This document shows positions 1 through 48,496 of a stretch of 48,496 nt of DNA, piece by piece. This DNA is from Eubacteriales bacterium. Lineage in GTDB: Bacteria > Bacillota > Clostridia > Lachnospirales > Lachnospiraceae. Under the pieces are notes generated by a model. It was not told the DNA's origin. It searched no databases and worked only from the letters and a program-made list of their open reading frames with translations. Made by a program: the position numbers and the translations under genes. The stretch's first letter is position 1. Each line of letters opens with the position of its first letter. The stretch covers positions 1 to 48,496 of the forward strand of contig JAUNGM010000031.1 in the NCBI GenBank assembly GCA_030524545.1, given 5' to 3'.

Positions 1-52
1 CTATGACCCTCTGCTTGTAAGGCAGATGCTCTCCCAGCTGAGCTAAGACCCC
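1..52 (-). tRNA. tRNA-Val (anticodon TAC), partial at window edge
   Basis: Read on the minus strand the segment begins GGGGTCTTAGCTCAG, the acceptor and D-arm start of a bacterial tRNA. An anticodon stem (CTGCC/GGCAG) follows around the loop CTTACAA, giving anticodon TAC for valine. The variable region starts before the sequence runs off the window, so the T-arm and 3' acceptor strand are missing. A consensus promoter lies about 60 bases upstream. Further tRNAs may follow outside the window. Confidence 0.93.
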
Positions 53-112
53 ATATGAGTTTTTTAGAAAAAAATCATGACTTAAAAGACTTTTTCCGTA
101 ACTCGCTTTGCT

Positions 113-142
113 ATTATACTATTATGCAGGGATATTTGTCAA
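113..142 (-). promoter_or_regulatory. Sigma-A-type promoter for tRNA-Val
   Basis: On the minus strand a perfect TTGACA (137-142) and a perfect TATAAT (113-118) are separated by 18 bases. This predicts a start near position 106 and a leader of about 54 bases before the tRNA. A fully consensus promoter is usual for stable RNA genes. Confidence 0.85.
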
Positions 143-217
143 CTGGTTTTTTGAATTTTTTTATTTTTTGACATAAAACGGAAAATTTCTTTCTTTTGGG
201 AAAAAAAGAGGAAAACC

Positions 218-244
218 GCAGGGGGACCAGCTCGGTCCCCCTGC
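218..244 (-). terminator. Hairpin terminator downstream of purL; copy 1 of a dispersed hairpin
   Basis: GCAGGGGGACC (218-228) and GGTCCCCCTGC (234-244) form a perfect 11-bp stem with a 5-base loop. On the minus strand the stem is followed by GGTTTTCCTC and then a run of T, which fits an intrinsic terminator for purL about 180 bases upstream. A close relative with the same flanks lies at 18415-18460. Confidence 0.7.
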
Positions 245-421
245 ACCCCCTTCGGCTTGAGAAAAGCCTCCTTGGGCTGTGGCATGCTGTATGGTATTGG
301 TGAAGTGTTAATAGCCTTCGGTATACAGGATTGAAGATTTCCTGTAGGTTATCATACTATTGGCGGTGCGGTTTAAGTTTCATACGGATGAAAAAACGGC
401 TCCATAGCTATAATAAATTTT

Positions 422-3400
422 TTATTTAAAGTAGGCTACGCCGGATTCGAAGATCTTGATGTCCTGTTCTCCGTAGATGTTGATGGCTACGCCGTTGTCG
501 CGGCGTTCGCTGTGGGCCATTTTGCCCAGGACACGGCCGTCAGGGCTGGTGATTCCTTCGATGTTGTAGTAGGAACCGTTGATGTTCCATTCTTCGTCCT
601 GGCAGAGTTCGCCGTCTGCGGTGACGTACTGGGTTGCGATCTGGCCGTTGGCGATAAGACGGTTGAGCCATTCGTCATTTGCTACGAAACGGCCTTCACC
701 GTGAGATGCCGGGTTGCAGTATACGCCTCCGAGTTCTGCCTGGGCAAGCCATGGGGACTTGTTGCTGACTACCTTGGTATAAACCATCTTGGAGATGTGT
801 CGGCCGATGGTGTTATAGGTCAGGGTCGGGGAGTCCTCCTTCTGTCCGCAGATCTCGCCGTAAGGAACAAGGCCGAGCTTGATCAGTGCCTGGAAGCCGT
901 TGCAGATTCCAAGAGCAAGACCGTCGCGCTCGTTCAGCAGCTTCATAACTGCTTCTTTGATCTTTGCATTCTGGAATGCGGTTGCAAAGAATTTCGCGGA
1001 GCCGTCCGGCTCGTCGCCTGCGGAGAAGCCGCCCGGGAACATGATCATCTGCGCATTGTTTATAGAATTCTCAAAGAGTTCTACGGAATCGCGGATGTCG
1101 TCCGGGGTCAGGTTTTTAAATACTTTTACGTCTACTTCTGCGCCTGCGCGTTCGAAAGCACGGGTGCTGTCGTATTCGCAGTTGGTGCCTGGAAATACGG
1201 GAATGAATACGCGCGGTTTGGCTACTTTATTTTTGCAGATATATACGTGTGGAGTGTGATAAACACCGTTCTCATAAGTTGCTTCCGGATCGGCTGGTTT
1301 TACATAGCGGGAGCTTGGGCCGTCCTGGCCGTTTTCTGCGGAGACTGTTTTGAAGACTTTTTCCAGGGTGCCTGTCCATGCTTTGGCTGCTTCATCGAGG
1401 GTGATGACTGTATTTCCGTAGGAGAAGCGGCCGTCATTCGTTACTTCGCCAATTAAGGTGTAGGTGATGGAAAGCTCACCTACTTTGCCGTCCGGGATTT
1501 CCAGAACGAGGTCGCCGAAGCCCGGGGCAAAGAAGTCTCTCGGGTCAAGGTTGTGCTCAATCTTTACGCCCATGCCGTTGCCGAATGCCATCTTGGAAAC
1601 GGCAGCTGCAATTCCGTGGCGGTCGAGGGCATATGCGGAAAGAACTTTGCCGGATTGCATATCGTTGTGAAGTTTTTCGTATTGAGACATCAGTGCTGTA
1701 TAATCCGGAAGGTCATATGCATCTTTCGGAGCACGGAGCCATACAAGTTTGCTGCCGGCTTTCTTGAATTCCGGGGTGATCACGTCCTGAAGTTTGGCTA
1801 CATCTACAGCAAAGGATACCAGCGTCGGAGGTACGTCGATTTCGTTGAAGGTGCCGGACATACTGTCTTTGCCGCCGATGGACGGAAGGCCGAAGCCAAG
1901 CTGTGCGGAATATGCGCCGAGCAGAGCTGCGAAAGGCTGGCTCCAGCGTTTCGGATCTTCGGTCATACGGCGGAAGTATTCCTGGAAGGTGAAGCGGATT
2001 TTTTTGTAATCGCCGCCTGTCGCCACGATTCTTGCCACGGATTCAGTTACTGCATAAGCAGCTCCGTGATATGGGCTCCAGGAGGACAGGTATGGGTCAA
2101 AACCATAGCTCATCATAGTTACGGTATTGGTATTTCCGTTCAGAACCGGAACTTTGGCTACCATGGACTGGGTTTCGGTCATCTGGTATTTGCCGCCGTG
2201 AGGCATAAATACGCTGGCAGCACCGATGGAACCGTCAAACATTTCTACAAGGCCCTTCTGGGAGCAGACATTCAGGTCGGATAATGTTTCCAGCCATTTG
2301 GCTTTTACGTCCGGGATGTCCGGGCGCTGTGAGAACAGGTTTCCGTCTTTGTTCGGGATTTCCACTTCTACGGTCGTCTCCTGGTGTGCACCGTTGGTGT
2401 CAAGGAAAGCACGGGAGATGTTTACAATTTCCCGGCCTCGCCATACAAGCACAAGACGGGGGGATTCTGTGACAACGGCTACCGGAATGGCTTCCAGGTT
2501 TTCTTCATTGGCGTAGGCAAGGAAGGTGTCAACGTCTTTGGGGTCTACTACGACTGCCATACGCTCCTGGGATTCGGAGATAGCGATTTCTGTGCCGTCG
2601 AGGCCTGCATATTTTTTCGGGACTTTGTCAAGATCTACGCGGAGGCCCGGGGCAAGCTCTCCAATGGCAACGGATACGCCGCCTGCACCGAAGTCATTGC
2701 ATTTTTTGATGATATGGCTGACTTCTTCCCTGCGGAACATACGCTGGATCTTGCGCTCTGTGGGTGCATTTCCTTTCTGTACCTCTGCGCCGCAGACTTC
2801 GATAGATGCTTCTGTATGAACCTTTGAGGAACCGGTTGCACCGCCAATGCCGTCACGGCCGGTACGTCCTCCGAGAAGGATGATGATATCGCCCGGATCG
2901 GAGTTTTCACGGATGACTGCACGTCTTGGGGCTGCACCCAGAACTGCACCGATCTCCATACGTTTCGCAACATAGTTCGGATGGTAAACTTCTTTTACAT
3001 AGCCTGTGGCAAGACCGATCTGGTTGCCGTAGGAGCTGTAGCCGTGTGCTGCGCTGCGCACCAGTTTTTTCTGAGGAAGCTTGCCTTTCAGGGTTTCTTT
3101 TACGGAAACGGTGGGGTCTGCTGCTCCGGTGACACGCATAGCCTGATATACATAGGTACGTCCGGAAAGCGGGTCACGGATGGCACCGCCGAGACAGGTG
3201 GCAGCACCGCCGAACGGCTCAATCTCGGTCGGGTGATTGTGCGTCTCATTTTTAAAGTTGATCAGCCATTCTTCTTCTTTGCCGTCTACGTCAACAGGTA
3301 CCACGATGCTGCAGGCATTGATCTCGTCGGATTCTTCCTGGTCAGCCAGCTTGCCTTCGGATTTCAGCTTTTTCATTGCCAGAAGGGCCAGATCCATCAG

Positions 3401-4222
3401 GCAGATAAATTTGTCATCGCGGCCTTTGTAGAGAACGGCACGATCTGCAAGATACTGGTTGTAGGTATTTACAATCGGCTCTTTGTAGTCACCTTCGTCA
3501 AATTTCACGTCAGTCAGCTCCGTGGAGAAGGTGGTGTGACGGCAGTGGTCAGACCAGTAGGTGTCCAGAACGCGGATCTCGGTCATGGACGGATCACGCT
3601 TTTCTTCCCCACGGAAATAATTCTGGATGTGGAGGAAGTCTTTGAAGGTCATGGCCAGATTGAGGGAACTGTAAAGCTCTTTCAATTCGGATTCCGGCAT
3701 CGTCTGGAAACCTTCGAAGATTTTTACATCTTCCGGGTCTTCAAACACGGTAACAAGTGTTTCCGGTTTCTCCAGTCCTGTTTCACGGGAGTCTACCGGG
3801 TTGATGCAGTGATTTTTGATCGCTGTGAATTCTTCATTTGTGAGTTCCCCTTCAATTACATAGGTGGTCGCGGAACGGATGATCGGCTGTGCTTCCTCAT
3901 TTAAAAACTGTACGCACTGTACAGCAGAATCTGCTCTCTGGTCAAACTGGCCCGGAAGGTATTCTACGGAAAAAATACGGGCGTTTTCTGCTGCCTCGAA
4001 TTTTTCCAGGTATAAATCGTCTACCGGCGGCTCTGCAAATACGGTTCTGCAGGCTTTTTCAAATACGTCGTCGGAAATGTTTTCTACGTCATAACGGATC
4101 AGCACTCTTACATTGGAAACTGTCTTGATTCCCAGATAGCTGCTGACTTCATGCTTCAGCTCTTTCGCCTGTACGGCAAAAGCCGGTTTCTTTTCTACAT
4201 AGACACGTCTTACGTTACTCAT
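422..4222 (-). CDS. purL: Phosphoribosylformylglycinamidine synthase (single-chain PurL)
   Basis: FGAM synthase catalyses the ATP- and glutamine-dependent conversion of FGAR to FGAM in de novo purine synthesis in the cytosol. At 1266 aa this is the long fused form, with synthetase and glutaminase in one chain. The C-terminal glutamine amidotransferase domain (about residues 1000-1266) shows VFPGTNCEYD, PGGFSAGDEP, the nucleophile motif GICNGFQ and ASHGEGRF. Mid-chain glycine-rich motifs (GGRTGRDGIGGATGSSK, CNDFGAGGVS) belong to the ATP-binding synthetase half. The length and N-terminus fit the fused clade common in Clostridia rather than the split PurL/PurQ/PurS type. An AAAGGAG site sits 7 bases before the ATG. 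The gene stands alone, divergent from a LysR regulator. No guanine riboswitch is visible in its 177-bp upstream gap. Confidence 0.97.
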   Translation of the reverse strand: MSNVRRVYVEKKPAFAVQAKELKHEVSSYLGIKTVSNVRVLIRYDVENISDDVFEKACRTVFAEPPVDDLYLEKFEAAENARIFSVEYLPGQFDQRADSAVQCVQFLNEEAQPIIRSATTYVIEGELTNEEFTAIKNHCINPVDSRETGLEKPETLVTVFEDPEDVKIFEGFQTMPESELKELYSSLNLAMTFKDFLHIQNYFRGEEKRDPSMTEIRVLDTYWSDHCRHTTFSTELTDVKFDEGDYKEPIVNTYNQYLADRAVLYKGRDDKFICLMDLALLAMKKLKSEGKLADQEESDEINACSIVVPVDVDGKEEEWLINFKNETHNHPTEIEPFGGAATCLGGAIRDPLSGRTYVYQAMRVTGAADPTVSVKETLKGKLPQKKLVRSAAHGYSSYGNQIGLATGYVKEVYHPNYVAKRMEIGAVLGAAPRRAVIRENSDPGDIIILLGGRTGRDGIGGATGSSKVHTEASIEVCGAEVQKGNAPTERKIQRMFRREEVSHIIKKCNDFGAGGVSVAIGELAPGLRVDLDKVPKKYAGLDGTEIAISESQERMAVVVDPKDVDTFLAYANEENLEAIPVAVVTESPRLVLVWRGREIVNISRAFLDTNGAHQETTVEVEIPNKDGNLFSQRPDIPDVKAKWLETLSDLNVCSQKGLVEMFDGSIGAASVFMPHGGKYQMTETQSMVAKVPVLNGNTNTVTMMSYGFDPYLSSWSPYHGAAYAVTESVARIVATGGDYKKIRFTFQEYFRRMTEDPKRWSQPFAALLGAYSAQLGFGLPSIGGKDSMSGTFNEIDVPPTLVSFAVDVAKLQDVITPEFKKAGSKLVWLRAPKDAYDLPDYTALMSQYEKLHNDMQSGKVLSAYALDRHGIAAAVSKMAFGNGMGVKIEHNLDPRDFFAPGFGDLVLEIPDGKVGELSITYTLIGEVTNDGRFSYGNTVITLDEAAKAWTGTLEKVFKTVSAENGQDGPSSRYVKPADPEATYENGVYHTPHVYICKNKVAKPRVFIPVFPGTNCEYDSTRAFERAGAEVDVKVFKNLTPDDIRDSVELFENSINNAQMIMFPGGFSAGDEPDGSAKFFATAFQNAKIKEAVMKLLNERDGLALGICNGFQALIKLGLVPYGEICGQKEDSPTLTYNTIGRHISKMVYTKVVSNKSPWLAQAELGGVYCNPASHGEGRFVANDEWLNRLIANGQIATQYVTADGELCQDEEWNINGSYYNIEGITSPDGRVLGKMAHSERRDNGVAINIYGEQDIKIFESGVAYFK

Positions 4223-4280
4223 TAGAAGCTCCTTTCTGTTCTTTAGAGGTTTTACGGATGCAGTATCGTAATAACTATCA

Positions 4281-4309
4281 TTGCACTTTACTCGAGTTTA
4301 TAGTATCAT
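4281..4309 (+). promoter_or_regulatory. Candidate promoter for the LysR gene
   Basis: TTGCAC (4281-4286) and TATCAT (4304-4309) are 17 bases apart on the plus strand, about 140 bases before the preferred start of the LysR gene. A weaker minus-strand pair, TTTACT (4323-4328) and TACTAT (4300-4305), also 17 apart, could serve purL. The two would overlap, as is common for LysR genes divergent from a target. No operator was identified with confidence. Confidence 0.5.
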
Positions 4310-4447
4310 AAGAATTGTTATTAGTAAAATTAATATGTCTTATATTTTTCATTAGTTAATATAATATGCTGCCCCTCAGGGAATTTTTAGTTTCATAGTA
4401 TGAGTAAAAAACCGGAAGGAATAAATATAGAGAGGTTGGTACAGGAA

Positions 4448-5314
4448 ATGGATATTAATCTGGAGTTGTATCGAGTGTTTTATTATGTGGCAACGAGTCT
4501 GAGTTTTTCAGAAGCGGCCAGGCAGCTTTTTGTTTCCCAGTCTGCAGTAAGCCAGTCGGTAAAAATGCTGGAAAAGAAGCTGAATCAGACACTCTTTGTG
4601 AGAAGTACGAAAAAGGTGGTTCTCACACCTGCCGGGGAAACATTGCTGCAGCATGTAAAACCGGCAATGCAGATGCTGTCCGAAGGGGAGGAGCTTCTTT
4701 CTTCACAGACGGCACTGATGGGGCAGCTTCGCATTGGGGCAAGTGATACCATCTGCCGATATTTTCTGATTGATTATCTGAAACGCTTTCACAGGGATTA
4801 TCCGGATGTCAGGATTAAGATCACAAATAGTACGTCTATCGGGTGTGTGGATCTGCTGGAAAACGGCCAGGTGGATTTTATTGTCTGTAATTCGCCGAAC
4901 TCACGGTTAAATCCGCATACACCGGAGAAGACTGTCCGGGAGTTCCAGGATGTTTTTATGGCTAACAGGTCAGCATTTCCCATTGAAGGAGCTGTAGAAC
5001 TGGAAGAACTTCTGAAGTATCCAATCCTGATGCTTTCACCCCGGAGCACCACCAGCGAGTATCTGCATCATATTTTTGCAGCACAGGGCCTGCGGCTTCT
5101 GCCCGAAGTAGAACTGAACAGCAATGACCTTCTGATGGATCTTGCACGTATCGGCCTTGGCATCGCCTGTGTACCGGATTATATGTGCAGAGAGCAGAAT
5201 GAGCTTGTGCAGGTACGTCTGAAAAAGCCGCTGCCCAAACGCCGCCTTGTCATTGTCCGCTCCGGGACGCAGCCGCTCTCCCAGGCTGCGGAACGCTTTC
5301 TGGAGTATTTTTAA
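4448..5314 (+). CDS. LysR-family transcriptional regulator
   Basis: An N-terminal winged helix-turn-helix (about residues 5-60, with FSEAARQLFVSQSAVSQSVK as recognition region) is followed by a type-2 periplasmic-binding-like effector domain (about 85-285). This is the standard LysR layout. Length is 288 aa from ATG 4448. An in-frame ATG at 4400 adds 16 residues but has no ribosome site and lies outside the family's usual N-terminus, so 4448 is preferred; GAGAGG lies 11 bases before it. The effector is unknown. Divergence from purL suggests, but does not show, control of that gene or autoregulation. It converges on mrp across a strong hairpin at 5427-5465. Confidence 0.9.
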   Translation: MDINLELYRVFYYVATSLSFSEAARQLFVSQSAVSQSVKMLEKKLNQTLFVRSTKKVVLTPAGETLLQHVKPAMQMLSEGEELLSSQTALMGQLRIGASDTICRYFLIDYLKRFHRDYPDVRIKITNSTSIGCVDLLENGQVDFIVCNSPNSRLNPHTPEKTVREFQDVFMANRSAFPIEGAVELEELLKYPILMLSPRSTTSEYLHHIFAAQGLRLLPEVELNSNDLLMDLARIGLGIACVPDYMCREQNELVQVRLKKPLPKRRLVIVRSGTQPLSQAAERFLEYF

Positions 5315-5423
5315 TTTCCTGAAGTTCTTGCCATGCATACTCCAAACGGTAATCTGCTTCCGCCATTTTCTGCAAAGAATCCAATTCATTATTCGGAATG
5401 AATTCGATGTTGATCATGCTCAT
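5250..5423 (-). CDS. Possible small ORF (57 aa) overlapping the LysR 3' end
   Basis: The reading frame between the LysR stop and the 5427-5465 hairpin encodes a protein-like segment beginning MSMINIEFIPNNELDSL and continuing with an acidic, probably helical stretch containing ADYRLEYAWQEL. The last 20 or so codons overlap the LysR gene and look low-quality (PQPGRAAASRSGQ). No ribosome site precedes the ATG, and the start abuts a terminator-like hairpin. It may be a decayed gene tail, a small protein or chance. No family is recognised. Confidence 0.25.
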   Translation of the reverse strand: MSMINIEFIPNNELDSLQKMAEADYRLEYAWQELQEIKNTPESVPQPGRAAASRSGQ

Positions 5424-5426
5424 AAC

Positions 5427-5465
5427 GCAGACATCCCGAAGCATCAAAAGCTTCGGGATGTCTGC
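5427..5465. terminator. Terminator hairpin between convergent LysR and mrp genes
   Basis: GCAGACATCCCGAAGC (5427-5442) and its exact complement (5450-5465) form a 16-bp perfect stem with a 7-base loop. It lies 21 bases past the mrp stop and 112 past the LysR stop, so it may serve both strands. The T-richness is modest on the plus side (ATTCATTATTATAT) and weak on the minus side. Confidence 0.8.
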
Positions 5466-5486
5466 ATTCATTATTATATCAATTCA

Positions 5487-6320
5487 TCAATCCTTCGGCA
5501 TAACAGCATCTGCTGCTTCTACATAAGGATTCAGAATTTCATCAAACTCACCTGCATCTGCTTTCTCGGCAAAATGCACGTCGATCGGCATCTTGCCCAG
5601 CACCGGAACATTCAGTTCTGCAGCAATTTCATCAATGTGGCTTTCGCCAAATACCCTGATTTCTTTACCGCAGTCCGGACATTTCACATAGCTGTAGTTT
5701 TCCACAATTCCAAGAACCGGAATCTTCATCATTTCAGCCATATTGAATGCTTTCTTTACGATCATTTTTACAAGATCCTGCGGAGAACTTACGATTACAA
5801 TTCCATCCAGAGGAAGGGACTGGAATGCAGTCAGCGGCACATCACCGGTTCCCGGAGGCATATCAACAAAAAGATAGTCAATGTCACCCCAGATGACATC
5901 TGTCCAGAACTGTTTTACCATGTTTGCCAGAATCGGACCTCTCCAGATAACAGGTGTTTCCTCCGTAGGAAGCAGCAGATTGATAGAGATCACTTCAATC
6001 CCGTTCCTTGTCTTCATCGGGTAAATACCATTGTCATCCGCATTGGCAGCACCCTTCAGGCCATACATCTTCGGAATAGACGGCCCGGTAATATCCGCAT
6101 CCAGAATTCCGACCTTAAATCCCTTTGCAGCCATACGGTTTGCCAGAGAAGCAGTCACAAAGGATTTGCCGACACCTCCTTTGCCGCTTACAACACCGAT
6201 TACGTGCTTCACATCAGAAAACACATTCATTGCCTCCTGCATGCTCTGCGGGTTGTTTTTCTTGTCGCAGCCTTCACAGCTGGATTTGTTACATGTTGTA
6301 CTGTTACATTCTTTTGCCAT
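5487..6320 (-). CDS. mrp: Mrp/NBP35 (ApbC) family ATP-binding protein, Fe-S cluster carrier type
   Basis: A 277-aa P-loop ATPase of the MinD/Mrp superfamily, cytosolic, whose family members carry or insert iron-sulfur clusters. The deviant Walker A GKGGVGKS lies near residue 46, the switch region DADITGPSIPKMYG follows, and Walker B is FVDMPPGTGD. A CxxC pair (KCPDCGKEI, about residue 215) corresponds to the cluster-binding, dimerising motif. The N-terminus is cysteine-rich (CNSTTCNKSSCEGC), suggesting a second metal or cluster site as in NBP35-like proteins. It lies 41 bp downstream of a CsoR-family repressor on the same strand, so the two are probably cotranscribed. Confidence 0.93.
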   Translation of the reverse strand: MAKECNSTTCNKSSCEGCDKKNNPQSMQEAMNVFSDVKHVIGVVSGKGGVGKSFVTASLANRMAAKGFKVGILDADITGPSIPKMYGLKGAANADDNGIYPMKTRNGIEVISINLLLPTEETPVIWRGPILANMVKQFWTDVIWGDIDYLFVDMPPGTGDVPLTAFQSLPLDGIVIVSSPQDLVKMIVKKAFNMAEMMKIPVLGIVENYSYVKCPDCGKEIRVFGESHIDEIAAELNVPVLGKMPIDVHFAEKADAGEFDEILNPYVEAADAVMPKD

Positions 6321-6361
6321 GGTTACTCTCCTTGCATTTTCATTCTATCCCCATCGGGGCA

Positions 6362-6715
6362 TTATTTCATAAAACGGTCAATGGCTCTTTCCAGTTCTTT
6401 AATCGCTTCTTTGTCACCATGCTCCACTGCGTCCACGATACAATGTTCAATGTGATCCTGAAGAATGATCTTCCCTGTATTGTTGATCGCTGATTTCACG
6501 GCGGACAACTGTATCAGAACCTCACTGCAGTCCCGGCCGTCTTCTACCATCCTCCGGATAGATTCCAAATGACCGATTGCTCTGGAAAGCCGGTTCAGCA
6601 CAGCCTTGGTCTGGGCATGGCTGTGTTTATGTCCGTGTTCCCCATGCGTATGTGTGATCACCGTACCGTCTTCCAGGACATGTACATGAGTCTCTTCCGT
6701 TTCTGTTCCGTTCAT
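6362..6715 (-). CDS. CsoR/RcnR-family metal-sensing transcriptional repressor
   Basis: A 117-aa all-helical repressor of the CsoR/RcnR/FrmR family. The metal-ligand pattern is visible: Cys in DGRDCSEVL, His 25 residues later in LQDHIEHC, and Cys 4 residues after that. This C-H-C spacing matches copper(I)-sensing CsoR proteins. An N-terminal extension of about 35 residues is histidine-rich (THTHGEHGHKHSH), which may buffer or deliver metal. A GGAGG site lies 5 bases before the ATG. The neighbour downstream is mrp rather than a copper exporter, so the regulated pathway is uncertain; copper stress on Fe-S clusters is a possible link. A TATAAT at 6763-6768 may be its -10 box. Confidence 0.9.
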   Translation of the reverse strand: MNGTETEETHVHVLEDGTVITHTHGEHGHKHSHAQTKAVLNRLSRAIGHLESIRRMVEDGRDCSEVLIQLSAVKSAINNTGKIILQDHIEHCIVDAVEHGDKEAIKELERAIDRFMK

Positions 6716-6772
6716 GGGAGCCTCCTTTCCGTCTGCTCACAGTCCTCAAATAGCATAAATATATTATACCAT

Positions 6773-6876
6773 GGACACTAAGCTCGAAAACACCTCTCTG
6801 AGAGTCCAGTTGTTTCGCGAACGTTATGCCAGGTATATGTTCTCACTAAATTCGCCCTGCGCTCATTAAGTGTTCA
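6773..6876. repeat. Short dispersed repeat, copy 1
   Basis: The block TAAATTCGC...GCGCTCATTAAGTGTTCA (6847-6876) recurs at 28824-28867 inside the spc operon, with 17 extra bases there. At this site the segment from GGACACTAAGCTCG (6773) to the end forms an imperfect inverted pair with GAACACTTAATGAGCG read on the minus strand. This suggests a small non-coding mobile element of about 104 bp. No ORF is present. Confidence 0.5.
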
Positions 6877-6892
6877 CATTATACCACAGAGG

Positions 6893-7120
6893 CTAAATCT
6901 CTGTAAAGGAGCAGCGCTGTTTTATTTGAGATGTTACGATATCAAAGACGACCGTTCCGTCTTCCAATACCGTTTTTTCATAAGAGACTTCTTTTCCTTT
7001 GAATTTTTCTTTCACATAAGCTTCCGGCTCCTCAATTTCAATTTCTTCTACAAAAACATCCCTCATCTGATTCCTCGGACATTTATTAAAAATTTCCCAG
7101 ATTACTTCATATTCTTTCAC
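6893..7120 (-). CDS. Small acidic protein of unknown function (75 aa)
   Basis: The protein starts VKEYEVIWEIFNKCP and contains QMRDVFVEEIEIEEPEAYVKEKF and a terminal beta-rich part (TVLEDGTVVFDIV). It looks like a genuine compact soluble protein, with no signal peptide, membrane segment or recognisable motif. The start is chosen as GTG at 7120 because GGGAGG lies 6 bases upstream. An in-frame ATG 24 bases earlier would place that ribosome site inside the gene. It is divergent from xpt, and its function cannot be assigned. Confidence 0.75.
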   Translation of the reverse strand: MKEYEVIWEIFNKCPRNQMRDVFVEEIEIEEPEAYVKEKFKGKEVSYEKTVLEDGTVVFDIVTSQIKQRCSFTEI

Positions 7121-7126
7121 AATTTT

Positions 7127-7134
7127 GCCCTCCC
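7127..7134 (-). promoter_or_regulatory. Ribosome binding site that sets the GTG start at 7120
   Basis: GGGAGGGC on the minus strand ends 6 bases before a GTG codon. No comparable site precedes the upstream ATG at 7142-7144, so translation most likely starts at the GTG. Confidence 0.75.
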
Positions 7135-7194
7135 ATACACACAAATCTATATCTTGCTATTATAATTATTTTCTGTTTTTTTGTCAAAAAATAA

Positions 7195-7223
7195 TTGCAC
7201 TCCACGAAAGAATGGCGTATGAT
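7195..7223 (+). promoter_or_regulatory. Sigma-A-type promoter for xpt
   Basis: TTGCAC (7195-7200) and TATGAT (7218-7223) are 17 bases apart, predicting a leader of only about 50 bases. That is too short for a purine riboswitch aptamer plus expression platform, and no such motif is seen. Confidence 0.75.
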
Positions 7224-7278
7224 AATATACAATTCCATTTCAAAAATGCCAAAAGATTAATTAAAGGAGACAAATGTC

Positions 7279-7851
7279 ATGCAGCTTTTAAAAGAACGAA
7301 TTCTGAAAGACGGCACGATCAAACCGGGCAACATCTTAAAAGTAGACAGTTTTCTGAATCATCAGATGGACATCAATCTCATTAACGAAATCGGCAAAGA
7401 ATTTAAAGCCCGTTTTTCTGACCGCCCAATCACCAAAATCCTCACCATTGAGGCGTCCGGTATCGGCATCGCGTGTATCGTAGCCCAGTATTTCAACGTC
7501 CCGGTAGTATTTGCCAAGAAGGCTCAGAGTCTGAATCTGGACGGAGAAATGTACACCACCAAAGTAGAATCTTTCACCCACAAAAAAGTATATGATGTCA
7601 TCCTTTCCAAGAAATTCCTGGGGCCGGAAGATCACGTTCTTTTGATCGATGATTTTCTTGCCAATGGCTGTGCCCTTCTCGGACTTATTGAAATCGTTAA
7701 AGAATCCGGTGCCACTCTCGAAGGTGCGGGCATTGTAATTGAAAAAGGCTTCCAGGACGGCGGTGAACGCATCCGCAATATGGGAATCCGTCTGGAATCT
7801 CTGGCTATCATCGACTCTATGACAGATGATTCTCTGACTTTCCGCAATTAA
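7279..7851 (+). CDS. xpt: Xanthine phosphoribosyltransferase
   Basis: A 190-aa type I phosphoribosyltransferase that converts xanthine and PRPP to XMP for purine salvage in the cytosol. The PRPP-binding loop appears as [18 protein letters not shown] (about residues 126-143). An N-terminal [20 protein letters not shown] and the segment [16 protein letters not shown] are characteristic of Xpt rather than Apt. Length equals the family norm. An AAAGGAG site lies about 10 bases before the ATG. It is monocistronic, with its own promoter and a strong terminator. In many Firmicutes this gene has a guanine riboswitch; here it does not appear to. Confidence 0.95.
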
Positions 7852-7910
7852 CATTTATTCCCGCGAGCAACGAGCCAAGCGGACTATCATTCAGATATGC
7901 CTGGCAACAT

Positions 7911-7948
7911 AAAGAGGGAGTTTATGCGCATTGCATGACTCCCTCTTT
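7911..7948 (+). terminator. Intrinsic terminator of xpt
   Basis: AAAGAGGGAGT (7911-7921) pairs with ACTCCCTCTTT (7938-7948), followed by TTAC. The loop itself contains a small ATGC/GCAT fold. It lies 59 bases after the xpt stop, before the convergent lipoprotein gene, and the A/T-flanked arms would allow use from both sides. Confidence 0.85.
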
Positions 7949-7972
7949 TACTTCCAAAAATCGAATACATAT

Positions 7973-9337
7973 TTATAACTCCTTGGAATGGCCTCCCAGA
8001 ACAGACAGAATTGATTGCTCAGAAAGTTCATCCGGCGCAGGAGTTCCAGTAATCTCCGCCTGTTCTTCTGTTGGAGCCGGTGTCACAGTCACGGATATCC
8101 CGGGGGCGATTTCTGCTTCCTCATAATATCCATTATCAATCAAAGATTCATAGTTTCCCTCATTGATCATCTGCGGATCACAGATATATGTACCGATGAT
8201 TTTTTTGCCATTGTCATATTCTTCATAGTCATTCACTTCCGGTATCTCACCCTTTAAATAGGTATCTACCATTTTTACACACTCTTCCGCCAGATCGCGG
8301 CGATCCATAAACACACTGCAGGATATTTTGCCTTCTGCAATATACTTCACAGCTTCCGCCACACAGCCCGTTCCCGTGATCATTGGCCAGTTTTCAGCAT
8401 CCGGCGAAAATCCTCTGTCCGTAAGTGCATCAACCGCACCGCAGGCGGCATCATCAAAGCCGGTACAAATGATATCCGGTATACCTGTTTCCTGATAGAA
8501 TTCATCCAGGATCCCCTCGATTTCTGTTACGGAACGTTCCCGGCCCCAGCGAAGGATCCCCGTATCTTCAAAGGAAGTTCTTCCGGAAGAACACACCAGT
8601 GTCCCGTCATCCAGATAGGGCTGCAGGATTTCCATTACTCCATTATACAGAAATAAGGACTGTACATCATCCGTAGACCCCATCAGAAACTCAATCGTTT
8701 TCGATTCCTGGTTTTCTCTTGCTTTTTCCAGTTCCTGTTCCTCAACGATGGCTTCCCCGATCATCCTGCCTGACGAACGTCCGCTAAAGGTAGTATAATA
8801 GCTGACTCCATCGCTGTCACGAATCAACTTATCATAAGAAAAGACCGGTATATCCTTTTCCTTCGTTTCTGTCAGCACCTCTGTCAGGCTATACTCATCA
8901 ACAGGTGCAATGATCATGGCAGAAATGTCCTCACCGGCCATTTCCCGAATCTGGGAAACCTGCTGTCCACTGTCTCCCCGGGCATAAGCAAGCACCGGTT
9001 CGTATCCGTCTTCTTCCAGATATTCCTTAAGCATCTGACCGTCAAAGGCCCAAATCTCCTCACTTTCATCAGGAAGAAGGACTCCCACCTTAAGTGCAGG
9101 TTCCTCCTCAGTTTCTTCCGATTCTGCGTCTGCTTCACCGGATGAATCATCGGAAGACTCCCTTTCCTCCTTTGTTTCTTCCTCAGAACTCTCCGTTTCC
9201 GCGTCTTCGCCGCTTCCTTCTTTTTCTATTTCTGCGCTTTCATTCGCAGCCTCCGTAGCCTCATTGCTTCCGCATCCCATTACGGATACTGCTGCAATCG
9301 TCATTCCCATCAGAATTCCTACGGTTCTTTTTTTCAT
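7973..9337 (-). CDS. Sugar-binding lipoprotein (type I periplasmic-binding fold, xylose/ribose type)
   Basis: A secreted solute-binding lipoprotein of 454 aa. A signal peptide (MKKRTVGILMGMTIAAVSVMG) ends in lipobox VMGC. An acidic, low-complexity linker of about 70 residues follows, and then a type I periplasmic-binding domain (about residues 85-410) beginning KVGVLLPDESEEIWAFDGQ with AMIIAPVDEYSLTEVL and SYDKLIRDSDGVSYYTTF, resembling XylF/RbsB. A proline/threonine-rich tail ends the protein. The start is ATG 9337, with AAAGGAC upstream; a longer frame would overlap the regulator's ribosome region. No ABC permease or ATPase is adjacent, so it is an orphan. It could serve a distant transporter or sense a sugar. 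It lies 13 bp after the WYL-type regulator, implying one operon. Confidence 0.85.
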   Translation of the reverse strand: MKKRTVGILMGMTIAAVSVMGCGSNEATEAANESAEIEKEGSGEDAETESSEEETKEERESSDDSSGEADAESEETEEEPALKVGVLLPDESEEIWAFDGQMLKEYLEEDGYEPVLAYARGDSGQQVSQIREMAGEDISAMIIAPVDEYSLTEVLTETKEKDIPVFSYDKLIRDSDGVSYYTTFSGRSSGRMIGEAIVEEQELEKARENQESKTIEFLMGSTDDVQSLFLYNGVMEILQPYLDDGTLVCSSGRTSFEDTGILRWGRERSVTEIEGILDEFYQETGIPDIICTGFDDAACGAVDALTDRGFSPDAENWPMITGTGCVAEAVKYIAEGKISCSVFMDRRDLAEECVKMVDTYLKGEIPEVNDYEEYDNGKKIIGTYICDPQMINEGNYESLIDNGYYEEAEIAPGISVTVTPAPTEEQAEITGTPAPDELSEQSILSVLGGHSKEL

Positions 9338-9350
9338 GATTCTGTCCTTT

Positions 9351-10040
9351 CTAAATGCCCTTATATTCCTTTGCAAGACTTTTCAGATAGTCCCGATATG
9401 CCTGGGCAAGCTTCCTGGGCTTAACAATATGTACATCCTTTCCCATTGCGGTCAGCCAGCCAAAAAACTGCGCGTCTCCAAGCTGTCCGGCCGTCACGGT
9501 AAAATACCCCAGGCCCTTGTCCTTATATTCTGCTTTTTTGCCGAAATAATCTTTCACTTCTTTTTTCAAACGGGTACTGCACAGGAGCTTCATAGGTTTA
9601 TCACCAACAGGCTCTCTTCTGTCAAACTTCCAGTCTCTTCCGACGCCCTCTGACTCTCCCGCAGGTTCAGCCGCATAGTCTTTCTCCCCGGAAGTCAATT
9701 CTGGCTTTTTCTCTTCCAGGTGCACCTCTGTCTCCATCGTTTCCTGTACAGGAGCAGCTTCCTCCTGCTTCGGACTGTTGTTCTGGCTTTCTCCCCGATC
9801 CGGTACAGTCTGTCCGGCCAGATAGTATCCTCCCGGCCTTCCCCTCTTAAACCTGACATCCATACCAAAGTCGCGAAGCGCCTCAAGATCATCATAAATA
9901 CTCTTGCGTTCCGCCTGTATTCCATATTCCTGCAGGCCTGCAAGAATGTCCTGCATGGAAAGTACGCGATTCTCCCCAGATTCGCGCAGCATCTGTGCCA
10001 AAAATAAAATCTTAGCTTTCTGATTATGCGATTTTGCCAT
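9351..10040 (-). CDS. HTH/WYL-type transcriptional regulator
   Basis: A 229-aa DNA-binding protein. Residues about 8-70 form a winged helix (LSMQDILAGLQEYGIQAERK, then SIYDDLEALRDFGMDVRF), typical of YafY-like regulators. A hydrophilic, Gln/Glu-rich linker (about 75-145) leads to a C-terminal part (about 148-229) resembling a truncated WYL ligand domain, with AQFFGWLTAMGKDVHIVKPRKLAQAYRDYL. The full WYL core is shortened, so the assignment rests mainly on the ends. It is cotranscribed with the sugar-binding lipoprotein 13 bp downstream and may control it. The ligand is unknown. Confidence 0.8.
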   Translation of the reverse strand: MAKSHNQKAKILFLAQMLRESGENRVLSMQDILAGLQEYGIQAERKSIYDDLEALRDFGMDVRFKRGRPGGYYLAGQTVPDRGESQNNSPKQEEAAPVQETMETEVHLEEKKPELTSGEKDYAAEPAGESEGVGRDWKFDRREPVGDKPMKLLCSTRLKKEVKDYFGKKAEYKDKGLGYFTVTAGQLGDAQFFGWLTAMGKDVHIVKPRKLAQAYRDYLKSLAKEYKGI

Positions 10041-10094
10041 ATCTTACCCCTTATTCTCTCCCTGTTCCTTCCAATCGTTCCCCATTTGAAAAAG

Positions 10095-10130
10095 AAAGGT
10101 GTCAAAAGCTGATTCGCTTTCGACACCTTT
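10095..10130 (-). terminator. Intrinsic terminator of the rubredoxin gene
   Basis: AAAGGTGTC and GACACCTTT plus inner AAAGC/GCTTT form a 14-bp stem with one mismatch and a 6-base loop. The minus strand continues CTTTTTC. It lies 11 bases after the rubredoxin stop. Confidence 0.85.
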
Positions 10131-10141
10131 GTAACCAGCCT

Positions 10142-10303
10142 TTATTCTGCCGGTACGAACTCCTCCTTACCCATGCCGCAGATCGGGCACACCCAATCCT
10201 CCGGAAGGTCTTCGAAAGCGGTTCCCGGTTCAATACCGTTATCCGGATCCCCCACCTCTGGATCATATTCATAGCCGCATGGCTCGCATACATATTTCTG
10301 CAT
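10142..10303 (-). CDS. Rubredoxin
   Basis: A 53-aa cytosolic one-iron electron carrier. The two metal-binding knuckles are complete: CEPCGY near the N-terminus and CPICGM near the C-terminus, with the usual aromatic and acidic core ([29 protein letters not shown]). The start is ATG 10303, with GAAAGGAG 8 bases upstream; a longer in-frame extension lacks a ribosome site. It is a single-gene unit ending in its own terminator. In anaerobes such proteins serve oxygen and peroxide detoxification, but no partner oxidoreductase is adjacent. Confidence 0.97.
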
Positions 10304-10418
10304 AATTATAACTCCTTTCAATTCCATCATTCTTATTTTTTATTTTCATCATTTTTTATAGATATATACCCGTAAGGTATATCGTCATTATACATTCACA
10401 TATCCTTGAATGCAAGTG

Positions 10419-11138
10419 TTATTTCAGGAATCTCTGACAGATATATCCATTGGCCTCTTTCTCCTGACTGTCATCCAGCGGGCTCAGCTCCGCTTCCTCC
10501 CCATATTTTTTCTTCAGAGCACGGGAGATCAGCCAATCCGCAAGCTGCGGGTTCTTCGGCAGCAGCGGGCCATGGAGATAAGTTCCAATGACATTTTTAT
10601 AAACAACACCTTCATAGCCTGTTTTTCCATCATTTCCGGAACCATAAAGGACTTTTCCCAAAGGCCTGCACTGATTAATACAGGTTCTTCCGCCATGGTT
10701 CTCAAATCCCACAATCGGCATATCAAACAAGTCACTTTTCAGAATAATATTACTGATCAGACGTCCTTCTCCCTGTTCCGTATACATATCAACCAGCTCG
10801 AGTCCCGTAATGATCCCCTGATCTGTCTTGTAATAACTGCCCAGAAGCTGATATCCTCCGCAAATGGCAATGACAACACCATTATCTTCAACGTAATCCC
10901 TGAAATCCTTCCTGATTTCCTTCAATTTCTCACACACCAGCATCTGCTCCCTGTCGGAACCGCCTCCCAGAAGCACAATGTCGAGTTTCGAAAAATCAAT
11001 CGTATCATTCAGTTCAAAGGCAATGGTTTCTGCCTCGATCCCCCTCCACTGGCACCTTCTCATCAGGCACTGGATATTGCCGCGGTCACCGTAAAGATTC
11101 AGGAGATCCGGATATAAATGACCTATGGTGATTTTCAT
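10419..11138 (-). CDS. gatD: Lipid II isoglutaminyl synthase, glutaminase subunit GatD
   Basis: A 239-aa class I glutamine amidotransferase that supplies ammonia to MurT for amidating the D-Glu of lipid II at the inner membrane face. The N-terminal motif IGHLYPDLLNLYGDRGN is typical of GatD/CobQ-like proteins. The nucleophile lies in AICGGYQLLG, and the catalytic His in GTYLHGPLLPKNP. Its ATG overlaps the MurT stop (ATGA), so the two subunits are translationally coupled. The pair is conserved in Gram-positive bacteria with amidated peptidoglycan. Confidence 0.96.
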   Translation of the reverse strand: MKITIGHLYPDLLNLYGDRGNIQCLMRRCQWRGIEAETIAFELNDTIDFSKLDIVLLGGGSDREQMLVCEKLKEIRKDFRDYVEDNGVVIAICGGYQLLGSYYKTDQGIITGLELVDMYTEQGEGRLISNIILKSDLFDMPIVGFENHGGRTCINQCRPLGKVLYGSGNDGKTGYEGVVYKNVIGTYLHGPLLPKNPQLADWLISRALKKKYGEEAELSPLDDSQEKEANGYICQRFLK

Positions 11139-12472
11139 TTCAATTCCCCCTCCAGCCTCTTCAGTATATTTCTGGTGCCGTAAAGCGCCGTATAGTTTAC
11201 AAGTACATAGAGATTACCGACACCATCTTCGATACGGCTGCGGATGGCTTTCTCCACATCAGCCTCCAGTTCGGAAGGAATATCTACATATTTCAAACGC
11301 AGACGCATATCCTGACACCGGATACCGCTCACCGTAATAGAATGAATGCTCTCTTCCCGAAAACGGTCAAAATCCACATCCCATAGCCAGGAAATATCAA
11401 TGCCATCCTGTGCATTGTCATTAATGGCAATGATTACGTCTTTCGGAGCCGGGTCCTGCATCACCGCTGTGATATTCTGGTTAAAACCTGCAGGATTTTT
11501 CGCCAGGTTCAAAACAATACCTGTACCCTGAATACGGAACTGCTCCATTCTGCCATTTTCCGGATTAAATTTTTTCAGCATCTCATTAAAATGCTCTCCG
11601 GAAAATCCGGCACTCCGTACTCCTGCATACGCAGCCAGAATATTATAAACATTATAAAAACCTTTATAGTTGGCAGCAATCAGCTTGTCTTCCACCCGGA
11701 AAGAAAGCCTGTCCCCCACCTTCACATCATAAGCGTCAAAATCAAGCACCGGCCGCTTAAATCCACACTCCGGACACTCATAATCGCCAAGCTGGCTGTA
11801 GTGGTAAAAACGATAGGACAGCCGCCCTCCGCAGCATTTACAGAATCTTCCCTCGCGTATCTCATTCGTCTCATTTTTCATAACCTGCCTGCTGATACCG
11901 TATGCCACATAAGGATTGCCGCTGTCCATGGCAAGGTAAGCGGAAAGTGCGTCATCCCCATTGACGATCACCTGCATTTTCGGAACCTTGCGGATCATCT
12001 CCTCCAGAATATTCATAGTAATATCAATCTCACCGTAACGGTCAAGCTGATCACGGAAAAGATTTGTCATTACCATATAGTCCGGACGAATCGCCGGAAA
12101 AATATAACGTGTAGATGCCTCATCTGCTTCAATACAGGCATAATCTGCATCAATATGTCCATTTAGCTTAGCTGCCAGCACATACGCAGCAACTACGCCG
12201 TTAATCATATTAGAGCCTGTATGATTACATACAACCTTCTGCCCCTCTGCTTCCAGAGCTGCACAAAGCATGTTGTTCGTAGTCGTTTTGCCGTTGGTAC
12301 CACAGACTACAAACGTCTTTTTCCGGATTTCACCGGACAGCTCCTTAAGAATAGGCGGATATATCCTCAGGGCAATCTTGCCTGCCCAGGTAACACCCTG
12401 ACGTCCCAGCTTCTTACAGGCAAAACCAGCCGCCTTGGCTGCCCAAATAGCTATAAGTCTTCTTATCTTCAT
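11135..12472 (-). CDS. murT: Lipid II isoglutaminyl synthase, ligase subunit MurT
   Basis: A 445-aa Mur-ligase-like enzyme that activates the D-Glu carboxylate of lipid II for amidation with ammonia from GatD. The ATP loop is CGTNGKTTTNNM. The central Mur ligase domain contains an inserted Cys4 zinc ribbon (CKCCGG and CPECGFKRP), a hallmark of MurT. The C-terminal DUF1727-like domain follows. The start is ATG 12472 (MKIRRLIAIW), with GAAGGA 9 bases upstream; 16 further in-frame codons upstream lack such a site and do not fit the family. It forms an operon with gatD. Confidence 0.95.
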   Translation of the reverse strand: MKIRRLIAIWAAKAAGFACKKLGRQGVTWAGKIALRIYPPILKELSGEIRKKTFVVCGTNGKTTTNNMLCAALEAEGQKVVCNHTGSNMINGVVAAYVLAAKLNGHIDADYACIEADEASTRYIFPAIRPDYMVMTNLFRDQLDRYGEIDITMNILEEMIRKVPKMQVIVNGDDALSAYLAMDSGNPYVAYGISRQVMKNETNEIREGRFCKCCGGRLSYRFYHYSQLGDYECPECGFKRPVLDFDAYDVKVGDRLSFRVEDKLIAANYKGFYNVYNILAAYAGVRSAGFSGEHFNEMLKKFNPENGRMEQFRIQGTGIVLNLAKNPAGFNQNITAVMQDPAPKDVIIAINDNAQDGIDISWLWDVDFDRFREESIHSITVSGIRCQDMRLRLKYVDIPSELEADVEKAIRSRIEDGVGNLYVLVNYTALYGTRNILKRLEGELK

Positions 12473-12529
12473 GTTCTCTAGTCCTTCTTCGCTCATACTT
12501 AGCCGCACAATGTACGCCATGCGAATCTA

Positions 12530-13438
12530 TTATTTACTCTTCAACTCCTCATCCAGAAGAGTATCCGTGCATATCCCTGCTGCTCCGGCTTTCAAGTATT
12601 TCTTTGCTTTTTTTGCATCATTGACCGTATAAATATACACTTTAATTTTCTGTTCGTCAAACATTTCCTGTATCTCTTCTGTCCAATACTCAGAACTGAT
12701 GCTCACTGCAGGAATTCCGGTCTCTTTGCAGTATGCTGCTATTTTCTTCAATTGCTTTGTGGAATATTCCTTCCAGAGTGAATAAATATAGGATGGAAAG
12801 TGGTATACCTTCTCTGCTGCCTTATACATTTTTTGATTATAAAGCTCAGGAATCAACTGCTTCAGTACGGATTCATCGCCGCCTGCCCTGGCGATTTCCG
12901 CATATGCTTTATAATCTGCCAGTGTATTTTCATAATCTCTGGTCGAGTATTCTTTACAGTCAATCAACACATAGGCATCCGGATACTTCCTGAGAAGTTC
13001 AAACAAAGCTTCCAGAGTCAATGGCGTATACTTCTCGTAAAGCGCTGTCCCTTTAAAAGCATCGGCCATCAGAACCTTCTTCCCGTCATCCTCCCACTGT
13101 CCCATGGACTTTTCCCAGTCATGGCGGCAGACCCATACACCATCTGCGGTCTTGACCAGATCCACTTCAAACAGGCGTGCACCTTTGTCATAATAGTATT
13201 CAAAACCTTCTTTACAGTTCAGATAGGTTTTATCATCCAGACCTCCGAGTGCATGTACCATTGTACAATAATCATCCCAGGAGAATTCCGTTACGGATTG
13301 TTTCTTCTTGGCATTATTATAAAACAGCCATGCAGCTCCGACAAGCAATATCAGAACCAACAGTTCCGCTGCAACCAATCCTCTGCGCAGCCAAACTCTT
13401 CTGTTCCTCTTTTTCTGCACTTTTCCGCTGTGTGTCAT
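12530..13438 (-). CDS. Membrane-anchored glycerophosphodiester phosphodiesterase-family protein
   Basis: A 302-aa protein with a positively charged N-terminus, one membrane segment at about residues 19-41 (GLVAAELLVLILLVGAAWLF) and an extracytoplasmic GDPD-type TIM-barrel domain. The catalytic pattern is visible: HALGG for the first His, then GARLFEVDLVKTADGVWVCRHD for the acidic metal ligands and second His. LIDCKEY supplies a further acidic residue, and the C-terminal GICTD closes the barrel. Family members hydrolyse glycerophosphodiesters to glycerol-3-phosphate and an alcohol; the substrate here is unknown. It lies 57 bp upstream of murT, so readthrough into the cell-wall operon is possible. 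Confidence 0.88.
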   Translation of the reverse strand: MTHSGKVQKKRNRRVWLRRGLVAAELLVLILLVGAAWLFYNNAKKKQSVTEFSWDDYCTMVHALGGLDDKTYLNCKEGFEYYYDKGARLFEVDLVKTADGVWVCRHDWEKSMGQWEDDGKKVLMADAFKGTALYEKYTPLTLEALFELLRKYPDAYVLIDCKEYSTRDYENTLADYKAYAEIARAGGDESVLKQLIPELYNQKMYKAAEKVYHFPSYIYSLWKEYSTKQLKKIAAYCKETGIPAVSISSEYWTEEIQEMFDEQKIKVYIYTVNDAKKAKKYLKAGAAGICTDTLLDEELKSK

Positions 13439-13568
13439 GATAAATCCTCACTTCTGAATATTTTTCTTATCAAATGATTGTATAGTTCGATTTTACGCTA
13501 ATTTCCATGAATAATCAACCTCCTTAAATAAGAAAAGAGCTTCTCTTTGCTGATTTCTTTTACGGAAA

Positions 13569-13599
13569 AACCGCAGTATGCTTTTTTGCACCTGCGGTT
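13569..13599 (-). terminator. Intrinsic terminator of the LytTR regulator gene
   Basis: AACCGCAG (13569-13576) and CTGCGGTT (13592-13599) form an 8-bp stem. On the minus strand it is followed by TTTCCG inside a T-rich run. It lies 6 bases past the stop of the response regulator. Confidence 0.75.
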
Positions 13600-13605
13600 C
13601 TGCAT

Positions 13606-14325
13606 CTACTTTATTTTTTTCTTCTCCAGATACTGTGTATAAGATTCCTGCACTTCTTTTGCAAAAGACCTGGATATGGGAATGATGATATCGTCCAATG
13701 TGAAACTGTCTGTTTTCATCCCCGTAACAGCATCCATGTTCACAAAAAAACTCTGATGACAGCGGACAAAGGAGCTATCTCTCAATTGTTCCGTAAAATC
13801 GTTCAGCTTTCCCCTGCAATGCACATTCCTTCCATCTGTCAAATGGAAAATTACCGTATGAAGGCTGCTGGATATGTACCGCACCTGTTTGTGGCGGACA
13901 GCGTAAATCTGCGCACGGTAACGAAAATGAATCGTAGGTTCCTCGTCCCTTTCCCAAAATTCCGTCAGCAAACTCAGTACGCTTTCCACATCTCGCTGAT
14001 CAACCGGCTTAAGCAAATACTGATAGGCGAATACATCAAATGCTTCTCTATAATAATTGTCACTGCAGCTTACAAAAATGATCGGAACCATCCTGTCCCA
14101 TTTTCTGATTTCTTCTGCAGTCTCGATACCACTCTTCCCCGGCATATGAATATCTAAAAAAATTGCATGGAACGGATTTCCTTTAGACTCAATAAGCTTC
14201 AGAAGCGATTGTCCGGATGCGTAAGTCCTGATTTCTGCCTTAGGCAGTGCCTGCTGCACCAGGTTTCTTAATGCATTGGCATCTTCCGCTTCATCATCAC
14301 AGACTGCTATCATCAATTCGTTCAT
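13606..14325 (-). CDS. Response regulator, receiver plus LytTR DNA-binding domain
   Basis: A 239-aa two-component regulator. The receiver domain (about 1-120) has acidic pocket CDDE (residues 9-12), phosphoacceptor Asp58 in FLDIHMPG, and the conserved Lys in YLLKPVD. A LytTR domain (about 140-235) follows, with IRYISSSLHTVIFHL-like strands and SFVRCHQSFFVN, as in AgrA/LytR regulators of surface and secreted functions. No histidine kinase is adjacent on either side, so it is an orphan here. The start is ATG 14325. Immediately upstream is a run of nine G that appears to act as its ribosome site. It has its own promoter and terminator. Confidence 0.92.
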   Translation of the reverse strand: MNELMIAVCDDEAEDANALRNLVQQALPKAEIRTYASGQSLLKLIESKGNPFHAIFLDIHMPGKSGIETAEEIRKWDRMVPIIFVSCSDNYYREAFDVFAYQYLLKPVDQRDVESVLSLLTEFWERDEEPTIHFRYRAQIYAVRHKQVRYISSSLHTVIFHLTDGRNVHCRGKLNDFTEQLRDSSFVRCHQSFFVNMDAVTGMKTDSFTLDDIIIPISRSFAKEVQESYTQYLEKKKIK

Positions 14326-14334
14326 TCTCTCATA

Positions 14335-14343
14335 CCCCCCCCC
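14335..14343 (-). repeat. G9 homopolymer at the ribosome site of the LytTR regulator
   Basis: Nine consecutive G on the minus strand end 9 bases before the ATG of the response regulator. No other Shine-Dalgarno-like sequence is present. Homopolymeric G/C tracts of this length are prone to slippage, which would change spacing and translation strength. Confidence 0.85.
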
Positions 14344-14407
14344 GCAAAATTCCGGTATTTCTCGGTTTGTATATTTCTTTTTTCTGCCCTGCGCGGCATA
14401 TTTTTCA

Positions 14408-14436
14408 ATATAATATACTCTGATATGATTCGACAA
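14408..14436 (-). promoter_or_regulatory. Candidate promoter of the LytTR regulator gene
   Basis: TTGTCG (14431-14436) and TTATAT (14408-14413) are 17 bases apart on the minus strand, about 75 bases before the G9 tract and start codon. A shifted TATATT is an alternative -10. Confidence 0.55.
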
Positions 14437-14548
14437 GATGTGGCATTGTTTGTGGGCGGTATTTTTGTACACGTTCACAGGATTCTATACAAGCCTCCCG
14501 CAAAATCAGCATACGAAAAGGGATCTCCGCCGGAGCCTCCTATAGTAA

Positions 14549-14584
14549 CAAAAAAAGGGACACCCACTCTCCTGTGAGTATCCC
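14549..14584 (-). terminator. Intrinsic terminator of the ribosomal protein (alpha) operon
   Basis: On the minus strand GGGATACTCAC pairs with GTGGGTGTCCC (two G-U pairs) around a 6-base loop, followed by TTTTTTTG. It lies about 75 bases past the rplQ stop. Confidence 0.9.
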
Positions 14585-14659
14585 TGTTTTTCATCTCTAT
14601 CTGTGCATCCTGTCCTATATACTTTCAGTAAAACAGACAACCTGCAGTATGATATGGAA

Positions 14660-15196
14660 TTATACTAATTCGATTAATACTTCCATAGCTCCATCGCCCT
14701 TACGCGGTCCAATCTTAACGATTCTGGTATAACCACCATTGCGGTTGGTGTATTTCGGAGCAATCTCTTCGAACATCTTCTTAACCATATCAATGTCTTT
14801 GGTGTTTTTCTTTTTGCCGGCACCCTTTGCAGGAACTTCTTTTACCGGGTAGAAAACTTTCATCATCTGACGGCGTGCATGAAGTCTGGAAGGAGCATCT
14901 TTGGTGATTTCTTTCTGAACTTCATCGTATACGGTTTTCTTCTTGCCGTCTACTACTTCTTTTACTCTCTTGCCTTCGGCATCTTTACGAGCGACTTTTG
15001 CAGTAACAGTAACGGTTTCGAAGTTATCTTTTTCGCGAACTGCCATAGCGATCATGCCTTCCGCAATTTTACGGATTTCTTTGGCTTTCTGCTCAGTTGT
15101 AACGATTTTTCCATGATACAGCAGGTTTGTTACCTGATTTCTCAGTAATGCTTTTCTCTGATCAGATGTTCTGCTTAATTTTCTATATTTTGCCAT
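14660..15196 (-). CDS. rplQ: 50S ribosomal protein L17
   Basis: Last gene of the alpha operon. The conserved start MAKYRKLSRTSDQRKALLRN and end NGGYTRIVKIGPRKGDGAMEVLIEL are intact. At 178 aa it is about 60 residues longer than the usual 115-120. The extra part is a lysine/acid-rich insert at about residues 72-135 (around VKEVVDGKKKTVYDE), a form I associate with Lachnospiraceae. ATG 15196 is chosen for its GGAGG 9 bases upstream. Confidence 0.96.
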   Translation of the reverse strand: MAKYRKLSRTSDQRKALLRNQVTNLLYHGKIVTTEQKAKEIRKIAEGMIAMAVREKDNFETVTVTAKVARKDAEGKRVKEVVDGKKKTVYDEVQKEITKDAPSRLHARRQMMKVFYPVKEVPAKGAGKKKNTKDIDMVKKMFEEIAPKYTNRNGGYTRIVKIGPRKGDGAMEVLIELV

Positions 15197-15332
15197 TTTA
15201 TTTTCCTCCATCTGTGGGACAACAGGTCATGCTTGTTCGGTCTTACTGGCCTGCTGCTTTGGCATTCCCCACTTATAATCTGTAGTGCTCCGTGCTCTCT
15301 TCGAGAAAGAACGGACGGACTCCTGCAGAAGC

Positions 15333-16292
15333 TTATTCTTCTGTAGGCTGTAACTGCAAGCCCAGTTCTTTGAGCTTTGCAAGAACTTCTTCCAGTGATT
15401 TACGGCCCAGATTACGAACCTTCATCATGTCGTCAGAAGTCTTATTGCATAATTCTTCAACAGTATTAATACCGGCTCTCTTCAAGCAGTTGTAGGAACG
15501 AACAGACAGCTCAAGCTCATCAATGCTCATTTCCAGAACTTTTTCTTTCTCATTGTCTTCTTTCTCGATCATGACTTCTGCAGTCTTGGCATTTTCGGAA
15601 AGGTCAATGAACAAGCTTAAATGCTCGCTTAATACTTTTGCTGCAAGGCTTACTGCCTCGTCCGGATCTAATGTACCATTGGTATAAACATCCAGAGTCA
15701 GCTTATCGAAATCGGTCACCTGTCCAACACGCGTATTTTCTACAATCATGTTGACTCTGTCTACCGGAGTGTAGATCGCATCTACTGCGATCACACCGAT
15801 CGGCATATCTTCTGATTTGCCTTTATCCGCACTCACGTATCCGCGTCCCTTTGTAATGGTCAGCTCCATTGCAAGTCTGCAATCCTTGCCGCCGTTGAGG
15901 GTAGCGATTACCTGATCCGGATTCATGATCTCGATATCCTGGTCTGCCTGAATATCTGCTGCTGTTACTACACCTTTTCCTTCACACTCAATGTATGCGG
16001 TCTTTGGCTCGTTGTCGCTGCTGGTATTCTTAATCGCAAGACTCTTCAGATTCATGATAATTTCGGTAACGTCTTCCTTCACACCCGGAATCGGGCTGAA
16101 TTCATGAAGAACGCCATCAATCTTCACCTGGCTTACCGCTGCTCCCGGCAGGGAGGACAGCATGATTCTTCTCAGAGAGTTGCCAAGTGTAGTTCCGTAA
16201 CCTCTTTCCAGAGGCTCTACAACGAATCTGCCGAATTTCTTATCTTCGGATATCTCGGTAATTTCGATTTTTGGTTTATTAAAATCAAACAC
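15333..16292 (-). CDS. rpoA: RNA polymerase subunit alpha
   Basis: A 319-aa RNA polymerase scaffold subunit. The N-terminal dimerisation domain (about 1-230) includes [27 protein letters not shown] flexible acidic linker follows ([10 protein letters not shown]), then the C-terminal domain (about 248-312) with [20 protein letters not shown] and [15 protein letters not shown], which binds UP elements and activators. Length is normal. It sits 65 bp after rpsD and 136 bp before rplQ. Confidence 0.98.
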
Positions 16293-16357
16293 TATAAGGT
16301 TCCCTCCTTCTGGGTTTGTCTACGTTTGAGGGTTTGAATACTTCCTTTATTTAAGGA

Positions 16358-16951
16358 TTATTTGGAGTACAACTCGACGATTAACATCTCGTTTACAGGA
16401 ACATCAATTGCTTCTCTGCGAGGAAGTTCCTTAACAGTTCCGCTTAATGCTTCCTGATTTACATCCAGCCATTCCGGAACCAGTCTGCCTGCTGTTACTT
16501 CCAGAATTCCTTTGTATCTTTCAGAACCTTTGCATTTTTCTTTGATTTCAATTGTATCGCCGGCTTTTACAAGGTAAGACGGAATGTTTACACATTTGCC
16601 GTTTACAAGTACATGCTTGTGGTCAACGATCTGACGAGCTTCTTTTCTTGTTCTTGCAAATCCCATACGGAAAACTACATTGTCAAGTCTGCTCTCCAGC
16701 ATAACCATCAGGTTCTCACCAGTCTGGCCAGCCATTCTGTCAGCTTTCTTGTAGTAGTTACGGAAAGGTTTTTCCAGTACTCCGTAGATGAATTTTGCTT
16801 TCTGTTTTTCTCTTAACTGTAAACCGTACTCAGATACTTTTCTGTTTGCACGTTTTAACTGTCTTGTGGACTTTTTGTCAATTCCTAAATAAATCGGATC
16901 CAGGCCAAGGGATCTGCATCTTTTCAGAACAGGGGTTCTATCTACTGCCAT
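16358..16951 (-). CDS. rpsD: 30S ribosomal protein S4
   Basis: A 197-aa primary 16S rRNA-binding protein. The S4 RNA-binding domain (about residues 88-150) shows [18 protein letters not shown] and [18 protein letters not shown]. The N-terminal cysteines that bind zinc in some S4 proteins are absent apart from one Cys, so this is the zinc-free form. In E. coli S4 is the translational repressor of this operon; whether that holds here is unknown. Confidence 0.97.
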
Positions 16952-16970
16952 CTTATGCTACCTCCTCAAA

Positions 16971-17366
16971 TCAGACTCTTCTACGTTTTGGTGGACGACA
17001 ACCGTTGTGTGGTACCGGTGTTACGTCACGGATGCTGGTTACTTCAAGACCGCATGCCTGAAGGGCACGGATTGCAGCTTCACGTCCGGAGCCTGGTCCT
17101 TTTACCATAACGTCAACAGTTTTTAAACCATGAATCAAAGCAGCTTTGGTCGCAGTCTCTGCTGCCATCTGTGCTGCATAAGGGGTAGATTTCCTTGAAC
17201 CTCTAAATCCCAGACCGCCGGCACTTGCCCAGGAAAGAGCATTTCCTTCATTGTCAGTCAGAGTAACAATTGTATTGTTAAAAGAAGACTGGATATGTGC
17301 CTGTCCGTGTTCAACGTTTTTCTTGACACGACGTTTTGTCGTCACTTTTTTGGTTGCTTTTGCCAT
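16971..17366 (-). CDS. rpsK: 30S ribosomal protein S11
   Basis: A 131-aa protein of the 30S platform. The basic N-terminal tail ([17 protein letters not shown]) precedes the conserved core [16 protein letters not shown] and [18 protein letters not shown]. The C-terminus [14 protein letters not shown] and [18 protein letters not shown] is typical. It lies 19 bp before rpsD. Confidence 0.97.
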
Positions 17367-17417
17367 TTTAAAACTAACCTACGCTTTCCTTGTTTATCAA
17401 AATTTATCAGCTACGAA

Positions 17418-17786
17418 TTATTTCTTCTTATTAGCTACAGTTCTCTTCGGGCCTTTACGTGTTCTTGCGTTTGTCTTGGTCTTCTGGCCGCGAACAGGAA
17501 GTCCTTTACGATGACGGATTCCTCTGTAGCATCCGATTTCCTGCAGTCTCTTAATGTTCATGGCGATTTCACGGCGAAGGTCACCTTCTACCATCATTGT
17601 CTCATCAATGACAGCACTGATTCTCTTCACTTCATCGTCTGTTAAGTCTCTGACACGTGTGTCAGGATTTACTTCTGCCTGCGCAAGGATTTTGTCTGCG
17701 CTTGGTCTTCCGATTCCATAGATGTAGGTAAGACCGATTTCGATACGTTTTTCTCTTGGTAAGTCGATACCAGCTATACGAGCCAT
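17418..17786 (-). CDS. rpsM: 30S ribosomal protein S13
   Basis: A 122-aa 30S head protein contacting the 50S subunit and P-site tRNA. It has the conserved start [26 protein letters not shown], a central helix-hairpin-helix, and the basic tail [24 protein letters not shown]. An unusually long spacer of about 320 bp with several hairpins separates it from rpmJ. Confidence 0.97.
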
Positions 17787-18106
17787 GTACTGATTCCTCC
17801 ATTTTCTTTCCTGAAAGTCTCACGTCCTGTACACCACTTGCACTTATGTACAAGGTGAAATGGGGTGCATCTGTCCGCTGCTTTCGATTATATAAGTTCC
17901 TAATTGGGGTGCCTCGGTAAAACACCCAGCCGCTTTTGGCGTAAGGCGGCCTTTCCGAATTGATGCGGTCACAGTGACCGGCGTTGCCCTCGGTATTAGG
18001 CAATACATGCTTTAATTTTTTCTGAAAAAAATTATAAAAAACAGTTGGAACAACCCATCCGGGTGTTTCCTACTGCAGCCGCACGTTTCACAAACTGTCT
18101 GTGGCA
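17787..18106 (-). other. Hairpin-rich spacer between rpmJ and rpsM
   Basis: No gene is supported in these 320 bp. On the minus strand there is a 7-bp palindromic stem, CGGTCAC/GTGACCG (17966-17980), a TTGCC/GGCAA stem (17984-18003), and a further GCCGC/GCGGC stem near 17930-17950. The segment near rpmJ is A/T-rich with a TATAAT-like box. It could be a structured leader for rpsM-rplQ, an RNA-processing site or a small insertion. No known motif is recognised. Confidence 0.5.
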
Positions 18107-18220
18107 TTAACCCTGACGCTGTTTGTGTTTTGGATTTTCACAGATTACTCTGATAGATCCTTTTCTTTTGATGATCTTGCATTTTTCGCAGATCGGCTTT
18201 ACAGATGATCTTACTTTCAC
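18107..18220 (-). CDS. rpmJ: 50S ribosomal protein L36
   Basis: A 37-aa protein starting [14 protein letters not shown] and ending [11 protein letters not shown]. The zinc ligands Cys11, Cys14, Cys27 and His32 are all present, so it is the zinc-binding form. The start is GTG, with GAAGGAGG 7 bases upstream. It is the first gene of the detached alpha segment (rpmJ-rpsM-rpsK-rpsD-rpoA-rplQ); in the usual order it directly follows infA, which here is 4.6 kb away. Confidence 0.97.
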
Positions 18221-18334
18221 TGGAAATCCTCCTTCCGTAGTATAGAGACTTAACGGATATTCGCAATCCCCATTGGGTACGATGTCCGCTCTGCAGTTAT
18301 GGACGCACTTATTTTAGGTATAAGACGCGTTCGC

Positions 18335-18363
18335 ATTATAGTTTAGCATTGGGGATAACAAAA
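18335..18363 (-). promoter_or_regulatory. Candidate promoter for the detached alpha operon
   Basis: A perfect TATAAT (18335-18340, minus) lies 17 bases from TTTTGT (18358-18363), giving a leader of about 110 bases before rpmJ. Such a promoter would be needed because rpmJ-rplQ are cut off from the spc operon by oppositely oriented and terminated genes. Confidence 0.6.
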
Positions 18364-18414
18364 TGCAAGCGTTTTTTTATAATTTTTAGAATTTTTTTTA
18401 GGTTGGGAACCTAA

Positions 18415-18460
18415 GGAAAACCGCAAAGGGTCCGTCTTGCCGGACCCTCTGCACACCCTT
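18415..18460 (-). repeat. Dispersed hairpin, copy 2
   Basis: GCAAAGGGTCCG (18423-18434) and CGGACCCTCTGC (18441-18452) form a 12-bp stem with one mismatch. The flanks GGAAAACC on one side and CACCCTTC-like bases on the other match the hairpin at 211-252. Stem bases differ in a compensated way, so structure rather than exact sequence is kept. It has the form of a terminator in front of the rpmJ promoter. Confidence 0.6.
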
Positions 18461-18472
18461 CACGCTTTTTTT

Positions 18473-18578
18473 AAACCCCGCCGCCTTTTGTTGTGGAGTG
18501 ATGTAGGATATGAGGCGGATACTAAAAACCCCGCCGCCGAGTGTTGCTTAAGAGGGATAGATATGAGGCGGATTTACT
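18473..18578. repeat. Two-copy tandem repeat, period 53 bp
   Basis: AAACCCCGCCGCC at 18473 recurs at 18526, and each copy ends with ATATGAGGCGGAT. Within each unit CCGCC near the start can pair with GGCGG near the end, so each copy can fold as a hairpin. The middle of the unit has diverged. It is directly followed by the MITE-like element. Confidence 0.7.
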
Positions 18579-18793
18579 AGTACAGTGAAAAAATAAATGA
18601 TTGGCTATATCACGCAGAATGATTTCTTCATATGCAAGGCGGAGGAATGAGGCGTAGCGGTGGCTACGGCGATTGACGGCGCTGTGTGCCAGTGGCACAC
18701 GTTTAGCGCAGACCGCAACGGAGTGTAGACCAACGCAGCAGATGAAAAATCAGGCAAGTGATATGGCTGGTTATTTATTATTCACTGTACTAG
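18577..18793. mobile_element. MITE-like element with long inverted ends and CTAG flanks
   Basis: The left end CTAGTACAGTGAA (18577-18589) reappears inverted at the right end (18781-18793). The inverted match continues imperfectly for about 35 bp (GCTATATCAC versus GCCATATCAC) and more weakly to about 57 bp. Total length is 217 bp with no ORF. CTAG borders both ends and could be a 4-bp target duplication. The centre holds a perfect GTGTGCCA/TGGCACAC hairpin. This is the form of a non-autonomous transposable element; the mobilising transposase is not in the window. Confidence 0.8.
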
Positions 18794-18852
18794 AGCGTGT
18801 TGGGGATATGACGATAAATAGAAGGTTGCTTTGAAGCAGTGGCGAGGGGAGC

Positions 18853-18880
18853 AAAAGCCCCTGCGGATGCAGGGGCTTTT
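18853..18880 (-). terminator. Intrinsic terminator of hflK-hflC
   Basis: AAAAGCCCCTGC (18853-18864) pairs perfectly with GCAGGGGCTTTT (18869-18880) around a 4-base loop; the minus strand ends in TTTTGCTCC. It lies 9 bases past the hflC stop. Confidence 0.92.
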
Positions 18881-18889
18881 GTAGGGGAG

Positions 18890-19759
18890 TTAGGATTCTC
18901 CCTGGAAGATTTGGGCGATGGGGGAATCGGCGGGGAGGATGATAGTTTTGTTGTTTCCGGTCATGGATTTTTTGAGAGCGTCGAGGCTGCGGACGAAGGA
19001 ATAGAATTCGCTGCGCTCTTCCTCACCATAGGCCTGGGCAAGAATTTTCATGTATTCCTGTTCGCCTTCGGCTTTGAGGATTTCGGCCTGTTTCTCGGCT
19101 TCGGAAATCTGGATGGCGATTTCTTTGTCTGTGGTGTTGCGGATGACTTTTGCTTCGGAGCTGCCTTCTGCGGTGTAGGTAGCTGCGATGTTGTCACGTT
19201 CGGATATCATTCGCTCGTAAACCGCTTCCTTGTTATCATCCGGCAGATCAAGCTGCTTGGTCTCAAACTCCAGGAGGGTAATTCCGTACTGGGTCATGCT
19301 GCTTCCGACGGCTTCCATTACCATTGCAGACAATTCGCCGTCACGGCTGGTGATTACTTCATCCTGGTTCATGCTGCTGATTGCATTTTTGGTAGCATTG
19401 TAAACAGCCGTATTGATTCGGCTTTCTCCGCTTTCTATGGAAGAATTTAATGTCTGGGCAAATTTCAGCGGATCTTCAATTTTCCATAAGACATAACTGT
19501 CGCTGATCATCGTCTTTTTGTCACGGGTAATGACATCGGACGGAGACAGATCATACAGCAGGGTCTGCTTTGGCAGGGTGACCGCCGTTTCGATCAAAGG
19601 CACCTTCAGGCTGATTCCCGGAGAACTGATAACCCGCTTTACTTTACCGAACTGGCGGATCAGCTTGTATTCATCCTGTGCGGTGACTGTCACAGACATG
19701 GAGGCGGCTGCGATTGCTACGACACCTATTATTATAGTAAGAATGCTTCTTTTTTTCAT
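18890..19759 (-). CDS. hflC: HflC-like SPFH-domain membrane protein
   Basis: A 289-aa membrane protein of the stomatin/prohibitin/HflK/HflC superfamily. One N-terminal membrane segment (about residues 3-25, SILTIIIGVVAIAAASMSV) is followed by the SPFH domain (about 30-200) starting EYKLIRQFGKVKRVISSPGISLKVP. A coiled-coil helix around EKQAEILKAEGEQEYMKILAQAYG leads to a C-terminal hydrophobic strand. In E. coli HflK and HflC form a cage around the FtsH protease and limit its activity. The start is ATG 19759, with GAAAGG about 10 bases upstream. It follows hflK by 102 bp, and the pair is predicted to be under a manganese-type riboswitch. Confidence 0.9.
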   Translation of the reverse strand: MKKRSILTIIIGVVAIAAASMSVTVTAQDEYKLIRQFGKVKRVISSPGISLKVPLIETAVTLPKQTLLYDLSPSDVITRDKKTMISDSYVLWKIEDPLKFAQTLNSSIESGESRINTAVYNATKNAISSMNQDEVITSRDGELSAMVMEAVGSSMTQYGITLLEFETKQLDLPDDNKEAVYERMISERDNIAATYTAEGSSEAKVIRNTTDKEIAIQISEAEKQAEILKAEGEQEYMKILAQAYGEEERSEFYSFVRSLDALKKSMTGNNKTIILPADSPIAQIFQGES

Positions 19760-19861
19760 ATTATGTACCATACCTTTCAAGCGTTATGATTGCTCTTGCC
19801 ATTTTATAAAAACCAGAGTCCTTATTTATGAGCGGATTCTTTCTCAATCTGATTCATACAT

Positions 19862-20890
19862 CTAAGATTCGGAACTACTTTCTGTTTCTTCGCTGCCGGC
19901 AGCATCCATATTTTCATTGCTCCCTGACGTGTCTACGAAGGACTCTATTGGAAGGACTTTCTGTATGCCGCTTCCATTGTCAACAATAATTTTCATTTCC
20001 GGCAGAACATCCTCCATTGTTTCATAGAACATTCTTTGTTTGGTAACCGCGGGATTCTTGATGTATTCTTCATACATAGCGTTGAATCTTGCAACCTCAG
20101 CCTCTGCCTCGTTGATCCGCACCTGCTTTTCTGCCTCGGCATCCTGAATGATCTGGTCGGCCTTTGCTTCTGCCTCCGGAAGTTTTTCATTGCGGTATTT
20201 GTTCGCATTGTTGAGGGCCGTTTCCTTGCCCTGTTTGGCTGTTTCAACCGCTTTGAATGCACGCATGACATCCTGTGTCGGAGGCTCGGAATCCTGGATG
20301 GTAATATTCACAAGCTGTATTCCAATGTCCTGTTCTTCAATTTTTTTCATGATCATTTCTTTGATCTTACTCTGAATTTCACTCTTACCGGTAGTAAGCA
20401 CATCATCCACACTGTAGCTTGCGATTACTGTACGGATGCAGCTCTGGGAAATATTCTTAAGGATACTTTCCGGTTCCTGTGAAGTATATAAATATTTGAC
20501 AGGATCATCGATCCGGTACTCAACGAAGAAATCTACATCAATAAAATTATAATCTGAAGTGATCATGATTCCTTCATGCTCTACCGTATCATTTGTCGTT
20601 TCCAAATATCCAATAGGAAATCCCTGTATTGTTGTATTCACTTTATCAACCTTTTGAATAAACGGAATTTTGAAATGAAGTCCCGTTTCCGGAACGGCCT
20701 TGGGTACTCCGAAAGTAGTGAGTACTGCCTGTTCCTGCTCCTGTATCTGATATGTACAGTCAGTAGCCAGAACTCCGATCACTGCTGCGCCGGCCACGAT
20801 CACACCTATTTTCTTTGCATGTTTTCCGGCTTTTGGCATCTTTACTCTTTTTCTTGATGAACGTTTGCTCATTTCGTCAAATTCTGTCAT
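19862..20890 (-). CDS. hflK: HflK-like SPFH-domain membrane protein
   Basis: A 342-aa partner of HflC. A basic cytosolic N-terminus (RSSRKRVKMPKAGKHAKK) precedes one membrane segment (about 28-48). The SPFH domain then starts QIQEQEQAVLTTFGVPKAVPETGLHFKIPF, followed by a long Glu/Ala-rich coiled coil (about 205-275, EAEAKADQIIQDAEAEKQ). The tail is Ser/Glu-rich and probably disordered. The start is ATG 20890, with GGAGG 5 bases upstream. It is the first gene of hflK-hflC. The leader of about 265 bases carries a yybP-ykoY-type aptamer and an intrinsic terminator. No ftsH is adjacent. Confidence 0.9.
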   Translation of the reverse strand: MTEFDEMSKRSSRKRVKMPKAGKHAKKIGVIVAGAAVIGVLATDCTYQIQEQEQAVLTTFGVPKAVPETGLHFKIPFIQKVDKVNTTIQGFPIGYLETTNDTVEHEGIMITSDYNFIDVDFFVEYRIDDPVKYLYTSQEPESILKNISQSCIRTVIASYSVDDVLTTGKSEIQSKIKEMIMKKIEEQDIGIQLVNITIQDSEPPTQDVMRAFKAVETAKQGKETALNNANKYRNEKLPEAEAKADQIIQDAEAEKQVRINEAEAEVARFNAMYEEYIKNPAVTKQRMFYETMEDVLPEMKIIVDNGSGIQKVLPIESFVDTSGSNENMDAAGSEETESSSES

Positions 20891-20981
20891 TTTGACCTCC
20901 TTCATTTTAACTTCTTTACCGGGATTCCTTTTCCATGGTAAAAGGGATTCCGATAATGCAGCGTTGAAATCATTTATCCTA

Positions 20982-21039
20982 AGAAAAGAAAAAGACTTTT
21001 ATTCCAGACAGATAACTTCTGTCTCAAAATAAAAGTCTT
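20982..21039 (-). terminator. Leader terminator (expression platform) upstream of hflK
   Basis: On the minus strand AAGACTTTTATT (21039-21028) pairs perfectly with AATAAAAGTCTT (21003-20992), with an inner AGACAGA/TCTGTCT stem, followed by TTTCTTTTCTT. It lies inside the hflK 5' leader, about 100 bases before the start codon. Its 5' arm overlaps the 3' closing strand of the aptamer (GCAAGACTTTT), so aptamer and terminator are mutually exclusive. Confidence 0.85.
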
Positions 21040-21152
21040 GCAGATTATCTCATATCGCGGATACCCGTTCCCGGATATCGTACTGACGCATATATGTACC
21101 ATTTCCCAAAACACATTCTCGGTTTCAAGTGAATGGCCGCTACTCCCTTTTC
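21031..21152 (-). ncRNA. yybP-ykoY-type (manganese) riboswitch in the hflK-hflC leader
   Basis: The RNA starts GAAAAGGGAGUAGC, matching the conserved GGAGUAGC internal loop of this class. It contains GCGUCAGUACG, corresponding to the second metal-site loop, and ends GCAAGACUUUU, matching the GCAAGA-type closing strand. AAAAG and CUUUU pair as the closing helix. A GAUAUCC/GGGUAUC hairpin (around 21056-21080) follows the second loop. A consensus promoter starts transcription at its 5' edge and a terminator overlaps its 3' edge. In characterised members Mn2+ binding stabilises the closing helix and prevents termination, so manganese would switch hflK-hflC on. That outcome is inferred. Confidence 0.75.
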
Positions 21153-21161
21153 TTTGTTAGG

Positions 21162-21190
21162 ATATTATCATATTCATCATGAAAAAGCAA
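21162..21190 (-). promoter_or_regulatory. Promoter of hflK-hflC
   Basis: TTGCTT (21185-21190) and TAATAT (21162-21167) are 17 bases apart on the minus strand. The predicted start, near 21155, falls exactly at the 5' edge of the riboswitch aptamer. Confidence 0.75.
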
Positions 21191-21278
21191 GTATTTTTTT
21201 ACCGGATTTCCTATTATTTTCAGAATTTTTATTTCGTTTCTTGTATTCTCCTATCCGTGTTTTTTCTTCTCCTATGTA

Positions 21279-21341
21279 TGGTTTTCTCCTGAAATACGTG
21301 TTATAATACCTCTTGTGAAGCGGACATAAAACATCCGCTTC
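21279..21341 (+). promoter_or_regulatory. Promoter and leader hairpin of the MATE transporter gene
   Basis: An extended -10, TGTTATAAT (TATAAT 21302-21307), has a weak TGGTTT 17 bases upstream. The transcript then begins with GAAGCGGA/TCCGCTTC (21317-21341), an 8-bp stem with a 9-base loop, followed by TTAAATTTT. ACATAAAA within the loop can alternatively pair with TTTTATGT a few bases further on. The hairpin may be an operator or attenuator; this is untested. Confidence 0.55.
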
Positions 21342-21407
21342 TTAAATTTTATGTTACGTATTATATGGATAACAACAAATAAGTACAAATGAATGGGGGA
21401 GTTTTAT

Positions 21408-22778
21408 TTGGGAAAAAATACAAATGATGTGCAAAAAACGGTATTATTTGAGCAGATGCCGATTCCGAAAGCCGTTATGACTCTGGCTGTTCCTACGGTG
21501 ATTAGTTCTCTTGTTATGGTAATTTATAACCTGGCAGATACCTATTTTGTCGGAATGATCAATGACCCGGTTCAGAATGCCGCCGTGACTCTGGCTGCAC
21601 CGGTACTGCTGGCCTTTAATGCTGTCAACAACCTGTTTGGCGTAGGGAGTTCCAGTATGATGAGCCGTGCACTGGGCCAGAAGGACTATGATACCGTATA
21701 TAAAAGTTCTGCCTTTGGATTCTACTGTTCTCTGATCTGCGGGCTGCTCTTCTCACTATTTTACACTTTATTCAGTCAGCCCCTTCTTGGAGTCCTTGGA
21801 GCAAATCCGGAAACTGCAGCAGCAACAGGGGAATATCTGAAGTGGACCGTAAGCTGCGGTGCTGCTCCTGCAATCCTGAATGTTGTCATGGCATATCTGG
21901 TGCGGGCAGAAGGTTCTTCCTTCCATGCCAGTGTGGGAACCATGAGCGGGTGCCTGCTGAACATCTTTCTGGATCCGATTTTTATAATGCCGTGGGGGCT
22001 GAATATGGGAGCTGCAGGTGCCGGACTGGCTACCTTCCTCTCCAATTGCGCGGCATGTCTTTACTTTTTTGTGCTAATCATTGTAAAAAAAGGAAAAACG
22101 TTCGTGTGTATCAACCCCAAAATGTTCGGCTTCAGCAAATCCATTGTGCTTGGTGTATGCGCCGTTGGAATCCCGGCTTCCATTCAGAATCTTTTGAATG
22201 TCACCGGTATGACGGTTCTCAACAACTTCACCTCCTCTTTCGGATCCGATGCTGTGGCCGCAATGGGAATTTCCCAGAAGATCAATATGGTTCCTTTGCA
22301 GGTTACTCTAGGTATGTCTCAGGGTATCATGCCTCTTGTAAGCTATAACTATGCCAGCGGAAACCGTCAACGTATGAAGGACACTATTTTCTTTACTGCA
22401 AAGCTTTCCCTTTCCGTACTGGTTGTGATCACAGGTATTTACTACCTTGGTGCCGGAAAACTGATTGCCCTGTTTATGAACAACGAAGCCATCATTGCTT
22501 ATGGCAGCCGCTTCCTGCGCGGACTTTGCCTGACTCTTCCGTTCCTCTGCATGGATTTCCTGGCAGTGGGCGTGTTCCAGGCCTGCGGAATGGGAAAAAA
22601 ATCACTGGTTTTTGCTATCCTCAGAAAAATTGTACTGGAAATACCAGCGATCATCCTGTTGAATCATTTCTTCCCGCTCTATGGACTGGCTTATGCCCAG
22701 CCCCTGGCCGAATTCATTCTGGCAATTGCTGCGGTCATTGTTCTTGCAAGAATGTTTCAGCAGCTTCAGAATAAATAG
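21408..22778 (+). CDS. MATE-family multidrug/sodium efflux transporter
   Basis: A 456-aa polytopic membrane protein with about 12 hydrophobic segments in two similar halves, typical of the DinF/NorM-like MATE superfamily. Family members export cationic drugs or metabolites in exchange for Na+ or H+. Characteristic motifs are VPTVISSLVMVIYNLADTYFVG in the first half and VGIPASIQNLLNVTGMTVLN in the second. The start is chosen as TTG 21408 (LGKNTNDVQKTVLFEQ) because GGGGGAG lies 6 bases upstream; an ATG 15 bases earlier overlaps that site. It is divergent from hflK and lies inside the break between infA and rpmJ. The substrate is unknown. Confidence 0.92.
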   Translation: MGKNTNDVQKTVLFEQMPIPKAVMTLAVPTVISSLVMVIYNLADTYFVGMINDPVQNAAVTLAAPVLLAFNAVNNLFGVGSSSMMSRALGQKDYDTVYKSSAFGFYCSLICGLLFSLFYTLFSQPLLGVLGANPETAAATGEYLKWTVSCGAAPAILNVVMAYLVRAEGSSFHASVGTMSGCLLNIFLDPIFIMPWGLNMGAAGAGLATFLSNCAACLYFFVLIIVKKGKTFVCINPKMFGFSKSIVLGVCAVGIPASIQNLLNVTGMTVLNNFTSSFGSDAVAAMGISQKINMVPLQVTLGMSQGIMPLVSYNYASGNRQRMKDTIFFTAKLSLSVLVVITGIYYLGAGKLIALFMNNEAIIAYGSRFLRGLCLTLPFLCMDFLAVGVFQACGMGKKSLVFAILRKIVLEIPAIILLNHFFPLYGLAYAQPLAEFILAIAAVIVLARMFQQLQNK

Positions 22779-22783
22779 ACCTA

Positions 22784-22819
22784 AACTCCGGTCACTCATT
22801 TATGAGCCCGGAGTTTTTC
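22784..22819 (+). terminator. Intrinsic terminator of the MATE gene
   Basis: AACTCCGG (22784-22791) pairs with CCGGAGTT (22808-22815), followed by TTT. It lies just after the stop codon. Confidence 0.85.
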
Positions 22820-22833
22820 TATATACCACATAA

Positions 22834-22853
22834 AGGCCCGGGTAACCGGGCCT
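22834..22853 (-). terminator. Hairpin after infA, probable end of the spc operon
   Basis: AGGCCCGG (22834-22841) and CCGGGCCT (22846-22853) form a perfect GC-rich 8-bp stem with a 4-base loop, 11 bases past the infA stop. The minus-strand tail TTATG is short, so termination may be partial; the plus side has GTTGTTTTATT. Confidence 0.65.
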
Positions 22854-22864
22854 CTGTTGTTTTA

Positions 22865-23083
22865 TTATTTATCTCGCCAGATAATTCTGCCTTTAGACAA
22901 ATCATATGGAGAAAGTTCAATGGTAACTTTATCTCCTGGAAGGATACGGATGAAATTCATACGCAGTTTTCCACTGATATGAGCCAACACAACATGTTTA
23001 TTTTCAAGTTCTACTTTAAACATTGCGTTAGGCAGTTTCTCCAATACAGTGCCTTCCACCTCAATCACATCTGCTTTAGACAT
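22865..23083 (-). CDS. infA: Translation initiation factor IF-1
   Basis: A 72-aa OB-fold protein that binds the 30S A site during initiation. The sequence [20 protein letters not shown] through [19 protein letters not shown] and [14 protein letters not shown] is canonical in length and content. A GGAGG site lies 6 bases upstream. It follows map by 26 bp and is the last gene of the uninterrupted rpsJ-to-infA run. Confidence 0.98.
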
Positions 23084-23109
23084 ATTAAACCTCCTGTGTC
23101 TTCCTTCTG

Positions 23110-23865
23110 TTACTTGGTGAGAGTCAGAATCTCCGGTTCACCATCCGTGATCAGGATAGTGTTCTCGTAATGAGCGGACAGAGACCCGTCCATGGTAACT
23201 ACTGTCCAGTCATCATCCTCCCATGCTACATCAGCCCGGCCAAGGTTGATCATCGGCTCTATGGCCAGCGTCATACCAGGCATCAATTTGATTCCTCTGC
23301 GCTTCTGCGGAAAATTAGGAATCTGGGGATCTTCATGAAGATGCGTTCCGATTCCGTGCCCCACAAGGTCACGCACGATACCATAGCGGTATTTGGCAGC
23401 ATATGCGCCGATTGCCTTTGAAATATCATTCAGATGATTCCCGGCCTTAGCGAATTTAATGCCCTCAAAAAAGCATTGCTTTGTAACCTCCATAAGCTGC
23501 TTAGCCTCTGGAGCAACTTCACCTACCGCATAAGTACGGGCCGCATCCGAATGATAACCTTTATAAATCAATCCGGCATCGATCTTCACCAGATCGCCTT
23601 CCTGGATGATTTTTTTCTCGGAAGGAATTCCGTGCACCACCTCATCATTCAGACTGATGCAGAAGGAGCCTGGAAAGCCCTGGTAATTCAAAAAGTTGGG
23701 AATACAGCCAAGGGAACGGATCATTTCTTCACCGATACGATCCAGCTCCTTGGTGCTGATTCCCGGTTTAATATAGGCGGCAAGATCATCATGAACCTTT
23801 TCCAGAAGATGGCCTGCCTCCCTCATAAGTGCTATTTCATGTTCTGACTTGATAGAAACTGACAT
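23110..23865 (-). CDS. map: Methionine aminopeptidase, type I
   Basis: A 251-aa metalloprotease that removes the initiator Met from nascent proteins. The five metal ligands are in recognisable motifs: [16 protein letters not shown] (two Asp), [12 protein letters not shown] (His), EPMINLG (Glu) and YENTILIT (Glu). There is no N-terminal zinc-finger extension, as is usual in bacteria. It begins 3 bp after the adk stop, with GGGAG upstream. Confidence 0.98.
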
Positions 23866-23868
23866 TCT

Positions 23869-24513
23869 TTATTCTCCCAAGATTGCCACGATTTCCTGGA
23901 ATACTTCTTCCAGGTTCTTAGTACCGTCAACAGTCTTCAGAACTCCCTGCCCTGTATAATAGTCAATCAGCGGCTGGGTCTGGTCATGATATACTTTCAG
24001 ACGTTTGCTTACGGTTTCCGGCTTGTCATCGTCACGAAGAACAAGACCCTCTCCGCAGGTATCACATACGCCCTCTGTCTTAGGAGCTGCATAAACGATA
24101 TGATACGTAGCGCCGCATTTTAAGCATGCACGTCTTCCGGACATACGGTTTACGATGTTTTCATCCGGCACATCTACGTCAATGGCATAATCAATCTTAC
24201 TGTCTAATTTGTTCAGTGCCTCCGTCAAACATTCCGCCTGAGGAATTGTTCTCGGGAAACCATCCAATACATAACCTTTCTGTGCATCCGGCTGCTGAAT
24301 TCTGTCTACAACCAGATCGCATGTCAGTTCATCCGGAACAAGAAGTCCCTGATCCATGTAAGTTTTTGCTTTTTTGCCCAGTTCTGTGCCGTTTTTGATG
24401 TTTGCACGGAAAATATCGCCTGTAGAGATGTGCGGAATACCGTATTTCTCAGCGATTTTCTTTGCCTGTGTACCTTTGCCTGCACCTGGTGCACCCAACA
24501 TAATGATTCTCAT
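23869..24513 (-). CDS. adk: Adenylate kinase
   Basis: A 214-aa enzyme that interconverts ATP + AMP and 2 ADP. The P-loop [10 protein letters not shown] lies at residues 7-16, and the NMP-binding region has [10 protein letters not shown] and DGFPRT. The LID carries a Cys4 zinc site (Cys130, Cys133, Cys150, Cys153), usual for Gram-positive enzymes. The start is ATG 24513, with GGAGGG about 8 bases upstream; the frame extends upstream without a ribosome site. A 200-bp structured spacer separates it from secY. Confidence 0.97.
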
Positions 24514-24715
24514 ACTAATACCCTCCGTATCTTTTTCTTGTGGCTTTACAGAAGCCATGCGGCGTGATTCCGCTTCGCCCAATCACGCTTAGGCATACGT
24601 CTGTCAGATACAGATGCTTATGTGTAAACCCGACACATCTGCCTTTGATATCTGCTGCATGGCTTAAGTGTAAGCAAATCAAGGCTGCGGCACTTGCGTA
24701 CCACAACCTTCATTT
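24514..24715 (-). other. Multi-stem structured spacer between secY and adk
   Basis: On the minus strand, right after secY, a 12-bp hairpin (24681-24710, AAGGTTGTGGTA with TGCCGCAGCCTT, some G-U pairs) is followed by a second domain closed by AAGCCATGC/GCATGGCTT (24665-24657 with 24560-24552). Inside it are ATGTGT/ACACAT with a 7-base loop, CAGATA/TATCTG around it, and an 8-bp GCGTGATT/AATCACGC arm (24562-24588). No ORF or known riboswitch is recognised. It could be a regulatory leader of adk-map-infA or a mobile hairpin element. Confidence 0.6.
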
Positions 24716-26032
24716 TTAATTGTTCAAGAAGCCCTTATAATTGCGGACAAGCATCTGGGATTCAATCTGTTTCACAGTCTCAAGAATAACACCAACAACA
24801 ATGATGATGGAAGTCCCGCCGAAGGAAACATTTGCCCCAAATACTCCGTTAAAGAAAAACGGAATAACAGCCACAATAATCAGCCCTATTACACCTATAA
24901 ATATAATATAATTTAAGATTTTCGTCAAATAGTCTGACGTAGGTTTTCCCGGACGGATACCAGGAATGAAACCACCCTGCTTCTTAATATTGTCCGCAAC
25001 CTCCAATGGATTGAAAGTGATGGATGTATAGAAATAAGCAAAGAAAATACATAATACAATGTAAAGTAATAATCCCCAGGAATACTTGAGCTGAGAAGGA
25101 TTGCACCAGTTATTGGAGCTTAATCCTCTTAAAATTTCGCTTCCGATGCCTGTTCCGTTGGCCTTGCCTGCAAACTGGGCAATGATACCCGGGAATGACA
25201 TAATAGAAGATGCGAAAATAATCGGAATAACGCCTGCTGTATTGACTTTTAATGGAATATTGGTGCTCTGGCCGCCCATCAGCTTTCTTCCCACCATCTT
25301 CTTGGAATACTGTACCGGAATTCTTCTCTCGGCACCGTTCAGGATCAATACAAACACAACAACCACAAGCATGATAGCTACAATGATCAGTGCTGCCAGC
25401 ATGCCTTTTGCAATCGTTTTATTCTTTACAAAGTTCTCATACAATAAGCCCAGATCACTTGGAATTCTGGAAACAATATTTACGCAGAGAACAATAGAAA
25501 TACCATTTCCAATGCCCTTTTCCGTAATGCGTTCACCAATCCACATCAGCATCGCAGAACCGGCTGTTAAACAAGCCACTACTACAATTCCTTTTCCGAA
25601 GTTCATATTCGGAATGACTCTGCTGCGGCTGAATCCAATTGTCATTGCTGTAGACTCGAACAAAGCAAGACCAACCGTTACATAACGGGTGATCGCTGTA
25701 AGCTTCTTTCTTCCCTCTTCGCCATCTCTCTGCATCTCTTCCAGAGCCGGAATTGCAATGGTAAGAAGCTGAATGATAATGGAAGAAGTAATGTATGGAG
25801 TGATATTCAACGCAAAAATAGACATGCTTTCAAAGGAACCACCGGTAAACGCATCAAAGAAATTAAATGCGTCACCGGTATTGCTCTGAAACCACTCTTT
25901 AAAAACGTCACTGTCCACTCCCGGAATCGGAAGCTGGGAACCAATACGGATGACCAGGATCATCCAAAGTACATAGAGAAGCTTGCGGCGCATCTCTTTT
26001 ACTCTAAAAACATTTTTAAGAGTTTCAAACAT
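24716..26032 (-). CDS. secY: Preprotein translocase subunit SecY
   Basis: A 438-aa inner-membrane channel subunit with ten predicted membrane segments. Hallmarks include ILVIRIGSQLPIPGVD near the N-terminus, the plug-associated SIFALNITPYITSSIIIQLL, VILNGAERRIPVQYSKK in the long cytosolic loop, and PGIRPGKPTSDYL in the C-terminal loop. Its ATG overlaps the rplO stop by one base (TAATG), implying translational coupling. Confidence 0.98.
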   Translation of the reverse strand: MFETLKNVFRVKEMRRKLLYVLWMILVIRIGSQLPIPGVDSDVFKEWFQSNTGDAFNFFDAFTGGSFESMSIFALNITPYITSSIIIQLLTIAIPALEEMQRDGEEGRKKLTAITRYVTVGLALFESTAMTIGFSRSRVIPNMNFGKGIVVVACLTAGSAMLMWIGERITEKGIGNGISIVLCVNIVSRIPSDLGLLYENFVKNKTIAKGMLAALIIVAIMLVVVVFVLILNGAERRIPVQYSKKMVGRKLMGGQSTNIPLKVNTAGVIPIIFASSIMSFPGIIAQFAGKANGTGIGSEILRGLSSNNWCNPSQLKYSWGLLLYIVLCIFFAYFYTSITFNPLEVADNIKKQGGFIPGIRPGKPTSDYLTKILNYIIFIGVIGLIIVAVIPFFFNGVFGANVSFGGTSIIIVVGVILETVKQIESQMLVRNYKGFLNN

Positions 26033-26472
26033 TAAATCACCTCTACTGTACCACCTGCAGCTTCGATTTTGGCTTTAGCGGTCTCGCTGACAGCGTTTAC
26101 TTTAACATTCAGTTTCTTGGTAAGTTCACCGTTTCCAAGAATTTTAACGCCGTCACCAGCTTTGGAAATTGCGCGACTCTCCAGTAAGCTTTCAACAGTA
26201 ACTTCTGCACCGTCTTCAAAACGATTCAGAACATCAACATTGATTGCAATGATTTCTTTGGAGTTTCTGTTTGTGAAACCTCTCTTAGGAAGACGTCTGT
26301 ATAAAGGCATCTGTCCACCTTCGAATCCCGGTTTCTTGTGTCCGGAACGAGCTAACTGTCCTTTGTGTCCTTTACCGGCTGTCTTGCCGTTTCCTGAACC
26401 ATGTCCGCGGCCTCTTCTGAAATTATCGCTGTGCTTAGAACCTTCTGCTGGTCTTAAGTTTGATAAATCCAT
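26032..26472 (-). CDS. rplO: 50S ribosomal protein L15
   Basis: A 146-aa late-assembly 50S protein. [20 protein letters not shown] is followed by the glycine/lysine-rich extended region [22 protein letters not shown], which threads into 23S rRNA, and by the globular C-terminal domain. ATG 26472 follows GGAGG by 8 bases; an upstream in-frame GTG lies inside that site. Confidence 0.97.
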
Positions 26473-26538
26473 GTTTGGCACCTCCTTTAATTATTCAATC
26501 TCGATTAACTTTGTTTTTTAGGTAGAAGAAGGCGTAAC

Positions 26539-26721
26539 TTACGCTTCTTCTACTTTTACCAGGTGCTGTACCTGCTGAATCATACCTCTGGTTGCCGCAT
26601 TATCCGGCATTTCAACTGTTTTGTGCATTTTGGTAAGTCCCATAGCTACAACAGTCTTTTTGTGTTTCGGAACTGCGCCAATCGGAGATTTTACTAATGT
26701 AACTTTTAATGTACCTGCCAT
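26539..26721 (-). CDS. rpmD: 50S ribosomal protein L30
   Basis: A 60-aa protein with the standard short bacterial L30 fold: VTLVKSPIGAVPKHKKTVVAMGLTK near the N-terminus and the conserved final helix MIQQVQHLVKVEEA. It lies 14 bp after rpsE and 66 bp before rplO. Confidence 0.96.
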   Translation of the reverse strand: MAGTLKVTLVKSPIGAVPKHKKTVVAMGLTKMHKTVEMPDNAATRGMIQQVQHLVKVEEA

Positions 26722-26735
26722 TTTTATTCTCCTCC

Positions 26736-27245
26736 TTACGCCAGAATCTCATCAACAGATTTTCCGCGAAGCTTTGCAACTTCTTCCGGAGTTTTTAACT
26801 GACTTAAACCTTCGATGGTTGCCAGAACTACGTTCTGTTTGTTTCTGGATCCCATACATTTGGTACGGATGTTCTTGATACCTGCAAGTTCGATTACGGC
26901 ACGGGCCGGACCTCCGGCGATAACACCGGTACCTTCCGGAGCTCTCTTCAGAAGCATTTCTGCGCTTCCGAATTTGCCTACGAAGTCATGAGTAATAGAA
27001 CCATTCTCATCTCTTGCTACGGTAACTAATTTCTTCATTGCGTCCTCTTTTCCTTTGCGGATTGCTTCAGGAATTTCGGCTGCTTTACCTAAACCTGCAC
27101 CAACGTGTCCGTTGCCGTCACCTACAACAACTAAAGCTGTGAAACGGAAGTTACGACCACCTTTAACAACCTTGGTAACACGCTTGATTGATACTACTTT
27201 ATCTTCTAATTCTAACTGACTAGCATCAATAAGATTACGTTTCAT
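26736..27245 (-). CDS. rpsE: 30S ribosomal protein S5
   Basis: A 169-aa protein at the mRNA entry region involved in decoding accuracy. The N-terminal double-stranded-RNA-binding-like domain has [26 protein letters not shown], the loop where spectinomycin-resistance changes fall. The C-terminal domain follows, with [20 protein letters not shown]. Length and order are normal. Confidence 0.97.
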
Positions 27246-27263
27246 GTGTTCTGCTCCTCCCTT

Positions 27264-27632
27264 TTAGAATTTCAGTCCAGCTTCTCTTGCTGCGTCTGCC
27301 AGTGCTTTGACTTTTCCGTGGTAGATATAACCGCCTCTGTCAAATACAACCTGCTCAATGCCTGCTTCGAGCGCTTTTTTGCCGATTACTGTTCCCAGAT
27401 ATGCTGCTGCAGCAACATCATCGGTGTTTGTAAGTTCAGCCTTTACATCTTTCTGAAGAGTAGAAGCTGATACTAAAGTCTTGCCTTCGCTGTCATCAAT
27501 GATCTGTGCATACATATGCTTATTGGAACGGAATACAGCCAAACGAGGAGCTGCAGCAGTTCCGTTTAAATGATGACGTAATCTTCTATGCTTTTTCTGA
27601 CGAATTTCCGCCCTGGATGCTTTCTTAATCAT
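27264..27632 (-). CDS. rplR: 50S ribosomal protein L18
   Basis: A 122-aa 5S rRNA-binding protein of the central protuberance. A basic N-terminal tail ([22 protein letters not shown]) is followed by the core [18 protein letters not shown] and the terminal [26 protein letters not shown]. It is 17 bp from rplF and 18 bp from rpsE. Confidence 0.97.
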
Positions 27633-27649
27633 TTTCTCACTCTCCTTAT

Positions 27650-28189
27650 TTATTTCTTACCAGTCTTACCAACTTTGCGTCTGATTACTTCATCAGCATA
27701 CTTGATACCTTTGCCCTTATATGGCTCAGGTCTTCTCTTATCTCTGATTTCAGCCGCATACTGGCCAACTTTTTCTTTGCTGATACCGGAAATGATAATC
27801 TTGTTTCCGTCTACTTTGGATTCCAGACCTTCCGGATCTTCCATTTCTACCGGGTGAGAATATCCAAGGGAAAGAACGAGCTTCTTGCCCTGCTTAGCTG
27901 CTTTATAACCTACACCGTTAACTTCGAGGGTCTTTGTATAGCCTTCGTTTACACCAACAACCATGTTGTGGATGAGGCTTCTTGTTAAGCCGTGTAAAGA
28001 TTTCATTTTCTTTAAGTCGTTTGGTCTTGCAACTACTACATGACCATCTTCAACTTTGATATCCATTTCTGTCGGAAGCGCTCTTTCAAGTGTTCCTTTT
28101 GGTCCTTTTACGGTTACCACGTTTCCTTCAGCGACTTTTACTTCTACGCCTGCAGGAATTACTACTGGCAGTCTACCGATACGAGACAT
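27650..28189 (-). CDS. rplF: 50S ribosomal protein L6
   Basis: A 179-aa protein near the sarcin-ricin loop and stalk base, with two similar domains. The start [17 protein letters not shown] and the C-terminal [13 protein letters not shown]-type motif (here [21 protein letters not shown]) are canonical. ATG 28189 is preferred because GGAGG lies 6 bases upstream; the frame extends 40 codons further, but the extra part has no family match. Confidence 0.96.
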
Positions 28190-28216
28190 ATGTTTGTCCT
28201 CCTTACTTAAATTGTC

Positions 28217-28237
28217 GGAGAGGGAACATCCCTCTCT
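28217..28237 (-). other. Hairpin in the rpsH-rplF spacer
   Basis: GAGAGGGA (28218-28225) and TCCCTCTC (28229-28236) form a perfect 8-bp stem with a 3-base loop in a spacer of 137 bp. No U-run follows on the minus strand, so it is unlikely to terminate. It may affect mRNA stability or rplF translation. Confidence 0.6.
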
Positions 28238-28326
28238 GTTTTCAGTTGATAATCTATATGAAAACCCCTGCTTTATCAAGGTATTCTCAACTTTATCAGC
28301 ATCCCTCAACTAAACTCGGGCTGTGC

Positions 28327-28728
28327 CTACCAAACGAATGCCAATACTTCGCCGCCAACCTGAAGCTTACGAGCTTCTTTGTCAGTGATCACACCTTTGT
28401 TGGTGGAAAGAATTGCGATTCCAAGGCCGCCAAGTACCTTCGGCAGCTCATCCTTGCCTGCGTATACACGAAGACCAGGTTTGGAGATTCTCTTCAGTCC
28501 GGTGATGATCTTATCGTTCTTGGTCTCACCGTATTTCAGTGTGATGTGGATGGTCTTGATCACACCATCTTCAATTAAATCGTATTTTGCAATATATCCT
28601 TCGTCAACCAGGATGTTTGCGATAGCAATTTTCATTTTAGATGCCGGAACATCTACAGTGTCGTGTTTTGCAGTATTTGCATTACGGATTCTTGTAAGCA
28701 TATCTGCAATCGGATCGCTCATTGTCAT
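28327..28728 (-). CDS. rpsH: 30S ribosomal protein S8
   Basis: A 133-aa primary 16S rRNA-binding protein of the central domain. [21 protein letters not shown] and the C-terminal [34 protein letters not shown] are conserved. There are two start codons, three codons apart (MTMSD); the first has GGAGG at the better distance. It is flanked on both sides by long hairpin-bearing spacers. Confidence 0.97.
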
Positions 28729-28763
28729 GTTAGTTTCCTCCTCTTCGGCCGATGTTTTCTGGC

Positions 28764-28786
28764 CATAATGGTATCCCCTCGGGGAT
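28764..28786. repeat. Direct repeat beside rpsN, copy A
   Basis: CATAATGGTATCCC (28764-28777), with a following ATCCC/GGGAT mini-hairpin, matches CATAACGGTATCCC at 29159-29172 in 13 of 14 bases. The two copies are in the same orientation and bracket rpsN. Confidence 0.55.
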
Positions 28787-28823
28787 TTCCTGTTTAATCA
28801 GACTTTACATGTCATAAATGTGT

Positions 28824-28867
28824 TAAATTCGCGCTACGCCTGACGGCTTGCGCTCATTAAGTGTTCA
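28824..28867. repeat. Short dispersed repeat, copy 2 (between rpsN and rpsH)
   Basis: TAAATTCGC at 28824 and TGCGCTCATTAAGTGTTCA ending at 28867 match the repeat at 6847-6876, with 17 additional bases between. It ends 4 bases before the rpsN stop codon. No ORF is present. Confidence 0.6.
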
Positions 28868-28870
28868 ATG

Positions 28871-29056
28871 TCACCAGGAAGCTTTTTTCACACCCGGGAT
28901 CTGGCCTTTGTAAGCTAATTCACGGAAGCAGATTCTGCAGATTCCGTATTTTCTTAAATAAGCATGTGGACGGCCACAAATTCTGCAGCGGCTGTATTCT
29001 CTTGTGGAGAATTTCTGTTTGCGCTGCTGTTTGATTTTCATTGCTGTTTTAGCCAT
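28871..29056 (-). CDS. rpsN: 30S ribosomal protein S14, zinc-binding type
   Basis: A 61-aa short S14. All four zinc ligands are present (Cys24, Cys27, Cys40, Cys43 in CRICGRPH and CRICFREL), so it is the zinc-dependent form rather than the 89-aa zinc-free paralogue. GGAGG precedes the ATG. The gene sits in an unusually wide gap, with 128 bp upstream and 142 bp downstream, bracketed by a direct repeat, a strong hairpin and a dispersed repeat. Confidence 0.97.
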
Positions 29057-29135
29057 GAAACGTTCCTCCTATCATCTTTCACAACTCCAGCATAGCTGGC
29101 TGTTATAACGACCTCCTCTGGGATATCCGGTTTCC

Positions 29136-29184
29136 TGACCACCGGCTTCTGCCGGGGTCATAACGGTATCCCTTCACAGGGATA
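29136..29184 (-). other. Hairpins and direct repeat copy B between rplE and rpsN
   Basis: TGACCACCGGC (29136-29146) and GCCGGGGTCA (29151-29160) form a 10-bp stem with one bulged A and a 4-base loop. The direct repeat CATAACGGTATCCC follows (29159-29172), with a TATCCC/GGGATA mini-hairpin (29167-29184) touching the rplE stop. No U-run follows. An RNA-processing or stability role is possible. Confidence 0.6.
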
Positions 29185-29724
29185 TTATTTTGCAAACGGC
29201 ATATTGAACTGTGTCAATAACTCACGAGCTTCTTCGTCTGTCTTAGCTGTGGTAACGAAGATGATGTCCATACCTCTTACCTTATCAACTTTGTCATACT
29301 CTACTTCAGGGAAGATCAGCTGCTCTTTGATACCCAGAGCATAGTTTCCTCTGCCGTCAAAAGCGTTCGGATTTACACCGCGGAAGTCACGTACACGAGG
29401 AAGAGCCAGGTTGATCAGACGATCAGCAAACTCATACATTTTTTCTCCTCTTAAGGTAACTTTACATCCGATCGGCATACCCTCTCTGATTTTGAAGTTA
29501 GCGACAGATTTCTTTGCTTTTGTAGCAATTGCTTTCTGTCCAGTGATCAGCTCCATATCTGCGATAGCGGAATCCAGAAGCTTAGCGTTTTCTTTGGCTT
29601 CACCAACACCCATGTTTACAACGATTTTCTCGAGTTTTGGCACTTCCATAACGTTCTTATATCCAAATTTTTTGGTCATGGCATCCATGATCTCATTTTT
29701 GTAAAGATCTTTTAATCTACTCAC
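29185..29724 (-). CDS. rplE: 50S ribosomal protein L5
   Basis: A 179-aa 5S rRNA-binding protein. [33 protein letters not shown]-type N-terminus, [11 protein letters not shown] and the C-terminal [20 protein letters not shown] are conserved. The start is GTG 29724, 9 bases after GGAGG; an upstream TTG is only 3 bases from that site and is less likely. Confidence 0.96.
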
Positions 29725-29746
29725 TTTCAAATGCCTCCTCTCTCAA

Positions 29747-30052
29747 TTAATCGATAACTTCGCCTGTTGCTTTTGCAACGCGGACTTTCTTGTCTCCATC
29801 CATCTTGAAGCCAACTCTTGTAGCTTTGCCGCCTACAACTAACATTACGTTAGAGATGTGAAGAGGAGCCTCTTTTGTGATGATTCCTCCGTTCTGGTTG
29901 GCTGCTGATGGTTTGCTGTGTTTGGTAACCATGTTTACATTCTCAACGATTACAGTATTGTCTTTTACGGCAAGAACCTTGCCTTCTTTGCCTTTATCTT
30001 TACCAGCGATTACTTTTACAGTGTCGCCTTTTTTAATCTTCATAGCTGACAT
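29747..30052 (-). CDS. rplX: 50S ribosomal protein L24
   Basis: A 101-aa early assembly initiator of the 50S subunit. The KOW motif is seen in [29 protein letters not shown] lies 7 bases before ATG 30052; a second ATG three codons later is possible. It lies 11 bp after rplN and 22 bp before rplE. Confidence 0.96.
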
Positions 30053-30063
30053 TAGGCACCCTC

Positions 30064-30432
30064 CTATAATACTTCCGGAGCTAAGGAAACGATCTTCATG
30101 AATTTCTTTTCACGAAGCTCTCTGGCAACTGGTCCAAAGATACGGGTTCCTCTCGGAGTTAAGTCGTCTTTAATGATTACTGCAGCGTTTTCATCGAAGC
30201 GGATATAAGATCCGTCTTTACGATGAGCGCCTTTTCTTGTACGAACAACAACGGCCTTTACTACATCACCTTTTTTAACAACGCCGCCTGGTGTTGCATC
30301 TTTGACAGTAGCAATGATAGTGTCGCCGATATTTGCATATCTTCTTGTAGAGCCGCCCATAACACGAATACAAAGGATTTCTTTTGCACCAGTGTTGTCG
30401 GCAACTTTCAGTCTAGTTTCCTGCTGAATCAT
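30064..30432 (-). CDS. rplN: 50S ribosomal protein L14
   Basis: A 122-aa protein at the subunit interface and the known docking site for silencing factor Rsf[25 protein letters not shown] and [21 protein letters not shown] are conserved to the family. Length is exactly typical. Confidence 0.98.
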
Positions 30433-30445
30433 ACTGGTTTCCTCC

Positions 30446-30700
30446 TTATTTCACTTTCTCTACAATCTCAACAAGTCTCCATCTCTTGTCCTTGGACAGC
30501 GGTCTTGTCTCCATAACTTTTACGGTATCACCGATATTGCACTCATTCTGTTCGTCATGAGCTTTTAATTTATATGTTCTCTTCACGATTTTTTTGTAAA
30601 GAGGATGTTTTACATGGTCTTCAATTGCAACGACGATGGTCTTGTCCATCTTATTGCTGACAACCTTGCCCACACGGGTTTTTCTCAGATTTCTTTCCAC
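30446..30700 (-). CDS. rpsQ: 30S ribosomal protein S17
   Basis: An 84-aa OB-fold protein binding the 5' domain of 16S r[25 protein letters not shown] and [19 protein letters not shown] are canonical. It lies 13 bp before rplN and 21 bp after rpmC. Confidence 0.97.
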
Positions 30701-30721
30701 GATTCTGTCCTCCTATATTCA

Positions 30722-30931
30722 CTATTTCGCAGCGTTTGCCTGCTCAGTGATTACTGTCTGGATTCTGGCAATATTTTTACGAACCTCTTTGATTCTGCTT
30801 GTATTGTCTAATTGATTGGTTGCATTCTGAAATCTCAGATTAAAAAGTTCTTTTTTAGCAGCTACTAATTCTTCATTCAATTCTGCAGCTGATTTTGCCT
30901 TTAAATCTTCTACGAATTTATTAATTTTCAC
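30722..30931 (-). CDS. rpmC: 50S ribosomal protein L29
   Basis: A 69-aa two-helix protein near the nascent chain exit ([29 protein letters not shown]). The start is GTG 30931, with GAAGGCGG 8 bases upstream; a further GTG three codons earlier overlaps that site. The gene begins inside the last 11 bp of rplP, so the two are translationally coupled. Confidence 0.95.
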
Positions 30932-31358
30932 TGTTATCACCGCCTTCTAAGTCTGCACGAGAAACGATTTTACATTTACATGGTAACTTGTGCATAGCAA
31001 GACGTAATGCTTCACGGGCAACTTCATCGGAAACGCCTGCGATTTCGAACATTACACGTCCTGGTTTTACAACTGCTACCCAGTATTCCAGGGTACCTTT
31101 ACCGGAACCCATACGTGTTTCTGCTGGTTTCGCTGTTACTGGTTTATCTGGGAAAATCTTGATCCAAACCTGACCGCCACGTTTAATGTAACGGGTCATA
31201 GCAACACGGGCTGCTTCAATCTGGTTGGATTTGATCCAACACGGTTCGGTAGCTACAAGACCGTACTCACCATAGTTGATTTTGTTGCCTCTTAAGGCTT
31301 TTCCTCTCATGGAGCCACGGAATTGTTTACGACGTTTTACTCTTTTTGGCATTAACAT
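30921..31358 (-). CDS. rplP: 50S ribosomal protein L16
   Basis: A 145-aa protein at the peptidyl-transferase region and tRNA A site. [19 protein letters not shown] and the loop [13 protein letters not shown] are conserved. Its ATG overlaps the rpsC stop by one base (TAATG), and its end overlaps rpmC. Confidence 0.97.
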
Positions 31359-32014
31359 TATTTATCGCTCCCTTCCTTAGTTCCTTTTGTTGGAAGTACT
31401 TCACCATTGTAGATCCATGCTTTTACGCCAACCTTGCCGTAAGTGGTATCTGCTTCTGCGAAGCCGTAATCGATGTCTGCACGAAGTGTCTGAAGCGGGA
31501 TGGTACCTTCGCTGTAGAACTCTGTACGAGCCATATCAGCACCGCCAAGACGTCCGGAAACTGCGGTTTTGATTCCCTTAGCGCCGGCTTTCATAGTTCT
31601 CTGCATTGTGGACTTCATAGCACGTCTGAAAGAAATACGGTTCTCCAGCTGAAGAGCGATATTCTCAGCAACAAGCTGTGCATCTCTGTCCGGTCTCTTC
31701 ACTTCTTTGATATCAACGATCAATTTCTTTTCAGTAAATTTCTGTAATTCAGCTTTTACTTTTTCAATCTCAGCGCCGCCTTTACCGATTACGATACCTG
31801 GTTTTGCTGTGTAGATGATGATCTTTACTCTGTCAGATGCTCTTTCGATCTCAATCTTGGAAACACCTGCGCTGTATAATTTCTTTTTCAGAAATGTTCT
31901 GATGTTGTAATCTTCTACCAGGTAGTCTGCAAAATCTGCTTCTGCATACCATCTGGAATCCCAATCTTTGATAACACCGACTCTAAGGCCATGTGGGTTA
32001 ACTTTCTGTCCCAT
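31358..32014 (-). CDS. rpsC: 30S ribosomal protein S3
   Basis: A 218-aa protein at the mRNA entry tunnel. The KH domain (about residues 40-105) has the [15 protein letters not shown] loop, and the C-terminal domain follows with [22 protein letters not shown]. Length is usual. The stop is fused to the rplP start. Confidence 0.98.
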
Positions 32015-32025
32015 GCTTATCCTCC

Positions 32026-32415
32026 TTATCTTTCATCCAGCACGATGGTGAGATGGCTTGTTCTCTTTTCGATTCTGTAAGCTCTGCCCTGTGCTCTTGG
32101 CTGAATTCTCTTCATTGTAGGTCCTTTGTTTGCATAGCACTCTGCAATGTAGAGGTTATCTGCACTCATACCGTTGTTGTTTTCAGCGTTTGCAATTGCT
32201 GATTCCAGTAATTTCTTAAGCACGCTGGAAGCGTATCTTGGATTGTATGTCAGGATACCAAGTGCTGTCTGCACATCTTTGCCGCGGATTACGTCTAATA
32301 CGTAGCAGGCTTTCTGAACAGAAATTCTTGCATAAGATAATTTTGCAGACGGTCTTGTCTCTCTATTATTCTCATTTCTGGCTCTCTTAATCTGGCTTCT
32401 ATGTCCTTTTGCCAT
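32026..32415 (-). CDS. rplV: 50S ribosomal protein L22
   Basis: A 129-aa protein lining the polypeptide exit tunnel. The core [20 protein letters not shown] and the extended hairpin tip [23 protein letters not shown] are conserved; changes in that hairpin cause macrolide resistance in other species, and none is obvious here. The N-terminus is slightly extended and basic. Confidence 0.97.
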
Positions 32416-32495
32416 TTTAAAGTGCCTCCTTTCGTCATATTCAATATCAGGTTAAACTGACCTGCTGCCTTGATAAGACAACAGGCAGTTGTATA

Positions 32496-32780
32496 TTACT
32501 TACGAACGCCGGATTTCTTTTCGTCTTTTCCGTGTCCTCTGTAGGTTCTGGTTGCTACGAATTCACCCAGTTTGTGGCCAACCATATCTTCTGTGATATA
32601 TACCGGCACATGCTTTCTTCCGTCATGAACAGCAATTGTATGTCCAACGAAAGACGGGAAAATTGTAGAACGGCGGGACCAGGTTTTGATTACGGATTTA
32701 TCGTTTGCAGCATTTAATGCATCTACTTTTTTCAGTAAGCTTGCGTCTGCAAAAGGTCCTTTTTTCAGTGAACGAGACAT
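32496..32780 (-). CDS. rpsS: 30S ribosomal protein S19
   Basis: A 94-aa 30S head protein paired with S13. [43 protein letters not shown] and [16 protein letters not shown] are canonical. It lies 15 bp after rplB and 80 bp before rplV. Confidence 0.97.
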
Positions 32781-32795
32781 GCTTTAACCTCCTTA

Positions 32796-33641
32796 TTATT
32801 TCGATAAAGCTTTTCCATCGCGTCTTCTTACGATGAGCTTGTTGGACTGTTTGTTTTTCTTTCTGGTCTTCAGACCAAGAGCAGGTTTGCCCCATGGTGT
32901 ACACGGACCCGGACGGCCGATACCGGTCTTTCCTTCACCACCACCATGTGGATGGTCATTCGGGTTCATAACAGAACCACGAACAGTAGGTCTGATTCCC
33001 ATGTGACGTTTACGTCCAGCTTTACCGATGTTGATCAGGTTGTGGTCTCCGTTGCCTACTACACCAACAGATGCACGGCAGATGATCGGAACCATTCTCA
33101 TTTCACCAGACGGTAATCTTAAGGTTGCATATTTGCCTTCTTTAGCCATTAACTGAGCGCCGTTTCCAGCGGAACGAACCATCTGTCCGCCCTTTCCGGG
33201 ATGAAGCTCAATATTGTGTACCATGGTACCAACCGGAATCAGTTCTAATGGTAAACAGTTACCAACACGAACTTCTGCTTCCGGTCCGTTCATAACCTTC
33301 TGGCCTACTTTTAAGCCTTCCGGAGCGAGGATGTATGCTTTCTCGCCGTCTGCATAGCAGATCAAAGCGATATTTGCTGTTCTGTTCGGATCGTATTCGA
33401 TTGTTTTAACAGTTGCCGGAACTCCATCTTTTCTTCTCTTGAAGTCGATGATTCTGTATTTTCTTCTGCTGCCGCCTCCGCGGTGTCTTACAGTGATCTT
33501 ACCCTGGTTGTTGCGGCCAGAGTTTTTCTTCAGGGACACAACGAGAGATTTCTCAGGGGTGCTGGTTGTGATTTCAGAAAAATCAGAACCGGTCATGTGT
33601 CTTCTGGAAGGTGTATATGGGTTATAGGTTTTGATTCCCAT
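32796..33641 (-). CDS. rplB: 50S ribosomal protein L2
   Basis: A 281-aa protein essential for subunit association and peptidyl transfer. The N-terminal OB-like domain ([22 protein letters not shown]) and the C-terminal glycine/histidine-rich loop [19 protein letters not shown] are fully conserved. A structured spacer of 192 bp separates it from rplW, wider than anywhere else in the S10 part. Confidence 0.98.
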
Positions 33642-33833
33642 GATTGTTCTCCTTTCGAATATTATTCATCATGCTTTCCAGCATATAGCCGATAAACAGA
33701 GCGCCGGGGATTCACAAGAAACGGCTCATCGTGCCCGCACGTAAGAGCAGATTCTTAAGAATACTAACAAGCGTGTAACGCTACTGAGGAAGCGATTGCT
33801 TCCGAGACAGGCGCTCGTCATCACTTGCTACCA
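33642..33833 (-). other. Multibranched structured spacer between rplW and rplB
   Basis: GAGCGCC (33699-33705) and GGCGCTC (33810-33816) can close a domain of about 118 bases. It contains CGTG/CACG (33730-33741), the palindrome ATTCTTAAGAAT (33751-33762), AGCGT/ACGCT (33770-33782) and GGAAGC/GCTTCC (33788-33803). Outside it, ATGCT/AGCAT (33671-33684) lies close to the rplB ribosome site. No U-run or ORF is present. It could be a regulatory RNA for rplB and downstream genes; no known family is recognised. Confidence 0.6.
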
Positions 33834-34133
33834 TTAAAGTCCTTCGAAGATCTCAATATCCTTGCTTTCTTCTGTCAGGGCTACGATAGCTTTTTTAGTT
33901 TTAGCAGTTTTTCCAACCACCATGCCGCGGCGTTTTTTCTTACCATCAAGGTTCATGGTATTCACGCTCTTTACTTTTGTTCCTTCGAACATTTTTTCTA
34001 CAGCTTCTTTGATCTGAGCTTTATTTGCTTCCGGATGAACTAAGAAAGTATATTTCTTTTCAGCCATAGCATTCATAGATTTTTCTGTGATGATTGGTTT
34101 CTGGATCACATCATAATACTTAATATCAGCCAT
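33834..34133 (-). CDS. rplW: 50S ribosomal protein L23
   Basis: A 99-aa protein at the exit tunnel that docks trigger factor and [28 protein letters not shown]-type N-terminus and [17 protein letters not shown] are conserved. Its ATG overlaps the rplD stop by one base (TAATG). Confidence 0.97.
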
Positions 34134-34753
34134 TATGCAAGCACCTCCTCAATCGTTGCTACTGCATCTTTGGTTGCGATTACGGTGTTATGCTTCATAA
34201 CATCGAATACGTTGATATTGCCTGCTGTTGCAGTCTGTACATCTGCGATGTTTCTTGCGGAAAGAGCGATGTTTTTGTCATCTGCTGCGATGATCACAAG
34301 AGCTTTGTCAGCTTTCAGGTTTGTTAAAACCTTCTGCATCTCTTTTGTCTTTACTTCTGCAAGTGTCAGATTGTCAACTACAACGAATTTATTGTCCTGA
34401 ACTTTGGAAGTCAGAGCTGACTTGAGAGCTGCTCTTCTTTCTTTCTTGTTCATCTTTACTTCATAATCTCTTGGTACCGGAGCGAATACAACACCGCCGC
34501 CAGTCCACTGTGGTGCACGGATGGAACCCTGTCTAGCATGACCTGTTCCTTTCTGTCTCCACGGTTTTCTTCCGCCGCCGCTTACTTCAGAACGTGTTTT
34601 AGCCTTCTGAGTACCCTGGCGTTTATTTGCAAGCTGACGTACAACTGCAAGGTGAACCAGATGCTCGTTTACTTCTACGCCGAAAACCGCATCGTTCAGC
34701 TCCATTGTGCCAACTTCATTGCCTTCCATATTATAAACAGTTACATTTGCCAT
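34133..34753 (-). CDS. rplD: 50S ribosomal protein L4
   Basis: A 206-aa protein with a globular domain and a long basic loop reaching the exit tunnel ([20 protein letters not shown] and [13 protein letters not shown]). In E. coli L4 also represses the S10 operon through its leader. Here a long structured leader precedes rpsJ, so similar control is plausible but not shown. Confidence 0.97.
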
Positions 34754-34775
34754 TTGCGTGCTCCTCCTTTCTCAA

Positions 34776-35408
34776 TTATAAGGACTTTACTGTTTCTTTG
34801 ATTGTTACCAAAGATTTCTTAGGTCCTGGAACAGCACCTTTAACTAACAGTAAGTTGTTTTCTGTATCTACACGTACGATTTCAAGATTCTGAACAGTTA
34901 CCTGAACATTTCCCATATGGCCCGGCATATGTTTGCCCTTGAATACCTTGCTCGGATCGGAGCATGCACCGTTGGAACCTGCATGACGATGATATTTGGA
35001 ACCGTGAGCCATAGGTCCTCTGGACTGTCCATGTCTCTTGATGGCGCCCTGGAAGCCTTTACCTTTGGAGATTGCAGTTGCATCAATGTGATCGCCTGCT
35101 GCAAAGATATCAGCTTTGATTTCCTGTCCTACTTCATATTCGCCTGCATTGTCAAATTTGAATTCTTTTAAGAATCTCTTTACTGCAACGCCTGCTTTGT
35201 CAAAGTGGCCTTTTTCCGGTTTGTTCACCAGTTTTTCTCTGATGTCGCCGTAGCCAACCTGAACTGCTGCATATCCGTCGTTCTCTTCAGTTTTCACCTG
35301 AGTTACGACACATGGACCTGCCTGTAAAACGGTTACCGGAATCAACTGTCCTTCATCATTGAAGATCTGAGTCATTCCGACTTTCGTAGCTAAAATAGCT
35401 TTCTTCAT
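34776..35408 (-). CDS. rplC: 50S ribosomal protein L3
   Basis: A 210-aa 50S assembly initiator near the peptidyl-transferase centre. [21 protein letters not shown] and the extended loop [24 protein letters not shown] are conserved. ATG 35408 has GGAGG 6-7 bases upstream; the reading frame extends 16 codons further without support. Confidence 0.97.
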
Positions 35409-35501
35409 TCTTTCTTCCTCCTTATAGCGGATTACCATTGCGGCAATCATATACATTTAGAAATACCTTGCGGTATCATCTAGCTTAATTGTAATACCAA
35501 A

Positions 35502-35819
35502 TTATTTGGTTTTCATCTTGATATCGATGTGAACGCCAGCCGGCATTTCCAGTCTGGACAGTGCATCTACTGTCTTCTGCGTTGGTGTCAGGATATCGAT
35601 CAGACGCTTATGTGTACGCTGCTCAAACTGCTCACGGCTGTCTTTGTATTTGTGAACTGCGCGAAGAATTGTAACAACTTCCTTCTTAGTAGGAAGCGGA
35701 ACCGGACCGCTTACGGTTGCTCCGTTCTTCTTAACAGTATCGATGATTTTTGCAGCAGATGCATCTACTAACTGATGATCATAAGCTTTTAATGTGATTC
35801 TCATTACCTGATTTGCCAT
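35502..35819 (-). CDS. rpsJ: 30S ribosomal protein S10
   Basis: A 105-aa head protein that also acts as NusE in antitermination complexes. [38 protein letters not shown] and [16 protein letters not shown] are canonical. It is the first gene of the S10-spc run, with GGAGGAG upstream and its own promoter about 225 bases away. Confidence 0.98.
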
Positions 35820-36043
35820 AAAAAAAGTCTCCTCCTATTCGTACTCGGTTATCGGTACGACAAGCGGCGACTGTACACATCTCCACGCGTGTCCTGGTAC
35901 TCACCAGCGCGTGCCCATCCCCAGATGGCTTTCTGAACTTGTACAGTGACTTGTCGTCAGTTTCCTAACTTGACATTCGCTCCACGGAAAACCTGCCTCA
36001 TCCGGGCAGCAACCTCTCGCTTCATTGCTATCATGTCACAGCA
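35820..36043 (-). ncRNA. Structured 5' leader of the S10 operon
   Basis: The leader of about 224 bases folds into nested helices on the minus strand. CGACAAG/CTTGTCG (35950-35956 with 35858-35864) encloses ACTGTACA/TGTACAGT (35940-35947 with 35870-35877). Inside are GCCATC/GATGGGC and CACGCG-CTGGT/ACCAG-CGCGTG hairpins. A GTCAAGTT/AACTGAC stem precedes it, and a CGTAC/GTACG stem lies next to the ribosome site. There is no U-run. By analogy with E. coli it may be bound by L4 or another r-protein. Confidence 0.75.
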
Positions 36044-36049
36044 ATTGTT

Positions 36050-36078
36050 AGTATACACAATGATTCTAATTATTTCAA
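36050..36078 (-). promoter_or_regulatory. Main promoter of the S10-spc operon
   Basis: TTGAAA (36073-36078) and TATACT (36050-36055) are 17 bases apart on the minus strand. The predicted start near 36043 gives the structured leader before rpsJ. Confidence 0.85.
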
Positions 36079-36228
36079 GCATTTTTTTTGATTTCTTGTA
36101 CTTTTTTTTATACAATCGTTACTGTTCACTCCGTTCTCAGTAACGAGGCCAAAAAAAGAAGAATTTCTTCTTCATCCCATAATCCGTTCTTTTTCTGAGA
36201 CGTTTCTGATCTATGTCTTAGTTAAGTA

Positions 36229-36254
36229 AAGGACCATCCTTCAGGATGGCCCTT
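36229..36254 (-). terminator. Intrinsic terminator of the 36.3-37.4 kb membrane protein gene
   Basis: AAGGACCATCC and GGATGGCCCTT form an 11-pair stem with one mismatch and a 4-base loop; the minus strand continues TACTTAAC. It lies about 48 bases past the stop codon and insulates the S10 promoter. Confidence 0.75.
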
Positions 36255-36301
36255 GGTCTGTCTTACTATGTAAAATAGTGCGGACGAATTTCTTCTATAT
36301 A

Positions 36302-37354
36302 TTATTCCTCTTCATCAAATTCCCCGATAATATCAGAATAATCAAATAAAGTCACCTTGGTAATTCCGTCCTTTACAATATCAGGGGCATCCCCTTCCTG
36401 TTTAGCCATATCCGCAAGCTGTGCTGCTGAACGGACAGGGATTGCCATCTTCTTCACTTCTGCAGGAGGTACTTCTTTCTTTACAGGCGCTTTTTTCGGT
36501 TTAGCACTCTTACGCGCTTTTTCCTGTGCCGGCGCTGCTTTGCGTGTTTTCTTCGGTGCAGGCTTTTCCGGTTCTTCTGCAGTAGCAGCAGCAATCTCTT
36601 TCTTCAGAAGTTCATGTGCTTCACTGGTAGCCGACTGCACGTTAGCCCTGCGTCTCGGCGGTTCTTCTTCCAGTTCATCTTCATAGACTTCATCTACAAA
36701 GCCACCGGTCTTAATTATCTTTCTTTTTTTCTTTTCTTCTTTTTTGCGTGTCTTTTCACTTTTGAGAAGCTGACGGTCTTCTTCACGCATTCTGCGTTCT
36801 CTTTCCTTCTCTTCTCGTTTCAGCTCCTTGGCACTCTTGATATAGCTGGTATCTTCTTCATCCTCATCATACTCATCTGCCGGTTCTTTCTTCCATAGCT
36901 CAGCAATCACATAGAGAATAATCAGGAATAAAACTGCCAGCCCCAGAATGATCAGACCCTCAACACTTTCCGTCGCAATCAGGAGATATCCCAGATACGG
37001 CACTGTAATGACAACTTTAGGGACACGGTTCTTTATTGCTACATTAACCGTCTCGGAGCCGGAGGCCTTGGAATCAATCACCACACCTGTGTGATTTTCC
37101 AGATCAAGACTTACTATATTATAGCGATATACGCCGGACTCTCCCTGTACCAGAATCGGAGTACCGGCAGAAACCTCTTCAACTTTTGCCGGAATCGCGT
37201 ACGTCACGGAACCAAGTGTAAGATTCGTCTCCGCACCGGAATCATCCATAATCTCGGTCGTGATGCCGAGAAACGGCGGAACGGCCAGGGCAACAACACA
37301 AAGTATTGTACATATCACAACGAAATGCACGATAAATTTCAAAAATTTCGACAT
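36302..37354 (-). CDS. Membrane protein resembling a degenerate SipW-type signal peptidase with a charged tail
   Basis: A 350-aa protein with membrane segments at about residues 7-29 and 128-152. Between them lies a beta-rich extracytoplasmic region containing LGSVTYAIPAKVEEVSAGTP and KVVITVPYLGYLLIAT. This order (GS-x-x-x-x-IP, later a hydrophobic PYLGYLL just before the second membrane segment) is that of SipW/archaeal-type signal peptidases. The usual Met-Pro around the Ser and the THR/H motif are missing, so catalysis is doubtful. After the second segment comes a cytosolic tail of about 195 residues: a highly charged coiled coil, then a Lys/Ala/Pro-rich region and an acidic end. No function is assigned. 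It is divergent from a PAP2 phosphatase. Confidence 0.75.
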   Translation of the reverse strand: MSKFLKFIVHFVVICTILCVVALAVPPFLGITTEIMDDSGAETNLTLGSVTYAIPAKVEEVSAGTPILVQGESGVYRYNIVSLDLENHTGVVIDSKASGSETVNVAIKNRVPKVVITVPYLGYLLIATESVEGLIILGLAVLFLIILYVIAELWKKEPADEYDEDEEDTSYIKSAKELKREEKERERRMREEDRQLLKSEKTRKKEEKKKRKIIKTGGFVDEVYEDELEEEPPRRRANVQSATSEAHELLKKEIAAATAEEPEKPAPKKTRKAAPAQEKARKSAKPKKAPVKKEVPPAEVKKMAIPVRSAAQLADMAKQEGDAPDIVKDGITKVTLFDYSDIIGEFDEEE

Positions 37355-37424
37355 TGGTAACCTTCCTCACTTCTGTTTTTTGCTAAAATTCTATTGTAAC
37401 TCCATCTACATAAATCTATCGTTT

Positions 37425-37453
37425 ATTATACCTTGTTTTTTTCCTCCGGTCAA
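37425..37453 (-). promoter_or_regulatory. Promoter of the degenerate-signal-peptidase-like gene
   Basis: TTGACC (37448-37453) and TATAAT (37425-37430) are 17 bases apart on the minus strand, about 70 bases before the start codon. It overlaps the divergent PAP2 promoter. Confidence 0.8.
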
Positions 37454-37461
37454 CTTATAAT
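37433..37461 (+). promoter_or_regulatory. Promoter of the PAP2 gene, overlapping the divergent one
   Basis: TTGTTT (37433-37438) and TATAAT (37456-37461) are 17 bases apart on the plus strand. Each promoter's -35 box lies inside the spacer of the other, so polymerase should not be able to occupy both at once. Confidence 0.75.
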
Positions 37462-37493
37462 GTCCTTACAAAAGGGAGAAAGGATTTATTTTT

Positions 37494-38381
37494 ATGGAAT
37501 TTTTACGTTTTCTTGCCGGGTACCGTACACCAGCAGGCAATCTTCTGTTTCAGGGAATCACTTATCTGGCTCAGGAATTCTTTGTTGTAACATTAATCTG
37601 CTGGTATTACTGGTGCTCAGATAAGAAGCAGGCATATTCGCTTGGCTTCGCTTACTTTACTTCAGGCCTTCTTGTTCAGGGGTTAAAAATCACTTTCCGC
37701 ATTCCCCGGCCATGGATTCTGGATACCTCATTTGAGCCGGTCGCTTCCGCTCTTCCCGGTGCTACAGGATACTCCTTCCCAAGCGGACATACACAGAGCA
37801 TCACCGCCCTTTTCGGAACTCTGGCTCTTCGATCAAAAAAGACAGTGCTCCGTATTCTATGCTTCATTGCCATATTCGCGGTTATGTTTTCGAGAATGTA
37901 TTTGGGATGCCATACTCCAAAAGATGTCTGCGTCTCTTTCGCAGTTACGATCCTGTGTGTGCTTCTCACAAATCGCTTCTTATATAAAGAAGATTTCTCT
38001 TCCGGACATGAAGGAATCATTTCTTTCGCAATGGCAGTCATATGCATGGTATTATGCATTTATGCAGTCATCCTTAACAGAAGCGGCCTGATCACTCTTG
38101 CGTACGCATCCGATTGCATAAAGGCCTCCGGTGCAGGCATGGCCTTCTCCATAGGCTTCTATGTGGAAAAGCGCTTCATTCGCTTTGAACTTCCTTCAAA
38201 TACAAACAAGAAAGTCCTACGCATGATCCTTGGGCTTCTTGTGGCAGTTCTGCTTCTGGAAGGAATCAAGCCCATCATCGGCATCTCCCTCACCGCATCC
38301 TTCATTCGCTATTTCCTGACAGTAGCCTGGATCGTCATTCTCTATCCGGTACTTTTTACCAAAACAGGCCGGAAACATTAA
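37494..38381 (+). CDS. PAP2-family membrane phosphatase
   Basis: A 295-aa polytopic membrane protein of the type 2 phosphatidic acid phosphatase family. All three catalytic motifs are present: KITFRIPRP, FPSGHTQ, and SRMYLGCHTPKD, with active-site His and the charge-relay Asp. About seven to eight hydrophobic segments are seen. Such proteins dephosphorylate lipid phosphates such as phosphatidate or undecaprenyl pyrophosphate; which one applies here is unknown. It is monocistronic, with its own promoter and terminator. Confidence 0.92.
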   Translation: MEFLRFLAGYRTPAGNLLFQGITYLAQEFFVVTLICWYYWCSDKKQAYSLGFAYFTSGLLVQGLKITFRIPRPWILDTSFEPVASALPGATGYSFPSGHTQSITALFGTLALRSKKTVLRILCFIAIFAVMFSRMYLGCHTPKDVCVSFAVTILCVLLTNRFLYKEDFSSGHEGIISFAMAVICMVLCIYAVILNRSGLITLAYASDCIKASGAGMAFSIGFYVEKRFIRFELPSNTNKKVLRMILGLLVAVLLLEGIKPIIGISLTASFIRYFLTVAWIVILYPVLFTKTGRKH

Positions 38382-38387
38382 AAAAAG

Positions 38388-38419
38388 ATTGCCGGGAAGC
38401 GGTCTTCCTTCCCGGCAAT
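38388..38419 (+). terminator. Intrinsic terminator of the PAP2 gene
   Basis: ATTGCCGGGAAG (38388-38399) pairs perfectly with CTTCCCGGCAAT (38408-38419) around an 8-base loop, followed by TTCTGTTATTATTTT, 7 bases after the stop. Confidence 0.9.
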
Positions 38420-38577
38420 TTCTGTTATTATTTTCTTATTCAGTCAATGATCATAATATAGCTTATGAGAAGCTGCAGGTCAGATTCTCATAAAAGACGC
38501 GTTTTTGCACCGCAAATCTGATTAAAGGGTTCGTACAGCGGTTCCTGTAATTTTCTCTTTATTTCTACTGAAATCAT

Positions 38578-38832
38578 TTATTGATTACTTAAATACTTCT
38601 CAATACTGGACATCGCAGCTTCTTCATCCTCACCGTTGGCAGAGAGCGTAATCTCCTCGCCGGCATCCAGCCCCAGCGTCATCATTCCCATAATGCTCTT
38701 GGCATTAACTTTCTTTTTTCCAATCTCAACATAAATCTCACTGTTAAACTGACTAGCCACTTGAACCAGTTGCGCTACCGGGCGAGCTTCCAGACCGGTA
38801 GAAAGATTAATAGTGATTGGTTTTTTAATCAT
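38578..38832 (-). CDS. crh: Crh-like HPr-family protein lacking the catalytic His
   Basis: An 84-aa HPr-fold protein. The usual active site GLHARPA reads GLEARPV, with Glu at position 15 in place of the phosphorylatable His, so it cannot relay phosphate in the PTS. The regulatory Ser46 is kept (NAKSIMGMMTLGL). This combination defines Crh-type proteins, which when phosphorylated on Ser46 by HPr kinase act as CcpA corepressors in Bacillus, where position 15 is Gln. The ATG overlaps the whiA stop (ATGA). The neighbourhood rapZ-whiA-crh matches the Bacillus yvcJ-yvcL-crh operon. Confidence 0.88.
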   Translation of the reverse strand: MIKKPITINLSTGLEARPVAQLVQVASQFNSEIYVEIGKKKVNAKSIMGMMTLGLDAGEEITLSANGEDEEAAMSSIEKYLSNQ

Positions 38833-39779
38833 AATAACTCCTCCTTGTTGTTCTCCCGCAGATCATCTGCTATTTTACTCAGTTTCCGTAACCGGTGATT
38901 CACTCCCGATTTTCCTACCTGCGGGTTCAACATCATACCTAATTCTTTTAATGTAGCCTCCGGATACTGCAGCCTGAGTTCAGCAATTTCGGCAAGACCT
39001 TCATTCAGGTTTTCCAGGCCCGTTGTTCTGGCAATTAATTTAATGTCTTCCATCTGCTTCACAGCTGCACTTACCGTCTTATTGATATTCGCAGTTTCAC
39101 AGTTCACCTTCCGGTTTACGGTATTGCGCATTTCTTTCAGAATCCGGATATTCTCCAGATTCATCAGCGCAACGTTGGCTTCCATCAGTGCCAGTATGTC
39201 CACGATCTGGTCGCCCTCCTTCACATAGACCACATGCGATTTCTTGCGCTGCACAATCTTTGCATCAATTCGAAAGCTGCGGATAATATCCTGTAACTGC
39301 TGCGCTTTTCGCTCATCCGAACATACAATCTCAAAATGATACCCTTTACGAGGATCACTAATAGAGCCGGATGCCAGAAAAGCTCCGCGGATAAACGCCC
39401 TTTTGCAGCAACTCTGCTGAGTGACCAGACCATTGCCCGAAAAAAGCATCCCTCCGTCAGTTCCATCTGCCGAAAGCTTCGTTCCCTGAAGTACGTCCTC
39501 AATCTGCTTCTTATCGGACAGTTCCACATAATAAATCTGTCCCTTCTTCTGGTGACTGCTTTCGCGGATAGATATTTCTGTCTCTATATTAAAGGTTTTT
39601 CGCAATAATGTAAAGTATTTTCTTATAACTGCATCATTTTCCATCTGCAGCTTCAGATGCCCGTCCTCTGTTATTCGGCCGCCTCCGCTTAAAAGAGCGG
39701 CTATTTCCGCAATCCTGCAGTGCCGGGCTGCTCCAATCTGTTTGGAAAGTTCATCTTTCACCATCCCTGAAAAAGACAT
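38829..39779 (-). CDS. whiA: DNA-binding protein WhiA
   Basis: A 316-aa protein combining a degenerate LAGLIDADG homing-endonuclease-like N-terminal domain (about 1-215; GAFLASGSISDPRKGYHFE) and a C-terminal helix-turn-helix (LKELGMMLNPQVGKSGVNHRLRKL). WhiA controls sporulation in Streptomyces and affects division and chromosome segregation in Bacillus. Length is normal. It lies between rapZ (28 bp) and crh (4-bp overlap). Confidence 0.96.
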   Translation of the reverse strand: MSFSGMVKDELSKQIGAARHCRIAEIAALLSGGGRITEDGHLKLQMENDAVIRKYFTLLRKTFNIETEISIRESSHQKKGQIYYVELSDKKQIEDVLQGTKLSADGTDGGMLFSGNGLVTQQSCCKRAFIRGAFLASGSISDPRKGYHFEIVCSDERKAQQLQDIIRSFRIDAKIVQRKKSHVVYVKEGDQIVDILALMEANVALMNLENIRILKEMRNTVNRKVNCETANINKTVSAAVKQMEDIKLIARTTGLENLNEGLAEIAELRLQYPEATLKELGMMLNPQVGKSGVNHRLRKLSKIADDLRENNKEELL

Positions 39780-39807
39780 TTCCCAACCTCACTTTTTTCT
39801 TATCCCG

Positions 39808-40686
39808 TTATTTTTTTATAACGGAGTCCCTGCCAATGTCCCTGTGTTCCAATCGAAGTCCATACTCCCTGGTTTCCGACAGCCTGTCATAAAGGACTCT
39901 CGCCAGCGTAACGGAACGATGCTTGCCGCCCGTACAGCCAATAGCGATCACAAGATTCGTCTTACCTTCCCGGATATAATTAGGAATCAGGAATTTCACC
40001 ATATCCTCCAGCTTCATAGCAAATTCCCGTGCAGTCTCATTATCCATCACAAAATGATAGACGCCGTCATCCATTCCCGTGAGAGGCTTCAATTCGTCAA
40101 TATAAAAAGGGTTCGGCAGAAAACGTACATCAAAGACAAGATCTGCATCTGCGGGTATTCCGTACTTAAACCCAAAAGACAGTACGGAAATCACCATATT
40201 ACGAAATCCTGTATTCTCTACGAAAATTTTGTCCACTTCACTTTTCAGTTCCCTTGTAAGCAGGTGAGTCGTATCAATGATATAATCGGCCCGTGCTTTA
40301 AGAAATTTCATTTTTTCTCTTTCAAGGCGGATACCGTCATCCACCCGGCCATTCATTGCCAGCGGATGGCTTCTTCTCGTTTCTTTGTAGCGCTTGACCA
40401 ATACACGATCCTCGGCATCCAGAAACAGGATTTCAAATTCATATCCTGCCTCCCGCATACGATCCAGAACCGTCTCTAATTCGTCCAATGAGCGCCCGCT
40501 TCTGGCATCAATCCCGATAGCAGCATTCTGTACCTCTTCTCCCTGGTTTCCTGCCATCAGAGAGGCAAATTTCTCTACCAGAGGAATCGGCAGATTATCC
40601 ACGCAAAAATACCTGGCATCCTCCAGCATCTTTAAAGCGGAACTCTTGCCTGCGCCGGACACGCCTGTCACAATTACTAACCGCAT
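39808..40686 (-). CDS. rapZ: RapZ/YvcJ-family nucleotide-binding protein
   Basis: A 292-aa P-loop protein with Walker A GVSGAGKS at residues 8-15 and the C-terminal domain containing VIAIGCTGGKHRSV, both diagnostic of the RapZ/YvcJ family. In E. coli it tunes GlmS through small RNAs; in Bacillus YvcJ hydrolyses GTP and affects competence. The yvcK/glmR gene normally lying between this gene and whiA is absent here. It starts 18 bp after the murB stop. Confidence 0.95.
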   Translation of the reverse strand: MRLVIVTGVSGAGKSSALKMLEDARYFCVDNLPIPLVEKFASLMAGNQGEEVQNAAIGIDARSGRSLDELETVLDRMREAGYEFEILFLDAEDRVLVKRYKETRRSHPLAMNGRVDDGIRLEREKMKFLKARADYIIDTTHLLTRELKSEVDKIFVENTGFRNMVISVLSFGFKYGIPADADLVFDVRFLPNPFYIDELKPLTGMDDGVYHFVMDNETAREFAMKLEDMVKFLIPNYIREGKTNLVIAIGCTGGKHRSVTLARVLYDRLSETREYGLRLEHRDIGRDSVIKK

Positions 40687-40703
40687 CTTATCTCTCCCGT
40701 AAA

Positions 40704-41615
40704 CTAAAACTCTCCTAAAAATTTCACTTCCGGCTCCAATACTACACCAAACTTCTCCTGAACTCTGTCAGAAACATTCTGCATCAGAGTGCGCACATCT
40801 GCTGCCGTAGCACCGCCTGCATTGATCACAAAACCGCAATGCTTCTCGGAAACCTGGGCACCGCCCACGCGATACCCCCGAAGGCCGCAATCCATGATCA
40901 GTTTACCCGCAAAATATCCTTCCGGACGCTTAAAAGTACTTCCTGCACTTGGATACTCCAGAGGCTGTTTGCTGGTGCGCTGTTCCGTAAGTTCACGCAT
41001 TCTGTCCCGGATTTCCTCCTGCTTCCCTTCCTTCAAAGCAATTACCGCCTCCAGAACCAGATATCCGGCAGTCTTCACAATGCTGGTACGGTAGCCCATC
41101 TGAAGTTCTTCTGCTGTCAGCGTCAGGATACGTCCATCCTGATCCATGACAGTCACTTTCTCCAGTACATCCTTCATCTCACCGCCATATGCCCCTGCAT
41201 TCATCACAACAGCTCCGCCCAATGTTCCCGGAATCCCTCCCGCAAACTCAAAGCCCGTCAGGGATGCCGTTTTGGCTGCTGCTGCAATGGAAGAAAGCAG
41301 TGCGCCGCATTCTGCATGAATTCTGGTTCCTTCCACAGTTATACTGCTCATATTGCGGTACATCTGGATGATCACACCCCGGAATCCCGAATCACTTACC
41401 AGAAGATTGCTGCCGTTTCCTAAAATAAAATACGGCATCTTCTCTTTTTTACAGATATCCAGGATTCCTCTTATTTCTTCAACTGTTTCCGGAAGCAGAA
41501 AATAATCCGCCGGTCCCCCGATCCGAAAGGTAGTATGCCGGTCCATTGGTTCCTCCATGCGGACTTTATCTTCTCCCAGAAGTGCACAAAATCTCTGTCT
41601 GATTTCCTGATTCAC
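40704..41615 (-). CDS. murB: UDP-N-acetylenolpyruvoylglucosamine reductase MurB
   Basis: A 303-aa FAD enzyme that reduces the enolpyruvyl group to give UDP-MurNAc in cytosolic peptidoglycan precursor synthesis. The FAD-binding region shows HTTFRIGGPADYF and LGNGSNLLVSDSGFRG. The proton-donor Ser lies in SAGSTFKRPEGYFAGKLI, and a C-terminal Glu is in LEPEVKFLG. GTG 41615 is chosen because GAGG lies 9 bases upstream; an in-frame TTG five codons earlier is less well placed. It is the first gene of murB-rapZ-whiA-crh. Confidence 0.95.
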   Translation of the reverse strand: MNQEIRQRFCALLGEDKVRMEEPMDRHTTFRIGGPADYFLLPETVEEIRGILDICKKEKMPYFILGNGSNLLVSDSGFRGVIIQMYRNMSSITVEGTRIHAECGALLSSIAAAAKTASLTGFEFAGGIPGTLGGAVVMNAGAYGGEMKDVLEKVTVMDQDGRILTLTAEELQMGYRTSIVKTAGYLVLEAVIALKEGKQEEIRDRMRELTEQRTSKQPLEYPSAGSTFKRPEGYFAGKLIMDCGLRGYRVGGAQVSEKHCGFVINAGGATAADVRTLMQNVSDRVQEKFGVVLEPEVKFLGEF

Positions 41616-41756
41616 AAATGCTATCCTCAATCTTTCTTTATAATTACTATATTTAAAATCACTTTCTATTATAATTGCTTTTTATCATACTTTCTATTAA
41701 TCAAATTCTTAATCTATCTGTATTCCTCTTGTCTGCCTCATAATCCTGCGGATGAT

Positions 41757-42500
41757 TCACAGGTTTCCGCTTATGGATTTTTTAACAGAAATATCCAAAA
41801 GGTCGCGTACTACTTCTCCTGCGATCATCAGCCCTGCAACACTCGGAACAAAGGAAATGCTTCCCGGTACCGGGTGATCCGTATTTCCCTTTTTCTCGTT
41901 GCTTGCCATACCTTTGATGGGTTTTTCCTTAGAATACAGTACTTTTACCTTACGGACGCCCCGTTTACGCAGCTCTACACGCATTACCTTGGCCAGAGGG
42001 CAGACGCTAGTTTTAGATATGTCCGTGATTTCAAAACGGGAAGGGTTCAGCTTATTGCCGGTTCCCATACAGGAGAGCACGGGAGTACCGCACGCCCTGG
42101 CACGCTCGATCAGCAACAGCTTGGAGGACACTGTATCAATGGCATCCACAATATAATCAAGAGAGTGAAAATCAAACATACCGGCCGTATCTTCATTATA
42201 AAAAGTTTCATACGTATGCACCAGAATATTCTCATCAATGTCGCGGATTCTCTCTTTTGCGACCTGCACCTTACTCTTGCCGACTGTGGAGCGGAGCGCA
42301 TAAAGCTGCCGATTAATATTCGTCAGAGAAACCGTATCATGATCCACCAGCGTCAGGCTTCCTACGCCGCAACGGGCGAGGGCTTCCACCACATAAGAAC
42401 CTACACCTCCAAGGCCGAACACGGCTATCCTGGCAGAAGCAAGCTTATCCACACCTTCTTCTCCCAAAAGTATTTCCATACGTGAAAATGCGTTCTGCAT
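41757..42500 (-). CDS. tcdA: tRNA threonylcarbamoyladenosine dehydratase (TcdA/YgdL)
   Basis: A 247-aa E1-like ThiF/MoeB-fold enzyme that cyclises t6A37 to ct6A in tRNAs with ANN-decoding anticodons, using ATP. The nucleotide-binding motif GLGGVGSYVVEALAR lies at about residues 29-43, followed by DHDTVSLTNINRQ. The YgdL-specific GTGNKLNPSRFEI and TSVCPLAKVMR are present. It is a single gene, 140 bp upstream of murB on the same strand. Confidence 0.92.
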   Translation of the reverse strand: MQNAFSRMEILLGEEGVDKLASARIAVFGLGGVGSYVVEALARCGVGSLTLVDHDTVSLTNINRQLYALRSTVGKSKVQVAKERIRDIDENILVHTYETFYNEDTAGMFDFHSLDYIVDAIDTVSSKLLLIERARACGTPVLSCMGTGNKLNPSRFEITDISKTSVCPLAKVMRVELRKRGVRKVKVLYSKEKPIKGMASNEKKGNTDHPVPGSISFVPSVAGLMIAGEVVRDLLDISVKKSISGNL

Positions 42501-42683
42501 ATGCGAACCTCCCAGATTCTTTCATTCTTACATCATAGCTGTCCGGTATCTTCCCGGATAAAGCGTCCTGAACAGTGACCTTTTATCATTATTTCATTTC
42601 TTACACGCACAAATACCTAAGCGTTCTCATTATACTATCTGCCGCGGAAAATGTACAGTTCTTCATACTTTTTTAAGAATTAC

Positions 42684-42713
42684 GCATAATATCCCCGCCA
42701 TTTTCGCATACTA
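42684..42713 (+). promoter_or_regulatory. Sigma-G (forespore) promoter of the spoVA operon
   Basis: GCATA (42684-42688) and CATACTA (42707-42713) are 18 bases apart, matching the forespore sigma-G/sigma-F consensus. It lies about 75 bases before spoVAB, a known forespore operon in Bacillus, so gene content and promoter class agree. Confidence 0.85.
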
Positions 42714-42788
42714 TTCCCAAAGCAGATGGCAAAACAAACCGTGCTGTCCGGACAAATACTGTCGGTCAGCACACCAGGAGGAACATTT

Positions 42789-43205
42789 ATGTGGCAGCAG
42801 ATTTTTCTTGCCTTTATCGGCCTGAGCGCCGGAATAATCATTGCCGGAGGAGTTGTCGGCCTGCTGATCGGTCTTTCCATCATTCCACGCTACGCCGGAA
42901 TCACGCATACATCCGAACATATGCTTCTTTACGAAGATGTCACTCTTCTCGGAGCGGTATTTGGAAATATTTTTTATATGTATGAGCTGTCCCTTCCTCT
43001 TGGGACACCGTTTCTGGCACTGTATGGCTTGTTTTCCGGTATTTTCCTGGGAGGATGGATACTGTCCCTTGCGGAGATGGCGGATGTTTTCCCCATCTTT
43101 TCCAGAAGAATACGTTTTACTGAGGGAATGCCAAAAGTAATCATCTGCGTTGCACTTGGCAAAATGGCAGGCTCACTATTATTTTTCTGGAAAGCATGGC
43201 AGTAA
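42789..43205 (+). CDS. spoVAB: Stage V sporulation protein AB
   Basis: A 138-aa membrane protein with about four hydrophobic segments (FLAFIGLSAGIIIAGGVVGLL near the N-terminus). Its length, topology and position immediately before spoVAC mark it as SpoVAB, part of the inner-membrane channel that moves dipicolinic acid in the forespore. ATG 42789 has GGAGG 7 bases upstream. Here it is the first gene of the operon, because spoVAA, which normally precedes it, is at the far end. Confidence 0.9.
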   Translation: MWQQIFLAFIGLSAGIIIAGGVVGLLIGLSIIPRYAGITHTSEHMLLYEDVTLLGAVFGNIFYMYELSLPLGTPFLALYGLFSGIFLGGWILSLAEMADVFPIFSRRIRFTEGMPKVIICVALGKMAGSLLFFWKAWQ

Positions 43206-43295
43206 ATCCCTCCTCCTTTTCCCGCTATTTTCTCATTATACGGACAGGAGTGCAAAAAGTCAAAAGAATCTTATCCAAAAGAAAGGACATCATCA

Positions 43296-43766
43296 ATGGC
43301 AACAGAACAGCAGAAACAAAAGCAGAAGCAATACGAGCAGTACGTCAAAGAAATCACACCCACCCATAGCCTTCCTCTGAATATGGCAAAGGCTTTTTTT
43401 ACAGGAGGGCTGATCTGTGTATTGGGGCAGTTTATCCTGAACTTCGCAGGAAGCCAGGGAGCGGATAAGGAAATGGCCGGAAGCTGGTGTTCCCTGATCC
43501 TCATTCTTCTCAGTGTGATTCTTACAGGGCTGAATATCTATCCCAAAATCGGCAAATTCGGAGGCGCAGGAGCACTGGTTCCAATTACAGGCTTTGCCAA
43601 TTCCGTAGCAGCTTCCGCCATTGAGTTTAAAGCGGAAGGGCAGGTTTTCGGTATCGGCTGTAAAATTTTTACCATCGCAGGCCCGGTCATTCTTTATGGC
43701 ATCATGAGTTCCTGGCTGCTCGGACTTATTTACTATATTTTGAAAGTGATAGGAGTGATTGCATGA
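43296..43766 (+). CDS. spoVAC: Stage V sporulation protein AC
   Basis: A 156-aa membrane protein with a charged Gln/Lys-rich N-terminus and about four hydrophobic segments. The family signature YVKEITPTHSLPLNMAKAFFTGG and FGGAGALVPITGFANSV are present. SpoVAC forms the DPA channel and can behave as a mechanosensitive pore in Bacillus. It overlaps spoVAD by 4 bp (ATGA). Confidence 0.96.
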   Translation: MATEQQKQKQKQYEQYVKEITPTHSLPLNMAKAFFTGGLICVLGQFILNFAGSQGADKEMAGSWCSLILILLSVILTGLNIYPKIGKFGGAGALVPITGFANSVAASAIEFKAEGQVFGIGCKIFTIAGPVILYGIMSSWLLGLIYYILKVIGVIA

Positions 43767-44836
43767 ATTTACAAAAAACGCAGGGCGCAGCCAGCGTATC
43801 CTTTGGAAAACCGGTTTATATCCAAAGCGCCGCATCTATTGCAGGAAAAAAAGAAGGAGAGGGACCTCTGGGAAGCTGCTTTGATATGATCTGTGAGGAT
43901 CCTTTGTTCGGGACGGATACATGGGAGGCTGCAGAAAGCACCATGCAAAAAGAAGCGGCCACTCTCGCTATCGGCAAAGCAGGACTGAAGCCGGAGGAAA
44001 TCCGGATGGTCTTTGCAGGGGATCTTCTGGCACAGTCCATTGCTTCGTCTTTCGGAATCGCAGAAATGGGAATTCCCTTTTACGGGTTATACGGTGCCTG
44101 CTCTACCATGGGAGAATCCCTTTCCCTCGGTTCCATGGCTGTGGCTGCCGGGTATGGGGAGCACATTCTATGCGCCACTTCCAGCCATTTTGCAAGTGCA
44201 GAAAAAGAATTCCGATATCCTCTGGGATACGGATGCCAGCGTCCCCTTTCTGCCACCTGGACGGTAACAGGAAGCGGCGCCTGCGTCATCGGCAGCCAGC
44301 CGCCGTCTTTTCCGTCCAGCGGCGATGCCATCCCGCTCCGTCTGGAAAATTCCTGTGCCGCCATTACAGAAATCACCACAGGCAAGATCATTGACTATGG
44401 CTTTAAAGATTCCCTGAATATGGGCGGATGCATGGCTCCTGCAGCCTGTGATACGATTTATCAGCATCTTTATGATTTTGGACGAAGTCCCTCAGACTAC
44501 GATGCCATCATAACCGGAGATCTGGGGCTGGTAGGACAAAAAATCCTGCTGGACCTTCTGTCCGAAAAGAATATTGATATCAGCAGTGTACATCAGGACT
44601 GCGGTCTTCTGATTTTTGACAACTCTACACAGGACACCCACTCCGGAGGAAGCGGCTGCGGCTGTGCGGCTACGGTACTGTGCGCCTATCTTCTCCCAAA
44701 GGTTATTGCAGGCGAGTGGAAACGGATTCTCTTCGTTCCTACCGGAGCAATGCTTTCCAAGGTCAGCTTTAACGAGGGCGATCCTGTTTCAGGAATTGCA
44801 CATGCCATTGTCATTGAACAGGTAACTGTTTCTTAA
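43763..44836 (+). CDS. spoVAD: Stage V sporulation protein AD
   Basis: A 357-aa protein with a thiolase-like fold, which in Bacillus binds dipicolinic acid at the spore inner membrane. The sequence shows GCFDMICEDPLFGTDTWEAAES-type N-terminal motifs, GLYGACSTMGESL, RPLSATWTVTGSGACVIG and SGGSGCGCAATVL. Length is slightly above the Bacillus protein's 338. It is coupled to spoVAC by overlap and followed 25 bp later by spoVAE. Confidence 0.97.
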   Translation: MNLQKTQGAASVSFGKPVYIQSAASIAGKKEGEGPLGSCFDMICEDPLFGTDTWEAAESTMQKEAATLAIGKAGLKPEEIRMVFAGDLLAQSIASSFGIAEMGIPFYGLYGACSTMGESLSLGSMAVAAGYGEHILCATSSHFASAEKEFRYPLGYGCQRPLSATWTVTGSGACVIGSQPPSFPSSGDAIPLRLENSCAAITEITTGKIIDYGFKDSLNMGGCMAPAACDTIYQHLYDFGRSPSDYDAIITGDLGLVGQKILLDLLSEKNIDISSVHQDCGLLIFDNSTQDTHSGGSGCGCAATVLCAYLLPKVIAGEWKRILFVPTGAMLSKVSFNEGDPVSGIAHAIVIEQVTVS

Positions 44837-44861
44837 AAGAAATAGGAATGGAGGTTTTTTT

Positions 44862-45218
44862 ATGGATTATTTCAATGCCTTCTGGGTAGGAGGGCTTATC
44901 TGTGCCCTGGTTCAGATCCTGCTTGATAAAACGAAGCTTCTGCCCGGCAGGGTTATGGTGCTGCTGGTCTGCTCCGGTGCGCTCTTCAGTGCGATCGGAA
45001 TTTATCAGCCTCTCACAGATTTTGCCGGCGCAGGTGCTTCCGTACCTCTTCTCGGCTTCGGGCAGGTACTTTGGAAGGGCATGAAAAAGGCGATCGACCA
45101 GGACGGCTTTATGGGACTTTTCATGGGCGGCTTCACCGCCTGCGCAGTGGGTGTCTCCGCAGCACTGGTCTTCTCCTATATCGCAAGCTGGATCTTTAAA
45201 CCCAAAATGAAAGAATAG
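44862..45218 (+). CDS. spoVAE: Stage V sporulation protein AE (SpoVAEb type)
   Basis: A 118-aa membrane protein with about four hydrophobic segments. FWVGGLICALVQILLDKTKLLPGR and FAGAGASVPLLGFG are characteristic of SpoVAEb and related to SpoVAC. GGAGG lies 7 bases before the ATG. It belongs to the DPA channel with AC and AD. No SpoVAF gene follows. Confidence 0.95.
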   Translation: MDYFNAFWVGGLICALVQILLDKTKLLPGRVMVLLVCSGALFSAIGIYQPLTDFAGAGASVPLLGFGQVLWKGMKKAIDQDGFMGLFMGGFTACAVGVSAALVFSYIASWIFKPKMKE

Positions 45219-45332
45219 AAAGTAACTGCGAGTGCCTTACGAGTGCCTTATATGAAGCAAAGAATGTGCGAAATAACATTATCTGTGAGCTCCGTATGGC
45301 ACAAAAACCATCAGAAAAGGATAAACCCAAAT

Positions 45333-45959
45333 ATGAGCGATACATTATATCTACAATTGGATGAGAATATTGAGGTGAAACATCCGCACGTCTATCTGCA
45401 GGACATTGCCAAACTTTCCTGCAGCAATACGCAGATTCTCAATCGTCTGCGTGTCATGCCGGTCATCAATCTGGAGCCGGACAAACCCGGCCGTTATGTC
45501 ATGACTATCATGGATTTAGTAGAACTTATCCAGAAAAAAGAGCCGAATCTGGAGATCACCCCTCTTGGGCAGCCGGATTTCATCATCACCTATGACAGAG
45601 GTACTCAACCCAACCCCATCTGGCGCTGGACTAAAATAATCTTTGTGTGCCTTGCATCTTTTTTCGGAGCTGCTTTCTCCATCATGACCTTTAACACGGA
45701 CGTGGATCTTGGCAAACTTTTCGGAAACATTTACACCCAGGTGACAGGCCAGGCTTCCAGCGGCTTTACGATTCTGGAAATTTCCTATTCTATCGGCCTT
45801 GGATTAGGTGTACTGTTTTTCTTTAACCACTTCGGCAAGATGAAGATCACCTCCGACCCTACACCTATGCAGGTACAGATGCGTCTTTATGAAAATGACG
45901 TAAATACCACCATTATCGAAGATATCAACCGAAAGCAGGAGCATCAGAATCAGGCATAG
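45333..45959 (+). CDS. spoVAA: Stage V sporulation protein AA, placed last in the operon
   Basis: A 208-aa protein with a soluble N-terminal half containing VKHPHVYLQDIAKLSCSN and VMTIMDLVELIQKKEPNLEITPLGQPDFIITY, then two to three membrane segments (IIFVCLASFFGAAFSIMTF; ISYSIGLGLGVLFFFNHFG). Length and layout equal SpoVAA. It is the first gene of spoVA in Bacillus but lies after spoVAE here. ATG 45333 is chosen because the N-terminus then matches the family; AAAAGG lies about 12 bases upstream, a weak site. An 11-bp tandem duplication (GAGTGCCTTAC, 45230-45251) lies in the preceding gap. Confidence 0.85.
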   Translation: MSDTLYLQLDENIEVKHPHVYLQDIAKLSCSNTQILNRLRVMPVINLEPDKPGRYVMTIMDLVELIQKKEPNLEITPLGQPDFIITYDRGTQPNPIWRWTKIIFVCLASFFGAAFSIMTFNTDVDLGKLFGNIYTQVTGQASSGFTILEISYSIGLGLGVLFFFNHFGKMKITSDPTPMQVQMRLYENDVNTTIIEDINRKQEHQNQA

Positions 45960-46006
45960 CAGTATCGTATTTTATAGCTTTCCTGCATGCAAATTGCAGA
46001 GATTGC

Positions 46007-46035
46007 TTGCATTTCTCTCAGGTCCATGCTATAGT
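46007..46035 (+). promoter_or_regulatory. Promoter of queT
   Basis: TTGCAT (46007-46012) and TATAGT (46030-46035) are 17 bases apart. The predicted start near 46042 gives a leader of about 93 bases containing the riboswitch-like fold. Confidence 0.8.
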
Positions 46036-46060
46036 ATCAAAGGCTGAATGCCGCAAAACC

Positions 46061-46125
46061 AAGGTCTTTTAAACAATCGACCCGAGTGTTCGGGACCTTC
46101 CACTCGTAAAACAAAACTAAAGGAG
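46061..46125 (+). ncRNA. preQ1-type riboswitch candidate in the queT leader
   Basis: CGAGTG (46083-46088) and CACTCG (46101-46106) form a 6-bp stem, followed by the A-rich tail TAAAACAAAACTAAAGGAG, as in preQ1-I aptamers that end at the Shine-Dalgarno. The loop contains CCTT, which can pair with AAGG of the ribosome site in an H-type pseudoknot. A competing fold, AAGGTC/GACCTT (46061-46066 with 46094-46099) around CCCGA/TCGGG, would release the site. Downstream queT encodes a queuosine-precursor transporter. The class assignment rests on tail, topology and context; the loop is not a textbook match. Confidence 0.65.
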
Positions 46126-46134
46126 AATTCCGTT

Positions 46135-46638
46135 ATGAAAAACAAAAGCACCCTGTTTCTTGTACAGGCAGCTGTAATCGGAGCTGTTTATGTCATTCTG
46201 ACCCTGTTGTTTGCACCGTTGGGATTTGGTGAGGTACAGGTTCGATTTTCGGAGGCACTGACTGTGCTGCCCTATTTTACACCAGCTGCCATCCCCGGAT
46301 TGTTTGTAGGCTGTATTCTTGCTAATTTTCTCGGTGGATCCATTCCGATAGATATTCTTTTCGGAAGTATTGCCACTTTGATCGGAGCCGTGTTCACCTA
46401 CCGCCTTCGAGGAAACAAATGGCTGGCACCAATTCCGCCGATCATAGCAAACGTCGTGATCGTACCGTATGTACTGCATTATGGATATGGCATCAGTCTT
46501 CCGATTCCATTTATGATGCTCACTGTAGGTATCGGAGAAGTTATTTCCTGCGGAGTGATCGGAATGATTCTGCTTACTGCTCTTAGCAGATACAGCGGCT
46601 CTATCTTCGGCGGAGCACGGGCTGCTTCTGCAAAATAA
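46135..46638 (+). CDS. queT: QueT-family queuosine precursor transporter
   Basis: A 167-aa membrane protein, predicted S-component of an energy-coupling-factor transporter for preQ1 or preQ0. About five to six hydrophobic segments are present, with the family motifs GEVQVRFSEALTVLPYFTPAAIPGLFVGC and GSIPIDILFGSIATLIGA. ATG 46135 follows AGGAG by 9 bases. The frame extends upstream through the riboswitch and is not coding there. It needs an ECF core module, not in this window. Confidence 0.92.
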   Translation: MKNKSTLFLVQAAVIGAVYVILTLLFAPLGFGEVQVRFSEALTVLPYFTPAAIPGLFVGCILANFLGGSIPIDILFGSIATLIGAVFTYRLRGNKWLAPIPPIIANVVIVPYVLHYGYGISLPIPFMMLTVGIGEVISCGVIGMILLTALSRYSGSIFGGARAASAK

Positions 46639-46675
46639 AATTTTTCTGCCGCCTGCAGGGTAAGGAAGCTTTCTA

Positions 46676-46722
46676 AAAAGCGAGACTGTCGATTCACCAT
46701 CATGAACCGCAGTCTCGCTTTT
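46676..46722. terminator. Bidirectional terminator between queT and sigF
   Basis: AAAAGCGAGACTG (46676-46688) pairs perfectly with CAGTCTCGCTTTT (46710-46722) around a 21-base loop, flanked by A and T runs on both sides. It serves the convergent queT and spoIIA transcripts. Confidence 0.9.
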
Positions 46723-46776
46723 ATTTCTTCAATCAGTAAGTATTCATAACTAATACATCCTTGTGTTTTCCACCTC

Positions 46777-47493
46777 TCATCCGTACATTTTCCGGATTTT
46801 CCCCAGAATTCTCTTCTCCATTCTGGAAACCTGAACCTGAGATACCCCCAGCTCCCCGGCAATTTCCGTCTGCGTCATATCCTGAAAAAAACGCATATAG
46901 ATCAGCTGCCGTTCCCCCGTATCCAGGCTTCCAAGGATCTCCTCCAAAAAAATCCTGTTCAAAAGCTTCTCCTGCTGGTTTTCTTTTTCCGGAAGCTTGT
47001 CCATCAGGGAAATCTCCGTTCCCTCCCCCTGATAAATTGTCTTCTGAAGCGATTCCACCTCTGTTTTTGACTCCATAGCCAGAATCAGTTCCTCTATAGG
47101 CATATGCATATCCCCGGCAAGTTCCGGAATCGTCGGCTCCCTGCCTAAAATTCTCTCCAGTTCCTCCCGCCTTTTATATATTTTGTACTGATTCTCCTTC
47201 AATGAACGGCTGACTTTCAAAAGGCCGTCATCCCGAAGAAACCGTTTAATTTCGCCGGCAATCATGGGTACTGCATAAGTAGAAAATTTCACATCATAGG
47301 AAAGGTCAAACTTGTCCACAGCTTTCAAAAGGCCAATGCTTCCAATCTGAAACAGATCCTCCATTTCTGCGCCCCGTCCTGAAAATCGCCTTGCCACGCT
47401 GTAAACCAATCCTACATTTTCTTCAAACAGCATATCTCTTGCCTCTTTATCTCCCTGGTGAGCACGCCCGATCAGGGCAAGAGTATCTCCCAT
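46777..47493 (-). CDS. sigF: RNA polymerase sporulation sigma factor SigF
   Basis: A 238-aa sigma-70-family factor, the first forespore-specific sigma. Region 2 shows NVGLVYSVARRFSGRGAEMEDLFQIGSIGLLKAVDKFD and KFSTYAVPMIAGEIKRFLRDDG. Region 4 ends with the helix-turn-helix MTQTEIAGELGVSQVQVSRMEKRIL. The order spoIIAA-spoIIAB-sigF identifies it as SigF rather than SigG. GGAGG at the end of spoIIAB precedes the ATG by 5 bases. It would act upstream of the sigma-G-type promoter that drives spoVA in this window. Confidence 0.95.
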   Translation of the reverse strand: MGDTLALIGRAHQGDKEARDMLFEENVGLVYSVARRFSGRGAEMEDLFQIGSIGLLKAVDKFDLSYDVKFSTYAVPMIAGEIKRFLRDDGLLKVSRSLKENQYKIYKRREELERILGREPTIPELAGDMHMPIEELILAMESKTEVESLQKTIYQGEGTEISLMDKLPEKENQQEKLLNRIFLEEILGSLDTGERQLIYMRFFQDMTQTEIAGELGVSQVQVSRMEKRILGKIRKMYG

Positions 47494-47495
47494 TC

Positions 47496-47921
47496 TTACC
47501 TCCTGATCACTTTTTTCATGTGCACGGCAGTCCCCTTCCCCACCTGGGACTCCACGGAAACCTCATCCATAAAAGCCTCCATAAAGGTAAATCCCATTCC
47601 GGAACGGTCTTTCTCCGGTTTTGTAGTAAACATAGGTTCCATGGCTTTTTCCACATCCGGAATTCCAATCCCCTCATCCACTACATCCACAAACAATTCT
47701 CTTCCTCTCAGCCTGCAGCTGAGCTGAATCTTATGTATCTTCCCTTCATAGCCATGGATGATACAGTTCGTTACCGCTTCGGAAACTGCCGTCTTGATAT
47801 CTGCCACTTCCTCCAGCGTAGGATTGAGCTGCGTACAAAATGCCGCTACTGTCACTCTTGCGAGTCCTTCATTCACTGGTCTGCTGTCAAAGATGATTGT
47901 CATTTCATTGGTATTTTCCAT
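47496..47921 (-). CDS. spoIIAB: Anti-sigma-F factor and serine kinase SpoIIAB
   Basis: A 141-aa GHKL-fold protein that holds SigF inactive and phosphorylates SpoIIAA. The N box (AVSEAVTNCIIHGYEG), the G1 box (VDEGIGIPDVEKAMEP) and the G2 box (DRSGMGFTFMEAFMD) are all present. ATG 47921 has GGAAGGGAG about 7 bases upstream; a longer frame overlaps the spoIIAA end. It is 14 bp after spoIIAA and 2 bp before sigF. Confidence 0.96.
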   Translation of the reverse strand: MENTNEMTIIFDSRPVNEGLARVTVAAFCTQLNPTLEEVADIKTAVSEAVTNCIIHGYEGKIHKIQLSCRLRGRELFVDVVDEGIGIPDVEKAMEPMFTTKPEKDRSGMGFTFMEAFMDEVSVESQVGKGTAVHMKKVIRR

Positions 47922-47935
47922 AATATACTCCCTTC

Positions 47936-48274
47936 CTATTCTCCAATATTTCCACATGCTGATTCCTGTCTATGAATTTCCACATATCGATGTACGCCGG
48001 ACAAATGCAGCAATTTATCAATATGACCATTCACATGAACCGCCCGGATACAGCCCCCACGCATCCCAAGCGCACGGTATCTTCCCATAATCAGTCCGAT
48101 CCCGGAGCTGTCCATAAATCCCGTATTTCCAAAATCAAATATGATCATCTTTATATACGTTTTGTTCATGATTCTGTCCGATTCCTTCCGGATCATATCC
48201 GATGCCGGATGGTCCAGTTCTTTTGGAAGGAAGATGGTCAGACAAGCACCTTCTGTTTCAAACAATGGATTCAT
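47936..48274 (-). CDS. spoIIAA: Anti-anti-sigma factor SpoIIAA
   Basis: A 112-aa STAS-domain protein whose dephosphorylated form binds SpoIIAB and frees SigF in the forespore. The phosphorylation site is in FGNTGFMDSSGIGLIMGRYR. GGGGAG lies 7 bases before the ATG. It is the first gene of spoIIA; a promoter could not be fixed in the AT-rich upstream sequence. Confidence 0.96.
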   Translation of the reverse strand: MNPLFETEGACLTIFLPKELDHPASDMIRKESDRIMNKTYIKMIIFDFGNTGFMDSSGIGLIMGRYRALGMRGGCIRAVHVNGHIDKLLHLSGVHRYVEIHRQESACGNIGE

Positions 48275-48450
48275 AGATATTCTCCCCTCATTTTTCGTTT
48301 TATTTTTATTTCGTTCTTATACCTATTTTTGCCAATTCCAGCCGGATTATACCGAGTATTCGACCTTTTTCCTGCTATTTCTTCCTTGAGGATCCAGATT
48401 CATGATTCCGATTCATACCATCGTGTTTTTCCGGAATCTCTATAACAAAA

Positions 48451-48465
48451 ATGTGCTTCGCACAT
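48451..48465 (-). terminator. Possible terminator of a gene beyond the right window edge
   Basis: ATGTGC and GCACAT form a 6-bp stem with a 3-base loop; on the minus strand it is followed by TTTTGTT. The rest of 48275-48496 shows no gene; it is the upstream region of spoIIAA. Confidence 0.5.
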
Positions 48466-48496
48466 CCTCGCGGTTTCCATTTCTTCCAAAGAAGCA

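Follow-up and report, generated by a model that had tools for sequence, protein, structure and literature searches.

The hflK-hflC genes of this Lachnospiraceae genome are preceded by a leader RNA that, judged from its sequence, is most likely a switch of the yybP-ykoY class, because a covariance model built from 18 hflK leaders only (R1) matches MntP and GDT1 loci and a second one (R3), restricted to 29 leaders of SPFH and coiled-coil/YccF genes, finds the E. coli mntP leader weakly. We consider it probable that this leader is a transcriptional metal riboswitch of that class, which turns hflK-hflC ON at high ion, the ion most likely being Mn2+. Mn2+ would be the ligand by analogy; known members are the source for its binding, for the docking of the loops and for switching in the ON direction. 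In the window (the whole stretch of DNA analysed, 48,496 nucleotides of contig JAUNGM010000031.1), reading along the minus strand gave the order likely promoter, aptamer, terminator, hflK and hflC. The features are as follows, with motif counts taken from A2, a set of 58 loci aligned by fit to R1.

21162..21190, minus strand: likely promoter, TTGCTT at 21190-21185, a 17 nt spacer and TAATAT at 21167-21162; weak -35
21032..21154, minus strand: putative yybP-ykoY-class aptamer, multi-helix, with P1, P2, P3 with L3, and a weak P4
21139..21147, minus strand: conserved loop L1, GGGAGUAGC, in 57/58 A2 members
21079..21089, minus strand: conserved L3 strand, GCGUCAGUACG; CGUCA in 55/58 A2 members, CG[AC]CA in 1 and the GUCAACAUAC form in 2
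21031..21041, minus strand: P1 3' strand, GCAAGACUUUU, common to the terminator; GC[AG]AGAC in 57/58 A2 members, and by fold
20981..21039, minus strand: intrinsic terminator, hairpin 21039-20992 and T-rich tract 20991-20981
19862..20890, minus strand: hflK, SPFH protein; ATG at 20890, GGAGG at 20900-20896; TIGR01933 and PF01145
18890..19780 (start approximate), minus strand: hflC, the gene after hflK, SPFH protein; TIGR01932 and PF01145

The RNA start, internal motif and closing strand described in an earlier, sequence-only reading of this DNA were all present by direct reading, as GGGAGTAGC (L1, 21147-21139), GCGTCAGTACG (L3, 21089-21079) and GCAAGACTTTT (21041-21031). The same reading took the terminator 5' arm to be the closing-strand segment, and both do contain AAGACTTTT. 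Its 'consensus promoter' was overstated, as TTGCTT matches the consensus at 3/6 positions and TAATAT at 4/6, with a TG preceding the -10. A TATGATAATAT-like promoter stretch was found again in several relatives, and simple promoter and terminator scans listed neither the likely promoter nor any terminator. The aptamer scored 135.3 bits with R1 and 76.2 bits with R2, a broader model built from the 58 A2 loci, both models having been built partly from this sequence. The leader folded at -57.2 kcal/mol, compared to a shuffle mean of -37.6 (sd 4.2), and 0/200 shuffles were as good; the terminator folded at -22.7 kcal/mol. By BLAST, a similar stretch occurred in 22/61 genomes, counting the source genome, with weak and short matches in two (G038, G045).

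Both downstream proteins passed their NCBIfam equivalog cut-offs, HflK with 229.8 bits (TIGR01933, cut-off 159.4) and HflC with 173.7 bits (TIGR01932, cut-off 134.4), in agreement with the SPFH genes read there earlier and in likeness to E. coli HflK-HflC. The closest named HflK relatives were Blautia and Lachnospiraceae records, and the source genome holds four FtsH-type M41 matches. E. coli hflK is not known to have a riboswitch upstream. A further difference is that E. coli HflKC is described as required for growth at high aeration (PMC12005517). At window positions 17418-24582, the hflKC genes and an opposite-strand MATE gene interrupt a ribosomal gene block, with an infA-like gene on one side and an rpsM-like gene on the other (ribosomal names assigned by eye). 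Two ribosomal leaders in the window were over their Rfam cut-offs, S10-Clostridia at 35951-36033 and S4-Clostridia at 17899-17955.

Covariation was scored on two alignments. A1 comprised the 18 hflK leaders of R1, aligned and then scored with a hand-drawn structure; L021, an hflK leader (G014) with an insert of ~90 nt near P4, and L019, an hflK leader (G010) that keeps the terminator and is missing the aptamer, were left out. In A1, 88.8% of cells were paired, compared to 31-44% when the structure was slid and a mean of 85.2% in shuffles, 0/500 of which were as high. Change on both sides was observed in 10/29 pairs (2/500 shuffles as high), and the number of further pair types (19 versus 17.2 in shuffles; 103/500 as high) was not above chance. 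In A2, 90.6% of cells were paired, compared to 27-42% when slid and 67.8% in shuffles, with change on both sides in 23/28 pairs. P4 was weak in both (35.8% of cells paired in A1, 61.3% in A2). These counts agree with a junction of several helices that P1 closes and in which L3 forms an internal loop. The motifs of the yybP-ykoY class are L1 GGGAGUAGC, an L3 with UCA and a 3' GC[AG]AGAC strand, and the leader carries all three. L1 and GC[AG]AGAC were each kept in 57/58 A2 members. L3 was of the CG[U/A/C]CA form in 56/58, the remaining two, at MntP and GDT1 loci, having GUCAACAUAC, and L1 and the 3' strand were identical across both L3 forms. Three hflK leaders outside A2 (L007, L012, L014) have CGACA in L3.

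The P1 3' strand doubles as the 5' arm of the terminator, as seen from both the sequence overlap and the folds. A terminator stem of at least 12 pairs using this strand was found in 56/58 members versus 23/1160 shuffles, which preserve single-base content only; the exceptions were L055 (0 pairs) and L042 (11), and the leader studied here has a 17-pair stem. These figures come from the stricter version of the test, a lenient one (58/58) having been discarded as it chose the wrong hairpin in L017. In the L. lactis switch, as described in PMC11087558, Mn2+ stabilises P1.1 and enforces readthrough, and the P1/terminator overlap found here corresponds to that ON design. Without ion, AAGACUUUUAUU would pair with AAUAAAAGUCUU and transcription would end ahead of hflK. 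With ion, L1 GGGAGUAGC would dock with L3 (CGUCA...), helix P1 (AAAAG/CUUUU) would keep the terminator strand and polymerase would read through.

The same architecture and ON mechanism could also serve a CGUCA short-loop L3 that senses another divalent ion, e.g. Ca2+, a reading that we regard as possible though unlikely. A review expects yybP variants of altered divalent-ion specificity (PMC7266159). CaCA exchangers, Ca-type P-ATPases and Na+-pump genes would be consistent with Ca2+, and the switch often precedes CaCA and P-type ATPase genes (see below). In the source genome, the CaCA protein passes as a calcium/sodium antiporter and the ATPase is nearest the PMR1 Ca type (a fragment, below the PMR1 cut-off). 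The split in L3 points the same way, with CG[U/A/C]CA in all A2 members except the MntP and GDT1 loci with GUCAACAUAC. Against this, the two L3 forms do not differ in L1 or in the 3' strand, and CGUCA is also the form of the L. lactis switch. The CGUCA form occurs at three TerC-type loci too (TerC was Pfam-checked on one), and in B. subtilis a Mn-responsive riboswitch is reported to control the TerC gene meeY (PMC10550928). Mn2+ is retained here as the probable ligand.

The sequence-only reading had pointed to the Rfam RF00080 covariance model as a check, with a score below threshold to count against its claim, and this was run without a match for the leader at any threshold tried: none in the window, none at E<=10 on 20900-21300 and none at the locus in a whole-genome scan. 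The RF00080 cut-off does not decide membership, because the leader of mntP, the E. coli Mn2+ exporter gene, also falls under it (41.6 bits, cut-off 45) and yields no call at the gathering threshold; the hflK leader is farther from the model than the mntP leader. Both L1 and GUCA are present in the RF00080 consensus. Searches over more than 40 genomes used stricter filters with few candidates scored per genome, so that their counts are lower bounds. Across 392 genomes of the order, which we take to be Lachnospirales (GTDB), RF00080 gave weak matches in at least 26 and reached its gathering cut-off in 0/392 in this strict-filter search. The same search matched 3/14 control genomes, two over the cut-off, with Lactococcus lactis not among them. 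At E<=10 on 19 loci, the sole match was L058 (30.3 bits).

R1 matched at least 48/392 genomes of the order. It was in place at 24/30 weak RF00080 loci of the order, 20 of them with E<0.01; it missed five (L062, L072, L073, L078, L087) and matched elsewhere for L079. These 30 loci include MntP, GDT1, P-type ATPase and CaCA genes and one OadB. R1 did not match E. coli mntP with filters; unfiltered, it scored 6.3 bits at the right place and was beaten by 8.8 bits on the other strand. R2 gave a single match in 20 kb of E. coli DNA, at the mntP leader (26.6 bits), and with it at least 112/398 genomes of the phylum were matched; among the 29 R2 loci read in the phylum, P-type ATPase, CaCA-type, OadB and TerC-type genes were present. 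R3 was built without MntP or GDT1 because R2 holds one locus of each. It matched 20/20 chosen loci (3 MntP, 10 GDT1, 3 TerC, 2 P-ATPase, 1 OadB and E. coli mntP), of which those for MntP and GDT1 had been found with RF00080 or R1 and those for TerC, P-ATPase and OadB with R2. Its match to E. coli mntP was weak (19.5 bits, E 0.032) and fell at the same coordinates as that of R2.

The class membership proposed in the sequence-only reading is supported by these links of R1-R3 to MntP, GDT1, P-type ATPase and TerC loci and E. coli mntP, by covariation and by terminator design. Set beside the class (RF00080; E. coli mntP, the B. subtilis meeY/ykoY TerC switches, L. lactis), the leader is alike in its L1, L3 UCA and 3' strand motifs, in the competition of P1 with a terminator and in the loci to which the models join it. 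It is unlike the class in its SPFH gene targets, in lacking a match to the Rfam model and, for most Blautia-type hflK leaders, in a longer P2. It is very improbable that the leader is a terminator-attenuator or protein-bound leader merely resembling a riboswitch; RF00080 without a match at the locus would suit such a leader, whereas the loops are conserved, covariation spans gene contexts and models from these leaders recover MntP, GDT1 and TerC loci as well as E. coli mntP. Chance resemblance to a riboswitch was rejected. RF00080 misses many class switches in this order, and the known regulon is therefore probably too small.

The link between the yybP-ykoY-class leader and hflK was maintained across relatives. 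In the genus, R1 matched at least 45/64 genomes searched and HflK matches (E<=1e-40) were found in 46/64. Among genus HflK loci of at least 76% identity, 31/34 had an R1 leader 108-304 nt upstream, with distances measured up to where the tblastn match begins rather than to the start codon, and 35/69 listed R1 matches used for this count. The three exceptions were G007, whose leader sits on a different contig, at its end, and the two copies in G010. At HflK loci of no more than 66% identity, the leader was found at 0/13, all 69 listed R1 matches having been checked against their contigs. Across the order, the leader stood at 9/30 best HflK loci, under four genus labels (g1, g31, g86, g30). In named genomes, R2 matched at 34 of the best 80 of 499 HflK loci, always upstream and on the hflK strand. 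Carriers include Blautia schinkii, B. wexlerae, B. caecimuris, Robinsoniella peoriensis and Murimonas intestini, the record of the last being marked as unverified contamination. Neighbourhoods of the leader-hflK unit varied, lying behind adk- and map-like genes in some genomes and other genes elsewhere (named by eye), with one unit ~1.3 kb past the end of a 23S rRNA. That an exporter was lost from behind the switch, with hflK there by accident, the alternative raised in the sequence-only reading and one that the description of the class before putative cation transporters (PMC7266159) might favour, is barely credible because the source genome has three more switch copies: leader and hflK stay together in 31/34 close loci, in varied neighbourhoods and in other genera, and transporter genes in the same genome own separate switches.

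Of the four R2 sites of the source genome, one precedes hflKC and the others precede genes for a P-type ATPase, for a CaCA exchanger and for a coiled-coil/YccF pair; its two MntP genes had no R2 match. Of the 49 R1 sites listed outside the genus, 46 were examined, and the first long gene behind them encoded a P-type ATPase at 14, a CaCA protein at 10, HflK at 5, OadB at 4, a coiled-coil protein at 4, a prohibitin-like SPFH protein at 4, a flotillin-like protein at 2, and CitMHS-type, DUF1538 and a protein with no label at 1 each. SPFH genes followed 11/46 of these sites as a raw count. Most gene labels were motifs in translations; the SPFH domain was found by Pfam in 8/8 tested (L037, L188, L189, L191, L192, L194, L202, L203), and the remaining three SPFH sites (L035, L038, L039) were labelled by motif. 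These SPFH sites stand for fewer than 11 independent events, since L037-L039 have near-identical leaders and one genus label. In four loci (L053, L082, L165, L185) the labelled gene is several hundred bases off, and L177 is truncated where its contig stops.

Within the genus, 37/69 listed R1 sites lay away from hflK: 12 before P-ATPase, 6 coiled-coil, 5 CaCA, 4 OadB and 3 flotillin-like genes, 1 before a distant other SPFH gene, 1 before MntP and 5 before others or genes without a label. In G024 and G445 the switch occurs at both hflK and a flotillin-like gene. Flotillin-like proteins matched Pfam Band_7 and Flot (Flot under its cut-off in L175) and did not reach the NCBIfam FloT cut-off.

Other genes also lay behind the switch. 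A coiled-coil protein of ~140 aa was found at 11 loci (L315, L162, L168, L171, L174, L176, L181, L187, L190, L201, L205), with yccF as the next gene in 8/11 (7/10 loci in relatives and the source genome); Pfam, run on four of these proteins, matched none. OadB, the beta subunit of a Na+-pumping decarboxylase, followed at L036, L042, L047, L049, L055 and L062 (Pfam and NCBIfam on L036), and a literature search joining OadB and yybP-ykoY returned a single paper, on the Na+ riboswitch. At L180, L186, L183 and L199 the switch was followed by membrane genes of the CitMHS type (two), for a Na/Pi cotransporter and for DUF1538.

In B. subtilis, loss of the TerC proteins MeeF and MeeY is reported to make FtsH essential, and FtsH, FloT and FloA are listed in the co-immunoprecipitation table for these two proteins (PMC10550928), and Mn excess is reported to activate YqgP, which presents MgtE to FtsH (PMC7231995). 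As described in these sources, Mn excess or export is tied to FtsH there through protein, whereas the link here would be an RNA switch on scaffold genes. By analogy, a metal switch on SPFH genes would fit this Mn-FtsH picture, and HflKC may adjust FtsH-type membrane protein turnover, or scaffold exporters, at metal excess. We hypothesise manganese-linked control of membrane protein quality control, an idea that gains from the flotillin-like and prohibitin-like genes that follow the same RNA. Full-text searches, with most subscription papers outside their scope, found no paper joining yybP-ykoY and hflK or manganese riboswitch and hflC, and only the TerC paper (PMC10550928) for yybP-ykoY and flotillin. 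On SPFH, manganese and HflK they gave no title with riboswitch, and earlier notice is possible among the subscription papers.

Together, the gene contexts suggest that membrane scaffolds may be part of the cell's metal response. We judge the chances to be about evenly balanced that in this order HflK, two flotillin-like types, prohibitin-like proteins and the coiled-coil/YccF pair were separately recruited to one divalent-metal riboswitch class, which would make scaffolding a regular part of tolerance to manganese or another divalent metal, beside export. The repeated SPFH link offers a testable physiological signal for bacterial HflKC, flotillin-like and prohibitin-like proteins.
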